Assembly (NCBI GenBank): GCA_025356015.1
Contig: JANXYO010000120.1
Coordinates: forward strand, 1-53,928
Length of the DNA stretch: 53,928 nt
DNA from: Spirochaetaceae bacterium
Lineage (GTDB): Bacteria; Spirochaetota; Spirochaetia; Treponematales; Rectinemataceae
Direction: 5' to 3'
In this document: piece after piece, positions 1 to 53,928 of the stretch
Layout of the letters: the number at the start of each line of letters is the position of its first letter
Position numbering within the stretch: the stretch's first letter is position 1
The notes under the pieces: model-generated
Told to the model about the DNA's origin: nothing
The model's input: the letters and a program-made list of their open reading frames with translations, nothing else
Databases searched by the model: none
Translations under genes and position numbers: made by a program

Positions 1-58
1 AAGCGGGAGCAAGCTCCACGAGCTTGTGCGCGTTGCCCGTTGCCACAAAAAGTTCCAT
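1..58 (-). CDS. rdgB: RdgB/HAM1-family XTP/dITP pyrophosphatase, N-terminal fragment (runs off the window)
   Basis: Only the first ~19 codons lie in the window. The translation begins MELFVATGNAHKLVEL, the typical opening of the HAM1/RdgB family (hydrophobic strand, then ATGNxHK, which binds the nucleotide triphosphate). These enzymes hydrolyse non-canonical purine triphosphates (ITP, XTP, dITP) to monophosphates and keep them out of DNA and RNA. An in-frame ATG four codons upstream (68-70) is an alternative start. Neither has a strong ribosome binding site, so translation may be coupled to the gene ending at 90. The family call rests on the N-terminal motif alone. Confidence 0.8.
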   Translation of the reverse strand, partial: MELFVATGNAHKLVELAPA

Positions 59-70
59 GGCCGCCACCAT

Positions 71-89
71 AGCCGGAAAAAGACCGGCT
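71..89. other. Short stem-loop between rdgB and the upstream gene
   Basis: AGCCGG and CCGGCT form a 6-bp stem around a 7-base loop in the 31-bp gap before rdgB. On the minus strand the loop is T-rich but no T-run follows the stem, so this is not a convincing terminator. It may affect rdgB translation. Confidence 0.3.
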
Positions 90-941
90 CTACAAGCCGC
101 GGGCCTTCTTGAAATAGTAAAGGCCTGAATCCACAGTGCCCTTGGGCACGTCAAGGATCCTGGCGACCATGGAGTTCGGCACGACCGGCCTGAAGAGTCG
201 GAGACCTTCCCTCGCCCGCTCGAAGCGGCTGCGTTCCCGCTCGACCGCGGCCTGGAGTCCGATGCGACGCGAAAGCTCGGCCTCGTCCCGGAGCCTGGCT
301 TCGAGGATGCGCAGCCTGCACCAGGAACGGTTCCTGCCTGTCGCCATCCGCTCGAACCTTGCCCTTTCGGTGTCGAGGGACCGCCTCGCCTGGGCGATGG
401 CCGAGTTCAGCCAATCGAAATCCACGTGCGCGGCCGCGGCCACCCGCCTTGTGCTCGAATCGTCGGCATCCCAGGCGCACTTCAGGTAGAGGAAGACCAG
501 GCGGCTCGCGAAAGTCTCAGCCCGTTTTCCCCTCTTCCTCGGCAGGCCCGGCTTGTCCGCCTCCTCCGGCGGATCGTAACAAAGCCCCGGGCCGGCCTCG
601 GCAGGTTCCTGACTGCCGAGCTCGGCCTCGGCCCTCTCGCAGACGCGCTGACGCTCTGCCTCGCGCCGGCGGTTGCGGCGGACTGTGCGCGAGAGGAAGC
701 GGAGGCTGGTGACCAGGTAGGCATCAAAGGGCAGACCCCTGTCGACAAAACGGTCGGCGAGGGAAGCGATGCGCCGCCCGTAGCGGAACAGGGCATCGGC
801 GGCCTCGTCCTCTCCGTCAAAGCCGAAGCGACGCGGATTCGCGTAGACCTGCGAAGCTATCCCTTCCATGATCTCGTCTCTCCCATTCCCAGAGCGCCTG
901 TATTCAGCCACTAGGTCGTGAAGGCAGGATCCCGTTTTCAT
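90..941 (-). CDS. Sigma-70-family-like protein of unknown role
   Basis: 283 residues. The start is the ATG at 941, preceded by GAGGAGGG at good spacing; a longer in-frame reading to 1076 has no such site. Residues ~60-110 have the character of sigma region 2: acidic, then RF-x3-RG-x-PFDAYL, then a basic tail RTVRRNRRR. The C-terminus (PNSMVARILDVPKGTVDS) reads like the helix-turn-helix of sigma region 4. The middle is Arg/Ala-rich and less conserved. It lies between nrnA and rdgB on one strand. I do not recognise a named family; a divergent ECF-type sigma factor or a regulator derived from one is inference. The region-2 match is loose and no promoter-melting aromatic cluster is obvious. Confidence 0.6.
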   Translation of the reverse strand: MKTGSCLHDLVAEYRRSGNGRDEIMEGIASQVYANPRRFGFDGEDEAADALFRYGRRIASLADRFVDRGLPFDAYLVTSLRFLSRTVRRNRRREAERQRVCERAEAELGSQEPAEAGPGLCYDPPEEADKPGLPRKRGKRAETFASRLVFLYLKCAWDADDSSTRRVAAAAHVDFDWLNSAIAQARRSLDTERARFERMATGRNRSWCRLRILEARLRDEAELSRRIGLQAAVERERSRFERAREGLRLFRPVVPNSMVARILDVPKGTVDSGLYYFKKARGL

Positions 942-1191
942 AGTCCCTCCTCGCCCGTTTCCCGGGCAAGGAGGGTAAAGCAAGAAGCGTGCCCTCGCGT
1001 CCCTCTGCACGTACCCGCGATCGGGGACGTGGAGGAAAGCCTTTGGAGGAAAGGGCTTGCGAGGGACAATGGCCAAGGCCCAAGGCCTGGAGCCGGCGCG
1101 GCTGCAGTGGGCTGAAGAGGCGGGGATTTACCTTGGTTTACAATCCGCTCGCCCTGAGAGGGCCTCCCTCACCGCGAGGGCCCTGCCCTGG
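942..1191. other. Intergenic region between nrnA and the sigma-like gene
   Basis: 250 bp without a supportable gene. Two short stem-loops occur near 1153-1182 (GCCCT-loop-AGGGC and CCCTC-loop-GAGGG), just downstream of nrnA on the minus strand. They could attenuate read-through, but no T-run follows. The rest may carry the promoter of the gene starting at 941; no clear hexamers were found. Confidence 0.3.
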
Positions 1192-2166
1192 CTAGTCCGC
1201 ATCGAAGGAGGGAGCGAAGGCGTCGAGCAGCTTGTCCCTGACCTCTTCGAGCCGCCCGCGGATGAGGAGACCGGCCGCGAGCTTGTGTCCTCCGCCGCCG
1301 AACTTGGCAGCGATGCTGCCGACGTCCACGCGGTCACGGGCACGAAGGCCGACGGTGCACTCCTTCTCGCTCTCCTGTCTGATTATGAGGGCGGCCTCGC
1401 ATCCCGACACGCTAAGGAGGAGCTGGTAGAGCATGTCCGAGTCCCTGCTCGCGAGGCCGTAGCGCTGCTGGTCCTCGAGGGTGACGAAGGACAAAAGGAG
1501 GCGGCCGTCGAAGTGGGGCTCCATGCGCATGAGGATCTCGCCCATGAGCTTGCGCGAGAACAGGGACTTGCCCCCGTACATCATGTGGAATACCCGCTTC
1601 GGGGAGGCTCCGGCGGCGACGAGCCTCGCCGCCGCCGCGAGGGCCTCGGCAGAGCCCTCGTCGAGGTGGCGGAAGAAACCTGTGTCGGTCCCGAGGCCGA
1701 AGAAAAGCAGCTCGGCCTCCTCCTTGGTGGGTACGCCCCCGAGGGCCTCGATGAGGAGCTGGACCATGAGGGTGACAGCCGGAGCGCCGCCGTCGATGTA
1801 GACGGCCTGGCCGCTCGCGGCCCCTCCGACGTGGTGATCTATGAAGGCTAGGGGCACCGAAGGGAGGGTCTCGGCCACGAGGCCTATGCGACCGAGACTC
1901 GAGCAGTCGAGGATGATGGCCGCCGCACGCTCCGAGGCCTTCTCCTCGGGAACGATCTGTGTGAAACGGTTCTCGTAGGGAAGAATCTCGGTGCGCGTGA
2001 ATGGGCCGGCCGAGCAGACCACTGCCTGCTTGCCGCTGCGCCGGAGGTAGGAAGCGAGGGCAAGCTGTGAGCCGACGCAATCGCCGTCTGGCTCCTTGTG
2101 ACCGATCACGTAGAACGTGTCGTGCTGCTCTATGAAATCAAGGAGCTCGCGAGGTACCGGAAGCAT
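1192..2166 (-). CDS. nrnA: DHH-family phosphoesterase, NrnA-like (nanoRNase / pAp phosphatase type)
   Basis: 324 residues, the usual length for NrnA. Catalytic metal-binding motifs are visible: H23-x3-D27-x-D29 (HKEPDGD), D87 in DCSS, and DHH at 110-112. The C-terminal DHHA1 domain ends with the glycine motif GGGGHKLAAG at ~290-299, which contacts the substrate. NrnA enzymes degrade 2-5-nt RNA and, in many bacteria, dephosphorylate 3'-phosphoadenosine 5'-phosphate; the same architecture includes cyclic-dinucleotide-linked relatives, so the exact substrate is inferred. It lies 54 bp downstream of the small exported protein and probably shares its promoter. Confidence 0.85.
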   Translation of the reverse strand: MLPVPRELLDFIEQHDTFYVIGHKEPDGDCVGSQLALASYLRRSGKQAVVCSAGPFTRTEILPYENRFTQIVPEEKASERAAAIILDCSSLGRIGLVAETLPSVPLAFIDHHVGGAASGQAVYIDGGAPAVTLMVQLLIEALGGVPTKEEAELLFFGLGTDTGFFRHLDEGSAEALAAAARLVAAGASPKRVFHMMYGGKSLFSRKLMGEILMRMEPHFDGRLLLSFVTLEDQQRYGLASRDSDMLYQLLLSVSGCEAALIIRQESEKECTVGLRARDRVDVGSIAAKFGGGGHKLAAGLLIRGRLEEVRDKLLDAFAPSFDAD

Positions 2167-2220
2167 TGGTTTCAGCCTTTCTGCCCGAAGGGGAATTTAG
2201 GAGGTTTTGGACACCGCTTG

Positions 2221-2634
2221 CTAGAACTTGATATTGAGGTCGTCGGCGGTGAATTTCCCGCTGCCTTCTGATGGCGTGAGCACGGCCCACATCGGATCGC
2301 TGAGGGCGTCCTGGACGAAGATTCTCAGATGGTCGAACTTGCCATCCTTGTAGAAAAGCACCATGTAGGGAAAGCTCGGATCGTGGCCACGCACCATCTC
2401 GGCCTTTGGAGGCAGCAGACCGCCCGAGCTGTCCTTGGTGATCCTGAACCACTTGCCGGGCAGGTAGAACTCGTTGACACCGGCATAGCCTGAAAGGAAA
2501 AGGACGCGGTAACCGTCCGCGTGGGTATAAACCTTGACGATGTCCAGCCGGACGGGATAGAAGGCCGATGTATCGGCCGCGAGAAAGGCGCCCACGAACG
2601 CGATCAGTACGAGCACGATGACGATTCGTTTCAT
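2221..2634 (-). CDS. Small exported or membrane-anchored protein of unknown function
   Basis: 137 residues. The start at 2634 (MKRIVIVLVLIAFVG...) has GGGGGA upstream and a strong -10/-35 pair at 2657-2684; the longer open frame to 3156 runs across the divergent nth gene and is rejected. Residues 1-22 are a basic end plus hydrophobic core ending AADTSA, a plausible signal peptide or N-terminal anchor. The mature part has many Tyr, Phe and Gly residues and no motif I recognise. It is divergent from nth and first in a probable run with nrnA. Confidence 0.65.
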   Translation of the reverse strand: MKRIVIVLVLIAFVGAFLAADTSAFYPVRLDIVKVYTHADGYRVLFLSGYAGVNEFYLPGKWFRITKDSSGGLLPPKAEMVRGHDPSFPYMVLFYKDGKFDHLRIFVQDALSDPMWAVLTPSEGSGKFTADDLNIKF

Positions 2635-2656
2635 GAAATCCCCCGTTTGGAGCCTA

Positions 2657-2684
2657 AGTATAGCAATTTCCCCACGCTGTGCAA
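2657..2684 (-). promoter_or_regulatory. Sigma-70-type promoter for the 2221-2634 gene
   Basis: On the minus strand TTGCAC is followed after 16 bp by TATACT (5/6 to consensus), 22 bp before the start codon. This AT-rich spot stands out in high-GC DNA. Confidence 0.65.
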
Positions 2685-2687
2685 GGC

Positions 2688-2717
2688 TTGGCCAAATCGG
2701 GGCCACGGGAATATACT
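2688..2717 (+). promoter_or_regulatory. Candidate sigma-70 promoter for nth
   Basis: TTGGCC, 18 bp, then TATACT. The -10 box ends 8 bases before the GTG chosen for nth, so the predicted transcript would begin at or next to the start codon (leaderless). Confidence 0.45.
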
Positions 2718-2725
2718 GGGGCAGC

Positions 2726-3388
2726 GTGGAAACCACAGGGGAATTGAGGCGGCGGCTCGCCAGGGTGCAGGAGATCCTCGTCCCGCTCTGGCCCGACACT
2801 GCCCCCCTTCTGCGCCATGGCGACTGCTTTGAGCTTATCTGCGCCGTGGCCCTGTCGGCCCAGTGCACCGATGACCAGGTGAACAAGGTCACGCCCAGGC
2901 TTTTCTCGGCCTGGCCCGACCCATCGTCCCTCTCCCGGGCCAGGCCCGAGGAGGTCGAGCTCGTGATCCACAGCCTGGGATTCTTCCGGACAAAGGCGCG
3001 CCACCTCGTCGAGATGGCGCGGATCATCGAGGAGAGCTTTGGCGGCCGGGTCCCGGGCACGATGGAAGAGCTCCTCCTCCTCCCTGGCGTGGGGCGAAAG
3101 ACGGCCAACCTCGTCCTTTCGGCCTGCTTCGGACAGCCGGGCATCATCGTCGACACCCATGTCCTCCGCGTCTGCTACAGACTCGGCCTCGACGGAAAAA
3201 GGGACCCAGGCAGGATGGAGAGCAGGATCGCCGAGCTCGTGGAGGCAGAGCGCCGCACGGCCTTTTCCTACGCCGTGAACCGCCACGGGAAGTTCGTCTG
3301 CGTGGCCTGGAAGCCGGGCTGCGCCCAGGGTTCGATGGCTCCCGCCTGCCCCATCATCGGGCTCTGCCCGCGAAAGGGCCTCGACTAG
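2726..3388 (+). CDS. nth: Endonuclease III (DNA glycosylase/AP lyase) with altered Fe-S loop
   Basis: 220 residues from GTG 2726 (family ~211). It removes oxidised pyrimidines and cuts the abasic site in base-excision repair. The helix-hairpin-helix LPGVGRKTA holds catalytic Lys125 and the GPD region VDTHV holds Asp143. The C-terminal 4Fe-4S ligands are Cys192, 199, 208 and 214. The spacing is C-x6-C-x8-C-x5-C, whereas E. coli Nth has C-x6-C-x2-C-x5-C, so six residues (including SMAP) are added in the loop. The start is uncertain because open frame continues upstream through the divergent promoter. recQ follows after 41 bp on the same strand. Confidence 0.9.
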   Translation: METTGELRRRLARVQEILVPLWPDTAPLLRHGDCFELICAVALSAQCTDDQVNKVTPRLFSAWPDPSSLSRARPEEVELVIHSLGFFRTKARHLVEMARIIEESFGGRVPGTMEELLLLPGVGRKTANLVLSACFGQPGIIVDTHVLRVCYRLGLDGKRDPGRMESRIAELVEAERRTAFSYAVNRHGKFVCVAWKPGCAQGSMAPACPIIGLCPRKGLD

Positions 3389-3429
3389 GGCCTGGAACCT
3401 CAATCAGAGTCGGGCTTGCGGCGCGTGCG

Positions 3430-4938
3430 GTGGGAATGGACGAGGAAGGCAATCAGGCCGAGGATCGGATCACCGAGCTCGCGCGCAAGCGCTTTGGCAT
3501 CTCCTACCTCTTCCCCTTCCAGCGCCTCGTAATAGCCAACGTGCTCGAGGCCGCGGAGGCCGGGCAGGAAGGCCCTCCACCGCGGCAGATCGTCCTGTTG
3601 CCCACGGGCTTCGGCAAATCCCTGTGCTTCCAGCTGCCTGCCCTCCTCCTTCCCGGCCCCAGCCTCGTCGTCTACCCCCTGCTCGCGCTCATGGCCGACC
3701 AGCAGCGCCGCCTGGCCCAGCTGGGCATCCCCTGCGCCGTCTTCCGGGGCGGACAGGAGCCCGCCGAGCGTGCGGCACAGGAGGCCGCCGTGGCCAGCGG
3801 GGCCGCCAAGCTTGTGCTCACAAATCCAGAATGCCTGGCCCTGCCGAGGCTCCGCGACTTCCTGCGCGGGCACAGGCCGAGCCATGTGGCCATTGACGAG
3901 GCTCACTGCGTCTCGGAGTGGGGAGAAACCTTCAGGCCCGCCTACCTCGAGCTCGGAAGGATCCTCGGGGAGCTCGGACCGGCCTGCGTCAGCGCATTCA
4001 CCGCGACGGCCGGACCGGCCGTGTGCGAGGCCATCGCCTCGAGGCTATTCGCCGGCCAGGGCTACCGGATAGTTGAAGGCGACCCGGACAGGCCCAACAT
4101 CTCCTACTCGGTCGTGAGGACCCTGTGCAGGGAGAGGACCCTCACACGATTCGCGCGCGAGCTTCCGCGGCCGCTGCTCGTGTTCGAGGCCTCCCGCGAA
4201 GGGGTCCAGATCCTGGCTGGCCTCCTGCGCAGGAGGCTCAAGAGCCGCGATGTGCGCTTCTATCATGCCGGGCTCGGGCGGGAGGAGAAGGGCGAGATCG
4301 AGGACTGGTTCTTCGCGAGCAGGGAGGGCATCCTGGTCTCCACCTGCGCGTACGGCATGGGCGTGGACAAGAAGGACATAAGGGCTGTTGTCCATTTCTC
4401 CCCCCCCTCGACAGTCGAGGCCTATCTCCAGGAGTCGGGGCGGGTTGGGCGCGACGGGCAGAGGTCCCAGGCCGTCCTGATCGCCACGCCCTGGGACGGG
4501 GGGAGGGGCGGGGATGGATTGGAGCCCTCGAGGCTCAGCCGCCGAAGGGCATTCCTGGGCTATGCGACGATGCCAGGCTGCCGGAGGGAAAACCTCCTCG
4601 ACCTCCTTGGCAGCTCGCGTTCCGAGCGCGCCCCCTGCTCAGGCTGCGACCGCTGCGAGGACAGGGAGACAACGGCCCTCGAAGGGGAGAGGGAGATCAG
4701 GGACTTCCTCGTGTGGAACCCCCGCCGCTTCAGGGCCGACCGGGCCGTCGCCCTCCTTGCGGGCCGATGGAGGGGGGAGCCTCCGCTCTGCGCGGGATGG
4801 GGAAGCATGGCCGGATGGGATGAGGAGGATGCCGCCCATGCGATGGCCGCTGCCCTCCGCCTTGGCCTGGCAAGGGAGATGCCCGCCTGGCCATGGAAGG
4901 CTGCCCTCGCTCCCGCCAGGCGCAGCCTGCTGACCTAG
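3430..4938 (+). CDS. recQ: RecQ-family ATP-dependent DNA helicase, short form without HRDC domain
   Basis: 502 residues from GTG 3430 (an ATG two codons later, 3436, is also possible). Helicase motifs in order: Walker A LPTGFGKS (Lys63), DEAH at 156-159, SAFTATA at 188-194, and arginine-finger motif QESGRVGRDG at 334-343. The RecQ zinc site is present: Cys384, then Cys403-x2-Cys406-x2-Cys409. After it only ~90 residues remain, so the winged-helix part is short and the HRDC domain is missing, compared with ~610 residues in E. coli RecQ. It unwinds 3'-to-5' in recombination and replication repair. It is downstream of nth, giving a small repair operon. Confidence 0.88.
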   Translation: MGMDEEGNQAEDRITELARKRFGISYLFPFQRLVIANVLEAAEAGQEGPPPRQIVLLPTGFGKSLCFQLPALLLPGPSLVVYPLLALMADQQRRLAQLGIPCAVFRGGQEPAERAAQEAAVASGAAKLVLTNPECLALPRLRDFLRGHRPSHVAIDEAHCVSEWGETFRPAYLELGRILGELGPACVSAFTATAGPAVCEAIASRLFAGQGYRIVEGDPDRPNISYSVVRTLCRERTLTRFARELPRPLLVFEASREGVQILAGLLRRRLKSRDVRFYHAGLGREEKGEIEDWFFASREGILVSTCAYGMGVDKKDIRAVVHFSPPSTVEAYLQESGRVGRDGQRSQAVLIATPWDGGRGGDGLEPSRLSRRRAFLGYATMPGCRRENLLDLLGSSRSERAPCSGCDRCEDRETTALEGEREIRDFLVWNPRRFRADRAVALLAGRWRGEPPLCAGWGSMAGWDEEDAAHAMAAALRLGLAREMPAWPWKAALAPARRSLLT

Positions 4939-5002
4939 GTCCGTCCCTTGCCGCGGGGGGGAGCCCCAAGACCGTGGATGGAAGTGGCCATCAGCGTGTA
5001 TA

Positions 5003-5018
5003 CCTTATGGCCATAAGG
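5003..5018. promoter_or_regulatory. Perfect 16-bp palindrome upstream of the amidase gene (candidate operator)
   Basis: CCTTATGG followed directly by its exact reverse complement CCATAAGG, 22 bp before the amidase ATG. The length and symmetry suit a dimeric repressor or activator. No regulator gene lies next to it. Confidence 0.45.
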
Positions 5019-5040
5019 GTCGCGAGGGGGGGGAGAAGGC

Positions 5041-6642
5041 ATGGGAGAGATAAGCCTTGGGGCGATCATGGACAGGTTCAGGGCCAACCTCGCTGGCGCG
5101 GGCATAGTCCTCGCCGAGTCCGAGTTCGAGCGCGTCGAAGCGATGGGCCTGCTCAGACAGGTCCACGCATTCGAGGACTGCGTCTCGCTTCTGCCGCCCC
5201 TCCCCGTGCCCGACTACCTGGAGAGCCGGGGAGAAAGGGAAGCCAGGCCCCGAGGCACTAGGCGCTGGCAGCCTGGCCCCGAGACCCGCTCGCCGATCCT
5301 TGATACCTCAAGGCTTGTGGGGAACCGCGAGCTTTCGCCGGTGGACCTCGCGGCCAGGGCCATCGAAAGGATCGGGGAAAGGGATCCGCTCATCAACGCC
5401 TTCCAGGAACTCCTGGTCGAGGAGGTCATTCGCGCCGCCCGTGCAGCCGAGGCCGAGATCCTCGCGGGCCGCTATCTTGGGCCCCTCCACGGCATCCCGG
5501 TCGCGGTGAAGGACATCTTCGACCTGCGGGGGACGGCGACAAGGGCGGGTTCGGCCATCCTGGGAGGAAGGCCGGCCGAGGTCGACGCCACGGCTGTCTC
5601 GAGGCTGAGGGCCGCGGGAGCCATCCTCATCGGCAAGACCCGCATGTCCGAGTTCGCCTATTCACCCGGATCAAACAACGACAATTTCGGACCGACCAGG
5701 AATCCCCGGGCGACAGACAGGGATTCGGGTGGCTCAAGCTCGGGCTCTGCCGCGGCCGTCGCCGACGGGATGGCCTTCGCCGCCCTCGGCACCGACACGG
5801 GGGGCTCTGTCCGCATCCCCGCCTCCTTCTGCGGCATAGTGGGCTTCAAGCCCAGTTTCGGAAGGGCGAGCCTTGCCGGATGCGCGGGCCTCTCGTGGTC
5901 CCTCGACCACCCAGGCTTCCTGGCCAGGAGCGCAGCCGACGCAGCCCTCCTCCTTGGCATCTGCGAAGGGCCTGATGCTCTTGATCCGAGAACCTCGCGC
6001 TGGAGCGCCGCCTCGTCTGGGGAAGCTGGGGAAGCCAGACGCGATCCCAGGGGCATGAGGATCGGGGTCCTCGCGGGAGGAGGGGGCGGAGCCTCGATCG
6101 TCGCCCCCGAGGCTGCCGCCGCATGGGAGGCGGGCATCGCCTGGCTCGGCCGCTCTGGCTTCGACCTCGTCGAGGTGGAGCTCCCCGAGCTCAGGGCCAT
6201 GCGCAGCCTCAATACGACGATCCTCGCCATAGAGGCCGCACAGTGGCACCATAGCCTCCAGAGGGAATCCCTGGGTCTCTATGGCGATTTCACGCGGCTC
6301 AGGCTCCTGGCGGGCTGGGCCTATGGGCCTGCTGACTTCGTGCGGGCCCATATCCTGCGCTCCGGCTTGCGTCGCCGCTTCGAAGCTCTCTTTGAGGGCA
6401 TCGATGTCCTCGTGACGCCGACGATGATGGAAGGGCCACCCCCCCTCGCGGAAGTGCCAAGGCTGAGCTACACCTCGCCATTCAATCTCCTAGGCCTCCC
6501 GGCCTTCTCCATGCCCGCGGGTTTGACGGATGGAGGCCTGCCCCTTGGTCTCCAGATCGTCTCAGGCTCATGGGGAGACCATCTTGTCCTCGATTTGGCC
6601 CTGCTGCTCGAGGCAGAGGGCTTCGGAGCGCCTACTGCCTGA
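5041..6642 (+). CDS. Amidase-signature-family amidohydrolase
   Basis: 533 residues; GGGGGGAGAAGG precedes the ATG. The amidase-signature catalytic triad is intact: Lys157 (VAVKDIF), cis-Ser232 (GGSSSGS) and nucleophile Ser256 (GTDTGGS). The Lys-Ser and Ser-Ser spacings (99 and 24) equal those of GatA. An extra ~80 residues precede the domain; the piece with PPLPVPD resembles the small GatC/AtzG-type partner of some amidases, perhaps fused here (inference). No gatB or gatC is adjacent, so this is probably a metabolic amidase, not the tRNA amidotransferase subunit. The substrate cannot be told. The end overlaps the converging small gene by 11 bp. Confidence 0.82.
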   Translation: MGEISLGAIMDRFRANLAGAGIVLAESEFERVEAMGLLRQVHAFEDCVSLLPPLPVPDYLESRGEREARPRGTRRWQPGPETRSPILDTSRLVGNRELSPVDLAARAIERIGERDPLINAFQELLVEEVIRAARAAEAEILAGRYLGPLHGIPVAVKDIFDLRGTATRAGSAILGGRPAEVDATAVSRLRAAGAILIGKTRMSEFAYSPGSNNDNFGPTRNPRATDRDSGGSSSGSAAAVADGMAFAALGTDTGGSVRIPASFCGIVGFKPSFGRASLAGCAGLSWSLDHPGFLARSAADAALLLGICEGPDALDPRTSRWSAASSGEAGEARRDPRGMRIGVLAGGGGGASIVAPEAAAAWEAGIAWLGRSGFDLVEVELPELRAMRSLNTTILAIEAAQWHHSLQRESLGLYGDFTRLRLLAGWAYGPADFVRAHILRSGLRRRFEALFEGIDVLVTPTMMEGPPPLAEVPRLSYTSPFNLLGLPAFSMPAGLTDGGLPLGLQIVSGSWGDHLVLDLALLLEAEGFGAPTA

Positions 6643-6829
6643 CTTGGCCCTTGCCGGTCCCAGGCTTCGCGGCACCCTTCTTCCTGGCCGGGATACGCGA
6701 GCGAGAGTAGTAGACGAGACCCACATAGCGCAGGGCGGCCCATATAAGGATCGCGCCGATGGCGACGGCGATGACCCGCCAGTCCCTGAGGACGGCGATG
6801 GAGAGCCTCGCGTACTCGTCGATGCTCAT
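6632..6829 (-). CDS. Small single-pass membrane protein
   Basis: 65 residues. One membrane segment (about residues 17-40) is followed by a very basic tail with several Arg and Lys and a closing GKGQVRQ. Its ATG overlaps the stop of the PilZ gene (ATGA), so the two are probably translated together. No family recognised. Confidence 0.6.
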   Translation of the reverse strand: MSIDEYARLSIAVLRDWRVIAVAIGAILIWAALRYVGLVYYSRSRIPARKKGAAKPGTGKGQVRQ

Positions 6830-8040
6830 CCCTTGCCTCGCGCCTCGAGGGGCACAGCTTCGTCGGCCCCGTAAAGGCCCCGCGCTATGCCTGCCATCTC
6901 CTCGGGCTCGAGGGCCTGGAAGGCAAGACCGTAGAACCTGGTCTTGCCGTCATCGTAGCGCCTCGCCACCTTGGCCGCGCACAGGAGGCTCCAGTCGCCC
7001 GATGAGAGCTTGAGCCTGAGCAGGGAGCCATCGACGAAACGCGGCCCGTTCGTCGGCAGCTCGACGAGGAGGCCGGCTGGGCTGGCGTCGATGATCGAGC
7101 CCCGGCGCGCGCCCTCGTTGTCCTTCGCGGAGCCGAAATAGCCGTGGCGCTTGAGGAACCAGGCGAGGACGCGGGCGAATTCCCAGGCGAGGTCGACTGC
7201 CGTGAGCCCGAGGGATTTGGGCCTGCCCGAGCCGTTTGAAAGCTCGACCATGCCGACCGTATAGCGGTAGTAGACCACGGGGCACCAGACGGCCGAGGCG
7301 AGGCCCCCGGCCGCGCGCTCGGCAAGATAGCTTCCGAGGGGGGATCCCTCGACCATGGCCGAAAGGCCCTCGAAGTCCTCGGCCATGTCGCGGGTGATGA
7401 TCCTGCCCGAGGGGTAGGGATCGACATGGGGGAGGCCGCCCAGGGTCGAGGGCACAAAGAGCACGCGTCCGAGCCTGGCAGCTATCTCTTGGGCGGCGTC
7501 GAGGGGACCGCGGTCCTTGAACATGACCACCCTGCCCTCCCCCGCCAGGGCCTCGGCCTTGGCCTTGAAGCTGGCGACGAGGGAGGAGAGGTCGGCTGTC
7601 TCGAGGCCCTGCTGGAGCTCGGGGAGCTCGACCTCGGCCCATTCTTCTGACTCGGGGCAGTCGAGCTTGAGGTCGGCGTCGGGGAGGAGGAAATCCACGG
7701 CGAGTCCCGAGGGTGGCGGGACCCGTGGCCAGCGCCGCTCGAGGCTGCGGTACATCCCTTCGGGGCTGCCGAGGTCTATGGACTCCGGCCCGTACTTGAG
7801 CACGGGAGCGGTGAAGGAGACGCCCTGGCCGCGGAAGTCGAAATAGACCGAGACGCGCTGACGGGGCTTGAACTTGGCAGGCTCGGTGCCTGAGTGCGTG
7901 AGGGCCAGCCTCCCCGTCTCGGAGCTCACGATGTGGCACCTGATGGTGTGGCCCGCCGACTGGAGCCGCGCCTCTGTCCTGGCCTCGGCAGCCGCGCCCA
8001 AGATGAATTCCCGCTCCACACGTTCTATTCGTACAGCCAC
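6826..8040 (-). CDS. PilZ-type (YcgR-like) protein, candidate c-di-GMP effector
   Basis: 404 residues. The start is GTG 8040, with GGAGG five bases upstream; the longer ORF to 8079 lacks a site. The N-terminal ~100 residues look like a YcgR-N beta domain followed by a basic cluster with RRWPRV. The C-terminal ~110 residues hold DASPAGLLVEL, matching the PilZ [D/N]xSxxG motif. The RxxxR half is not in its usual place before that motif; the only good match is ~200 residues earlier, across a helical or GAF-like middle. c-di-GMP binding is therefore uncertain. PilZ proteins control motility in Treponema. It is divergent from pgi. Confidence 0.65.
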   Translation of the reverse strand: MAVRIERVEREFILGAAAEARTEARLQSAGHTIRCHIVSSETGRLALTHSGTEPAKFKPRQRVSVYFDFRGQGVSFTAPVLKYGPESIDLGSPEGMYRSLERRWPRVPPPSGLAVDFLLPDADLKLDCPESEEWAEVELPELQQGLETADLSSLVASFKAKAEALAGEGRVVMFKDRGPLDAAQEIAARLGRVLFVPSTLGGLPHVDPYPSGRIITRDMAEDFEGLSAMVEGSPLGSYLAERAAGGLASAVWCPVVYYRYTVGMVELSNGSGRPKSLGLTAVDLAWEFARVLAWFLKRHGYFGSAKDNEGARRGSIIDASPAGLLVELPTNGPRFVDGSLLRLKLSSGDWSLLCAAKVARRYDDGKTRFYGLAFQALEPEEMAGIARGLYGADEAVPLEARGKG

Positions 8041-8059
8041 GCATGCCTCCGCAAGAAGT

Positions 8060-8065
8060 ATCATA
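8060..8065 (-). promoter_or_regulatory. Extended -10 promoter element for the PilZ gene
   Basis: The minus strand reads TGC-TATGAT (TGn plus a 5/6 -10 hexamer), 19 bp from the GTG start. No good -35 was found. Confidence 0.4.
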
Positions 8066-8090
8066 GCACATCCGGGCATAATCCGATGCC

Positions 8091-8119
8091 TTGATGCGGG
8101 AGTCCGTGAGCTATATCAT
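8091..8119 (+). promoter_or_regulatory. Sigma-70-type promoter for pgi with overlapping inverted repeat
   Basis: TTGATG, 17 bp, TATCAT, 55 bp before the pgi ATG. An inverted repeat (ATCATG, 3 bases, CATGAT; 8115-8129) overlaps the -10 and could be a regulator site. Confidence 0.55.
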
Positions 8120-8174
8120 GATGCATGATGACTCTCGATGCACATCGAAACAGACACGATCGAAGGAGCCGTCC

Positions 8175-9776
8175 ATGACAAGTTTCATCGACCTCGATCG
8201 CTCTTTCGCCTGGCGCAGCCTCATCTCCCTCCCTCGCCCCCGCCTCGCCGACCTCCTGGTCCCCGATCGCATAGGCGCCTGCGAGGTGGCGATGGGTGCT
8301 GGCCTCAGTTTCAACTGGTCGGCTTCCCCGGTGGACGAGAAGATCCTCTCTGCCCTTGGCAAGCTCGCCGACGAACTTCAGCTCATTGACAAGTACCGCC
8401 TCCTCCTCGAGGGGGAGCATATGAATACCGGCGAGGACCGTATGGTCCTCCACCACCTGGCCAGGGGCCAGCTGGGCAAGGCCGTCAGCCACGAAGGCAG
8501 GGACCAGAGGGGCTTCTACGAGGGAGAGCGCCAGAAGGCGGCGGACTTCGCCAGGGCTGTGCATGGTGGCAGGATCAGGGGCTCGAGCGGCAAGGCCTTC
8601 TCGACAGTGACCCAGATCGGCATCGGCGGCTCCGACCTCGGCCCCAGGGCCCTCTACCTGGCCCTCGAACGCTGGGCCCGGGCGAACGGCAAGCTGCGCA
8701 TGGAGGCCCGCTTCATCTCGAATGTCGATCCCGACGACGCCAACTCCGTCCTCGAGCGCCTCGATCTCGAGTCCAGCCTCTTCATCCTCGTATCCAAGAG
8801 CGGCACGACCCAGGAGACTCTGGCCAACGAGTCCCTCCTTCGCGAGCGGCTCAAGGCCAAGGGCCTCGATCCGGCCAAGCACATCATCGCGGTGACGAGC
8901 GAGACGAGCCCCCTCGCGGGGAACCCTGGCTACCTCGCCTCCTTCTACATCGACGACTTCATCGGCGGCCGTTACTCCTCCTCGAGCATGGTGGGCGGCG
9001 TCGTCCTCTCCCTCTCCCTCGGCTCCGAGGCCTTCGCCGACTTCCTGGCCGGGGCCAGCTCGGGCGACCGCGCCGCCCTCGAGGGCGACATTTCGCGCAA
9101 CGCGGCCCTCCTCGACGCGATGATCGGCCTGTACGACAGGAACGTCCTGGGCTACCCCTGCACCCTGATCCTGCCCTATGCGGAGGCCCTCTCCCGTTTC
9201 CCGGCCCACCTTCAGCAGCTCGACATGGAGTCAAACGGCAAGCGGGTCAACCGCAGGGGCGAGGCCCTCGCCTACCAGACCGGCCCCGTGGTGCTCGGCG
9301 AGCCCGGCACGAACGGCCAGCACTCATTCTACCAGCTCCTCCACCAGGGCACCGATCCTATGCCCCTCCAGTTCATCGGCTTCCTCGAGGGACAGACAGC
9401 GGGCGACTGCCTGGTCGAGGGCTCGACCAGCCGCCAGAAGCTCAACGCGAACCTCGCCGCCCAGATCGTGGCCTTTGCCCGTGGCAAGAGCGACCCGAAC
9501 GGGAACAAGAATTTCCCGGGCGAAAGGCCGAGCACCCTGATCCACGGGAACAAGCTCGACCCGAGCACCCTCGGCGCCCTCCTCGCCCACTACGAGAACA
9601 AGGTCATGTTCCAGGGCTTCGCCTGGAACATCAATTCCTTCGACCAGGAAGGGGTCCAGCTCGGCAAGCTCCTCGCCAAGAAGGCCCTCTCGGTCCTGGC
9701 CGATGGCAGCGCAGCCTCGAGCGGAGACAGCGTCCTCGACGCCTATGCGAAGATGCTGCTCGGCGGCAAGGGCTAG
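8175..9776 (+). CDS. pgi: Glucose-6-phosphate isomerase
   Basis: 533 residues, start ATG 8175 with GAAGGAG upstream. It interconverts glucose-6-phosphate and fructose-6-phosphate in glycolysis and gluconeogenesis. Both family signatures are present: DFIGGRYSSSS in the middle and FDQEGVQLGK near the C-terminus. The phosphate-binding SIS motifs GIGGSDLGPR and SKSGTTQET are also present. The sequence has the long-form (~530-550 residue) pattern. It is followed by murG after 9 bp, so the isomerase may be co-transcribed with the cell-wall gene. Confidence 0.95.
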   Translation: MTSFIDLDRSFAWRSLISLPRPRLADLLVPDRIGACEVAMGAGLSFNWSASPVDEKILSALGKLADELQLIDKYRLLLEGEHMNTGEDRMVLHHLARGQLGKAVSHEGRDQRGFYEGERQKAADFARAVHGGRIRGSSGKAFSTVTQIGIGGSDLGPRALYLALERWARANGKLRMEARFISNVDPDDANSVLERLDLESSLFILVSKSGTTQETLANESLLRERLKAKGLDPAKHIIAVTSETSPLAGNPGYLASFYIDDFIGGRYSSSSMVGGVVLSLSLGSEAFADFLAGASSGDRAALEGDISRNAALLDAMIGLYDRNVLGYPCTLILPYAEALSRFPAHLQQLDMESNGKRVNRRGEALAYQTGPVVLGEPGTNGQHSFYQLLHQGTDPMPLQFIGFLEGQTAGDCLVEGSTSRQKLNANLAAQIVAFARGKSDPNGNKNFPGERPSTLIHGNKLDPSTLGALLAHYENKVMFQGFAWNINSFDQEGVQLGKLLAKKALSVLADGSAASSGDSVLDAYAKMLLGGKG

Positions 9777-9785
9777 GACCCTCGC

Positions 9786-10907
9786 GTGGCAGATACGCGC
9801 GTCATAGCGTTCACGGGCGGGGGATCGGGAGGCCACATCTTCCCCGGCCTCGCGGTCATCGAGCGGCTCAGGGAAAAGGGCTTTGGCGGCCGCATCGTGT
9901 GGCTCGGCTCGCTTAAGGACGCAGACCGATCGGCCGTCGAGGCCGCTGGCGTCGAATACAGGGCCATCCCCTCGGGGAAGCTGCGAAGACAGCTCTCAGC
10001 CGAGAACCTCCTCGACGCCTTCAGGGTGCTCGCCGGCTACCTCGCCTCGCGCCGGATACTCGCCGAGCTCAAGCCCCGCCTCCTGTTCTCAAAGGGCGGC
10101 TATGTGAGCGTGCCGCCCTGCGCCGCGGCCGCCTCCCTCGGCATCCCCTATTTCACACACGAGTCAGACCTGAGCCCGGGCCTCGCGACGAGGCTCAACG
10201 CCAGTCGGGCCGAACGCATCATCGTGAGCTATGAGCGCACCAGGCAAGGCCTGCCGCCCGGGCTGAGGGCTAGGGTGAGCCTTGCCGGCAATCCTATACG
10301 CAGGGCCATCAGGAAGGGCAGCCGCGAGGCCGGCAGGGCCTGGCTTGGCGCCGAGGATGGGCTGCCTGTCCTCCTCTTCCTGGGGGGAAGCCAGGGAGCC
10401 CGCCAGCTCAACGAGCTGGTCGAGGCCATCCTTCCCCGCCTTGAGGGGAGGGCCTTTGTCGCCCACCAGGCCGGCCCTGGAGCCCTCGACGCCGGCGGGG
10501 AGTCAGCGCCTTCGCCCTCATCGGGTCGCTACCGCCGCTTTGGCTTCATCTCAAGGGAGATGCCCGATGTCCTCGCGGCGGCCGACATCGTGGTGGCCAG
10601 GTCGGGCGCGGGCACCCTCTGGGAGTGCGGAGCCCTCGCCAAAGCGATGATCCTCGTCCCCCTCACGGGATCGGGCACCAGGGGGGACCAGGTGGAGAAC
10701 GCCGAGCTCTTCAGCGATGCCGGCGCGGCGCTGAGCCTCTCGAAGGGCTCGGCAAACCCGGAGCGCCTCCTCTCGGAAATCCTCTCCCTCCTCGGCGATG
10801 GCCCCCGCGCCTCGAGGATGGGCGCGGCCGCCGCGCAGATCGCGGGAATCGACGCTGGCGACCTCGTCGCTGATCTCATCATGGCACGGATAGGAGCAGA
10901 GACATGA
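9786..10907 (+). CDS. murG: MurG, UDP-GlcNAc:undecaprenyl-PP-MurNAc-pentapeptide GlcNAc transferase
   Basis: 373 residues from GTG 9786. It adds GlcNAc to lipid I to make lipid II, the last cytoplasmic step of peptidoglycan precursor synthesis, on the inner face of the membrane. The N-terminal lipid I-binding loop TGGGSGGHIFPGLAV and the mid-protein GGSQGARQLN motif are clear. The C-terminal GT28 domain has the ARSGAGTLWE donor-binding segment, where many MurGs have S-R-x-GA-x-T. Its stop overlaps the start of cvpA (ATGA), so translation is probably coupled. Confidence 0.93.
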   Translation: MADTRVIAFTGGGSGGHIFPGLAVIERLREKGFGGRIVWLGSLKDADRSAVEAAGVEYRAIPSGKLRRQLSAENLLDAFRVLAGYLASRRILAELKPRLLFSKGGYVSVPPCAAAASLGIPYFTHESDLSPGLATRLNASRAERIIVSYERTRQGLPPGLRARVSLAGNPIRRAIRKGSREAGRAWLGAEDGLPVLLFLGGSQGARQLNELVEAILPRLEGRAFVAHQAGPGALDAGGESAPSPSSGRYRRFGFISREMPDVLAAADIVVARSGAGTLWECGALAKAMILVPLTGSGTRGDQVENAELFSDAGAALSLSKGSANPERLLSEILSLLGDGPRASRMGAAAAQIAGIDAGDLVADLIMARIGAET

Positions 10908-11398
10908 ACACGATGGACTGGGTTTTCGTCGGCCTCATCGTCATCCTGGCGATCAGGTGTTTCGTCAGGGGCTTCGTCGAGGAAATCCTTTCCGTCGCGT
11001 CCTTCGTCGGAGGCATCTTCGCGGCCCTCCTCCTCTACAGGCCCGCGGCGGCATTGCTCAGGGGCAAGCTCGGGGTGACCATCGTCCCCGAGGTCCTGGG
11101 CTTCCTCATCGTCTTCCTCCTTGCCTTCCTCGCGGTCAAGCTGGTCGAGAGGCTTGTCACCGACGGGCTCGAGGCCTCCCACCTCGAGCGCGCCGACCGT
11201 ATCGTCGGCCTCTTCCTGGGCATGATCGAGGGCCTCCTCCTCGTCTCGGTCATCCTCATCGTGATGACGATCGTCAGGATCCCCGCCCTGCAGAAGACCC
11301 TCGAGGGTTCGGCCTTCGCCAAGACGATCCTGCCCATCATCGGACCCGAGGTGAGCAAAGCCCTCACACCAGTCCTCAACTCGATAAAGAAGCCCTGA
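10904..11398 (+). CDS. cvpA: CvpA-family membrane protein
   Basis: 164 residues with three or four hydrophobic segments (about 5-25, 30-50, 63-85, 105-130), the CvpA pattern, including the early conserved FxRGFxEE turn. CvpA proteins are inner-membrane proteins linked to colicin V export, biofilm and envelope homeostasis; the molecular role is not settled. In Treponema the same gene sits beside holB-like, atoS and atoC genes, as here. Confidence 0.85.
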   Translation: MNTMDWVFVGLIVILAIRCFVRGFVEEILSVASFVGGIFAALLLYRPAAALLRGKLGVTIVPEVLGFLIVFLLAFLAVKLVERLVTDGLEASHLERADRIVGLFLGMIEGLLLVSVILIVMTIVRIPALQKTLEGSAFAKTILPIIGPEVSKALTPVLNSIKKP

Positions 11399-11405
11399 TA
11401 CCGCC

Positions 11406-12692
11406 GTGTTCGAGAACCTGCTTGCCCAGGACGAGGCCCTCGCCCTCCTTAGGGCCGACGTCGAGACGGACCGTCTGCCTCCGGCCCTCCTGTTCTCGGG
11501 CCCTCCCGGCTCGGGCAAGCTCACCGCGGCCCTCGAGCTCGCGCGGGCCGTCTCGTGCACGGCGGCGGGAGAGCGCGCTGCCTGGAACTGCCCCTGCCCA
11601 TCCTGCACCCGCCACCGTGCCCTCACCCACTCCGACCTCGTGCTCATGGGCCCGAGGACCTTTCCCGAGGAGCTCAGCGCCGCCCTCGAGCTACTCGAGC
11701 GCTCGCCTGGCAAGGCCGCCTCCTACTTCTTCGTGAGGGCGGCGCGCAAGCTCGTGCGGCGCTTCGACACCGTCCTTTTCGAGGGCGAGGAGGCTCGGCT
11801 CGGGAAGGCGATCGCCCTGGTTCGCGACATCGAGGAGGGCCTCGAGGCCATCTCGCCTGAGAAGGCCCCGGCGCGCAGCCTCTCTCCCGGGGCAGCCGGA
11901 GCCGCCGCCAAGATAGCCCTCAGCTGCACCAAGCTCGAGGCTTTCGTCCCCGATTCCCTGCCGGTCTTCATGGTACGCAACGCCGAGCTCTGGGCCAGGC
12001 TCGCGCCGATGGGCTCGCGCAAGACCGTCATCATCGAGAACGCCGACCGCATGCTCGAATCCGCGCGCAACGCCCTCCTCAAGATCCTCGAGGAGCCGCC
12101 CGAAAGCGTGCGCTTCGTCCTCCTGAGCTCGCGAAGGACATCCCTCCTCGGCACGATACTGTCCCGCTCGAGGACCTACACCTTCAGGGCGAGGGACAGC
12201 GAGGCCACGGCCCTCGTGATCGACAGGGTCTTCCGCTCGGGGGAGCCGGCCGCGAGCGTCGAGGCCTTCCTCGCCGCAAGGCGTGCCTTCCCGCCCTCGG
12301 AGGCCCGCGAACGCGCCGAGGCCTTCCTGTCGGCAGCCCTGGCCGCGAGGGCCGGATGCGCCGGGCTCCCCCCTCCCCTCGCCGCGATGGCCGCCACTGC
12401 CGAGGCAGAGAGAAGGAGCCCCTCCTCGGCCCTTGCCTCCCTCCTCGAGGCCACCAAGGATTTCGGGCAGAAGGACGAGCGCTACGCCTCGAGCTTCCGC
12501 TCCTTCCTCTCCGCCCTCGCGGCAATCCTCGGCGCCGCCCTGCGCGACGGCGAGATGGACGCCCGCGGCATGCAGACCGTCGAGGCCTGGGCCCGCCTGC
12601 TGCGCGAGGCAAGGTCGGACTACGAGTCCTGGAACCGCAATCCCGGCCTCATAGCCGAGACCCTCATGTTCGCGATCGCGGAGAGGTCATGA
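11406..12692 (+). CDS. holB: DNA polymerase III delta-prime-type clamp-loader subunit
   Basis: 428 residues from GTG 11406. The AAA+ Walker A GPPGSGKLT is at ~32-40, a zinc-knuckle-like CPCPSC follows at ~60, and the sensor region LLKILEEPPESVRFVLLSSR is typical of delta-prime/DnaX. The usual SRC arginine-finger motif reads SRS here. An expanded segment of ~100 residues between the zinc site and the Asn/Asp box (IIENADRM) makes it longer than E. coli HolB (334). It belongs to the beta-clamp loader at the replication fork. Its last codon overlaps the atoS ATG. Confidence 0.8.
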   Translation: MFENLLAQDEALALLRADVETDRLPPALLFSGPPGSGKLTAALELARAVSCTAAGERAAWNCPCPSCTRHRALTHSDLVLMGPRTFPEELSAALELLERSPGKAASYFFVRAARKLVRRFDTVLFEGEEARLGKAIALVRDIEEGLEAISPEKAPARSLSPGAAGAAAKIALSCTKLEAFVPDSLPVFMVRNAELWARLAPMGSRKTVIIENADRMLESARNALLKILEEPPESVRFVLLSSRRTSLLGTILSRSRTYTFRARDSEATALVIDRVFRSGEPAASVEAFLAARRAFPPSEARERAEAFLSAALAARAGCAGLPPPLAAMAATAEAERRSPSSALASLLEATKDFGQKDERYASSFRSFLSALAAILGAALRDGEMDARGMQTVEAWARLLREARSDYESWNRNPGLIAETLMFAIAERS

Positions 12693-13897
12693 GGCGCTTC
12701 ATCGAGCGTGCCATAGCAAAGGTCCCCCGCATGAACGAGGACCAGATGCGGGCCCTCCTCTACGCCCTGGCCGAGGAGAACGGACGCATGGAGGCCGCCC
12801 TCGACTCCATGCTCGATGGCATCGTCGTGTGCGACAACGACCACCTGCCCACGATCTACAACAAGACCGCCGAGCGCATGCTGCGACTTGGCGGGCCCGA
12901 CCCCAGCGAGCGGCCTCTCTGGCAGGGAGTGGAGGACGAGGACCTCGCAGAGTTCCTTCGGGAGACCCTGGAGAGCGAGGATTCGGTAATAGACAGGGAA
13001 TTCCGCCTTGAGTCAAAGGGCTCGGTGAGGCTCGTCGCCGCCTCGGTGACCCCCCTGGTCTCAAGGGGAAGGATCCAGGGCGCCCTCCTCCACCTCGAGG
13101 ACATCACCGACAAGCGAAAGCGCGAGGCCCAGCTGCGCCGGGCCGAGAGCCTCGCCTCCCTGACCACCCTCGCGGCCGGCGTCGCCCACGAGATAAAGAA
13201 CCCCCTGGGCGCGATCTCGATACACATCCAGCTGATCAAGAAGGCGGCCCTGGGCGGCAACGCCGTCGACCCCACCACCCTCGAGCGCCACCTCGTGGTG
13301 GTCGACGAGGAGATAGAGCGGCTTAACAAGATCGTGGTCGACTTCCTCTTCGCGGTCAGGCCGATGGACGTCCAGCTCATCGAGACTGACCCAGGCGAGC
13401 TTGTGAGGGAGGTGGCCGACTTCATGGGACCCGAGGCCGAGCGCTCGGGCGTGGCCCTGGCAGTGGAAATCGACGAGGGGCTCCCGCGGGTCCTCCTTGA
13501 CCGCCGTTTCATGAAGCAGGCCATACTCAACCTCGTGAAGAACGCCCTCGCGGCGATGCCGGGCGGGGGAAAGCTGGGACTGTCCGCCCACAAAGGCGAG
13601 GACGAGGTGGAGATCTCCGTCGAGGACAGCGGGGTCGGCATCCCCGAGGAGGACCTCGCGAAGATATTCGAGCCCTACTTCACGACCAAGGAGAATGGCA
13701 CGGGCCTGGGTCTCACCATCACCTTCAAGATCGTCAAGGAGCACAGGGGAGAGATCTCGGTCTCATCCCGGCAGGGCCAGGGCTCGGTCTTCACGATAAG
13801 CCTGCCCGTGCCGCAGAAGGTGAGGAGGCTCCTTGCCTGGGACGAGGCCACGATCCTTGGCACCGAGGACGGAGAGACGCGGAAGGCCGAGGCCTAG
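12689..13897 (+). CDS. atoS: PAS-domain sensor histidine kinase, AtoS/NtrB-like
   Basis: 402 residues, start ATG 12689 overlapping the holB stop. Order: helical N-terminus (1-35), PAS domain (~36-140), HisKA with phospho-acceptor His167 in VAHEIKNPL, HATPase with N-box Asn285 (NLVKNALAAM), G1 DSGVGIP and G2 GTGLGL. No membrane segment is seen, so it senses a cytoplasmic signal like NtrB. It phosphorylates the AtoC-type regulator encoded 70 bp downstream. The PAS ligand is unknown. Confidence 0.88.
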   Translation: MRRFIERAIAKVPRMNEDQMRALLYALAEENGRMEAALDSMLDGIVVCDNDHLPTIYNKTAERMLRLGGPDPSERPLWQGVEDEDLAEFLRETLESEDSVIDREFRLESKGSVRLVAASVTPLVSRGRIQGALLHLEDITDKRKREAQLRRAESLASLTTLAAGVAHEIKNPLGAISIHIQLIKKAALGGNAVDPTTLERHLVVVDEEIERLNKIVVDFLFAVRPMDVQLIETDPGELVREVADFMGPEAERSGVALAVEIDEGLPRVLLDRRFMKQAILNLVKNALAAMPGGGKLGLSAHKGEDEVEISVEDSGVGIPEEDLAKIFEPYFTTKENGTGLGLTITFKIVKEHRGEISVSSRQGQGSVFTISLPVPQKVRRLLAWDEATILGTEDGETRKAEA

Positions 13898-13967
13898 GAC
13901 GGGATCCGAAAGGCCATGAGAGCGGCGCCTGCCCCTCGGGGGAGGGCCAAAGGGAGCGCTGAAAACG

Positions 13968-15332
<1,365 letters not shown>

Positions 15333-15335
15333 CAG

Positions 15336-16019
15336 ATGCCCGAGAACGCGCCCACCCTCCTCGACCTCTTCGGACCCGTGATGATCGGCCCTTCGAGCTC
15401 GCACACCGCTGGTGTCGCCCGCATCGCCTACCTCGCCCGCAAGATCCTCAAGACGCCCCTCGAGCGGGCCAGGATCACCTTCTACGGCTCCCTCGCGCGT
15501 ACCTGGAAGGGCCACGGCTCGGACAAGGCCGCCATAGCCGGTCTCCTTGGCATCCTGCCCGAGGACGAGCGCCTCGCCTTCGCCCCAGAGATCGCCCAAC
15601 GCGAGGGACTCGAGATCGAGATCCTGAGCGACTACGCGGGACCTGAGCGCTACCACACGAACACCGTCGTCCTCGAGCTCGAGGGCGGAGACGAGAGGCT
15701 AAGGGTAAGAGGTTCCTCGATCGGCGGGGGGGAGATACGCCTCAAGTCGGTGAACGGTTTCCAGGCCGAGCTCGACGGCGGCCTCGCCGCCATCCTCGTG
15801 CTCCACCACGACGAGGTCGGGGTGATCGCCGAGCTGGCCTCGCTGCTCGCGGCCGCAGGACTGAACATCGCAAGCCTCGCATCCCACCGCAGGGACAAGG
15901 GCGACGAGGCCCTGATCGTGGCCGAGGTGGACGGCGCGGTATCGAGCCGCCTACTTGAGGCAGCGGCGCGCATCCACGGCGTCCTCGACGTGGTCCACGT
16001 CCCGTCGATCAAGTCCTGA
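15336..16019 (+). CDS. sdaAB: L-serine dehydratase, iron-sulphur-dependent, beta subunit
   Basis: 227 residues. With the alpha subunit it deaminates L-serine to pyruvate and ammonia using an oxygen-sensitive 4Fe-4S cluster. The N-terminal part has the family motif GPSSSHTAG (18-26), and residues ~150-227 form an ACT domain (LVLHHDEVGVIAELASLL) that usually binds serine as an effector. The split alpha/beta form is typical of anaerobes and Firmicutes-type enzymes. It is 3 bp after atoC, so AtoSC and serine catabolism may be co-transcribed. Confidence 0.92.
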   Translation: MPENAPTLLDLFGPVMIGPSSSHTAGVARIAYLARKILKTPLERARITFYGSLARTWKGHGSDKAAIAGLLGILPEDERLAFAPEIAQREGLEIEILSDYAGPERYHTNTVVLELEGGDERLRVRGSSIGGGEIRLKSVNGFQAELDGGLAAILVLHHDEVGVIAELASLLAAAGLNIASLASHRRDKGDEALIVAEVDGAVSSRLLEAAARIHGVLDVVHVPSIKS

Positions 16020-16042
16020 AAGCGGCCAAAGGAAGTCCCCAC

Positions 16043-16924
16043 ATGAACTGGAAATTCACGAGCTCGATCGACCTCCTCGCCAGGGCGGGGGACGCGGGGC
16101 TCGGCCTCTGCGACTACCTCGTGAAAAGGGACGCCTTCTACGCGGGGACAAGCGAAGAGGCCATCAGAGCAGAGCTCGCGAGAAGGATCAGGATAACCCG
16201 CCACTCCCTCGACGAGGGCATGTCCAGGCCCCAGCTCTCCTTCTCCGGCCTCACGGTGGGGGCGGCCCACAGCCTCGCGGCCTCGGCCAATTCTCCGGTG
16301 GCCGATGAGTTCTTCGGCAAGGCCCTGGTCTACGCCCTCGCCGTGAACGAGGTGAACGCCTGCGGAGGCAAGATCGTGGCCTTCCCGACGGCCGGTTCCT
16401 GCGGGATCGTACCCGGCGTCCTGTGGGCATGGCGGGACGCGCGCTCTCCCTCCCTTGGCCCCGATTCGCGGGTCTTCCAGGACGCCTTCACAATGGCCTC
16501 CGCGATAGGCATGCTCGTGGCGGCCCGCGCGACCCTCGCCGGCGCCGAGGGCGGCTGCCAGGCGGAATGCGGGGCGGCAGCGGCGATGGCCGCCGCGGCC
16601 CTTAGCCAGCTCATGGGCCTTTCGACCGAGGCCTGCATCGACGCGGCCGCCCTTTCCCTCAAGAACTGCCTCGGCCTCGCCTGCGATCCGGTGGCCGGCC
16701 TCGTCGAGGTCCCCTGCGTCAAGCGCAATGCCTTCATGGCAGCCAACGCTATCACCGCGGCCAGCCTGGCGGCGGCCGGGGTGCGCTCGGCCATACCCTT
16801 CGACGAGGTGGTGGGTGCGATGAAGAGCATCGGGGCCTCGATGCCGGCCTCCCTCAAGGAGAGCGCAGAGGGCGGGCTCGCGGTCACCCCCACCGGCCTC
16901 GCCGTCGCGCAGAGGATCCGCTAA
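16043..16924 (+). CDS. sdaAA: L-serine dehydratase, iron-sulphur-dependent, alpha subunit
   Basis: 293 residues with an AAAGGAAG site. Cluster and catalytic region features include FPTAGSCGIVPG, GGCQAECG and the cysteine pair in CLGLACDPV...VPC, the Cys set expected for the 4Fe-4S cluster of this family. It works with the beta subunit encoded 23 bp upstream and ends this plus-strand run. It converges on the J-protein gene. Confidence 0.93.
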   Translation: MNWKFTSSIDLLARAGDAGLGLCDYLVKRDAFYAGTSEEAIRAELARRIRITRHSLDEGMSRPQLSFSGLTVGAAHSLAASANSPVADEFFGKALVYALAVNEVNACGGKIVAFPTAGSCGIVPGVLWAWRDARSPSLGPDSRVFQDAFTMASAIGMLVAARATLAGAEGGCQAECGAAAAMAAAALSQLMGLSTEACIDAAALSLKNCLGLACDPVAGLVEVPCVKRNAFMAANAITAASLAAAGVRSAIPFDEVVGAMKSIGASMPASLKESAEGGLAVTPTGLAVAQRIR

Positions 16925-16950
16925 AGGGCTCCGCCCTAGCCTCGAGCCCT
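16925..16950. terminator. Weak bidirectional stem-loop between converging genes
   Basis: AGGGCTC and GAGCCCT form a 7-bp stem across the 24-bp gap between sdaAA (+) and the J-protein gene (-). Only short A/T runs flank it, so its strength as a terminator is doubtful. Confidence 0.4.
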
Positions 16951-17605
16951 AAAGCTCGACGGCTATCCGAGCGGCCCTGAGCCTTAAGGCCTGGTCCTCG
17001 TCGGTCGCCGCGGCCTCGAGGGTGGCCTTGAACAGGGGCTCCTTGGTCGCCGCCGCTGCCTCGAGCATGCGCTCGCGCATGGCCCTGCCAGAGCGGCTGT
17101 AGAGGGCCGCGACCTCCCCCCCCGCCTGCCTCGACCCTATGAAGGCCACGGCCCTCACCGCGGCGAGGGCCACCCCCTCGTCGCTGTCATAGAAGGCACG
17201 CCTGAGGAACACGTAGGCCGAACGCCTCCCCGAGAGACCGAGACTCCTCGCCGCCGCCTCCCTGGCCCGCGGGTCGGGGTCGACGGCCAGGATCTGGCCG
17301 AGGGAGAAGAGGTCCTCCCCGGCCTCGAGCACCAGGGCGAAGCGGTCGCGGGGTGAGCCCGTGGCCTTGGGCGGGGCGCCCGGCCTCGCCTTGAGGATCT
17401 TGTAGGCCCTGACCACGCGGGCGAATTGCCGGGCAGTGGCGGGATCTCGGGAGCCGTCGGGGTGGTAGCGCATCGCGAGGCGTCGGTAGGCCGTCCTGAC
17501 CTCATCCTCGGCCGCTCCCGGCTCGAGGCCAAGCACCGAGTAGAGGGCCTCGACCTCGCGCACCGAGCCCGGGCTCCCGGCCTGGGGATCCTCGGGGGAT
17601 TTCAC
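16949..17605 (-). CDS. J-domain co-chaperone with HEAT-like C-terminal repeats
   Basis: 218 residues. The start is GTG 17605, overlapping the stop of the Hsp70 gene (GTGA); the longer ORF to 17728 lies inside that gene. The J domain is near residues 19-65 and carries the HPD signature (MRYHPDGS) needed to stimulate Hsp70 ATPase. The rest (~100-218) is helical, with Ala/Arg-rich repeats such as REAAARSLGLSG and ALAAVRAVAFIG that look like HEAT/PBS repeats. No Gly/Phe or zinc-finger part is present, so it is not DnaJ itself. It is probably dedicated to the adjacent Hsp70. Confidence 0.8.
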   Translation of the reverse strand: MKSPEDPQAGSPGSVREVEALYSVLGLEPGAAEDEVRTAYRRLAMRYHPDGSRDPATARQFARVVRAYKILKARPGAPPKATGSPRDRFALVLEAGEDLFSLGQILAVDPDPRAREAAARSLGLSGRRSAYVFLRRAFYDSDEGVALAAVRAVAFIGSRQAGGEVAALYSRSGRAMRERMLEAAAATKEPLFKATLEAAATDEDQALRLRAARIAVEL

Positions 17606-19308
17606 CTCTTCTTCCTCTCCCCGCCGCGCGCGAGGAGCTCGCCGACAAGGCTCTCGAGCTCGGCCTTGAGCATCCGCAGCTCGACCTCGGCCGTCGGCTC
17701 CCTGGCCGCCGCCTCTGCGCGATCGCACAACTCGTCCAGCTCGGCCTCCAGGCCCCGCTCGAGGACGAGGCCATCCCTCAGGGCGAAGAGGCGGTCTGCG
17801 AGCGATGTGGTCTTGCGAAGGAGCTCCTCGGATCCCTCGTCGCCCGGCCCCCTGCCGAGGTCGGCTATGCTGATGGCCTGGGCCTTGCCGGTGTCGAGGT
17901 CGACGGCTCCGACATGGAGGATGTCGGACTCGTCGATGCCGAAGTCGACCCTGATGCGCGGCTTGCCCTTGCGCGCCGCCTGGACGCCCGTGAGGAGGAA
18001 GCGTCCCAGCGACAGGTCGAGGGCGGCCTCCCTGCTCTCGCCCTGGAGGACGTGGATCTCGACCGAGTCCTGGTTGTCGGCGACGGTGGTGAACATCCTG
18101 CTCTTCGAGGCGGGAACGGGACTGTTCTTGAGGATGAGGGGCACGAAAAGGCCTCCGTCGATCTCGACCCCGTAGGTGCGGGAGACGACGTCGACAACCT
18201 TGAGCCGCTCCGAGCCCGAGATGATGCCCGTCCAGGCCGCGGCGCCCAGCACGACGATCTCGGCCGGGCTGATCCTGCCCTCGGCCTTGAGGCCGAGCCG
18301 CTCCTGGATTCGCCTGCGCACCAGGGGCATCCTGCTCGAGCCGCCCGAGAGGACAAGGGAGTCGATGGCCGAGGCCTCGATGCCGGCCTCCTCGAGGGCG
18401 AGCTCGGCGAGGCGGAGGCTCCGCTCGACATAGGGGGAGGCGATCTTCTCGAACATCGCCCGGGTCACGGTGAGGGAGGGATTCACGACCCTTCCGCCCC
18501 TCCCGTTCACGGCCCCGACCACGGCGAAGGGAATCCCGATGGTCGCCTCCTCGCGCTCGGAGAGCTCTATCTTCGCCCTCTCTGCCGCGTCGGCGAGGGT
18601 CTGGGCGAGGATGCGGTCTGACTCGGGCTCGAGGCCGAAATCCCGCCTAAAGACCGACACGGCGAGGCGGCAGAGCTCGGCGTCGAGGTCGGCGCCGCCC
18701 AGGCGGCCGTCGCCCCGCGAGGCGAGGACCCTGCACTCCCTGCCCGTCTGGGCCAGCACGGTCACGTCGAAGGTCCCGCCGCCGAAATCGTAGACAAGGA
18801 CGGTGCGCCTGCCCTCGCCTTCGGGTGATGGCCTGCTCCACGATCGCGCCACTGCCGCCGCCGTGGGTTCGTTGACGACCCGCAGGATCTCGAGGCCGGC
18901 GATCGAGCCCGCCTCGACGAGGGCCCTCCTCTCGCGCTCCGAGAAGTGTGCCGGCGCGGTGATGACCGCGGCCCCAACCTCGCGCTCGAGGTAGCGCTCC
19001 GCGTCCTTGCGCAGGGAGCCGAGGACAAAGGACACGAGCTCCTCCACCCTCCAGGGCCGGCCGCCCAAGGACAGCCTGCCCTCGGTCCCAAGGAGGCGCT
19101 TGATGCCCGACACCGTGCTCTCGGGGTTGAGGATCGCCTGGTTCTTCGCGGATTCCCCGACGAGGACCTGCCCCGAGGAGGACACAGCCACCACGCTCGG
19201 GGTGTAGCGCTCACCCCGGGAGTTGGGGATGAGGCTGGGCTTGTTCCCGTCCAGCCAGGAGCACAGGGAGTTAGTGGTTCCGAAGTCTATGCCGATCGCG
19301 AAGGCCAC
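17602..19308 (-). CDS. Hsp70-family chaperone, DnaK/HscC-like, at the end of the flagellar run
   Basis: 568 residues from GTG 19308 (GGAGG ten bases upstream). Nucleotide-binding motifs: GIDFGTTNS at 6-14, VVNEPTAAA, VYDFGGGTFDVT and LSGGSSRMPLV. The substrate-binding domain is present but the lid is short and ends in a basic RKKR instead of a DnaK EEVD-like tail; DnaK is ~640 residues. It is an accessory Hsp70 paired with the J protein downstream. It follows the DUF6115-like gene by 5 bp, in the same direction as fliA-fapA, so a role in flagellar protein folding is possible but unproven. Confidence 0.85.
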   Translation of the reverse strand: MAFAIGIDFGTTNSLCSWLDGNKPSLIPNSRGERYTPSVVAVSSSGQVLVGESAKNQAILNPESTVSGIKRLLGTEGRLSLGGRPWRVEELVSFVLGSLRKDAERYLEREVGAAVITAPAHFSERERRALVEAGSIAGLEILRVVNEPTAAAVARSWSRPSPEGEGRRTVLVYDFGGGTFDVTVLAQTGRECRVLASRGDGRLGGADLDAELCRLAVSVFRRDFGLEPESDRILAQTLADAAERAKIELSEREEATIGIPFAVVGAVNGRGGRVVNPSLTVTRAMFEKIASPYVERSLRLAELALEEAGIEASAIDSLVLSGGSSRMPLVRRRIQERLGLKAEGRISPAEIVVLGAAAWTGIISGSERLKVVDVVSRTYGVEIDGGLFVPLILKNSPVPASKSRMFTTVADNQDSVEIHVLQGESREAALDLSLGRFLLTGVQAARKGKPRIRVDFGIDESDILHVGAVDLDTGKAQAISIADLGRGPGDEGSEELLRKTTSLADRLFALRDGLVLERGLEAELDELCDRAEAAAREPTAEVELRMLKAELESLVGELLARGGERKKR

Positions 19309-19313
19309 TGGAA

Positions 19314-20114
19314 TCAGGCCTCCGAGCCGTCTGAAAAACCCGCCTCGGGAACGAAGGACTCGCTGCGGCGTTCCTCCATCTCGACGAGGAGCTCGATCTC
19401 GGCGACCGTCGCGCCGAGCCTGGCTGCGATGATGTCTGGCGAGAAGCCCTTCCTGTGAAGCTCGAGGGCCTCCTCGTTCCGGGTCGGCCTAGGCACGACG
19501 GAGTCTCGGGAAAAACGGATCTCGGGGATCTGAGACTGGCCCAGGCCCTCTGCGGAGGCGCCGAGGACGAGGGGTATCGCCCCAGCCTGGCCGACTGCGG
19601 CGGCCAGGCTCTGCTGCGGCAAGGGTCCCGCCATGGATGGGCTGGCAGAAGCGCCTGCCTGCCGGCCCTGGGCTCCTGCCCCTGCCGCAGCCTCTGCAGG
19701 GCTCGGCGCCCTCGCGGCCGCGGCCTCCGCGAAGGGAGGGGCTGCAGGGGGCTCGGAGGGGAAGAGGTCGGGGCCGCCGGCCCTTGGCACAATGGGACGG
19801 CGCCTTGAGAGCTGTTCGTAGACGGCCTTCTCGGCCGAGCGGTTTTCGAGCTCGCGATGGGCGACGCCGATCCTCCTGTCGACCTCCTCAAGAAGGGAAC
19901 GGAGGGCCCCTATCCTGTCCTCAACGAGGCTCACATTGCGCTCGGCTGTCTCATTGAGCTCCATCACGAGGGCGCGGGATTCGGCCCTGACCTCGCCGAG
20001 GAGGTTCTCGAGCTCGAGGAAACGCCTGATGCGGGCGCGCAGGAGGAAATAGACGGCAAAGAGCCCCGCTATGTTGAGGGCAAGGATAAGGAGGATCTGG
20101 GGCATGGCGCTCAT
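19314..20114 (-). CDS. Membrane-anchored coiled-coil protein with C-terminal DUF6115-like helix-turn-helix
   Basis: 266 residues. One N-terminal membrane segment (about 5-25) is followed by a coiled coil (~30-105), a long Ala/Pro/Gly linker (~110-195) and a C-terminal motif LHRKGFSPDIIAARLGAT plus VAEIELLVEMEE. That motif resembles the DUF6115/DUF2802 segment seen next to flagellar genes in other bacteria. The start ATG overlaps the stop of the upstream gene (ATGA). The position next to fapA and fliA suggests an accessory role in flagellar assembly; the function is unknown. Confidence 0.65.
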   Translation of the reverse strand: MSAMPQILLILALNIAGLFAVYFLLRARIRRFLELENLLGEVRAESRALVMELNETAERNVSLVEDRIGALRSLLEEVDRRIGVAHRELENRSAEKAVYEQLSRRRPIVPRAGGPDLFPSEPPAAPPFAEAAAARAPSPAEAAAGAGAQGRQAGASASPSMAGPLPQQSLAAAVGQAGAIPLVLGASAEGLGQSQIPEIRFSRDSVVPRPTRNEEALELHRKGFSPDIIAARLGATVAEIELLVEMEERRSESFVPEAGFSDGSEA

Positions 20115-20431
20115 CCTGAAATATCGATGCTGTTGCCGAGGGATGGGTCCTTGATGACCTCTTCCTCGCCCTGGGCCGCGGCAGCCTCGGCCTCCTCACG
20201 CTTGCGGCCCGAGCCGCCCGGCCCCCCGCCTTGGCGGTCCTTGATGGCCTGGGGCCCGGTATCGGGCTCCTCGGGCTCATGGATCGCCTCCTTCTGCTCG
20301 ACCTTCTTTACCTGGTCGGCTGCGGTCTGCATCGAGGCGCGGAGGGCTGCGTCCTTCTCCGCGGCCTGGTCGCGTCCGACCTGGCTGAGCTGCATGAGGA
20401 GAGTTTGCAGGTCAATCGGCCTTATGGGCAT
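20111..20431 (-). CDS. Small hydrophilic protein of the spirochaete flagellar run
   Basis: 106 residues, start ATG 20431 inside the fapA tail with GGGGGCC upstream. The N-terminus (PIRPIDLQTLLMQLSQV) is an amphipathic helix. The rest is charged and Gly-rich (KREEAEAAAAQGEEEV) and probably disordered. No family recognised. Overlaps on both sides imply coupled translation with fapA and the coiled-coil protein. Confidence 0.6.
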   Translation of the reverse strand: MPIRPIDLQTLLMQLSQVGRDQAAEKDAALRASMQTAADQVKKVEQKEAIHEPEEPDTGPQAIKDRQGGGPGGSGRKREEAEAAAAQGEEEVIKDPSLGNSIDISG

Positions 20432-22397
20432 CGGGTGGCCCCCGTTTGAGTATCTCGTCCTCGGGTTCTTCGTACCTCGTCGTCTTGATCATCTGGTTCT
20501 CGAGGTAGAATGTAATGGCCTTTTGCTCGTTCTTGACCTCCTCGTGGACGTCTTTTATCACGAGCTTGACACCGGGATAGACGCGGCCAGAGGCACTGAT
20601 CCTCCCCCGCGTCTTGAGCCCGTTGAGGTAGGTCTGGATGCCTTCGATCTCCTTGGCCAGGCCCCGAAGCTCCGCGATCAGCTCGGCCCGCCTCACGAGA
20701 TAGTCCTGGAGGATCGCCTCCTTGTCCTCGGGAAGGCTCTTCTTCTGTTTCTTGGTGGCCTGGAGGGTGGCTATGTTCTTGTCGTGCTCGTCGACCTGGC
20801 GCTTTACCTTGAGGGCCTGGGCCTGGAGCTCGTCCATCTTCTCCTTGCTCTTGGGGTCGTAGCCGACCTCGAGGGTGGTCTCGGCCCCCCCGACGGGCGA
20901 GCCCAGGCTCTTGGCGTTTATCTCCTCGCAGGCGCGGTACCTGCCTCCGACGATGGCGGCTCGCTTGCCCTGGCAGATGATCTTCTTGTTTGCCACTATG
21001 GTCGAGTTGATGAGGCCGTCGGAGACGATGACATTCTCGCCCGCCTCGACCGAGGCGTTCTCGATGAACTTGGCCCAGATGTTCTTTCCGGCTGTCACCG
21101 AGCCGTCGGATTTGCCGGCGACGCCCTGATGGACGACGATATCGCCCTCGGCGACTACCTCGGACCTGCCGACCGAGCCAGTGATCTCGATGTTGCCCGA
21201 GGCCTTCACCGTGAAGCCGTCATCGACGTTCCCCTGGATGATGACCGTGCCGAGGAACATGATGTTGCCCGTCTTCAGATTGACGTCGCCGGGCACCGTG
21301 AAGATCTCCTCGACGTTGATCCTTGAGGCGAGGAAGGTGACCTGGCCGTTTATGTCGGCGATGATGGTGGCCCCGTCCTCGGCCATGTGGACGTTCCTGC
21401 CCAAGGGCGGAAGGACGTCCTTGCCGTTGCGGGCGGGGATGAGCTTGCCGGTGACCGTCCTGCCCGTGACCCCGGTCTCGGGCGGCACCTTGCGGGCCAG
21501 GGGCTGGCCGGCGACCACGTTCTGGATGAGGCCGAGCTCCTTGAAATTCACCTTGCCGTCAGAGGCTTCCTTGAGCCTGTACTTGGTCTTGTCGGTCTCG
21601 AAATTGAACTGGATGCGTGAGTCCCGGCCGTTCTGTGGCTTGGAGCCTTCGGCGACGAGTATGGGCTCACGGTAGCGCGGCTTGTCCTCGAGCTCCTGCA
21701 GGACCTCCTCGAGGACACCGTTGATGATGCGGTTGTTGCGAAGGAAGCCGAGTATGGCGTCCTTGGAAAGGTCGCAGCCCCCGGGGCCGGGGGGGGTGAG
21801 GATGACGTAGGCCTTCATCTCCTGGTCCGCTATGTCCACGGTCATGAGGGCATCGTTGACGGGGTTGGCAATGAAGTCGCCCACTCGCACGTAGTCGCTC
21901 GATGCCTGCTTGACCACCTCCCGAACGAGGGCCTCGTCGATCTCGCGCACGGCCCTGCCCGAGAGCTTGTCGAAGGCCTGCTTCTCGGTGGCCTTCCTGC
22001 CCTTGCCCAGGGGGCTTGAGACCTTGAGGAGGGCCCCGTCCGCGGCGATGCGAACGAAACATTCGCCGTCCCTGTCCTTGGCCACGCTCAGGGCACCGGC
22101 CTCCGCGAAGTCATCCATCACCTCGGCCTGAACGGGCATGGCTACCTCGCGCTTCTCGGCGGCGACATAGGCTTTGACCTTCCAGGGCCTTGAGCCGGCC
22201 CCCAGGACGCCCTTGACGCCCTTGTCGATGAGCTCGAACTCGATGCGCTTCACGGGCACGCCAAGCTGGAGGGCCGCGTCGGCGAGGGCGAGCTCGAGGC
22301 TCGTTCCCGTCACGATGATGGATTTCTTGCTTCCGTCTTCCTCGAGGTACCGCCGCATGAGCTCGGCGATCTCTGCGAGTCCGAGGGTCGCCGCCAT
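20412..22397 (-). CDS. fapA: FapA-family (DUF342) polymer-forming protein with N-terminal Jag domain
   Basis: 661 residues. Residues ~23-75 form a Jag_N domain (TGTSLELALADAALQLGV then GVKGVLGAG). Then comes the FapA/DUF342 region with many short beta repeats rich in Gly, Val and Asn (GDVNLKTGNIMFLGTVIIQGNV), expected to form a beta-helix, then a coiled coil (~515-590) and a C-terminal beta segment. Members occur beside fliA/flhG in many flagellated bacteria and are thought to help flagellar assembly; the mechanism is poorly known. It starts 4 bp after fliA. Confidence 0.8.
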   Translation of the reverse strand: MAATLGLAEIAELMRRYLEEDGSKKSIIVTGTSLELALADAALQLGVPVKRIEFELIDKGVKGVLGAGSRPWKVKAYVAAEKREVAMPVQAEVMDDFAEAGALSVAKDRDGECFVRIAADGALLKVSSPLGKGRKATEKQAFDKLSGRAVREIDEALVREVVKQASSDYVRVGDFIANPVNDALMTVDIADQEMKAYVILTPPGPGGCDLSKDAILGFLRNNRIINGVLEEVLQELEDKPRYREPILVAEGSKPQNGRDSRIQFNFETDKTKYRLKEASDGKVNFKELGLIQNVVAGQPLARKVPPETGVTGRTVTGKLIPARNGKDVLPPLGRNVHMAEDGATIIADINGQVTFLASRINVEEIFTVPGDVNLKTGNIMFLGTVIIQGNVDDGFTVKASGNIEITGSVGRSEVVAEGDIVVHQGVAGKSDGSVTAGKNIWAKFIENASVEAGENVIVSDGLINSTIVANKKIICQGKRAAIVGGRYRACEEINAKSLGSPVGGAETTLEVGYDPKSKEKMDELQAQALKVKRQVDEHDKNIATLQATKKQKKSLPEDKEAILQDYLVRRAELIAELRGLAKEIEGIQTYLNGLKTRGRISASGRVYPGVKLVIKDVHEEVKNEQKAITFYLENQMIKTTRYEEPEDEILKRGPPDAHKAD

Positions 22398-22401
22398 GGT
22401 C

Positions 22402-23190
22402 CTAGAAGATCCCCTTGCGGAGGTTGGTGAGCTTCGCCCTGAGGCGAAGGATCGCCTTGGTGTGGAGCTGGCTGACCCGGGACTCGGTCACTTCCAGGAC
22501 CTGGCCGATCTCCTTGAGGGTGAGGTCCTCGTAGTAGTAGAGGACCAGGACCTTCTTCTCCTTCTCGGGAAGCTCGCTGATCGCCTGGACGATCACGCGC
22601 TTGACCTCCTCCCGCTCGACCGTGGTGTCGGGATTCATGCTGGAGGGGGACTCGATGCTCTCGCCTATGGAGATCTTGTCGGCGTCGTCGCCCGCGTACC
22701 AGACGTCATTGAGGGAGAGCACCGAGGTGCTCGAAATCTTGAGCATGGTCTTGAGGAAGTCGTCCTCGCTGACGCCCATGGAGGAGGCGATCTCCTGGTC
22801 TGAGACCGGGCGGCCCAGCTTGGATTCGAGGCTCACAACTGCGTCCTCGATCTCCTTGGTCTTCTGGCGGACCGAGCGCGGGACCCAGTCGATCGACCTA
22901 AGCTCATCGAAGATCGCGCCTCGGATGCGCGTGACCGCGTAGGTCTTGAACTTGACGTTCTTGTCGGGATCGAACTTCTCTATCGCGTCAAGGAGACCGA
23001 ACACCCCGAAACCGACGAGGTCCTCGAATTCGACAGTGTTCGGCATGCTCGCCGCGACCTTGCCCGCCACGTACTTCACGAGGGGAGCGTACTGGCGTAT
23101 GAAGGCATCGCGGATGGCCGGGTCCCTCGAGTTCTTGTACTGGGACCAGAGCTCGTCCTCTGTCATCCGCTGGAGCGGGTTCTCGACCAT
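22402..23190 (-). CDS. fliA: RNA polymerase sigma factor FliA/WhiG (sigma-28)
   Basis: 262 residues, AAAGGG upstream of ATG 23190. Regions 2 ([19 protein letters not shown]), 3 ([14 protein letters not shown]) and 4 ([20 protein letters not shown]) are complete, with the FliA-type reading [19 protein letters not shown] between regions 2 and 3. It directs transcription of late flagellar and chemotaxis genes from TAAA-N15-GCCGATAA promoters. A matching promoter occurs in this window upstream of fliL (35325-35351). No anti-sigma factor flgM is seen. Confidence 0.95.
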
Positions 23191-23196
23191 CTTCGC

Positions 23197-23964
23197 TTAC
23201 CCTTTCTGATCTCGTTTGAGGATAGTGCGCACCGCCTTGGCCAGTGACGCGGGGTCGAGACCTTCACGGCCGCCCAGGCTGGCCGCATCGCCGTCGCCCA
23301 GACCGGACGATCGGCCCCCCGAGGTTCCGCCAGACTCGGCCCGGGAGCTGCCCGAGGCCTTGTACTCTGGAGCCGCGAAGGAATCGGAAAAGCCCTCGAG
23401 GTCGGGCAGGACATCCAGATCGTCAAAGCCATCCTTGCGACCGCCCGTGGCCGAAAAGGACGGATAGGGCACGGAGGCAGCTGTCTCGGTCTCCTCCTCT
23501 TCAAGGAGGCTGCCGAGATCCTCGGGGCCGAGGGAGTCGCCGTCGAGCCCCTCGGCCAAGGCCGCCGGGAGGTGTCGCGGCCCCTCGGCAGCCTGGTGGG
23601 CAAGCTCTGGGTTCTCGGCCTCGGCAAAGCGGTCGTGAGGCCTTCCCGGGCCGTCATCGGCCGTGACAGGGTCCTCGAAGCCGACAGGACCCTCCTCATC
23701 GAGGACAATGTCGACATTCCGCCCGCTTTCGCCCGGGGAGGCGAGATCGGCCTCCCTGGCCTCGGCCGCGCGTGCCCCTGCATCCATGCTGAAGGCGCGT
23801 AACAGGTACATGGCCCCGAAGGCGAGGGCGCCGAAGAGGAGGCCGATGACAAGGGCCCTTCCAAGAATGGCGCCGAAGCCGACCCTGGAGAAAAGGCCGA
23901 CGAGGGAGGACAGCGCGAAGGCTGCGCCGGCGGCGACGAGCGATGCGCGCAGGTCAGTGTCCAC
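23197..23964 (-). CDS. Flagellar-run membrane protein with long acidic cytoplasmic tail, unknown function
   Basis: 255 residues from GTG 23964 (GGAG upstream). Two membrane segments (about 7-27 and 35-55) precede a long Asp/Glu/Gly/Ser-rich tail with little predicted order. A short helix at the C-terminus (PASLAKAVRTILKRDQ) is the most ordered part. It starts 6 bp from fliA and sits in a slot where other spirochaetes also carry a poorly conserved gene. Function unknown. Confidence 0.6.
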   Translation of the reverse strand: MDTDLRASLVAAGAAFALSSLVGLFSRVGFGAILGRALVIGLLFGALAFGAMYLLRAFSMDAGARAAEAREADLASPGESGRNVDIVLDEEGPVGFEDPVTADDGPGRPHDRFAEAENPELAHQAAEGPRHLPAALAEGLDGDSLGPEDLGSLLEEEETETAASVPYPSFSATGGRKDGFDDLDVLPDLEGFSDSFAAPEYKASGSSRAESGGTSGGRSSGLGDGDAASLGGREGLDPASLAKAVRTILKRDQKG

Positions 23965-24038
23965 CGTCTCCTATCCCTCCTATACGACAAGATTGCCAGA
24001 AATCTATATACACGTCAACGGCCAAGCGGCGAGCGACA

Positions 24039-24063
24039 GGCCAGGGCCGGCCCCTCCCTGGCC
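24039..24063. other. Strong GC stem-loop between flhG and the next gene
   Basis: GGCCAGGG and CCCTGGCC form a perfect 8-bp stem with a 9-base loop in the 130-bp gap. No T-run follows on either strand. An AT-rich patch (TATATAGAT on the minus strand, ~24001-24011) follows it and could hold a promoter for the fliA group. Confidence 0.4.
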
Positions 24064-24094
24064 CTTCCTTGCTCCATGATGCAGGATAGCACCA

Positions 24095-24988
24095 CTAATC
24101 CTTGCCGAACAGCTTCTTGATGAAGCGTCCGATGCCCTTCTCGTCGATATAGTCGGTTTTCTCGATGCGGCTCACCAGGTGGGCGATGGAAATCGCGGCT
24201 TTGGACTTGGGATCCTGGGTGAAAAAGGGCTTTTGGCGCAGCACCGAGGCCGGGACGATCGGGTCGTCGTAGATGCAGCCTAGGTACTCGACCTTCAGGT
24301 TCAGGAACTGGCCCGAGATGTTGATGATCCGCTCGGCGACGCGCCGCCCCTCGGTGACGCTCTTTACCCTGTTCACGACCAGCTTGAGACCGATGTTGAG
24401 GTTGTCTATCTCGGTGGCGATGATCTTGATGATGCCGTAGGCGTCGGTGATCGCCGTGGGCTCGGGGGTGGTCACGATGATCGCATCGTCGGCGGCGGCC
24501 ACGAAGGAGAGGACATTGTTGGAGACCCCGGCCGCGGTGTCGATGATGACGATGTCGGCCGAGGAGAGGGTGTGCAGCTCCCCGATGAAGCTCTGCCTCT
24601 CCTCCTCGGAGAGGTTGGCGATCTTGGAGAATCCCGAGGCCCCGGCGACGATCTGGATGCCGTAATCGGTGTCCAGGATGATCTCCCGCATGGTCTTCTG
24701 TTTGCGGATCACGTGGTAGAGGTTGTACTTGGGGATCATGTTGAGCATCACGTTCACGTTCGCCAGGCCCAGGTCGGCGTCCATGACGATGACCCGCTTG
24801 CCCGTCTTGGCGTAGGCGATGGCCAGGTTGACCGAGAGGTTCGTCTTCCCCACCCCGCCCTTGCCGGAGGCGACGGCGATGATCCTGGTCTTCTTGCCCC
24901 TCTCCTTGGGCGGTGCAATGTCGATCCTGGGGCTGCTCTGGCTCCCCATCAGTTCACGAAGCGCTTGGGCCTGGTCTTCCATGTTCAA
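24095..24988 (-). CDS. flhG: FlhG (FleN/YlxH), MinD-like ATPase controlling flagellar number
   Basis: 297 residues. The N-terminal DQAQALRELM motif is the FlhF-activating helix typical of FlhG. It is followed by the deviant Walker A SGKGGVGKT (~43-51), DADLGLANV and a C-terminal membrane-targeting helix (GRFIKKLF). The ATPase partners FlhF and limits flagella per pole. ATGA overlap with flhF implies coupled translation. Confidence 0.93.
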   Translation of the reverse strand: MNMEDQAQALRELMGSQSSPRIDIAPPKERGKKTRIIAVASGKGGVGKTNLSVNLAIAYAKTGKRVIVMDADLGLANVNVMLNMIPKYNLYHVIRKQKTMREIILDTDYGIQIVAGASGFSKIANLSEEERQSFIGELHTLSSADIVIIDTAAGVSNNVLSFVAAADDAIIVTTPEPTAITDAYGIIKIIATEIDNLNIGLKLVVNRVKSVTEGRRVAERIINISGQFLNLKVEYLGCIYDDPIVPASVLRQKPFFTQDPKSKAAISIAHLVSRIEKTDYIDEKGIGRFIKKLFGKD

Positions 24989-26247
24989 CTCCGGATCGGG
25001 GTGATGCTGCGCTCGTTGCGAGCGGCGGCTGCGGGTTCTTCGGCGTAGCGGGCCTCGAGATGCGCCCTGTCCACGCGGAAACCCTCGAGGTTCATGAGGA
25101 GGCGGACGACCCTGGCCCTTTCGATGTCCTGGGGCACGCGCTGGCCATGGGTCACATAGGAGAGGGCCTTCTTCCGCTCGGCGAGGGCCGAGATGACATT
25201 GCCCACCCTGTTGGTCTCGTCAAGCTTCGTGAGGACGACGGCCCTGTAGTCGAAGGGCTCGAACTGGCGGAGGATCTGCGATATGTCGCTCGTCTTGGTC
25301 GTCGCCGCGAGCGCCAGGTGGATCTCGGCGTTCGGCCCGCAGGCCGCGAGGATGCGCTGCATCTCCGCGAGCTTTACGGCGTCGCGGGGGCTCTTCCCCA
25401 CGGTGTCGACGAGGATCAGGTCGGCGTCGGAGTGCAGGGCTATGGTCTTGCGGAGGTCGTCGGCCGTCTCGACGCAGGACACCGGCACCCCCATGATGTT
25501 CCCGTAGGTCTCGATCTGCTGGCGGGCACCGATGCGGTAGTTGTCGATGGTGATCATCCTGACCGATCGGGGCTTCTCGCCCGCTATGCCTACGGCATAG
25601 ATCGCGGCGAGCTTGGCTATGGTCGTGGTCTTGCCCACCCCGGTGGGGCCCACGAGGGCGAGGATCCTCGGCCGGCGCGTGGCCTGCTCCTTCCATACCT
25701 CGATGGAGTCGCCGATCCACTCGAGGGTGGCGTCCTCGGCGCCCTCGGCGTCGTCGAGGCGCTCGAGGCTGAAGTCGCGCCGCAGGCGGGCGATCGCCTC
25801 CCTCCTGAAGTTCTCGGAGAAGTCGTTGAGGGCAAGGAGGGCGTCGACCCGCCTCACCGTCTCGTGGTCCTCGCTCTCGGCGACGGCGCGCAGCCCCGAG
25901 TGCTCCTCGTCCAGGCGGTCCTTGATCCCCCTGATCTCCTGGAGGACCTGCTGGAGGGTCTGGTCCCCGCGGGCCTGCTCGCCGCGCGCCTGGGCGATGA
26001 TGCGGCGCTTCTCCTCCTCGAGGTCGGGCCCCGCCATGGTCGAGGGGCCGGCCGGGGGCTTGGTGGCTTGCCTGCTTTCGGGCTTTATGTATCCCGTGAC
26101 CTCGACAGCCTCGCGCACGAAGAAGCCCATGAAGCCCCCCGCCCTGACTGTCCTGTGGGAGAGTATCTGGGCGTTCTCGCCGTATTTCCTGCGCACCATC
26201 TCGAGGGCCTCGCGGTGCGAGCCTGCCTGTTCGGTGAAGTATTGCAT
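24985..26247 (-). CDS. flhF: FlhF, SRP-type GTPase for flagellar placement
   Basis: 420 residues. An N-terminal B domain (MQYFTEQAGSHREAL) is followed by an N domain and the G domain with GPTGVGKTTTIAKLA, DTVGKSPRD and TKLDETNRVG. The SRP-GTPase fold marks the cell pole for the first flagellar components; in spirochaetes it helps decide number and subpolar position. It follows flhA by 4 bp. Confidence 0.93.
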   Translation of the reverse strand: MQYFTEQAGSHREALEMVRRKYGENAQILSHRTVRAGGFMGFFVREAVEVTGYIKPESRQATKPPAGPSTMAGPDLEEEKRRIIAQARGEQARGDQTLQQVLQEIRGIKDRLDEEHSGLRAVAESEDHETVRRVDALLALNDFSENFRREAIARLRRDFSLERLDDAEGAEDATLEWIGDSIEVWKEQATRRPRILALVGPTGVGKTTTIAKLAAIYAVGIAGEKPRSVRMITIDNYRIGARQQIETYGNIMGVPVSCVETADDLRKTIALHSDADLILVDTVGKSPRDAVKLAEMQRILAACGPNAEIHLALAATTKTSDISQILRQFEPFDYRAVVLTKLDETNRVGNVISALAERKKALSYVTHGQRVPQDIERARVVRLLMNLEGFRVDRAHLEARYAEEPAAAARNERSITPIRS

Positions 26248-26251
26248 TGCC

Positions 26252-28339
26252 TTAGCCTTCCAACCTTATCTCGCCAACGGCCTCGACGCGTATGTCCGCG
26301 ACGATCTCGGGCACTGAGAGGACGACGAGATCGGGTAGCTCCCGCTCCGTGCTCGCCTTCACGAGGGCACGGGCCCCCTCGGAGCACAGCACGATGGGGA
26401 GCCAGCCCTTGCCCTGGACAGCGGCCACGGCCCTGGTGAGGGCCTTGATCCAGTTGCGGTGGAGGCTCGGCTCGAGGGCGGACACGACCCCTCCGGGAGT
26501 GTCCACGCGGCTGTCGATGATCTTCTGCTCGAGGCCCGGCTCCACGGTGAGGATCCTCAAGTTCCGCTCGTGGTCGGCGTACTGGAGGCATATCTGCCTC
26601 CCGAGGGACTGCCGCGCCTTCTCCACGAGGAAGCTCGCGTCCTTCGTGACTCCGGCATAGTCGGCCAGGGTCTCGAGGATCGCCACCATGTTCCGAATCG
26701 ACACCTGCTCGCGCAGGAGGCCCTGGAAGACCTTCTGCATCTCCCCCAGAGTGAGGCGCTTCGAGGCGTCCTCGACGACGGCGGGGTAGTCCTTCTTGAG
26801 GGCATCGAGTATGGCCTGGACTTCCTGGCGTCCGAGTATCTCCGAGGCGTGGCGCTTGATCACGTCGGTGAGGTGGGTGGCGATTATGCTGGGGGCGTCC
26901 ACCACGGTGTAGCCGGCCCTCTCAGCCCTGTCCCTCTGGTCCTCGGCGATCCAGAGCGCTGGCAGGTCGAAGGTGGGGTCCCTGGTCTTCTCTCCGGGAA
27001 TCTCCTCCGTGATGCCGCCGGGGTTGATGGCTAGGTAGTAGCCGAGGCGGATGATGCCCCGGCCCACCTGGACCCCCTTGATCTTGAGGGAGTACTCCGA
27101 GGGCTCGAGCCTCATGTTGTCGATGATGCGGATCCTGGGGACGACCAGGCCCATGTCGAGGGCGCTCTCCTTGCGGATCCGCGTTATGCGCTCCAGGAGG
27201 TCGGCCCCCTTGTCCTTGTCGACCAGGGGTATGAGGCCGTAGCCGAGCTCGAGGCTGATCGGGTCAAGGGGCACCACCGGCGAGAGCTCGGCCGGGGTCT
27301 CCGCCTTGCGGGACCCCGCGGCCGCGAGGGCGGCCCTGTCGGCGTCCGCGACCTGTTTCCTCGCGAGCCTCAGGCCCACGAAGGCGAGCATCGCCGCCAT
27401 CGGGAAGAGGACGTACCAGGGGAAGCCCGGGAGGATGCCGAGGAGGGCGAGGACCACGGCCGAGACAATGTATATCTTGGCGTTCTGGGCGAACTGGAAG
27501 GTCACGTCCGCGCCGAAGGTCCCGAGGGAGTTGGCCCGGGTGACGATGATGCCAGTGGCCGTGGACACGAGGAGGGCCGGCAACTGGGAGAGCAGGCCTT
27601 CGCCGATGGTCAGCGAGGTGTAGGTCGCGATGGCGACCGTGAAGCTCTCGCCGTGCAGGACCATCCCGATGATGAAGCCCCCGACGAGGTTTATCACCGA
27701 GATGAAGATGCCCACCTTGACGTTGCCGGAGATGAATTTCGAGGCGCCGTCCATCTGGCCGTAGAAGTCGACCTCGCGCTGGACCTCGGCCTTGCGTCGC
27801 AGGGCCTCCTCCTCGGAGATCGAGCCCGAGTTGTATTCGGCGTCTATGGACATCTGCTTGCCCGGCAGTCCGTCAAGGGTGAAGCGCGCGGCGACCTCGG
27901 CGATGCGGGTCGCTCCCTTGGTGATGACGATGGCCTGCACGGCTATGATGATGATGAAGATTATGAAGCCGATCACGAGGCCGTCTGTGCCTCCGGCGCC
28001 GACGACGAAGGAGGCGAAGGCCCTGACCAGCTTGACGTCGAAGTTCGCGCCCTTGGCGAGGATGAGTCTCGTGCTCGAGATGTTGAGGGCGAGGCCGAAG
28101 ACCGTCGTCATGAGCAGGAGGGTCGGGAAGATCGAGAACTCCGTCGCCTTCTTGGTATACAGGACAATGAGGATGATCAGGATGCCCAGGGTCAGGTTGA
28201 AGGCCAGGAGGACATCAAGAAGGACGGAGGGGATGGGGATGATGATCATGAGGACGACTGAGATCGCGCCCACCGCCACCGCTATGTCCGAGGGGTTCGC
28301 GAAGAGACTCTGGCGCACGAGGCGCTGTGTATCTGCCAT
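26252..28339 (-). CDS. flhA: FlhA, flagellar export gate protein
   Basis: 695 residues, the family length. About eight membrane helices fill residues 18-330 and include the conserved cytoplasmic FHIPEP-type loop (RIAEVAARFTLDGLPGKQMS). The C-terminal cytoplasmic domain (~360-695) forms the nonameric ring that binds late chaperone-substrate complexes. It works with FlhB in the type III export gate. Confidence 0.95.
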   Translation of the reverse strand: MADTQRLVRQSLFANPSDIAVAVGAISVVLMIIIPIPSVLLDVLLAFNLTLGILIILIVLYTKKATEFSIFPTLLLMTTVFGLALNISSTRLILAKGANFDVKLVRAFASFVVGAGGTDGLVIGFIIFIIIIAVQAIVITKGATRIAEVAARFTLDGLPGKQMSIDAEYNSGSISEEEALRRKAEVQREVDFYGQMDGASKFISGNVKVGIFISVINLVGGFIIGMVLHGESFTVAIATYTSLTIGEGLLSQLPALLVSTATGIIVTRANSLGTFGADVTFQFAQNAKIYIVSAVVLALLGILPGFPWYVLFPMAAMLAFVGLRLARKQVADADRAALAAAGSRKAETPAELSPVVPLDPISLELGYGLIPLVDKDKGADLLERITRIRKESALDMGLVVPRIRIIDNMRLEPSEYSLKIKGVQVGRGIIRLGYYLAINPGGITEEIPGEKTRDPTFDLPALWIAEDQRDRAERAGYTVVDAPSIIATHLTDVIKRHASEILGRQEVQAILDALKKDYPAVVEDASKRLTLGEMQKVFQGLLREQVSIRNMVAILETLADYAGVTKDASFLVEKARQSLGRQICLQYADHERNLRILTVEPGLEQKIIDSRVDTPGGVVSALEPSLHRNWIKALTRAVAAVQGKGWLPIVLCSEGARALVKASTERELPDLVVLSVPEIVADIRVEAVGEIRLEG

Positions 28340-28372
28340 GGCCCCTCCTTATCCCGTGGATTGATGGCCGGC

Positions 28373-29713
28373 CTACGCCGACCCTTCCTCTGCGAAGGCG
28401 CTCTGCTCGCCCGACGTGCTGTACACGTGGGCGAGGACTGCGGCGATCGCCCCATAGTACTTCTCCGGTATCGCGTCTCCGATCTCGACGTCGGCGTAGA
28501 GGGCCCGCGCGAGGGGCCGGTTCTCGACAATCGGGACCTCGTTCTCCTCTGCGATCTTCCTGATCCTCAGGGCCACCTCGTCCATGCCCTTGGCGCTGAC
28601 GATGGGAGCCTCCATGCGCTCGCGCTCCCACTCGAGGGCGACCGCGTAGTGGGTCGGGTTGGTGATGACCACGTCGGCCTTGGGGACGTTGGCGGCCATG
28701 TTCCTCGACAGGAGCTCCCTCATGCGCTCGCGCAGCCTGCTCTTGACCAGTGGGTCTCCCTCCTGCATCTTGCGCTCTTCCTTGACCTCTTCCTTGGACA
28801 TCTTGAGGCCCTCGAGGTACTGCCGCCTCTGGAAGAGGTAGTCGGGGACCGAGAACGCGAGCAGGGCGACAGCGACCTCGATGATAAGGCGGATGGCGAG
28901 GGAGCCGATGAAGGTCACAGAGCTCCAGAAGGGAGTCGTGAACATGGCCATGAGGCGGTCGAGGTCGTTGCGTATCGTCATGTAGGCGATGACCCCGATG
29001 ATGGCCACCTTTATGAGGGACTTGGCAAGATTGAAAAGGCCCTCCATGGAGAAGATCGTCTTCTTGAGGTACTGCCCGAAACGCGGGACGATGCGGGAGA
29101 AGTCGGGCGTGATCGGCTTCAAGGTGAAGAGGAAGCCCACCTGGATGAAGTTCGAGAAGAGGGCAGCTATGACGGCGACGCTCGCGATGGGAAGGGCAAG
29201 CTTGACGAAGTAGGAGAAGAAGGCCTGGGAGACTATCCCCCCGTCGCGCGTGATGTCGACCGTGGTTGCCCGGCCGAGAAAGAAGATCACCATCTCCCTG
29301 AGGGTCCTGGCGTAGTAGGGGGCCATGATGGCCAGGGCAGCCGCGGGAATGAGGAGGCCCATGGCCCCCACCAGCTCCTGGCTCTTGGCGACCCTTCCCT
29401 CTTCCCTCGCCTTTCGGATCTTGTATTCCGAGGCCTCTTCGGTGCGGCCCTCGTCCTCAGCCGCGAACCACTGCAAGTGAATGTGGTTCGCGGCTCTCGA
29501 GAATCGCCTTTCGTCATCGCCGGGCGATTCTCGCGCTGGATCCGCCCACTGCAGATGGATGCGACTCGACTCTGCAGTCGAACAATACCGCAGAGGCGCA
29601 GAGGCGCAGAGACAAGAGGGAGTGTATGGCAATGCGAGCCGCAATGTCACTGAGACACCTTCGCTACTTGCGCTTGTATGAGCCGCAAGCGACTCCCATT
29701 CTCCTATATTCAT
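28373..29713 (-). CDS. flhB: FlhB, export gate and substrate-specificity switch, with repeat-derived N-terminal extension
   Basis: 446 residues if started at the only in-frame ATG (29713). The conserved core begins at ~residue 81 (LQWFAAEDEGRTEE) and includes four membrane helices and the autocleavage motif NPTH in ITNPTHYAV. The first ~80 residues are not FlhB-like: they are read from a repeat element (29587-29752) and three inverted repeats. A TTG at 29476 would start exactly at LQWFAAEDE and give 367 residues, close to other spirochaete FlhBs, but its ribosome site is weak. The frame also stays open back through fliR to 30643, which is incidental. Confidence 0.88.
   Translation of the reverse strand: MNIGEWESLAAHTSASSEGVSVTLRLALPYTPSCLCASAPLRYCSTAESSRIHLQWADPARESPGDDERRFSRAANHIHLQWFAAEDEGRTEEASEYKIRKAREEGRVAKSQELVGAMGLLIPAAALAIMAPYYARTLREMVIFFLGRATTVDITRDGGIVSQAFFSYFVKLALPIASVAVIAALFSNFIQVGFLFTLKPITPDFSRIVPRFGQYLKKTIFSMEGLFNLAKSLIKVAIIGVIAYMTIRNDLDRLMAMFTTPFWSSVTFIGSLAIRLIIEVAVALLAFSVPDYLFQRRQYLEGLKMSKEEVKEERKMQEGDPLVKSRLRERMRELLSRNMAANVPKADVVITNPTHYAVALEWERERMEAPIVSAKGMDEVALRIRKIAEENEVPIVENRPLARALYADVEIGDAIPEKYYGAIAAVLAHVYSTSGEQSAFAEEGSA
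29461..29493. repeat. Inverted repeat IR-1 at the start of the FlhB core
   Basis: Perfect 11-bp stem (CCGCGAACCAC / GTGGTTCGCGG) around an 11-base loop. One arm encodes the conserved WFAA of FlhB and the other is its exact reverse complement, so the upstream arm looks like an inverted duplication. The possible TTG start lies in the loop. Confidence 0.75.
29498..29533. repeat. Inverted repeat IR-2 within the FlhB extension
   Basis: Perfect 11-bp stem (CGAGAATCGCC / GGCGATTCTCG) around a 14-base loop, read in frame in the FlhB extension. Confidence 0.75.
29566..29581. repeat. Inverted repeat IR-3 within the FlhB extension
   Basis: 6-bp stem (TCGACT / AGTCGA) with a 4-base loop, between IR-2 and the repeat element. 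The same residues IHLQW are encoded just downstream of it and again at the core start, with three synonymous differences. Confidence 0.55.
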
Positions 29714-29752
29714 TCCCGATATCTCTTCTCTGCGCCTCCGCGGCTCTGCGGT
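29587..29752. repeat. Arm-bounded repeat element 1 (fliR/flhB gap)
   Basis: 166 bp. The left arm 29587-29612 (ACCGCAGAGGCGCAGAGG...) and the reverse complement of the right arm 29727-29752 agree at 24 of 26 bases. The arm is three tandem copies of an 8-bp unit CGCAGAGR. The interior is unlike the other copies and contains the flhB ATG. No transposase is encoded. Confidence 0.8.
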
Positions 29753-29787
29753 TTCTGCCCGCTTTGCAGCCTGCTTCCTGGTGGCGT

Positions 29788-30567
29788 TCACAGCTTGCCT
29801 CCCACCAGGAGGCCCAGGTCGTCGAAGCTCGAAGAGATGAGGCGGGAGAAGGCCTCCATCATGAAGGGCAGTGTCGCTATCATGAGGAGGAAGGTGACGG
29901 TGAGCGATATTGGGAAGCCTTCCGTCAGCAGGTTCATCTGCGGAGCCGCTTTCGAGAGCAGGCCCAGGGCGACGCTCAGGACGAAGAGGGTCCCCATCAC
30001 GGGAAGGGCTATCACGAGGGACTGCTGGAACAGGGCCGAGAGGGACTTGAGCATGAGCTGGACTATGTCCTCGCGGCGGGTCACGAGGTCCCAGGCCCTC
30101 ATGGCCTGGAAGGAACCCTTCACCCCGATCAGGAAGAGCTTCTGGAAACCTTCCGTCATCAGGAAGACGAACATGGCGATGAGGTTGAGGAACTGGCCCA
30201 TGAGGGGTATCTCGATCTCGGCGAGGGGGTCGAAGGACTCGATCGCCCCGAAACCGATCTCCTGGGAGAAGAACTGGCCGGCGGTGATGAAGGCCGCATA
30301 GACCAGGGAAAGAAAGAAACCCATGATGAGGCCGATCATGGCCTCGCCCACGACGAGCAGGGCGTAGGCCGCTCCGTCCGCGGGGATCGGGTAGCCGGCT
30401 GCCTTGACCGAGGGAAAGACGACGGCTGCGGCAAAACCAGCCAGGCCCAGCTTCGCGACTTGCGGTATCCCCCCGCTCGAGAGCAGGGGAGCGACCTCTA
30501 TCATGGCGAGGACGCGCACCGCCACGAGGATGAAGAGGTTGAAATCCGCGAAAGGCCAGGAGTACAT
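29788..30567 (-). CDS. fliR: FliR, export gate membrane protein
   Basis: 259 residues with about six membrane segments. The conserved part GVIP-like start SGGIPQVAKLGLAGF, the charged loop with SFDPLAEIEIPLMGQFLN and the C-terminal helix pair are as expected. FliR packs with FliP and FliQ in the helical core of the export gate. It begins 6 bp after fliQ. Confidence 0.93.
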   Translation of the reverse strand: MYSWPFADFNLFILVAVRVLAMIEVAPLLSSGGIPQVAKLGLAGFAAAVVFPSVKAAGYPIPADGAAYALLVVGEAMIGLIMGFFLSLVYAAFITAGQFFSQEIGFGAIESFDPLAEIEIPLMGQFLNLIAMFVFLMTEGFQKLFLIGVKGSFQAMRAWDLVTRREDIVQLMLKSLSALFQQSLVIALPVMGTLFVLSVALGLLSKAAPQMNLLTEGFPISLTVTFLLMIATLPFMMEAFSRLISSSFDDLGLLVGGKL

Positions 30568-30573
30568 CCCTCG

Positions 30574-30843
30574 CTACCTGGCCATCTGGGGAATCATCGA
30601 GAAAAGCTCGCGGGTGTACTGTGCGAGGCTGCCGAACATCCATCCGCCCAGGACTGCCAGCACGAGCATGATGGCCGCGATCTTGGGCACGAAGGTGAGG
30701 GTCTGCTCCTGGATGGAGGTCGTCGCCTGGAGTATCGAGACCACGAGGCCGACGACCATCGCCACGAGGAGGACCGGGGCCGCGAGGATCATCGTCTCGA
30801 CGATCCCGCCCCGCATGATGGAGACCGCCTGTCCTACTCCCAT
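30574..30843 (-). CDS. fliQ: FliQ, export gate membrane protein
   Basis: 89 residues, two membrane helices (about 15-38 and 52-75), with the FliQ pattern VGLVVSILQATTSIQEQTL. It is a small subunit of the FliPQR core. The reading order fliP-fliQ-fliR is conserved. Confidence 0.95.
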   Translation of the reverse strand: MGVGQAVSIMRGGIVETMILAAPVLLVAMVVGLVVSILQATTSIQEQTLTFVPKIAAIMLVLAVLGGWMFGSLAQYTRELFSMIPQMAR

Positions 30844-30856
30844 ATTCCGCCTCCCC

Positions 30857-31765
30857 TCATATGAAGGACCTGACGAGCTGTTGCGTCAGGAGGTTCCACC
30901 CGTCCACGAGGATGAACAGGATGAGCTTGAAGGGCATTGAGATCATGACCGGAGGAAGCATGATCATGCCCATGGACATGAGGACCGACGCGACGACCAT
31001 GTCGATGATGATGAAGGGTATGAACAGCAGGATGCCGATCTTGAATGCCACCGTCATCTCGTTGAGGACGAAGGCGGGGACCAGGACATAGGTCGGCACG
31101 TCGGCAAGGCTCGCCGGCTTGGGCAGGCCGCGCATCGACATGAAGAGCCTTATGTTGTCGGGGTTGGCCCTCATCTGGTTGAACATGAAGATCCTGAAGG
31201 GCTTCTCGGCGGCGGTGTAGGCCTGCTCGACGCCGATCCTCCCCTCCGACAGGGGCTTGAGCGAGTCCTTGTACACCGTGTCGAAGGTGGGCCACATGAT
31301 GAATATCGTGAGGAAGAGGGAGATGCCGAGGAGGACCTGGTTGGGAGGCACCTGCTGGAGGGAGAGGGCGCGCTTCACGAAGTCCAGGACGATCGAGATG
31401 CGCAGGAAACTCGTGACGAGGATTAGGATGCTCGGCGCGAGGCTCAAGGCCGTGAGGAGGATGAGGAGCTGGACCGAGAAGGCCACCTCCTGCCCCGAAC
31501 TGGGATTCCGCACGCGCAGGTCTATGAGGGGGATGGCAGGCACCTGGGACGGGAGGCCCGTGCCTCCCCTCGCGCTTCCCGGCGCCGTGGGGCTCCGGGC
31601 CGCCGTCCCAGCGGCCGCCGCGCTCCCCGGCGCCGCGGGCGGCCTGGGCGTGGGCACCTCTATCGCGGGTATGGGCGAGCGCGGCGCCGTGGCCTGGGCC
31701 CAGGAGGCTCCAGAGGACATCACCAGGAGAAGGAGTGCTGTTAGTATCGTGTTTCGTGCACGCAT
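30857..31765 (-). CDS. fliP: FliP, export gate membrane protein
   Basis: 302 residues. A cleavable signal peptide (1-23, ending SWAQA) is followed by a Pro/Ala linker and then four membrane helices with the family segments TSFLRISIVLDFVKRAL and PFKLILFILVDGW. Five copies build the FliP ring of the gate. The linker after the signal peptide (~25-85) is longer than in enteric FliP (245 residues). Confidence 0.95.
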   Translation of the reverse strand: MRARNTILTALLLLVMSSGASWAQATAPRSPIPAIEVPTPRPPAAPGSAAAAGTAARSPTAPGSARGGTGLPSQVPAIPLIDLRVRNPSSGQEVAFSVQLLILLTALSLAPSILILVTSFLRISIVLDFVKRALSLQQVPPNQVLLGISLFLTIFIMWPTFDTVYKDSLKPLSEGRIGVEQAYTAAEKPFRIFMFNQMRANPDNIRLFMSMRGLPKPASLADVPTYVLVPAFVLNEMTVAFKIGILLFIPFIIIDMVVASVLMSMGMIMLPPVMISMPFKLILFILVDGWNLLTQQLVRSFI

Positions 31766-31774
31766 TGCGGCCTT

Positions 31775-32404
31775 CTAGAATTTGCGGAGGCGCTCGCGCT
31801 GCCGCGCGAGATAGTCCCCGTCCCCGGCAGGGCTTGAACGCCTGCCGGCGGCCTTGCCCCGGCCGGCCAGGAGGGCCGCCAGGGTCTCGCCGAAGCCGAC
31901 GAGGCCCGGCCTGGCCTTGGGGGCCATGGCCGCTTTGAGCGCGAGGCTGTCGACGAGGTCGCGGTCTGACACTTCCGCGATGAGCGATATCGAGGAGTCG
32001 GTGGCACCGACCAGGAATGCCTGGTTGCCGACGGACAGCACATGCACGGCCTTGCCCGGTCCGAGCGAGGCCGTGGCGAGGAGCTTGACCGTCGGATCTT
32101 CCTCGATCCTGGGCCGCGATGCGCGGCGCATGAGTCGGTAGGCCCCGTAGATGGCGCCGAGCACGAGGGCAAGGACCACCACCATGCGGAGGAAATAGGC
32201 CAGTGTGCTTGGTCCCGCGGGTACATTGCCCGCGGCTGTCGCCGTCGCTCTGTCGCCGATGACGAGAGTCGTCTCATCGACCGACTGGGCCGTCCCCACG
32301 ACCCCTCCGGCCTCGGGAGCGGGCGCTTTCGTGCCCTGTCCCGCGACGGCTCCCGCCCCGAACGCCATGAGCGTGGCGCATAGGACGAGTGCTATGCCTT
32401 TCAA
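31775..32404 (-). CDS. fliO: FliO (FliZ-type), export apparatus assembly protein
   Basis: 209 residues from TTG 32404, which has GGGAGGGG six bases upstream and is followed at once by a signal peptide (KGIALVLCATLMAFGAGAVAG). An upstream ATG (32458) lacks a site. One membrane helix (~72-92) precedes a conserved FliO domain (KLLATASLGPGKAVHVLSVGN). FliO helps FliP assemble. Confidence 0.88.
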   Translation of the reverse strand: MKGIALVLCATLMAFGAGAVAGQGTKAPAPEAGGVVGTAQSVDETTLVIGDRATATAAGNVPAGPSTLAYFLRMVVVLALVLGAIYGAYRLMRRASRPRIEEDPTVKLLATASLGPGKAVHVLSVGNQAFLVGATDSSISLIAEVSDRDLVDSLALKAAMAPKARPGLVGFGETLAALLAGRGKAAGRRSSPAGDGDYLARQRERLRKF

Positions 32405-32429
32405 AAGATCCCCTCCCAATACGCGTATT

Positions 32430-32458
32430 ATTTTAGTGCATACGGAGGGGAAACGCAA
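32430..32458 (-). promoter_or_regulatory. Candidate sigma-70 promoter in the AT-rich fliY/fliO gap
   Basis: TTGCGT, 17 bp, TAAAAT on the minus strand, 26 bp before the fliO TTG. The surrounding ~65 bp are strikingly AT-rich, including the palindrome TAAAATTTTA at 32487-32496. The -35 match is poor (3/6). Confidence 0.4.
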
Positions 32459-32493
32459 GAGAATATGATGCTATTTTACACGCGGATAAAATT

Positions 32494-33669
32494 TTAGCCC
32501 AGGTCGCCCATCCGCTCCATGGGGCTGACAATCTCGGTGACGCGCACGCCGAAATTCTCGTCGATGACCACGACCTCGCCCTTCGCGATGAGCTTGTGGT
32601 TCACTAGGATGTCGACAGGCTCGCCCGCGAGCTTGTCCAGCTCGATGATCGTGCCCTCGCCCATGCCCAGGATCTCCTTGATGAGCTTGCGGGTTCGGCC
32701 GAGCTCGACCGTCATCTCCATGAAGACGTCCATGATGAGGCCGATGTTCCCGGACTCGGGGGAGGACTGCTGCATCTGGAGGCTTGCGAACTGTATGGGC
32801 TGGACGTTGGGCGGAGTCATGCCGCCCATGGGCGTCTGGAAGCCCTGCATCTGGTTGTAGCCGCCGCCCATCTGGCCGAAGCCGCCACCCATCATCATCT
32901 GCTGCTGCTGGCCCTGGCCCATCATCTGCCCACGCTGGCCCTGGCCGCCCATCTGCGTGCCCATCTGGCCGCCCATCTGGCCGGCCCCTCCAAGGGAGGC
33001 CAGGACATCCTTCACGAAGGGAAGGGCGAAGAGCTCGAGCATGCGCTCGGGCGCCCCCTCCCCTATCTGGACCTGGTAGACGGCCCTGAGGAAATCACCC
33101 TGGGGCACCTGGGCCATGGCTTTGGGGCCGAAACTGCCCTCGGCGACACCGCCCTGGAGGTTGCGGTTTCCTGTCTTTTCCGAGATCACGGTGATCTCGG
33201 TGCCGGTGAGGGTCGAGATGCACTCCTGCACCGCCGAGATGGCCATGTCGTCGAGATCAGAAAGACCCTCGTCCTTGTTCGCGAGGGAGGCGATCCTCAA
33301 GGCTGTCTGCTTCGACATGACAAAGACGTGGTCGCCCGGGAGCGAACCGCCGAAGGGGACGGTCACGGCGAGGACCTCCTCGGGCACCTCGCGCAGGAAA
33401 CCGTCGCGGGTCGTCCCGTCCACGAAGGGGCTCTGCACGGTCACCGCGAGGCCGGTGATCATCGAGAGGTTCTGGGACTGGGAGGCGAGGGTCGAGTCCA
33501 GGATGGCCTTGAAGGCCGCAGCCTCCTGGGCCGAGATCGCCGAGGAGCCCTGTCCCTGGGCCTGACGAGATGCGGCGGGTGCCGCGGCCGCGGCCGCCGG
33601 CCCCGGCCCGCCATCCAGTCCGGCGAGGAGGGAGTCTATTTCTTCCTGGGATAGGGCGCCGTCGCTCAT
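32494..33669 (-). CDS. fliY: FliY (FliN-type) flagellar switch protein
   Basis: 391 residues. The N-terminus LSQEEIDSLLAGL is the CheY-P-binding type motif also in FliM. Residues ~45-205 form a CheC/FliY-like domain where the expected ExxN pair reads E-C-I-S, so phosphatase activity is doubtful. Residues ~210-275 are a Met/Gln/Gly-rich linker (GQMMGQGQQQQMMMGGG). The C-terminal SpoA/FliN domain (~300-391) is complete. It forms the C ring with FliM and FliG. ATGA overlap with fliM. Confidence 0.92.
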   Translation of the reverse strand: MSDGALSQEEIDSLLAGLDGGPGPAAAAAAPAASRQAQGQGSSAISAQEAAAFKAILDSTLASQSQNLSMITGLAVTVQSPFVDGTTRDGFLREVPEEVLAVTVPFGGSLPGDHVFVMSKQTALRIASLANKDEGLSDLDDMAISAVQECISTLTGTEITVISEKTGNRNLQGGVAEGSFGPKAMAQVPQGDFLRAVYQVQIGEGAPERMLELFALPFVKDVLASLGGAGQMGGQMGTQMGGQGQRGQMMGQGQQQQMMMGGGFGQMGGGYNQMQGFQTPMGGMTPPNVQPIQFASLQMQQSSPESGNIGLIMDVFMEMTVELGRTRKLIKEILGMGEGTIIELDKLAGEPVDILVNHKLIAKGEVVVIDENFGVRVTEIVSPMERMGDLG

Positions 33670-34694
33670 AGTTCATCTCCTTCGGATGCCAATTCTTCGA
33701 ACTCTTCCTGTCCCACGTCCTCGAGCTTCTTGATGATCTGGACGGCCATCTTCTTGCCAATCACGCCGGGGCGGCAGAGGAACTTCTTCTTGTTGCCAAC
33801 ATTGAGCATCATGGGGTCGTCGACCCTGACGGAGTGCAGGCGCACGAAGTCACCCACCCTGAGGGCGAGGACGTCGCGCACGGAGATATCGATCCTCCCG
33901 ACCTCGGCGATCACGGGGATCTCGACGGTCGAGAGCTTTTCCTTGAGGATGTTGAGGTTCTCGGTGGTCGCGCCGCGGCGGACCGAGGAGTACCAGTACT
34001 GGGCCGAGAGCTTGGAGACTATCGGCTCTATCGTAAGGTAGGGGATGCAGAGGTTCATCATGCCCTCGACCTCGCCGACCTTGGTCTCGAGGGTGACGAG
34101 GACGACCATCTCTGTGGGAGGGACGATCTGGGCGAACTGGGGGTTGGTCTCTATCTGGGACAGGCGGGGACGGAGGTCGATGACCTGGGTCCAGGCCTCC
34201 CTCATGTTGCCGAGGATCCTGACAATGATGCCTTCCATGACCGAATGCTCGATGTCGGTGAGTTCCCGGTTGAGCTTGGCTCCCTCGCCCGAGCCGCCAA
34301 AAAGGCGGTCGATGATGGTGAAGGTCACCGAGGGGTCGATCTCGAGGATGGCCTGGCCCTTCAAGGGGTCCATGCTGACGACGGCGAGGGTCGTGGGAGT
34401 CGGGATCGAGCGGATGAACTCCTCGTAGGTGAGCTGGTCGACCGAGGCCACGTGGACGTGGACAAGGGCGCGCATGGAGGCCGAGAGGCTCGTGGTGGTG
34501 AGGCGGGCGAAGGTCTCGTGCATGATCTGGACGGTGCGGATCTGCTCCTTTGAGAACTTGTCCGGCCGCTTGAAGTCATAGATCTTGATCTTGCGGGTGT
34601 CGGCCGCTGGCTTTATCGTCTCAAGCTCTGTTTCGCCGGCGTTTATGGCCGTGAGGAGCTGGTCTATCTCATCCTGGGACAGGACTTCCGTCAT
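33666..34694 (-). CDS. fliM: FliM, flagellar switch protein
   Basis: 342 residues. CheY-P-binding motif LSQDEIDQLLTAI at 5-17; middle domain with the FliG-binding GGSGEG loop; C-terminal SpoA domain (~260-330). It links phospho-CheY to rotor direction. It begins 8 bp after fliL. Confidence 0.96.
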   Translation of the reverse strand: MTEVLSQDEIDQLLTAINAGETELETIKPAADTRKIKIYDFKRPDKFSKEQIRTVQIMHETFARLTTTSLSASMRALVHVHVASVDQLTYEEFIRSIPTPTTLAVVSMDPLKGQAILEIDPSVTFTIIDRLFGGSGEGAKLNRELTDIEHSVMEGIIVRILGNMREAWTQVIDLRPRLSQIETNPQFAQIVPPTEMVVLVTLETKVGEVEGMMNLCIPYLTIEPIVSKLSAQYWYSSVRRGATTENLNILKEKLSTVEIPVIAEVGRIDISVRDVLALRVGDFVRLHSVRVDDPMMLNVGNKKKFLCRPGVIGKKMAVQIIKKLEDVGQEEFEELASEGDEL

Positions 34695-34702
34695 GCCGCC
34701 TC

Positions 34703-35260
34703 CTAGAGCTTTATGACGTCCAGACGCTCGAAAAGCACTTCCTTGATAGACGGCACCGAGAGGATCCTGTTCAGGTCTTCCTTGATCTCGGCCTTGACGA
34801 CCTCTTCCTTGGCGGGGGCGAGGTCCTCGGCGAGCTTCCCGGTGAAGTAGCGCCTGAGGTAGTCGCGTATCTGGGGGAGGCGCTCGTTGACGCGCTTGTC
34901 TGCTTCCTTGTCGCCCACGTCGAAGCCGAGGTTGATGCGGACCACCACCGAATAAGGCTCGGTGTCGCTCGTCCTGGTGCGTATCTCGCCGATGGTGCCA
35001 ATGTAGGCGTAGACGGGGGTCGCCGTCTGGTAGGCCTCGCTGACAGGGGTCACCGTCATGGGCTTGCCCTGCTTGTTGACGATTCCCACCGTGATGACGA
35101 CGACGGTCACGATGAAGATGACGGCGCCAAGGCCGATCCCGACGATCATGAGGATCCGGGCGAGGCCCGGCCCCGCTCCCTTCGCCTTCGGCGCGGCTGC
35201 GGCCTCGGCCTCGCCACCCTCCGCGAAGTTCATCTCCTGGTCATCGACGCTGTCGGACAT
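34703..35260 (-). CDS. fliL: FliL, stator-associated membrane protein
   Basis: 185 residues. One membrane helix (about 36-60) and a periplasmic domain ending FERLDVIKL, the FliL pattern. FliL rings surround the MotAB stator and in spirochaetes affect filament orientation. Here it is the first gene after a sigma-28 promoter and after the gap where motA and motB would normally be. Confidence 0.93.
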   Translation of the reverse strand: MSDSVDDQEMNFAEGGEAEAAAAPKAKGAGPGLARILMIVGIGLGAVIFIVTVVVITVGIVNKQGKPMTVTPVSEAYQTATPVYAYIGTIGEIRTRTSDTEPYSVVVRINLGFDVGDKEADKRVNERLPQIRDYLRRYFTGKLAEDLAPAKEEVVKAEIKEDLNRILSVPSIKEVLFERLDVIKL

Positions 35261-35324
35261 GGCTCCTCCTCGACCGCTACCGGACCGAAAGGCATCCGCA
35301 TGCCGGTCGATCTCCGCTTTTACA

Positions 35325-35351
35325 TTATCGGCGCACTTCGAGTCGGATTAA
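35325..35351 (-). promoter_or_regulatory. Sigma-28 (FliA) promoter upstream of fliL
   Basis: The minus strand carries a perfect -10 box GCCGATAA (35325-35332) 15 bp after TTAA (35348-35351; consensus TAAA). It is ~65 bp before the fliL ATG. A second possible -10, TATACT, lies just upstream at ~35352-35357. The spacing matches the FliA consensus. Confidence 0.7.
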
Positions 35352-35399
35352 GTATACACAGCTGAGGGCAGACTGAAAAGCGCACCAGATGTGCCGGCC

Positions 35400-35597
35400 T
35401 CACTCCCCCTCACCGAAGTAGCCGATCCTCCGCCTGTACTCGACGATCCGCTCTATGACGACGCCTACCTTCTCGAGCACGATGATCCGCTTCCCCGAGA
35501 GCATGGTCAATGTGGTGTCGGGATTCGCCTCGATGCTCTCGATCTGGTGGGGGTTGAGGTGGAAGGTCTTCCCCGAAAGCAGGGTCAGCTCGATCAT
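35400..35597 (-). CDS. flbD: FlbD, small conserved flagellar protein
   Basis: 65 residues (MIELTLLSGKTFHLNP...). It has the FlbD pattern LNPHQIESIE and a second strand pair SGKRIIVLEKV. The family sits between flgE and motA in spirochaetes and Firmicutes and its role is not established. It is flanked by repeat element 2 upstream and the motAB-less gap downstream. Confidence 0.93.
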   Translation of the reverse strand: MIELTLLSGKTFHLNPHQIESIEANPDTTLTMLSGKRIIVLEKVGVVIERIVEYRRRIGYFGEGE

Positions 35598-35628
35598 GGT
35601 GCCCCCCGTGGGTCACGAAAATAGAAAA

Positions 35629-35792
35629 ACCGCAGAGGCGCGGAGGCGCAGAGGGGAACGCAAGAGGAGCTCAAGGATGGAATTGGAGGCTACGAAGGCG
35701 CCGCAAGCCTTGAAGCGGCGATCTCCCCCCTTGCCTTCCCACCCTTTCTCTTCTCCTCTCCTTCTTGCTCTGTGTCTCTGCGTCTCTGTGGC
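35629..35792. repeat. Arm-bounded repeat element 2 (flgE/flbD gap)
   Basis: 164 bp. Left arm 35629-35654 against the right arm 35768-35792: 19 of 24 positions pair, and all five differences are G/A exchanges. It fills most of the 218-bp gap. The interior shows no gene and no similarity to the other copies. Confidence 0.75.
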
Positions 35793-35815
35793 TTAATTTC
35801 CACTAAACAGGACTA

Positions 35816-37213
35816 CTACCTCTTCAGCTGCAGGAGCTCCTGGAGCATCTGGTCGGAGGTCTGGATCGTGCGCGAGCTGGCCTGGAAACCGCGCTGGGTG
35901 ACGATCATGTCGGTCATCTGCTCGGCGAGGTCGACGTTCGACATCTCGAGGGTGCCCGCGATGATCTTGCCCTTGCCCGCCACCCCCGAGGGGCCGATGT
36001 TGGCCATGCCCGAGTTGTTGGACTGGACGAAGTTCGTCTCTCCGGCCTTCTCGAGGCCGTTGGGGTTCGTGAAGCTGGCTATGGCGATCTGGCCGATGAG
36101 GCGGTTCGAGCCGTTCGAGAACACGGCTGTCACCCCGCCGGACTGGTCGATCTTGAAGGAATCCAGGTAGCCCATGGTGTAGCCGTCCTGGTTGAAGACC
36201 TTCGTCGAGGAGCGCTCGGCCATCTGGGTGACGGTGTTGGTCGCCGATCCCACGCTGCCGAGGTTGAGCCTGAAGGTCTGGCGCGTGCCGGCTCCGGCCG
36301 CCCCGGGCGTGGTGCCCGCGACGTCGAAGGAGACACCCATGTCAAGGGCCCCGGTCTGGGGGGACTGGGCACCCTGGCCGTCGGTCACCCTCGAGAGGAG
36401 GCCGCGGTTGTCGAACTCGACTATAAAGGAGTTGGCCTGGCCGGGAGCTGGGGTCTGCCCAAGGGCGACCGCAACATTCGTGGGCGTCGCGGCCTCGGGA
36501 TCTATCGAGACCGTCGCCTGCCAGCGGTTTGACTGGCCGACGACCTTGCGGAACTCGGTGCGCATGGTGTGGGGGGAGCCGAAGGAGTCGTAGATCTTCT
36601 CCTCGACCCTCCAGGTCCCTTCCTCTGCCGTGTCGGCGGCCGCGCCCTCGGGGATTTCGACGGTCCGCTTGTCGAGGTTGCAGGCGAGGTCGACCCGGCC
36701 CGTGGCCTTTGCCGGATCCTTCGAGCCCACCGGGATCACCATGTCTTCGAGGGCGCCCGATGTGGAGAGGATCTGCCTCCCGTTCACGTTCTGGGAGAGC
36801 CAGCCCTGGACCCTGTAGCCGGTGGCGGGGTTGACGAGCTTGCCCTCGGCGTCGAGGCCGAAGGCGCCCGCCCTCGAGAAGAGCTCGGAGGCCCCCTTCT
36901 TGAGGACGAAGAAGCCATTGCCCTGGATCGCCGCGTCGGTCATCACGCCCGTGGTCTGGAGGGCTCCCTGGGTGTGGATGGTATCGATCGCGGCGACCGA
37001 CATGCCAAGGCCGATCTCCTTGGGGTTCACGCCGCCGATCTCGGCGTTGGGCTTTGAGGCTCCCGACATTTGCTGGTAGAGCAGGTCCTGGAAATTGGCG
37101 CGGCCCTTCTTGAAGCCGGTGGTGTTGACGTTTGCGATGTTGTTGCCAAGCACGTCCATCCTGACCTGGTGGTTCTGGAGGCCGGCTACGCCGGAGTAGA
37201 GCGAACGCATCAT
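35816..37213 (-). CDS. flgE: FlgE, hook protein with lysinoalanine cross-link residues
   Basis: 465 residues from ATG 37213. The N-terminal rod-like motif (SLYSGVAGLQNHQ, LGNNIANVNTTGFK) and C-terminal helix (SRTIQTSDQMLQELLQL) are typical of axial proteins. Counted from this Met, Lys165 and Cys178 fall at the positions that self-cross-link hook subunits in Treponema denticola, so the hook is probably covalently stabilised. The start is also supported by this numbering. It begins 4 bp after flgD. Confidence 0.95.
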   Translation of the reverse strand: MMRSLYSGVAGLQNHQVRMDVLGNNIANVNTTGFKKGRANFQDLLYQQMSGASKPNAEIGGVNPKEIGLGMSVAAIDTIHTQGALQTTGVMTDAAIQGNGFFVLKKGASELFSRAGAFGLDAEGKLVNPATGYRVQGWLSQNVNGRQILSTSGALEDMVIPVGSKDPAKATGRVDLACNLDKRTVEIPEGAAADTAEEGTWRVEEKIYDSFGSPHTMRTEFRKVVGQSNRWQATVSIDPEAATPTNVAVALGQTPAPGQANSFIVEFDNRGLLSRVTDGQGAQSPQTGALDMGVSFDVAGTTPGAAGAGTRQTFRLNLGSVGSATNTVTQMAERSSTKVFNQDGYTMGYLDSFKIDQSGGVTAVFSNGSNRLIGQIAIASFTNPNGLEKAGETNFVQSNNSGMANIGPSGVAGKGKIIAGTLEMSNVDLAEQMTDMIVTQRGFQASSRTIQTSDQMLQELLQLKR

Positions 37214-37217
37214 CGGA

Positions 37218-37661
37218 CTAGCCCTCCTGCTTGATCACGGACACGACCTGCGAAAAGTCGTAGTATTTTCCATTCACCCCGACCATGGGGCTGTCACCGC
37301 GCATCACGCGGTCGACGATGCCCGTGACGGTGGTGTCGCCGTCGGCGATCTGCACGGTCTTGCCAAGGACCTGGGAGGCCTCGCTCGAGGCCAGGAGGCC
37401 CGACAGCTTCACGAAGCCCTGGCTCATGTTGGTCATCTGCTCGAGTGAGGAAAAGCTCGCCATCTGGGCGATGAATTCCTTGTCCTCGACAGGGGCAGTG
37501 GGATCCTGGTGCTGGAGCTGGGTGACGAGGAGCTTGAGGAAATCGTCCTTGTCGAGCCCCGACTTGCCGACCTTGCCTGCGGAGAGGGACTTGTTGAAGG
37601 CGTCCACGTCCATGCGCGTTCTCGCGAGTTCAGGCCCGCTGAGGGCCGTATTCAGTTCCAC
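37218..37661 (-). CDS. flgD: FlgD, hook-cap scaffold
   Basis: 147 residues from GTG 37661 with GGAGG five bases upstream; the ORF to 37712 would overlap fliK. The conserved FlgD segment DDFLKLLVTQLQHQDPTAPVED-type block is at ~37-60. It is shorter than enteric FlgD (~230), lacking the large Ig/tudor-like region, as is usual in spirochaetes. It caps the growing hook. Confidence 0.92.
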   Translation of the reverse strand: MELNTALSGPELARTRMDVDAFNKSLSAGKVGKSGLDKDDFLKLLVTQLQHQDPTAPVEDKEFIAQMASFSSLEQMTNMSQGFVKLSGLLASSEASQVLGKTVQIADGDTTVTGIVDRVMRGDSPMVGVNGKYYDFSQVVSVIKQEG

Positions 37662-37674
37662 ACCATCCTCCTGG

Positions 37675-38958
37675 TCATGCGTACAAGTCCAATGCCGATC
37701 CGCGTCTTCCATAGGTCGAGGCGGCCGCGACCGCCTCGCTTCCGCCCCCGGCTGGGGTGCGCAGGCGCTCTGAGAAGAAGGGCCCGGAGGCCCCGCCGCC
37801 CGAAGCGTCCCCTGAGCCGCCGGCTCCTCTGCCCGAGCCCGAACCGACCGAAACCTCGAGCTTGGCGGACTCGAAGCCTTCCCGCTTGAAGGCGTCGGCG
37901 AGCTGGTTCATGTTCCGCTCAAAGGCCGTCTTGGCTTCGTCGGACTCGACGACGATCTTCCCGCTTATACTCTTCTCGGACAGATTGAGCTCGATCTTGA
38001 CGCTTCCAAGCGAATCGGGCCTGAGCCTGAGCCTGATGACTCCCGAGTCACCGTCCTTGAGCACGAGGTGGGCGCTCGTGACGATGTCCCCGTTCCAGCA
38101 GTCATGGAGCCGCTCGGCAAGGATCCTGGCGAAATCGGATGAGGGCGCCGCCTGCCCCTTGGGCTTGGTCTCGCCCGCGGTAGGGCTCCGGTCGGCTCCC
38201 GCTGGATCCAGCCAGAGCTCCTTGACGATCTCCCTGCGCCCCGAGGCGTCCTCGCTGACTCGTTCCTTGATGGCCTCGGCCGGCCCTTCCCTCGATGCCT
38301 CTTCGGCCTTCGCGTCCTTCGCGGCGGCCTTCCTGGCATCGGGAGAGCGTCTCAGGTCCAGGATAGTGAGGGTCGGGGCTTCCCTGCGTACCCCCTCCTT
38401 TTTCTGGAGGGCGAGGTCGGACTCGGCCTGAGGCTCACTGGGGGCTCTGGTCCTGCCCTTCGGCTCGGCATCGTGGCGCTGGGCACCAAGGGCAGCGAGG
38501 GATGCCTTGCGCGAGGCCTCGCCATCATCGTCCTGGCCGCGCGCCACTCGACGCTTTCCCGACTCAGGTGGGGCCTCTTCGGCCTTCACCGCCTCATGGG
38601 AGAGTGGGAGTCTGGGTTTCTGTGCCGGTTTTCCCTCGGCCTTCGCGGCGATGAGCTCTGGCTTGGTTTCGCTTCTTTCGTGCCCGGCGCCTGCGTGGAG
38701 CTCGGCATTGGCCTGGCTGGGGGCCCTGGGTCTTGCTTGTTCCGCGTTCCCTGTCCTGGGAGCCTGGTTCGCGCCCCTGGCGCTGGGGCCCTTATCGGGG
38801 GCTGGCCCAAGGGCCCGCTCAAGGGCCTCGGAGAAGCGCGGCCTGGCCTTGTCGCCGGCGTGGCCCGCTGCTTGGGCCTTCTCTGGCGCGGTCTTCGCCC
38901 TCTCGGCTGCCGCGGCGGCCTTGCGGCCGATCAGCAGTCCCTCGGCTCCGGGACTCAA
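37675..38958 (-). CDS. fliK: FliK (FlbC), hook-length control protein
   Basis: 427 residues from TTG 38958. The first ~290 residues are Ala/Lys/Glu/Pro-rich and disordered, as in FliK rulers. The C-terminal Flg_hook domain (RLRLRPDSLGSVKIELNLSE, ~310-380) switches FlhB specificity. The start is uncertain: the frame stays open upstream and an ACG at 38998-39000 has a perfect AAGGAG seven bases before it (see findings). Confidence 0.85.
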   Translation of the reverse strand: MSPGAEGLLIGRKAAAAAERAKTAPEKAQAAGHAGDKARPRFSEALERALGPAPDKGPSARGANQAPRTGNAEQARPRAPSQANAELHAGAGHERSETKPELIAAKAEGKPAQKPRLPLSHEAVKAEEAPPESGKRRVARGQDDDGEASRKASLAALGAQRHDAEPKGRTRAPSEPQAESDLALQKKEGVRREAPTLTILDLRRSPDARKAAAKDAKAEEASREGPAEAIKERVSEDASGRREIVKELWLDPAGADRSPTAGETKPKGQAAPSSDFARILAERLHDCWNGDIVTSAHLVLKDGDSGVIRLRLRPDSLGSVKIELNLSEKSISGKIVVESDEAKTAFERNMNQLADAFKREGFESAKLEVSVGSGSGRGAGGSGDASGGGASGPFFSERLRTPAGGGSEAVAAASTYGRRGSALDLYA

Positions 38959-38963
38959 AGCAT

Positions 38964-39051
38964 GGGCCGTTTGGCCCTGGTGACTGGCGAGCAGTGACGT
39001 GGAAGGTCTCCTTCGCCTCGCCGGCCTTCCACCTAGTGGTCCCTCGGGACC
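38964..39051. other. Three successive stem-loops between flbB and fliK
   Basis: 38964-38977 (GGGCC/GGCCC), 38999-39032 (GTGGAAGG/CCTTCCAC with AAGGAG in the loop) and 39038-39051 (GGTCCC/GGGACC, 2-base loop). They fill the 106-bp gap and could tune fliK translation. Confidence 0.5.
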
Positions 39052-39064
39052 GGTCTGCTCCTCC

Positions 39065-39697
39065 CTACTCGAGGGCGCCCGGTTTGAGCGTCATCTTTCG
39101 CTGGATCGCGGCAGAGCGGTCGGGGGGCATGAGGGAGAGCCAGAGTGCTACGATGGACTGTTCCCCGGCGGCCTTCGCCTGCTCTTCCACAGAGCGCAGG
39201 ATATCGATGACCGACTGGTCGTCCAAGGACTTCAGGATCTCCACCGCCTTCGCAGGCGGCATGCCCGTCAGGTACTGGGCGTTCTGGTCGACGTTGACCT
39301 TCCTATTCTCGTACTGTTTTACCTTGTCATTGAACGATTTCTCTTTGTCATCGAGGGCCTTTCCCCTTTCCTCGACTTCCTGGATCTTCTGGCCGAGCTC
39401 GGCGTCGCGTTTGACGATGGCGCCCTCGCGCGTGTCCAGCTCCTCGGCCCTGACCTGGAGGGACTCGAGGCGCTTGGACATCCGCTCCTCTTCGAGGAGG
39501 GCGGGGCTGTCGGCGGCGTAGGCGCCACCCGTCCGCGCCTGTATCCCCAGGGTCCTGTAGGCAGGCCCGAGGAGGGACTTCGCGTCGATGAGGCCGATGT
39601 AGTCGAACCAGACAAGTCCACCAATGGCGAGGGCGATGATCATCGCGAGGAGGAGGACGATGCGTCCGAGGACGCGGGGTTTCCCGAAATTTGCCAT
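39065..39697 (-). CDS. flbB: FlbB, periplasmic flagellar collar protein
   Basis: 210 residues. One N-terminal membrane helix (about 12-32), a coiled coil (~70-135) and a C-terminal MgtE_N/MotE-like domain (TGMPPAKAVEILKSLDDQ, ~143-200). FlbB is the spirochaete collar base in Borrelia and positions stators around the motor. The gene order fliJ(flbA)-flbB-fliK(flbC) is preserved. Confidence 0.88.
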   Translation of the reverse strand: MANFGKPRVLGRIVLLLAMIIALAIGGLVWFDYIGLIDAKSLLGPAYRTLGIQARTGGAYAADSPALLEEERMSKRLESLQVRAEELDTREGAIVKRDAELGQKIQEVEERGKALDDKEKSFNDKVKQYENRKVNVDQNAQYLTGMPPAKAVEILKSLDDQSVIDILRSVEEQAKAAGEQSIVALWLSLMPPDRSAAIQRKMTLKPGALE

Positions 39698-39703
39698 AGA
39701 ACG

Positions 39704-40141
39704 CTAACCCTCGATCATGACGACCGGCCGTCGTGCGAGGTCGTCGAGCTGCTTTGTTTCCTCGCGCTCGGCGAGGCGGTAGTATTCCGCCTGCCGGCGC
39801 TCCTGGAGCTTGTCGATCACTTCGCGCTGCGTGTGCTTCGCGATGTACTCTAGCCGAGACAGCTCCCGCTCTGCCTCGGCCCGGGCGAGCTCCTCGATCA
39901 CCCGCTCGCGCTCGCGGTCGAGCCGGACCACGTAGAGCTCGGTAGAGCGGTAGTCCTCGAGCCCGCGGCCCGAGGCGAACATCTCTGTCCTGGCCCGGTG
40001 GCGGGATTCAGCGTTGACCTTGAGCTTCGCGTCGAGCACGGCGCAGCGCCCCGCCTTCTCGGCGAGGACCATCTCGGCCCTGCGCTCGTGGAAGGCCCGC
40101 AGCTCGAGGATCTTCTCGAGGTTGAAGCGGAAGCGCCTCAT
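39704..40141 (-). CDS. fliJ: FliJ (FlbA), export chaperone-escort protein
   Basis: 145 residues, almost entirely a charged antiparallel coiled coil (FNLEKILELRAFHERRAE at the start). It contacts FliI and FlhA and helps convert proton-motive force to export. ATGA overlap with fliI. Confidence 0.9.
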   Translation of the reverse strand: MRRFRFNLEKILELRAFHERRAEMVLAEKAGRCAVLDAKLKVNAESRHRARTEMFASGRGLEDYRSTELYVVRLDRERERVIEELARAEAERELSRLEYIAKHTQREVIDKLQERRQAEYYRLAEREETKQLDDLARRPVVMIEG

Positions 40142-41547
40142 GCGAGGCCTCCGGCCCCGGCCGAAGCGCCCGTGGCCGGCCTGGACGCGAGACGGGGGTC
40201 GGCGTCGCTGTAGGCCGAGAGCTCCGAAGCGGGGATCTCCATGCCGGCGATCTGGGCGAGCTTGGCGAGGGTGTCGGCGATGGGTGCGCGGTCCCGGATT
40301 TCCTGGGTGAGGAAGCCCTCCACCGCCTCGTGCTTGGCGATGGCCTCGTCGATCGCGGGGCTCGTGCCCTTGACGTAGGCCCCGATGTTGATCATGTCCT
40401 CGTTCTCGTCGTAGATGGCCATGAGCTTGCGTATGTAGCCCATGACCTTCTGGGTGACCGGGCCCGTGACCGAGCCGACGAGGCGGGACACCGACTTGAG
40501 GGCGTCGACCGCGGGGTAGTGGTAGCGCTCGGCGAGGCGGCGGGAGAGGACGATGTGGCCGTCGAGGATTCCGCGCACGGTGTCGGCGACGGGCTCGTCC
40601 ATGTCGTCCCCGTCCACGAGGATCGTGTAGATTCCGGTGATGGAGCCCCTGTCCGAGGTGCCCGAGCGCTCGAGGAGCTTGGGCATCGAGTCGAAGACGC
40701 TGGGGGTGTAGCCACGGGTGGCCGGTGGCTCGCCGATGGCAAGACCGATCTCCCGCTGTGCCCGCGCGAAGCGCGTGACCGAGTCGAAGAGGAGCATCAC
40801 GTCCTTGCCCTGGTCCCGGAAGTACTCGGAGACCGCCGCCGCTATGTAGGCGCCGCGGAGGCGGGAGAGGGGCGGGGTGTCGGAGGTCGAGACTATGACG
40901 ACGGAGCGCTTCAGGCCCTCCTCGCCAAGGTCGTTCTCTATGAACTCCCGTACCTCGCGGCCGCGCTCGCCAATGAGGGCGATGACGTTTATGTCGGCGT
41001 CGGTGTTCCTCGCTATCATGCCGAGGATCGTCGACTTCCCGACCCCCGAGGCCGAGAAGATCCCGACTCTCTGGCCGCGGCCGAGGGGGATGAGGCCGTC
41101 TATGGACCTCACCCCGGTGACGACGCGGCGCGTTATGCGTTTCCTCGTGAGGGCGTCGGGCGGCCTTGCCACCGCCGGGTACATGAGGTCCGAGGAGATG
41201 TCGCCCTTGCCGTCGGCCGGGCGGCCCATGCAGTCGATGATCCGCCCGAGGAGGCGGTCCGAGACGGGCACGTGGAGGAGCTCCCCGGTCGCGATGACCT
41301 GGCAGCCGACCTCGATACCCTCGAGGCCCTCGTAGGACATGAGCTGGACGGAATCCTCGCGGAGGCCGACGACCTCGGCGTAGGCGGTCCTACCGAGCCG
41401 GGGCGCGATTATCTGGCAGACCTCGCCGATGACGGCCTGTGGCCCCCTGCTCTCGACAAGGAGGCCCAGGACCTTGGTCACCCGTCCGACGTACTTGATG
41501 GGGTCTGTGCGCTCGACGGCGCTCAGGTACTTCGCGAGGCCTTCCAT
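40138..41547 (-). CDS. fliI: FliI, flagellar export ATPase
   Basis: 469 residues from ATG 41547; the ORF to 41652 lies inside fliH. F1-beta-like Walker A ASGVGKST, Walker B VMLLFDSVTRFA, and signature motif PSVFDSMPKLLERSG. Hexameric ATPase at the base of the export gate, held by FliH. Confidence 0.96.
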   Translation of the reverse strand: MEGLAKYLSAVERTDPIKYVGRVTKVLGLLVESRGPQAVIGEVCQIIAPRLGRTAYAEVVGLREDSVQLMSYEGLEGIEVGCQVIATGELLHVPVSDRLLGRIIDCMGRPADGKGDISSDLMYPAVARPPDALTRKRITRRVVTGVRSIDGLIPLGRGQRVGIFSASGVGKSTILGMIARNTDADINVIALIGERGREVREFIENDLGEEGLKRSVVIVSTSDTPPLSRLRGAYIAAAVSEYFRDQGKDVMLLFDSVTRFARAQREIGLAIGEPPATRGYTPSVFDSMPKLLERSGTSDRGSITGIYTILVDGDDMDEPVADTVRGILDGHIVLSRRLAERYHYPAVDALKSVSRLVGSVTGPVTQKVMGYIRKLMAIYDENEDMINIGAYVKGTSPAIDEAIAKHEAVEGFLTQEIRDRAPIADTLAKLAQIAGMEIPASELSAYSDADPRLASRPATGASAGAGGLA

Positions 41548-41551
41548 GCCC

Positions 41552-42481
41552 CTATCCCTGGACCTTTCCGCGCGCCTTGATCGGGGCGACGTCGAGGATC
41601 CTCTCCTCGAGCTCGTGGAGCTGGCTCGAGATGCGGGCGTCGATCTCGCCAAAGTCGGTCTCTATCACGCAGCCTCCGCGGTCGACGGTCGAGTCCTCCA
41701 CAACGGTGAGGCGCTTGGCGTTCTCGGTCATCTGCACGAAGTCCTTGATGTGCTCGGTCGCGAGCTGGAGGTCGGCCAGGTTCACCCTGACGATGACATC
41801 GCTCTTGGTCTTGAGCTTGCGCAGGGCCTGGCCTATGTTCTGGATGACGACGCTTTTCTGGTTGTCGGAGATGACCTTGACCACCTTCCTTGCGACCAGG
41901 AGGACGAGCTCGATCACCTGGGCCTCGGTCTGCTCGAGGATCTCGGCCCTTTTTTCCATGGCGCGGTCCAGGATCACGTGGAGCCGGCCAATCAGGCGCT
42001 CGGCCTCGGCCTTGCCCTCGGTGTAGCCTCCCTCTCGCCCCTCCTCCCTGCCAAGCTTCGCGGCATCGCGCTCGGCCGCCTCGAGGCGTCCCTGGGCCGT
42101 GGCCTCGAGCTCGCCCACGCGCTTCTCGGCATCGCTGACCAGGGCGGCCGCGGCCTCCTCGGCCTCCTGCCTGATCTTCTGGGCCTGGTTGGTCTTGCGC
42201 CTGACTTCCTCGAAGGCGGCCGCCTCGGCCTCCTTGACGATCCGCTCGGCCTCGGCCTTCGCCTCGGCGATCATTGCCTCTCGCTCGAGCTCCCAGTGGG
42301 CCTTGAACTCCTCGGCCTCGCGGTGCAGGTCGTCCACCGAGGGGCCCTCATGGACGGGGGCCTCGGGGACGGCTTCCGGGACGGCCTCGGCCTCCTGGAA
42401 GGTCTCATGGCGCCCGTGCTTGAGCACCATCGTCGACTGGAGGTTCACGATCTCGGAGGGACGGAATACGGTCTTCGCCAT
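41552..42481 (-). CDS. fliH: FliH, regulator of the export ATPase
   Basis: 309 residues. A central coiled coil rich in Ala/Glu (~60-165) is followed by a FliH/YscL-type C-terminal domain (VIELVLLVARKVVKVIS then VIETDFGEIDARIS). It is longer than E. coli FliH (235), as in other spirochaetes, where FliH also reaches the C ring as spokes. Confidence 0.92.
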   Translation of the reverse strand: MAKTVFRPSEIVNLQSTMVLKHGRHETFQEAEAVPEAVPEAPVHEGPSVDDLHREAEEFKAHWELEREAMIAEAKAEAERIVKEAEAAAFEEVRRKTNQAQKIRQEAEEAAAALVSDAEKRVGELEATAQGRLEAAERDAAKLGREEGREGGYTEGKAEAERLIGRLHVILDRAMEKRAEILEQTEAQVIELVLLVARKVVKVISDNQKSVVIQNIGQALRKLKTKSDVIVRVNLADLQLATEHIKDFVQMTENAKRLTVVEDSTVDRGGCVIETDFGEIDARISSQLHELEERILDVAPIKARGKVQG

Positions 42482-42548
42482 AGCCTAGCCTCCGATCCCC
42501 GGCGAGCCTTCGCCCACCGCTGGTTCGCCGGATCCGGAGAAGACGGAT

Positions 42549-43640
42549 TTACTGCACAAGTTCGTCTCCCTCGCCACGGCTGATGATGATCTCGCCGGTC
42601 TCTTCGAGGTGCCTGATGATCGAGACGATCTTCTGCTGGGCTTCCTCGACGTCCTTTAGCCTTACGGGGCCCATGAACTCCATGTCTTCCTTGAGCATGG
42701 TCGCCGCGCGCTTGGACATGTTCTTGAAGATCTTCTCCTGGACCTCGCCATCGACGCCCTTCAGGGCCTTGGCGAGCTCCTGTCCGTCGACCTCGCGAAG
42801 GACCTTCTGGATCGAGCGGTCGTCGAGGAGGACTATGTCCTCGAACACGAACATCTTCTTCTTGATGTCCTCGGCGAGCTCGGGTGAGTCCTCCTCGAGG
42901 GCCTCGATGATGCCCTTCTCCGAGGTGCGGTCGACGAGGTTCAAGATCTCGACGATGGAGTCGACGCCGCCCGCGGCGGTGAAGTCCTCGCTCGACAGGG
43001 TGGAGAGCTTCTTCTCGAGGACCCGCTCCACCTCGCGCAATACCTCTGGCGAGGTGCGGTCCATCGTCGCGATCCGCTTGGCGACGTCGGACTGGACGTC
43101 GTGGGGCAGCTTCTGGAGGATGTAGGCCGCCTTCCCCGGTTCGAGGTAGGCGAGGATCAGCGATATCGTCTGGGGATGCTCGGTCTGGATGAAGTTGAGG
43201 AGGTGGGCCGGGTCGGTGCGGCGTATGAAGTCGAAGGGCCTGACCTGGAGGGAGGAGGTCAGGCGGTTGATTATGTCGATCGCCCTCTGTGAGCCAAGTG
43301 CCTTCTCAAGGAGCTCCCTCGCGTAGTCGATGCCGCCCGAGGTTATGAACTCGGCGGCCATCATGAGTTCCTGGAACTCGCTCAGGACCTGGTCCTTCTG
43401 CTCGGACTCGATGGAGTCCAGGCGGGCGATCTCGAAGGTGAGGGTCTCGATCTCGTCCTCGCGGAGGTGCTTGAAAATCTCAGCCGAGATCTCCGATCCA
43501 AGGGTCACGAGGAAGATGGCGGCCTTCTGCCTGCCGCCCATGTCCTTGATGCTCTTGGACTTCTTCGCGGGCGCGGGGGCGGCGCCCCCGCCGGGACCTC
43601 CGGCCTGGGCCGCTCCCTTGCCTCTCGCCTGCTGGGCCAT
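42549..43640 (-). CDS. fliG: FliG, flagellar motor switch/rotor protein (operon copy)
   Basis: 363 residues. A Gly/Ala/Lys-rich N-terminal 30 residues precede the FliG-N domain; middle domain EHPQTISLILAYLEPGKAA; C-terminal torque domain with DDRSIQKVLREVD and ALKGV. The charged torque helix is intact, so the rotor side of the motor looks functional even though no stator gene is nearby. Spirochaetes often have a second FliG elsewhere. Confidence 0.96.
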   Translation of the reverse strand: MAQQARGKGAAQAGGPGGGAAPAPAKKSKSIKDMGGRQKAAIFLVTLGSEISAEIFKHLREDEIETLTFEIARLDSIESEQKDQVLSEFQELMMAAEFITSGGIDYARELLEKALGSQRAIDIINRLTSSLQVRPFDFIRRTDPAHLLNFIQTEHPQTISLILAYLEPGKAAYILQKLPHDVQSDVAKRIATMDRTSPEVLREVERVLEKKLSTLSSEDFTAAGGVDSIVEILNLVDRTSEKGIIEALEEDSPELAEDIKKKMFVFEDIVLLDDRSIQKVLREVDGQELAKALKGVDGEVQEKIFKNMSKRAATMLKEDMEFMGPVRLKDVEEAQQKIVSIIRHLEETGEIIISRGEGDELVQ

Positions 43641-43643
43641 CCC

Positions 43644-45350
43644 TTATTCCTCCCGGATCCAGGTCCTGATGAGCTGGGCGACGTCCTCGGGATGCTCCTT
43701 CGCCATGTTGATGGCGTGTTCCTGGAGCTCGAGCCGCTTGCGCTCTTCGACGGACATGGAAACCTCGATATTCTGCTCCTCGGCCTGGCGGATAGCGTTC
43801 TCTCGCAGCATGCTCTGCTCGATTGCCCGCTTCTCCTCCTGGATCCGCCTCCTGCGCTCTATCTCGCGGGAGAAGATCCTGAACACGATGAAGGCGATCA
43901 TGAGGACGGCCAGGCCTATGAGCGAGTAGAGGATCACCTGGTTGAGCTGCTGCTTCCTGAAGTACTCCGCGTCCTCGTTCTTGAACTGGCCGGAACGGTC
44001 GAACCTGATGTTCTGGACCGTGACCGAGTCGCCCCGATCCCTATTATAGCCTATGGCGTCCTGGATGAGGGACTGGGCCTGCTTGAGTTCGTCGCCCGGG
44101 ATAGCCTGGTAGTCCCTGTCGATCCCTCCCTGGGGAAGGACCTGGAGCCTGCCCTTGGGGTCGTACTTCCAGCGCCAGACACCGTCGATGTTGACCGAGA
44201 CCGTCACCCGCTGGATGCTCGGCGAGCGCTCCTCGTCGATGTTCCGCTTGTTGATCTCCTCGTTCTGGGTCGTCGATTTCTGGGTCATCTTGCCCTGCAT
44301 GTTCTGCAGGTCCTTGTAGGCGGGGGGGGTCTGGCCCTCGGCCCCGGCCGGGCCCTCGGGGTTGAAGCCCGTGCCCTGCCACTCGGTCGTGGTCTCGACC
44401 TTCGAACGGGTGACCGAGGGCGTGATGACCGAGTCGTCGTAGGGGGAGCGCGGATTGCGCGGCTTGATCGTGACGGGGTAGAACTCCTCGGTCTTCACGA
44501 ACTTCTTCGACATGTCCATGTCTATCTTGATGTTCAGGTCGCGGACACGGTCTGTGGTGTAGATCTGCTGGAGGGACTGCAGGACCTTGGCCCTGTACTG
44601 GGTCTCTAGCTCCTGGACAAGCTTCTGCTCGCGCTTGGTCTTCTCGAGGCGGTCGAAGTCGGCAAGGTTGGCGAAATCGTTGAGGATGTTGCCGCCCTGG
44701 TCGGTGATGGCTATGTTCTCGTCTGCGAGGCCCTCTATGGCGAACTTGAGGATCTTCTGGATGCCCTCGATCTTCTTGCGGTTCTGCACAAGGTCAGAGC
44801 CTGGCTTCGGGAACAGGATGACGCTCGCCGTGACCGGCTTCTGGTCGGCCTGGAAGAGCTCCTTCTGGGGCATGACGATGGACACGTTGGCCTTGTCCAC
44901 GTCGTCGAGGGCCTCGATGTGGTTGGTCACCGCCTGGGTTATGGCCCGACGGAGGTTCACGTTGCGTTCGAAGTCGGTGATGGTCCACCTTTCCATGTCG
45001 AAAATCGCCCAGGGGTCGGTGCCCTTGGGGATCAAGTCCTCCCTGATGAGGATGCCCCTGGCGCGCATGGAGGTCTTCTCGTCCTTGACGAGGAGGACAT
45101 TGCCCTCGCCCACCTGGTAGGCGATGCCCTCGGAGTCGAGCCTCGAGGTGATGAGCCGCAGCTCGTCCTCGCTCTTGATCGGCGTGCCGAGGAGCCTGAC
45201 CATGGTGGGGGCCGAGGAGACGCGGAAGAGGACAAAGACCGCGACGATCGCCGCGAGCACGATGCCCCCGAGTATGAGCTTTTGGGTGATGGTCCACTTG
45301 GACCACAAGGCCCTCGCCTGTTCTGTCAGCTTCTTGAGCCAGTCATTCAT
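43644..45350 (-). CDS. fliF: FliF, MS-ring protein
   Basis: 568 residues. Two membrane helices (about 25-45 and 466-486) flank the periplasmic ring-building motifs (VSIVMPQKELFQADQKPVTASVIL). The C-terminal tail (EDVAQLIRTWIRE) binds FliG. A run of Gs precedes the ATG. The 127-bp gap to fliE holds no gene. Confidence 0.96.
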   Translation of the reverse strand: MNDWLKKLTEQARALWSKWTITQKLILGGIVLAAIVAVFVLFRVSSAPTMVRLLGTPIKSEDELRLITSRLDSEGIAYQVGEGNVLLVKDEKTSMRARGILIREDLIPKGTDPWAIFDMERWTITDFERNVNLRRAITQAVTNHIEALDDVDKANVSIVMPQKELFQADQKPVTASVILFPKPGSDLVQNRKKIEGIQKILKFAIEGLADENIAITDQGGNILNDFANLADFDRLEKTKREQKLVQELETQYRAKVLQSLQQIYTTDRVRDLNIKIDMDMSKKFVKTEEFYPVTIKPRNPRSPYDDSVITPSVTRSKVETTTEWQGTGFNPEGPAGAEGQTPPAYKDLQNMQGKMTQKSTTQNEEINKRNIDEERSPSIQRVTVSVNIDGVWRWKYDPKGRLQVLPQGGIDRDYQAIPGDELKQAQSLIQDAIGYNRDRGDSVTVQNIRFDRSGQFKNEDAEYFRKQQLNQVILYSLIGLAVLMIAFIVFRIFSREIERRRRIQEEKRAIEQSMLRENAIRQAEEQNIEVSMSVEERKRLELQEHAINMAKEHPEDVAQLIRTWIREE

Positions 45351-45477
45351 GTTCCCCCCCCAGCGCGGACCATCAAAGGGCCGCTTTCAAAGCATGCATC
45401 CTCGCGGCTCGTCCTAAACGCCATGACCTTCCACCTCCCCAGATGGCCGGTCCAGGCGACGACGCCGATCCGGGCGC

Positions 45478-45894
45478 CTACCTCGTATTGATTATATCCT
45501 TCCACGCGGTGACTACGCGAGTCATTATCGTCCGCGCGAGGTTCAATGACATGTTCGCCTCGGCCATGGAAATCGTGACGTCCTGGGCGTCGACCGAGTC
45601 CGGATTGACGAGCATCTGCTGCTCGAGCTCGCTCGCCCGAGTCTGCGACGCGTTGACCCCGTCCATGGCCCTGAGCATGGCCGCCTGGAAGGAGTTGGCC
45701 GATCCCGGATTGGCCGATGGGTCTGCGGCGAGGCCCAGTTTCCCGTCGGCAGTGTAGTGCAGGGGGTCGGTGCGCGCAAGTTTGGCGGCTCCGCCGGCGA
45801 TGTTCCTGGCCGGGCCGATCCCGCCCGCCTGTGAGTAGGCACCGAGGCCCTGGGCGCCCGGTCCTGACAGCATCGATGCAAGGTTGAGCGCCAT
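45478..45894 (-). CDS. fliE: FliE, MS ring-rod junction protein
   Basis: 138 residues. The C-terminal two-helix part (SFQAAMLRAMDGVN and AEANMSLNLARTIMTRVVTAWKDI) is the FliE signature. The N-terminal ~60 residues are Ala/Gly-rich. FliE joins the MS ring to the rod and is exported first. Confidence 0.93.
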   Translation of the reverse strand: MALNLASMLSGPGAQGLGAYSQAGGIGPARNIAGGAAKLARTDPLHYTADGKLGLAADPSANPGSANSFQAAMLRAMDGVNASQTRASELEQQMLVNPDSVDAQDVTISMAEANMSLNLARTIMTRVVTAWKDIINTR

Positions 45895-45897
45895 CGA

Positions 45898-46353
45898 CTA
45901 CCTCCCGATCTCGAGGGCCTTGAGGAACATGGCCTTCGAGCCGTTGACTATTGCGGAATTGGCCTCGTATGCGCGCGAGGCCGCGATCAGGTCCACCATC
46001 TCCGTCACGATGTTCACGTTGGGCATCTCGACATAGCCAGCCTTGGGGCCGGTCTTCAGCGCGTCGGGATGGGTCGGGTCGTAGACGAGCCTTGTCGGGC
46101 TCGTGTCCTTCTGGATCTCGACGACCCGGACGCCCTTGCCAAGGCCGTTGTCGAGGCCTTCGGGCAGGAAGGGGGCCCGGAAGTACGGCTGGTCGACTCG
46201 GGGACGGAGGATCACGCGGCTGCGGCGGAAGGGCCCGCCTTCCGGGGTGCGGGTGGTGCTGGCGTTCGCGATATTGTCGGCGATGACGTCGCTGCGAAGG
46301 CGCTCGGCCGTCATCCCGGAGCTTGCTATGTTGATTGACGTGAACAGACCCAT
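45898..46353 (-). CDS. flgC: FlgC, proximal rod protein
   Basis: 151 residues with N-terminal SINIASSGMTAERLRSDVIADNIANAST and C-terminal NIVTEMVDLIAASRAYEANSA axial motifs. Part of the proximal rod with FlgB. Confidence 0.95.
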   Translation of the reverse strand: MGLFTSINIASSGMTAERLRSDVIADNIANASTTRTPEGGPFRRSRVILRPRVDQPYFRAPFLPEGLDNGLGKGVRVVEIQKDTSPTRLVYDPTHPDALKTGPKAGYVEMPNVNIVTEMVDLIAASRAYEANSAIVNGSKAMFLKALEIGR

Positions 46354-46356
46354 GGC

Positions 46357-46776
46357 TTACCTCAGCACCAGGTTGACCTGGCCGAACTCGAAATTGACCG
46401 CCTGGGCCATGATGGTGTACATGAGCTGGTTCTGCACGCTCGCCATCATCTCCTCCTCGGGGTCGACGTTGTTGCCGTTGTTCTTGGCCGTCGTCAGGTA
46501 GTCGAGGACCCGCCTTGGCTCGACGCTCCGGTAGTCGGTCACAGTCCTGTTCGGGATGTGCTTGGGGTCGGTCACGGCGAGCTCGAGGGCCGGCACCTGC
46601 TTCTCCGAGTCCATGGCCTTCTTGAGGTTCGCCTCGAAGTTGACGACCGAGCGCTTGAAATTCGGCACACCCGCGTTCGCTATATTGTTGGAAATGACGT
46701 TCCTCCGCAGGACCGCTACGTCCATCGACTTGTGGAGGAGGTCGACCGTCTTTCCAAACGACGTTCCCTCGAACAT
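46357..46776 (-). CDS. flgB: FlgB, proximal rod protein
   Basis: 139 residues. RNVISNNIANAGVPNFKRS near the N-terminus is the axial motif. AAGGGAG lies nine bases before the ATG. First gene of the flagellar block proper; a 6-bp stem-loop (46803-46821) and the repeat-rich 608-bp gap lie upstream. Confidence 0.95.
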   Translation of the reverse strand: MFEGTSFGKTVDLLHKSMDVAVLRRNVISNNIANAGVPNFKRSVVNFEANLKKAMDSEKQVPALELAVTDPKHIPNRTVTDYRSVEPRRVLDYLTTAKNNGNNVDPEEEMMASVQNQLMYTIMAQAVNFEFGQVNLVLR

Positions 46777-46900
46777 CTAATTGCGCTCCCTTGGGGATCC
46801 TGGTGGACTTGTTCTGTCCACGTCCCTGCATACATTTTCGGTCCAGGTCCCGGCCACGATTAGCGAAACTTCGGGACAGGGTCCCACGGGGAAGAATTTC

Positions 46901-47348
46901 ACCGCGGAGAGCGCGGAGGGCGCGGAGGAAGAAAGAAAAGGGATGGAGGGGAATCGCTTTCTTTCTGCGGACCCTGTACCCATGCTCTCCCTCCTCTTCC
47001 TTCGTGCCGGTGAAAATCATCGGAAGCCGGGTGATTTTCACCGAGCGCCTGGTGATTTCCACGCGCCAGCCGATGATTCTCACTCATGGCCGTGTGATTC
47101 CCACATGTGCTCGCGTGATTTTCACGCGGCCCCCGGTGATTTCCACGCAAGGCTCCGTGATTCCCACCCATCGCTCCGTGATCTTCACGCACCGTCCTGT
47201 GATTTCCACTCGGCCTTCGGTGATTTTCACTCAAAGCACAGTGATTCCCACTCACCGCTTAAGTGATTTCCGCTCAACCCTCAGTGATTTTCACGCAACT
47301 CTCTCTCCCCTCAGTGCTCTCCGTGGCTTAGCTGCGTGTCTCCGCGGC
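46901..47348. repeat. Arm-bounded repeat element 3 (hslU/flgB gap), carrying the array
   Basis: 448 bp. The left arm 46901-46928 is three copies of a 9-bp unit CGCGGAGRG; the right arm is degenerate, but 47339-47348 pairs with 46901-46910 at 9 of 10. It is larger than the other three because it encloses the 21-bp array. A purine tract AGAAAGAAAAG and its pyrimidine complement (~46929-46975) form another potential stem. Confidence 0.6.
47010..47294. repeat. 14-unit phased array of an 11-bp near-palindrome every 21 bp
   Basis: Units begin at 47010, 47031, 47052, 47073, 47094, 47115, 47136, 47157, 47178, 47199, 47220, 47241, 47263 and 47284: period exactly 21 bp except one 22. Consensus GTGATTYYCAC (full palindrome GTGA-TTT-TCAC when YY is TT). 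The 10-bp spacers share no consensus. The two Y positions cycle TT, TC, (CT,) CC through much of the array. See findings. Confidence 0.9.
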
Positions 47349-47384
47349 GTGCCTTTCTCTTCTCTTCGCTTCTCTATCTCATTC

Positions 47385-48821
47385 CTACAGTATGTACCTG
47401 CTCAGGTCCTGCCTCTCGGTGAAGTCCTTGAACCTCTCGTCGACATAGGCCACGTCGATGGTGACCTTGGCCCCCGCCATGGAGGGCGCCTCGAAGCTGA
47501 GGTCCTCAAGGAGCCTTTCGAGCACTGTCTGGAGGCGCCGGGCACCGATGTTCTCCGTGGCCGTGTTCGCGGCCGCGGCTATCTCGGCTATCCTGGTGAC
47601 CGATCCAGGCGTGAACTCAAGCTCGACCTCCTCGGCCGAGAGGAGCATCTTGTACTGGAACACCAGGGCGTTCTTGGGCTCGGTCAGGATGCGCTCGAAG
47701 TCCTTGCCCGTGAGTGCCTCGAGCTCGACCCTGATGGGAAAGCGGCCCTGGAGCTCGGGAATCAGGTCCTGGGGCTTCGAGACGTTGAAGGCGCCCGCTG
47801 CGATGAAGAGGATCTTCGAGGTGTCGACGGGGCCCCACTTCGTCGTGACGGTCGAGCCCTCGACTATGGGGAGGATGTCCCTCTGGACCCCCTCGCGGGA
47901 GACATCGACACCTCCGGCTCCCCTACCCTCGCGGTTCGCTATCTTGTCAATCTCGTCGATGAAGATGATTCCCGTCTCCTGGACACGACGCCGGGCTTCC
48001 TCGGCCGCCCGCTCCGGGTCGATGAGCTTGTCGAGCTCCTCGGCGGCGAGGATCCGCTTGGCCTCGACGACGCTGACCGATTTCTTCTTGCGCTTGCCAC
48101 CGAAGAGGTTCGAGAGGCCCCCAAGGGCGACCTCCATCTCCTCCATCTGGTTGCCCGAGAAGATCTCGATCGCCGGCCCGCCGCCCTGGACTGTGATCTC
48201 GACCTCACGGGCATCGAGCTTGCCGGAGCGCAGGAGGGCGCGGAACTTCTCGCGGGAATCGCCGCCTGAGCCCGGCTGGCCGCTCCCCGAGCCTGGAGCG
48301 GCTCCAAAGCCCTCGGGGCCTATGAAGGTGGCCTGGGAGGGACCTATGGGCTCGTCCGCCCGCTTTATTCCCGGCAGGAGGAGGTCGAGGAGGCGCTCCT
48401 CGGCCCTGCGCTCAGCCTCCTCCTTCACTCCCGTCTGCATCTCGCTCTTGACCATCGCGAGGCCTGCGGCCATGAGGTCGCGCACCATCGACTCGACGTC
48501 GCGGCCGACATAGCCCACCTCGGTGTACTTGGTGGCCTCGACCTTGATGAAGGGCGCGGCGCAGAGTTTCGCCAGGCGGCGGGCTATCTCGGTCTTGCCG
48601 ACCCCCGTGGGCCCGATCATGAGGATGTTCTTGGGGGCGATCTCGTCGCGGATGTCGGCCGGGAGACGCTGGCGCCGCAGGCGGTTGCGCAGGGCCACGG
48701 CGACCGCGCGCTTGGCCTTGTCCTGTCCGACGATGTAGCGGTCGAGCTCCTCGACGATGCGCCGGGGGGTCATCGATGCGAAGTCGCCCTTCGGATCGGG
48801 GGCCGCAAGCTCCTCGATCAT
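47385..48821 (-). CDS. hslU: HslU, ATPase subunit of the HslUV protease
   Basis: 478 residues. AAA+ Walker A GPTGVGKTE (~53-61) and Walker B IIFIDEIDKI; an inserted I domain of ~150 residues including GSGSGQPGSGGDS; C-terminal tail ends SRYIL, matching the C-terminal peptide that docks in HslV. It unfolds substrates for HslV. ATGA overlap with hslV. Confidence 0.95.
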   Translation of the reverse strand: MIEELAAPDPKGDFASMTPRRIVEELDRYIVGQDKAKRAVAVALRNRLRRQRLPADIRDEIAPKNILMIGPTGVGKTEIARRLAKLCAAPFIKVEATKYTEVGYVGRDVESMVRDLMAAGLAMVKSEMQTGVKEEAERRAEERLLDLLLPGIKRADEPIGPSQATFIGPEGFGAAPGSGSGQPGSGGDSREKFRALLRSGKLDAREVEITVQGGGPAIEIFSGNQMEEMEVALGGLSNLFGGKRKKKSVSVVEAKRILAAEELDKLIDPERAAEEARRRVQETGIIFIDEIDKIANREGRGAGGVDVSREGVQRDILPIVEGSTVTTKWGPVDTSKILFIAAGAFNVSKPQDLIPELQGRFPIRVELEALTGKDFERILTEPKNALVFQYKMLLSAEEVELEFTPGSVTRIAEIAAAANTATENIGARRLQTVLERLLEDLSFEAPSMAGAKVTIDVAYVDERFKDFTERQDLSRYIL

Positions 48822-49351
48822 CAGATTTCCTCCACGACGATCTTGTCGTTTGTGTAGATGCAGATTGTCCCGGCTATGCCCAGGCTCCTGGTGGCGATGT
48901 CCTTCGCCGACAGCTCGGTTCCGTCGAGGTAGGCCAGGGCGGCGGCGTAGGCGTAGGGTCCGCCCGAGCCGATCGCCACCACATCCTCGGCCGGCTCGAT
49001 CACGTCGCCCGTGCCCGACAGGAGCAGTGACTTGTCCTTGTCCGCCACGAGGAGCATGGCCTCGAGGCGCCTTAGGATCTTGTCTGTCCTCCAGTCCTTC
49101 GCGAGCTCGACGGCGGCCCGGGTGAGGTCGCCCTGGTACTCCTTGACCTTGTTCTCGAAATGCTCGAAGAGGGTGAAGGCGTCGGCGGTCGCGCCCGCGA
49201 AGCCGACGAGGATCTTGCCCTCGTTCATGGTCCGTACCTTGCGGGCGTTGCTCTTCATGACCGTGGCGCCCATGGTCACCTGGCCGTCACCGGCCATCGC
49301 CACAGATCCGCCGCGGCGCACGGCTATTATCGTCGTCGATCTGATCTTCAA
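48821..49351 (-). CDS. hslV: HslV, proteolytic subunit of the HslUV protease
   Basis: 176 residues from TTG 49351, with AAGGAG seven bases before it; the ATG at 49375 has no site. The short propeptide MKIRS precedes the catalytic N-terminal threonine of [19 protein letters not shown] and [11 protein letters not shown] are further family motifs. The start choice gives the family length (~175). Confidence 0.93.
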
Positions 49352-49388
49352 GATGATGCTCCTTTTCTCACGCATGGAAGAGAAGACA

Positions 49389-49538
49389 AACCGCAGAGAC
49401 GCGGAGTCGCAGAGGAATCCCAGAGAGAGGGGCTGACCGGGACAGAGTCGCCAGGCAAGAATTCCACAACTTCCGGCACCCAGGTCAAAACCCCGGAACC
49501 AGTTCCTCTTGTCTCTGCGCCTCTGCGTCTCTGCGGTT
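49389..49538. repeat. Arm-bounded repeat element 4 (xerC/hslV gap)
   Basis: 150 bp. Left arm 49389-49414 and the reverse complement of the right arm 49513-49538 agree at 24 of 26 bases. The arm is again CGCAGAG-type 8-bp units. The interior contains a TTCCGG/CCGGAA stem but no gene. Confidence 0.8.
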
Positions 49539-49568
49539 CCATCTTGTATTTGCCCTGTTTGTGCCTTC

Positions 49569-50558
49569 TCATGACTTGCCCCCGTGGGGGTGGGCCTGAT
49601 CGTAGACCTTCCTGAGCCTTTCCATGTCGACATGGGCGTAGATCTGCGTGGTAGAGACGCTCGAGTGGCCGAGCAGCTCCTGCACCACCCTGATGTCGGC
49701 CCCGTGGCCGACGAGGTGCGTGGCGAAGCTGTGCCTGAAGGTGTGGGGGGAGATGCGCTTGCCAATGCCCGCCCGGCTCGCGTAGCCCTCGATGAGCCAC
49801 TCGATGCCGCGTTCGCTCAGCCTCCCTCCCTTCGAGTTGAGGAAAAACCAGGGTGTTCCGCCCGAACTCCTTGTCCTGGTCGTCTCCCCAGGCTCTGGCA
49901 TGGCCCTGGGCCCGCCCCCCGCTTTGAGGGCCGCGCCGGTACGGTTGAGCAGGGCATCCCTGAAGGGCAGGTAGGCAAAGAGGGCTGCGCGTGCCTTGTC
50001 GGCGAGGAAGACCACCCTTTCCTTCGAACCCTTGCCTATGACCCTCGCAGTGCCGCCCTCAAGGTCGATCCGGTCCAGACGGAGGGCAGAGGTCTCGGCG
50101 ACGCGGCAACCGGTGCTGTACAGGAACTCGAGGATGGCCCTGTCCCGGGTGCCCCTGAAGTCACCGCCGTCGGCGAGAGAGATGAAGGCGGCGGCCTCGT
50201 CCTCGAAGAGGAAGCGGGGCAGGTTCCTGCGCACGCCAAAGCCCTCGACGTCCCTCGATGGATCGACGGCCAGGGATCCGAATCGGACCAGGTAGCGGTA
50301 GTATCCGCGCAGGGCGGAGAGAGCCCTGTTCACGCTCGATGTCGCCTTGCCCTCGGCTATCAGGCTTGCCGCGAAGGACCTGAGGTCGTTCGCCTCGGCC
50401 TCGTCAGCGCCACGCTCCCCGAGGAAGTCCGAGTAGCGGACGAGATCCTCGCGGTAGGAGTCGACGGTGCGCGGCGAGAGCCCGCGCACCGCCTGGAGGT
50501 AGGCGAGGTAAGCCTCGATCCCCAGGCGCGAGCCCCGCTCTTCAATCGGCCTGCGCAT
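49569..50558 (-). CDS. xerC: Tyrosine recombinase, XerC/CodV-type
   Basis: 329 residues, overlapping the topA 3' end by 17 bp. N-terminal SAM-like core-binding domain (~12-100). Catalytic residues: Arg in GCRVAE, Lys in [19 protein letters not shown] and Tyr in TTQIYAHV. An extra ~25 residues rich in Gly, Pro, Thr and Arg occur between the Lys hairpin and the HxxR box. It resolves chromosome dimers at dif; in other bacteria codV also precedes hslVU. Confidence 0.9.
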
Positions 50559-53010
50559 GCTCGCCTTCCTCCTCGTGGCTGTGGAGGTAGTCGCAGGAGG
50601 GGTTGATGCAGGCCTTGTGTCCGCCCGACTTCTTGTCGAATTTCTCGACGAGGAACCAGCCGCACTTGGGGCAGTTCGAGCTCGTCGGCTTGTGGTAGGT
50701 GATGAAGTCGCACTCGGGGTAGCGCGCGCAGCCGTAGAACTCCCGTCCCCTTCCCTTGGCCCTCCGCCTCGCGACGATGTCGCCTCCGCAGCGGGGGCAG
50801 GCGGCGAGGGGAATCGAGCGGGTATTGCGGCACTCGGGGAAGCCCGTGCAGGCGAGGAAGAAGCCGAAGCGGCCGAGCTTCTTCACCATGGGCTTGCCGC
50901 ACTTCTCGCAGACGATGTCTGTCTTCTCGTCAAGGCTCCCGCGGAAGGACTGGAGGCTCTCCATGACCTCGTCAACCTTGTCCTTGAAGGGAGGGAAGAA
51001 GCCGCGGATCACGCCCACCCAGTCGGTCTTGCCCTCCTCGACCTCGTCGAGCCTGGCCTCCATGCCGGCGGTGAAGCCCGCCTCGATCACGTCGGGGAAG
51101 GACTCGACCAGGATGTCGTTGATCATGCGTCCGAGTGTGGTCGGGGTGAGCTGGCGGTTCTCCCTGGTGACGTAGTAGCGGTCGAGGAGGACGGAGATGA
51201 TCGGGGCGTAGGTCGAGGGACGGCCGATGCCCTGCTCCTCCAGGGCCCTGATGATGGAGGCGTCGGTGTAGCGAGCGGGTCCCTGGGTGAAATGCTGCTC
51301 GGGCCTCAGGGCCTCGAGCTTGAGCTCCTCGCCCACGCGAAGTTCGGGCACTGCGCCCTCGCCCTTGTCCTCCCTGGAGGCACCCAGCTTGATGACCTTG
51401 TAGAATCCCTGCTCGACTATCCTCGAGGACACGACCCTGAAGCCCGCCTCGCCGACGATGATGTCGACGCTGGTCGACCTCATCTTGGCCTGAGTCATCT
51501 GGCTTGCCACGAAGCGCTCCCAGATGAGGGCGTAGAGCTTCGCCTGATCCTTGCTCAAGGCGTCCTTGAGGGACTCCGGCGTGTAGGAGACCATCGTGGG
51601 CCTTATCGCCTCGTGGGCGTCCTGTGCCTTCTTGTCGCTAGCGTAAACGAGTGGCGCCTCGGGGAGCTCGGCCGGGTAACGCTCCTTGATGAAGGCGCGC
51701 ACCTCTTCTATGGCGCTGTCTGATATGCGGGTCGAGTCGGTGCGCATGTAGGAGATGAGACCTATGCGGGTCGAGCCGACATTGACTCCCTCGTAGAGCT
51801 GCTGGGCTATCTGCATGGTTTTCTTGCTGGTGAAGCCGAGCCTGTTCGCCGCCGTCTGCTGGAGCTTCGAGGTCGTGAAGGGCGGCTTGGGCTTGAGGGA
51901 CTTCTCGGTCTCCCTCACCTCGCCGACGAGGGCCTTCTCGCCCTCGATCGCGGCGATCACCGCCTTGGCCGAGGCCTCGCCTGAAAGCTCGGCCTTCGCG
52001 CCGCGGAACTGCACCAGCTCGCCGGAAAAGCCTGAGCGGCCCTTCCTGAAGTCGGCCTCGAGGCTCCAGTATTCCTCGGGAAGGAAGTTTTCCACTTCTC
52101 GGTTCCGGTCGCAGATCAGGCGCAGGGCCACCGACTGCACGCGGCCGGCCGAGAGCCCGTTCTTGACCTTCTTCCACAGAAGGGGCGAGAGGTTGTAGCC
52201 GACGAGCCTGTCGAGGACGCGGCGGGCCTTCTGCGCGTTCACCTTCGTCTCGTCGATCACCCGCGGGTGCTTCACTGCCTCGCGGATCGCGAGGGGCGTG
52301 ATCTCGTTGAAGACGATCCTCTCGATCGGCAGCTCGGAGTCCTTCGAGCGGATCGCGTTCTGGATGTGCCAGGATATGGCCTCGCCCTCGCGGTCATTAT
52401 CAGATGCCAGCAGGACAAGGCGGGATTTCTTCGCGGCCTTCTGCAGTTCCTTGAGAAGCTTGGCCTTCCCCCGGATCGTGAGGTATTCGGGCTCGAAGTT
52501 GCTCTCGACGTTGATTCCGATCCTCGACTTGGGCAGGTCGATGAGGTGGCCCATGGAGGCGAGGACCGTGTACTTCGAGCCGAGGTATTTCTCGATCGTC
52601 TTGGCCTTTGCTGGGGACTCGACGATGACGAGGATCCCCTTCTCCTTTGCCTTCTTGGAGACCGAGGCCTTCTTCGCCCCCGCCTTCCTCGCGGCGCTCT
52701 TCTTGGCAGGCTCCGCCTTCGCCGGGGAGAGCTCTGCCACGGCCTCATGTGCCGCGTCACTCGCGGCCGCCGGTTTCTTCGCCGCGGCCGCGGGTTTCTT
52801 CGCGGCCGCGGGCTTCTTTGCCGCCACTGCATTCTTCGCCGCGGACGGCTTCTTCGCCGCCGATGGCTTTGCCCCTGCCTTCCTGGCCGGAGCCTTCCGG
52901 GCGGCGGCCTTGGCGGTGCCCATACCCTTCGCAGTGGTCTTGGTATCAGTATCCGCGTCCTTCTCGCTCGCCGTGCTGGTGGTCTTCGTCGCGGGTTTCC
53001 GTTCTGCCAT
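50542..53010 (-). CDS. topA: DNA topoisomerase I with histone H1-like N-terminal extension
   Basis: 822 residues. The TOPRIM domain starts only at ~125 (LVIVESPAKAKTIEKYLG); the catalytic tyrosine is in ISYMRTDSTR; three C-terminal zinc ribbons begin CEKCGKP, CPRCGGD and CPKCGWF. The first ~124 residues are an Ala/Lys/Pro tract with repeats of AAKKPAA, like the tails of histone H1. Such tails are usual at the C-terminus of actinobacterial topoisomerase I, not the N-terminus. The enzyme relaxes negative supercoils. Confidence 0.95.
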   Translation of the reverse strand: MAERKPATKTTSTASEKDADTDTKTTAKGMGTAKAAARKAPARKAGAKPSAAKKPSAAKNAVAAKKPAAAKKPAAAAKKPAAASDAAHEAVAELSPAKAEPAKKSAARKAGAKKASVSKKAKEKGILVIVESPAKAKTIEKYLGSKYTVLASMGHLIDLPKSRIGINVESNFEPEYLTIRGKAKLLKELQKAAKKSRLVLLASDNDREGEAISWHIQNAIRSKDSELPIERIVFNEITPLAIREAVKHPRVIDETKVNAQKARRVLDRLVGYNLSPLLWKKVKNGLSAGRVQSVALRLICDRNREVENFLPEEYWSLEADFRKGRSGFSGELVQFRGAKAELSGEASAKAVIAAIEGEKALVGEVRETEKSLKPKPPFTTSKLQQTAANRLGFTSKKTMQIAQQLYEGVNVGSTRIGLISYMRTDSTRISDSAIEEVRAFIKERYPAELPEAPLVYASDKKAQDAHEAIRPTMVSYTPESLKDALSKDQAKLYALIWERFVASQMTQAKMRSTSVDIIVGEAGFRVVSSRIVEQGFYKVIKLGASREDKGEGAVPELRVGEELKLEALRPEQHFTQGPARYTDASIIRALEEQGIGRPSTYAPIISVLLDRYYVTRENRQLTPTTLGRMINDILVESFPDVIEAGFTAGMEARLDEVEEGKTDWVGVIRGFFPPFKDKVDEVMESLQSFRGSLDEKTDIVCEKCGKPMVKKLGRFGFFLACTGFPECRNTRSIPLAACPRCGGDIVARRRAKGRGREFYGCARYPECDFITYHKPTSSNCPKCGWFLVEKFDKKSGGHKACINPSCDYLHSHEEEGEHAQAD

Positions 53011-53015
53011 GTTCT

Positions 53016-53928
53016 CTACTCTCCTGTCCTGGGGCTTCTGCCCTCAGCGCCCTCCGACCCGAGCCCAAGCTCGACGCGGAGCGAGTCGGCGAGGCGCCGC
53101 CCTTCCTTCATATCTATCAAGTTACCTTCAGCACCGGAAAGCCCGGCGGAAATACGCGATGGATCGCGGCGAGGGCCCGATGGCCCTGCCAGGGAGGCGT
53201 CCGGCCATGACCAGTCCGCGAGCAGCTCAGCGGCTCCCGAGAGGGCCTTCGCGCCCTCCTCGGCGAGGGCATCTATCCCCGCGCTCCGGGGACCCCCGAG
53301 ACAAGGAGCGGAAACCCAGACATCGCGCCCTTCCGAGAGCGCGTGGTCCGAGGTGATGAGGGCCCCCGACTTCGCCGGCGCCTCGATGACGACGCAGGCC
53401 CGCGCGATGCCGGCTATGATCCTGTTCCGTTCGGGGAAGCGGTACTTGTGGATGCCAGCCCCGGGCGGATACTCGGACATGAGGAGCCCCCCTGTCTCGA
53501 GGATCCTCGCCGCGAGGCCGCGGTGGGCCGGCGGATACACGCGGTCGATCCCGCAGGGAAGGACGGCCCAGGTCCGGCCGCCGCCAGAGATCGCGCCCCG
53601 ATGGGCGGCAGAATCGATGCCGCGGGCGAGGCCAGAAACCACGGGGATGCCGCTGCGTCCGAGCTCACGGCAGAGTGATGTGGCCGAAGCGAGGCCGCGG
53701 CCCGTGGGAAGGCGTGTCCCGACCACCGCCGCAGAGGGCAGGCCAGGATCGGGCAGCTGCCCCCGTAGGTAGAGGCCGAAAGGCGGCCGGCTGGTCTCCC
53801 GTAGGAGGGGCGGATACGCAGGATCGTCAAAGTGCAGGTATAGGGCTCCGATGCGGTCAAGGTACAGGGCGTCGCCCTCGGCTTCCCCCAGGAGGGCTGC
53901 GGGAGACCAGGCTCTGCCCGCGAGACGA
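53016..53928 (-). CDS. dprA: DprA/Smf-family DNA-processing protein, 5' end beyond the window
   Basis: The frame stays open to the window edge (codons aligned from 53927), so the N-terminus is missing. Visible: AYPPLLRETSRPPFGLYLRG leading into the Rossmann fold VVGTRLPTG, then SGLARGIDSAAHRGA, LPCGIDRVYPP, and FPERNRIIAGIARACVVIEA. DprA loads RecA onto incoming single-stranded DNA. The C-terminal winged helix is reduced to a short basic end. It is 5 bp upstream of topA. Confidence 0.92.
   Translation of the reverse strand, partial: RLAGRAWSPAALLGEAEGDALYLDRIGALYLHFDDPAYPPLLRETSRPPFGLYLRGQLPDPGLPSAAVVGTRLPTGRGLASATSLCRELGRSGIPVVSGLARGIDSAAHRGAISGGGRTWAVLPCGIDRVYPPAHRGLAARILETGGLLMSEYPPGAGIHKYRFPERNRIIAGIARACVVIEAPAKSGALITSDHALSEGRDVWVSAPCLGGPRSAGIDALAEEGAKALSGAAELLADWSWPDASLAGPSGPRRDPSRISAGLSGAEGNLIDMKEGRRLADSLRVELGLGSEGAEGRSPRTGE

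Follow-up and report, generated by a model that had tools for sequence, protein, structure and literature searches.

In-frame insertion of an inverted-arm repeat in the N-terminal leader of a spirochaete FlhB, and its recurrence among relatives

Rickettsia palindromic elements (RPEs) are described as inverted-repeat sequences of ∼150 bp that are dispersed and lie in frame in protein-coding genes (PMC10969869). Element 1, a 166-bp repeat in the flhB gene of a Spirochaetaceae bacterium, resembles them as a dispersed palindromic repeat, with 32 arm matches in its genome, and the flhB insert is open and in phase in 8/8 leaders that carry both arms by the test given below. When compared with the described features of RPEs, element 1 differs in its arms, which are built of other, 8-bp units, in its unconserved interior, in its host, a spirochaete, and in its site, a variable leader rather than a protein body. 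Copies across the genome share the arms only; their interiors are without match and encode no conserved peptide. For this reason element 1 is not an RPE, although by analogy it behaves as an RPE inserted in frame would. The preliminary description of this DNA, made from its letters alone, had pointed to RPEs, and the analogy was apt for an in-frame palindromic insertion near the FlhB start, but it does not extend to identity.

The family also shares features with MITEs: it is short, has inverted termini and many copies per genome, carries no enzyme gene of its own and appears to share its ends with a larger coding relative, the GxxExxY genes. No target-site duplication was obvious by eye in the flanks. 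Unlike in MITEs, the arms are short tandem units, and the protein encoded by the larger relative is of the GxxExxY/PDDEXK_3 type (TIGR04256, PF13366), not a recognised transposase. FliR-FlhB fusions, which are natural in Clostridium and, when engineered in Salmonella, are described as weakly complementing (PMC7064499), likewise give FlhB a large N-terminal addition; here, however, the genes are separate, their stop and start codons overlap, and it is a mobile repeat that supplies the addition.

Our reading, with a probability of about 0.8, is that (i) flhB starts at a GTG on the fliR stop; (ii) its leader is tolerant; (iii) element 1 is an insertion of a non-autonomous family; and (iv) the LQWFAA codons were copied locally in separate events.

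The flhB start codon and the leader

The window, the whole stretch of 53,928 nucleotides analysed, is contig 31 of a 4.17-Mb genome in 150 contigs, and FlhB places it closest, among named relatives, to Spirochaetota MAGs. Profile matches placed fliP, fliQ, fliR, flhB and flhA on its minus strand. The FlhB protein passes the TIGR00328 equivalog cut-off (401.7 bits vs. 349.25), with PF01312 and TIGR00328 spanning residues 114–461.

29788–30567, minus strand: fliR, stop TGA at 29790–29788, with TIGR01400 and PF01311 matches
28373–29791, minus strand: flhB coding sequence, 472 codons plus stop, read from the putative GTG at 29791–29789 that overlaps the fliR stop
29798–29802, minus strand: Shine-Dalgarno (SD) sequence GGAGG, 6 nt upstream of the GTG at 29791, inside the end of fliR
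29477–29791, minus strand: FlhB leader, codons 1–105, hypervariable and predicted disordered

It had been proposed that the FlhB start was rebuilt by the repeat element, since the only in-frame ATG lies inside it. The observation is correct, ATG 29713 being the sole in-frame ATG of the leader, but the conclusion does not hold: the frame is already open from the fliR stop onward, the GTG and its GGAGG lie upstream of element 1, and nearly all relatives have an NTG overlapping fliR. FlhB very probably starts at GTG 29791–29789, which forms GTGA with the fliR stop, as judged from frame and SD sequence. Because this start lies upstream, element 1 would be wholly inside the coding leader.

We read 110 fliR-flhB junctions (30 from whole genomes and 80 named) and kept 86 after removing 14 duplicates, 8 without readable fliR and 2 without anchor. 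An NTG that overlaps the fliR stop shared its frame with the flhB core at 78/86 spirochaete junctions (binomial 1.3e-28). All but one of the 78 were stop-free (77/78), L139 alone being in frame but closed. When the junctions were sorted by hand, flhB was in frame at 75/76 with a TGA fliR stop (L105 is out of frame) vs. 3/10 with TAA or TAG, which is the chance level. This split is an internal control, and thus the overlapping NTGA holds the frame. An SD match of at least 5 nt preceded the overlap start at 40/78 in-frame junctions and the LQW codons at 1/78; among the eight insert-bearing leaders it was absent in L033 and L075. The preliminary description had named an uninterrupted N-terminus in a sister genome as a check, and L032 (G008) answers it: this locus has an ATG start on the fliR stop and no element in its leader, and it keeps the doubled xLQW arrangement.

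If translation began internally, at ATG 29713 or TTG 29476, the leader upstream would be untranslated and element 1 an ordinary intergenic insertion. The lone in-frame ATG fits this explanation, as does the finding that most other element copies are not embedded in a long frame that stays open to both sides. However, frame and openness are preserved over the 75/76 TGA junctions, no SD match was found upstream of either internal codon, and the other two frames hold stops in all eight insert-bearing leaders. We consider an internal start improbable; both codons were rejected, including TTG 29476, which had been raised as a possible sole start.

The median leader length, from the start to the EGRTE anchor, is 34.5 codons, with extremes of 16 and 182; the closed L139 has the longest leader. 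In the predicted structure (27-sequence model), pLDDT was mostly <50 at residues 15–107 and mostly >80 in the core. The conserved core, in which WFA is invariant, begins at LQWFAAEDEGRTE; WFAA is therefore part of the core and not of the inserted part. In the published FliPQR-FlhB structure, FlhB residues 1–28 are described as unseen and the N-terminus as lying at the cytoplasmic gate entrance (PMC7064499). The stretch between the GTG and the LQWFAAEDEGRTE core would then be a cytoplasmic N-terminus under little sequence constraint, and DNA landing there would be retained only when the frame stays open and in phase. Tolerance may thus be the reason why the inserts are in frame.

Element 1 and its recurrence in flhB leaders

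Three members of the element 1 family were found in the window (no strand assigned).

29587–29752: element 1 (166 bp), within the flhB leader; its interior varies, and its arms are built of 8-bp units, ACCGCAGAG(N)CGC(R)GAG
35629–35792: second member
49390–49537: third member

Element 1, named in the preliminary description, is confirmed as an inverted-arm element; its arms are 31 nt long and 87% complementary. The frame beside the third member runs into HslV-like sequence, recognised by eye. Elsewhere in the window (47007–47296), twelve copies of a GTGATTTTCAC-like unit, mostly at 21-bp spacing, are perhaps a binding-site array.

In the two-arm test each arm had to lie within 4 mismatches over 17 nt. 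Both arms were detected in 8/86 leaders (L031, which is the window, L033, L035, L036, L037, L049, L075 and L091) and in 6/1280 shuffled leaders. Frame 0 was open in all eight, and the other two same-strand frames were closed in 16/16 cases. On the tree of 86 FlhB cores, presence of the element requires at least 8 gains or losses, gains not being separable from losses. Looser sets used before this test held 10 rows (at least 6 changes) or, with L058, 11 rows; the strict eight were used for counts. L039 and L052 failed the objective test and were dropped.

Arm flavour is specific to the genome (ACCGC in G000, ACCAC-A in G001 and ACCAC-G in G014), and in these three, the ones compared, each flhB insert matches its own genome. 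The flhB genes of L049, L052 and L091 are 89–95% identical over 900 nt, and two carry the element while one has at most a remnant; for L052, the remnant at most, vs. L091, with the element, identity is 94.6% over 900 nt. The genome of the sister, G008, has neither arm matches nor GxxExxY matches. Arm counts per genome appeared associated with intact inserts (5/6 against 0/8); because the intact/degenerate cut was picked post hoc and the L035 and L036 inserts are in low-count genomes, this association was not used as evidence.

An assembly artefact of metagenome-derived genomes could be suspected, as many relatives are MAGs and the window's own genome (G000) consists of 150 contigs. However, assemblies made separately in different projects have different inserts at the same place, always in frame, and we regard an artefact as exceedingly improbable. 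The insertion of a mobile repeat in the FlhB leader is real, in frame and recurrent, and the start is ordinary. Comparison among relatives shows start, frame, insertion and shared arm type at the level of sequence; element 1 itself would be one tolerated landing in the leader, from an inverted-arm family resident in the genome.

The flhB leader of L058 contains a different palindromic repeat (GTAGGGGCGTTGCGCGCAACGCCCCTAC), likewise in frame. L100 (Treponema sp. MAG) and L094 (Spirochaetia bacterium) have other tandem repeats that end in the native MDLQW or MDIQW. In L051/L077 (G030), flhB is in two pieces (contig 34239–35243 and 35239–35673), by frameshift or assembly error.

Inner palindromes and repeated LQWFAA codons

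Four shorter features span the end of the leader and the start of the core.

29546–29560, minus strand: upstream IHLQW copy
29498–29533, no strand assigned: palindrome with an 11-bp perfect stem, single-copy
29468–29482, minus strand: native IHLQW, at the start of the conserved core
29459–29495, no strand assigned: palindrome with a 13-bp perfect stem, formed by the native WFAA codons and their upstream inverse copy

The preliminary description had listed three inverted repeats of 6, 11 and 11 bp. The 11-bp stem at 29498–29533 stands, but the innermost stem, that of the WFAA arm and its perfect inverse, is 13 rather than 11 bp, with its WFAA arm native, and the 6-bp stem is just two CTGCAG sites, meaningless by itself. 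When the 136-nt stretch was shuffled 1000 times with dinucleotides preserved, no shuffle reached a 13-bp stem and 0.2% reached an 11-bp one. The IHLQW residues do occur twice with three synonymous differences, as had been noted.

A genome search with 29455–29585 returned only the region itself, its own inverse and short matches at chance level. The inner palindromes are single-copy and thus not repeats of the Rickettsia type; their earlier interpretation as repeat insertions is not upheld, and dispersed repeats were ruled out by this search. The native LQWFAA codons had inverse copies above chance (p ≤0.005) in 4/85 leaders (L031, L032, L039 and L041, all of the window's family) and direct copies, at the same threshold, in 8/85, where ∼0.4 inverse and ∼0.4 direct would be expected among 85 leaders. 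When the window's second IHLQW was tested as DNA, it did not qualify as a direct copy (p 0.21).

Template switching and tandem duplication are established mutational mechanisms. The inner palindromes resemble native codons copied locally and in inverted orientation, and the likeliest origin of the inner repeats would be local template switching plus tandem duplication. Under this mechanism the palindromes and the second IHLQW would have arisen apart from element 1, the native LQWFAA codons having been copied locally, both inverted and in tandem.

Alternatively, the 13-bp hairpin at these codons could be a regulatory RNA structure that controls FlhB translation, a view that the perfect stem (0/1000 shuffles) and the inverse copies in four family members would favor. 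Such a role is very improbable, as 81/85 leaders have no significant inverse copy and the hairpin lies ∼100 codons into the frame; the window has no Rfam match, and an RNA family was rejected on that ground.

The number of LQWF-type copies varies between close relatives, with four in L049, three in L052 and two in L091, and the number of tandem IDLQWFVAN units (∼72 bp) at the flhB start also differs among the three. The leader with its repeated LQWF might be functional, for example by offering the export gate several docking sites, with selection rather than tolerance accounting for the repeats. This would fit the invariant WFA of the core, the excess of direct copies, the four copies in L049 and the described position of the FlhB N-terminus at the gate entrance (PMC7064499). 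However, the leader of L093 has just 8 residues ahead of LQW, and the copies are patchy, with 8 changes on the tree and unequal numbers between near-identical genomes. We find selection for function unlikely and favor a tolerant leader.

Relation to GxxExxY genes

In related genomes, arms of the element 1 type flank GxxExxY (PDDEXK_3) nuclease genes, and one element copy in the window's genome contains a GxxExxY remnant, although element 1 retains no recognised part of the gene. A flank test covered 32 of 35 GxxExxY genes, the other 3 having flanks too short for it; flanking inverted repeats exceeded the 99.9% level of the shuffles at 9/32 genes vs. 2.4% of 208 control windows from the same loci. 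L178, L181, L182, L199 and L209–L212 stayed outside this test (partial matches; L199 repeats L174). Several genes have the same CRCRGAGN arms and others have other units, e.g., CCACGAAA or CGGATAAGA, which suggests a broad family of such elements. L202, L195, L183 and L174 are among the genes flanked by inverted arms of other unit sequences. Against such a link, clear flanking inverted repeats are limited to 9/32 genes, and genome G016 has GxxExxY genes but no arm-pattern match.

Because its arms match those around GxxExxY genes, element 1 is probably related to a GxxExxY element, as a small non-autonomous form, and the GxxExxY enzyme is a candidate for its mobilisation. The wider proposal, that CRCRGAGN repeats are small forms of a GxxExxY PDDEXK_3 mobile family and that they recurrently land in frame in the FlhB leader, is put forward tentatively, at somewhat less than even odds. 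A full-text search of the open literature returned no paper tying the arm repeats to GxxExxY, PDDEXK_3, PF13366 or TIGR04256 genes and no match to six arm sequences, and nothing on spirochaete FlhB leaders was among the open-literature matches listed.

The fliR overlap should guide the annotation of start codons of spirochaete FlhB. The locus extends the in-frame entry of repeats into a protein beyond Rickettsia, at a single site that can be compared in many relatives, and it lets one ask what the terminus of an essential membrane protein tolerates. GxxExxY is a testable candidate mover for a class of bacterial dispersed repeats. If the wider proposal is true, the N-terminus of an essential export-gate protein, at the entrance of the gate, is subject to continual gain and loss of tails coded by mobile DNA.

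Follow-up and report, generated by a model that had tools for sequence, protein, structure and literature searches.

Phased GTG-N5-CAC arrays at 21-bp spacing in a Spirochaetaceae genome, possibly a stranded and enlarged transposon-type end beside the flagellar operon

The closest described systems to the array reported here are the ends of IS21 elements, in which direct repeats stand at a spacing of 23 bp, each made up of two conserved regions with about 10 less conserved bp between them (PMC10122671). IS21 ends measured here on plasmids and in relatives possess 2-5 units at 21-24 bp, and several of them show TCAC...GAAAT-type blocks (L357, L359, L360 and L362), for example TGCTCACGATC...GTGAAAT in L357 and GGTCAC...CGGAAT in L362. 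In ends of the IS21/Mu/Tn7 type, blocks one helical turn apart are bound by transposase subunits that possess two helix-turn-helix domains. Short dyads of the GTGA...TCAC type are also characteristic of matS, SlmA and parS sites, which are found as dispersed single sites or as clusters without 21-bp phasing. Short tandem intergenic units are, on the other hand, typical of bacterial minisatellites (VNTRs). A literature search for a named class of arrays such as the one described below found none.

We analyzed a stretch of 53,928 nucleotides from a Spirochaetaceae bacterium, hereafter the window, in which an array occupies positions 47010-47294 and consists of 13 direct GTGATTYYCAC units and one inverted unit (Table 1). 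The inverted unit is the first one and overlaps the right end of an adjoining inverted-repeat element. Twelve of the 13 steps between units are exactly 21 bp long and one is 22 bp long. With one mismatch at most allowed, the motif was matched 16 times in the whole window, while 100 dinucleotide-shuffled windows gave 2.0 matches on average and six at maximum, so that 16 matches were never reached. The GTGATTYYCAC array and its 21-bp phasing, both proposed in the preliminary description made from the sequence, are thus confirmed, as is its list of the bases at the two Y positions, and a chance origin was not reproduced by shuffling. The higher-order trend of 63 bp that it had reported did not hold (p = 0.52 for motif similarity between units a multiple of three apart).

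Table 1. Location of the array and of neighboring features in the window.
Feature	Position	Strand	Remarks
Direct units (13)	47031..47294	+	core GTGATTYYCAC of 11 bp, spacers of 10 bp
Starts of direct units 1-7	47031, 47052, 47073, 47094, 47115, 47136, 47157	+	
Starts of direct units 8-13	47178, 47199, 47220, 47241, 47263, 47284	+	
Inverted first unit	47010..47020	-	ATGATTTTCAC on the - strand
hslU	47385..48821	-	AAA+ ATPase of HslVU protease
flgB	46357..46776	-	flagellar rod protein
Promoter-like element	46834..46863	-	CTAA-N18-CCGAAAAT, upstream of flgB; found by eye on the sequences
MITE-like inverted-repeat element	46896..47017	.	probable exact ends
Second arm of the same repeat family	about 47315..47352	.	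other side of array; CTCTCCGTGG...CTCCGCGGCGTGCC, matches L026

The core and the spacers differ strongly in conservation. Mean pairwise identity is 0.87 in the 11-bp core and 0.41 in the 10-bp spacers, and the permutation test of this gap gave p = 5e-5. When each spacer was shuffled the expected spacer identity was 0.29 +/- 0.015, which means that the earlier claim of dissimilar spacers holds only approximately: a weak likeness is present, with a consensus of approximately [GT]C[AG]nC(G)CYCn. Spacer columns 15 and 21 are fully random, column 12 is nearly so, and the remainder are intermediate. All 13 deviations within the core are transitions, which is the pattern that constraint on the core would produce, while the spacers contain 24 transitions and 33 transversions. 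If any rotation of the unit is allowed, the best contiguous block of the window array scores 1.10 bits (p = 0.0007), in contrast to 0.2-0.5 bits in control 21-bp tandem arrays from the same genome, from the genome G370 and from viral contigs, one viral control array reaching p = 0.048. We are highly confident both in the existence of the array and in a constraint on its core. Because its core is conserved and its spacers are near random, unlike in the control tandem arrays examined, the window array is not an ordinary MINISATELLITE.

For periodicity, 1.37 Mb of the 4.17 Mb window genome (G000) was sampled in stretches. A second array is located at G000:C36:71913-72206 (L196 11913-12206); it looks non-coding and contains 14 units with a 21-bp period. 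Its GTG and CA(C) arms are conserved, its five central bases and spacers are variable, and the contiguous 11-bp block alone is not significant (p = 0.10). In both arrays no columns are more strongly conserved than those of the GTG/CAC arms (p about 0.001 in each). Since only the dyad is common to the two arrays, the shared feature is GTG-N5-CAC every 21 bp and not the full 11-mer. Like the window array, the second array occupies an intercistronic position immediately 3' of a gene.

Outside these two loci the pattern is rare. The comparison with related spirochaetes, which the preliminary description had proposed, was made as a phylum-wide search for three GTG-N5-CAC units in 393 Spirochaetota genomes; non-coding arrays were present in the window genome only, at the two loci described above, and elsewhere only a few chance or coding matches were found. 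The exact 11-mer occurs three more times in the genome without any genome-wide excess, which indicates that there is no regulon of single sites, and the sampled DNA of this genome has no surplus of motif pairs at 21 bp. In 2.9 million viral contigs, three GTG-N5-CAC units at 21 bp were matched 21 times, and in none of these matches did a large number of units coincide with core conservation and nearly random spacers. The exact three-unit pattern was not found in GTDB genome_contigs; the exact two-unit pattern with a variable gap had many matches, mostly other elements among the matches listed, and in the DNA examined of 118 contigs with two exact units (variable spacing, among the matches listed) no IstB-like gene was found. 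Paired GTGAWWTTCAC is rare in Desulfobacterota relatives (3 of 395 genomes) and has no common neighbor there. An Rfam search gave nothing credible, and blastn of the array or the gap against plasmids and phages gave nothing useful.

Several other repeats were observed in the course of these searches. In L081, from Desulfobacterota, a GTGATTTTCAC pair at 21 bp adjoins CAGGATATACAGGATGATCAGGATT and GGCACAAAGGCACAAAG repeats, a company similar to that of the window array. In the window genome an array of 12-13 units of 21 bp (TTCCGCGCGGTGCACYGCCA; L197 12300-12560, G000:C66) directly follows the stop codon of a peptidase-like gene and has no block structure. In two contigs of G370 (C94 and C99; L251 and L260) a gene resembling, by eye, the TIGR01212/YhcC radical-SAM family is split at the contig ends by more than 60 in-frame units of 21 bp, which encode heptads such as AGTGNSLAGAAQAVS; the assembly breaks inside this array. 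Two Bacilli MAGs (L144 and L149) contain tandem repeats of 34-36 bp, GGTGATTCCCACC..., with a terminator-like hairpin and a small ORF after them, a sequence layout like that of a type III toxin-antitoxin (ToxIN-like) locus.

The array is situated just 3' of the hslU stop codon, and flgB is the first gene of flgB-flgC-fliE-fliF-fliG-fliH. The promoter-like element preceding flgB is probably of the sigma-28 type. Several relatives possess a similar CTAA...CCGA(T/A)A sequence (by eye) upstream of flgB, and the insertion lies upstream of this element. In most relatives of other genera the gap between hslU and flgB is only 70-130 bp long, while insertions of repeat elements are present in the window genome and in G001 and G003, in all three between the hslU stop and the promoter-like element. 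In G001 and G003 the inserted DNA is an inverted-repeat element whose arms are of the GAGGCACAGAGG or CCTCCGCGC type; the insertion in the window genome is composed of the MITE-like element, the array and a further arm of the same type. The MITE-like element begins with ATTTCACCG(CGGAG)... and ends with ...CGGTGAAAAT, and GCGGAG arms recur elsewhere in the genome. The array itself is absent from this gap in all 10 related genomes of other genera in which the flgB locus was found. The insertions in three genomes and the short gap in most relatives indicate that the gap is insertion-prone and the array lineage-specific. Neither an intrinsic terminator nor a sigma-70 promoter was found within the array, and GC skew shows no clear switch at it. 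Its RNA folding z-scores (-5.3 and -6.1 for the two strands) are not taken as evidence, because any tandem of near-palindromes is expected to give such values. A further intergenic repeat element is present upstream of hslV (window 49400-49640).

If the window array is read as CAC-N10-GTG, it has the same anatomy as IS21 ends: direct repeats within the 21-24 bp range and conserved blocks flanking about 10 more variable bp. The claim that no named element of this kind exists has therefore to be qualified, as IS21 ends share this anatomy, although the array does not fit the IS21 definition. An IS21 end has 2-5 units and an opposite, inverted end, whereas the window array has 13 direct units and a single inverted one, the C36 array has 14, and no terminal tips or opposite end of a transposon were recognised at the array. 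IS21 elements carry istA and istB, whereas neither is present at the window locus, where the neighbors are hslU and flgB, and istB was not found in the assembled genome, in which the PF01695 profile scores DnaA only; IS copies are frequently missing from MAG assemblies. No IS21 with the core of the window array was present in a small sample consisting of 20 IstB loci of relatives and the plasmid IS21 loci read. The absence of IstB from the genome, the absence of an IS21 with this core and the number of units, which exceeds 2-5, are the reasons why we do not file the window array as IS21. By analogy, it may work like a transposase-site array and may be derived from one.

In the same genome, a 23-bp array with GTGGCAG...CCGGAAT (L292 637-829, G000:C41) consists of two direct units, an inverted one and four direct ones. 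Arrays of this type occur next to istA in Trichlorobacter lovleyi and next to istB both in Methylomonas and in the relative G009. Judged by its sequence, L292 is an IS21-type end array, with no genes found beside it and no istB in the assembly. A 22-bp array, TCAACTTGGAAA with 7-10 variable bp (L213 11672-11803, G000:C6), is located between divergent genes, scores 1.00 bits in the block test (p = 0.001) and has the same block structure as IS21-type ends; from these features it looks like a transposon end. A search of viral contigs for CAACTTGGAAA pairs, bearing on the origin of L213, found none.

Our preferred, although tentative, explanation, to which we give a little less than an even chance, is that the window array is a stranded and enlarged transposon-type end which serves as a site array for an oligomerising DNA-binding protein. 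Each GTG-N5-CAC dyad would be a site for such a sequence-specific protein, and since successive sites are 21 bp, that is two helical turns, apart, the bound subunits would align on one face of the DNA and could oligomerise. The CAC and GTG half-sites about 10 variable bp apart, repeated directly every 21 bp, would then correspond to the anatomy of IS21/Mu/Tn7-type terminal arrays. Such an end array would have been stranded without its transposase, enlarged, and would have entered the gap that separates hslU from the flgB promoter and is prone to insertions. Of the roles suggested in the preliminary description, the best supported one is that of a phased array on which a DNA-binding protein lands, with a core conserved far above the spacers and a second array of the same dyad and period. 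When all readings that imply such a protein are taken together, i.e. when the smaller chances of a resident function or of iterons are added to that of the stranded end, the array is, or was, fairly probably a protein-binding array.

It is possible, but we find it doubtful, that the array is a minisatellite that evolves neutrally or almost so, in which replication slippage within the debris of repeat elements multiplied a 21-bp unit and homogenisation or chance produced the block. The surroundings, a MITE-like inverted repeat and an insertion hotspot, are suitable for such an origin; the genome has other tandem arrays of 12-23 bp, and the G370 array shows that a 21-bp unit can exceed 60 copies. 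The window array resembles VNTRs in its short tandem intergenic units, and the residual spacer consensus is what a common ancestral unit would predict. However, divergence in a plain minisatellite would be spread over all columns, whereas here conservation is confined to an 11-bp block which the 21-bp control arrays lack, and the second locus keeps the same dyad. Furthermore, the similarity of two spacers does not change significantly with their separation in the array (p = 0.10), and recent duplication of blocks is therefore not indicated. Adjacent spacers resemble each other barely more than spacers far apart, and for this reason a mobile minisatellite, in the sense of plain slippage, is not favored.

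A resident function, in which the array would be a landing site for a regulator or for a partition or nucleoid protein, perhaps acting on the hslVU-flgB region, is unlikely in our estimate. The core looks long maintained next to near-random spacers, and two such arrays are present in the chromosome, both in the same position relative to a gene. The dyad can also be written as GTGA-N3-TCAC, which resembles the sites of nucleoid proteins in style. The window array shares short GTGA...TCAC-type dyads with matS, SlmA and parS sites but, going by what is generally known of them, differs from them in half-site spacing and in its 21-bp phasing. The absence of the array between hslU and flgB in 10 related genomes of other genera and the lack of three-unit non-coding arrays in other sampled Spirochaetota speak against a resident role, as does the fact that relatives keep the promoter-like flgB element without the array. 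With three other exact copies of the motif, which is not enriched elsewhere, and no array at this locus in the relatives, the partition or nucleoid site proposed earlier is not supported. Nor is a site for a flagellar regulator. A genus-specific version, according to which the two phased arrays of 13-14 units nucleate a filament of a DNA-binding protein unrelated to any transposon, has a slightly smaller chance still.

That an integrated phage or plasmid left behind the iterons of its replication origin is very improbable. Repeats of GTGATTTTCAC in direct orientation at 21-24 bp were indeed found in Lachnospiraceae and phage contigs (L058, L106, L331 and L333), but these are embedded in replication-initiator-like ORFs and their units are alike including the spacers, whereas no initiator or phage gene was recognised among the ORFs neighboring the window array. 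L073 likewise has iteron-like GTGATTTTCAC repeats at 21-24 bp in an ORF resembling a replication initiator. A decayed or real protein-coding heptad repeat, examined because a unit of 21 bp is seven codons long and the columns of greatest randomness (12, 15 and 21) all fall in the same codon phase (p = 0.024, post hoc), is hardly credible and was rejected: three frames have 0-1 stops, but no frame is continuous across the 22-bp step, ATT is present in nearly every unit as opposed to 4% of Ile codons in the genes of the window, GC3 is 0.51-0.66 across the six frames as opposed to 0.89 in genes, and there is no Pfam family match, so the decayed coding repeat named earlier as a possible refutation was not upheld.

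Should the window array be a transposase-site array that was stranded and enlarged, it would show that the ends of transposons, once the transposase is lost, can expand into long protein-binding arrays in the chromosome, and conservation of core versus spacers would be a simple test for telling arrays of this sort apart from ordinary minisatellites. As a resident landing site, it would instead represent an unrecognised type of chromosomal binding array beside the flagellar operon.
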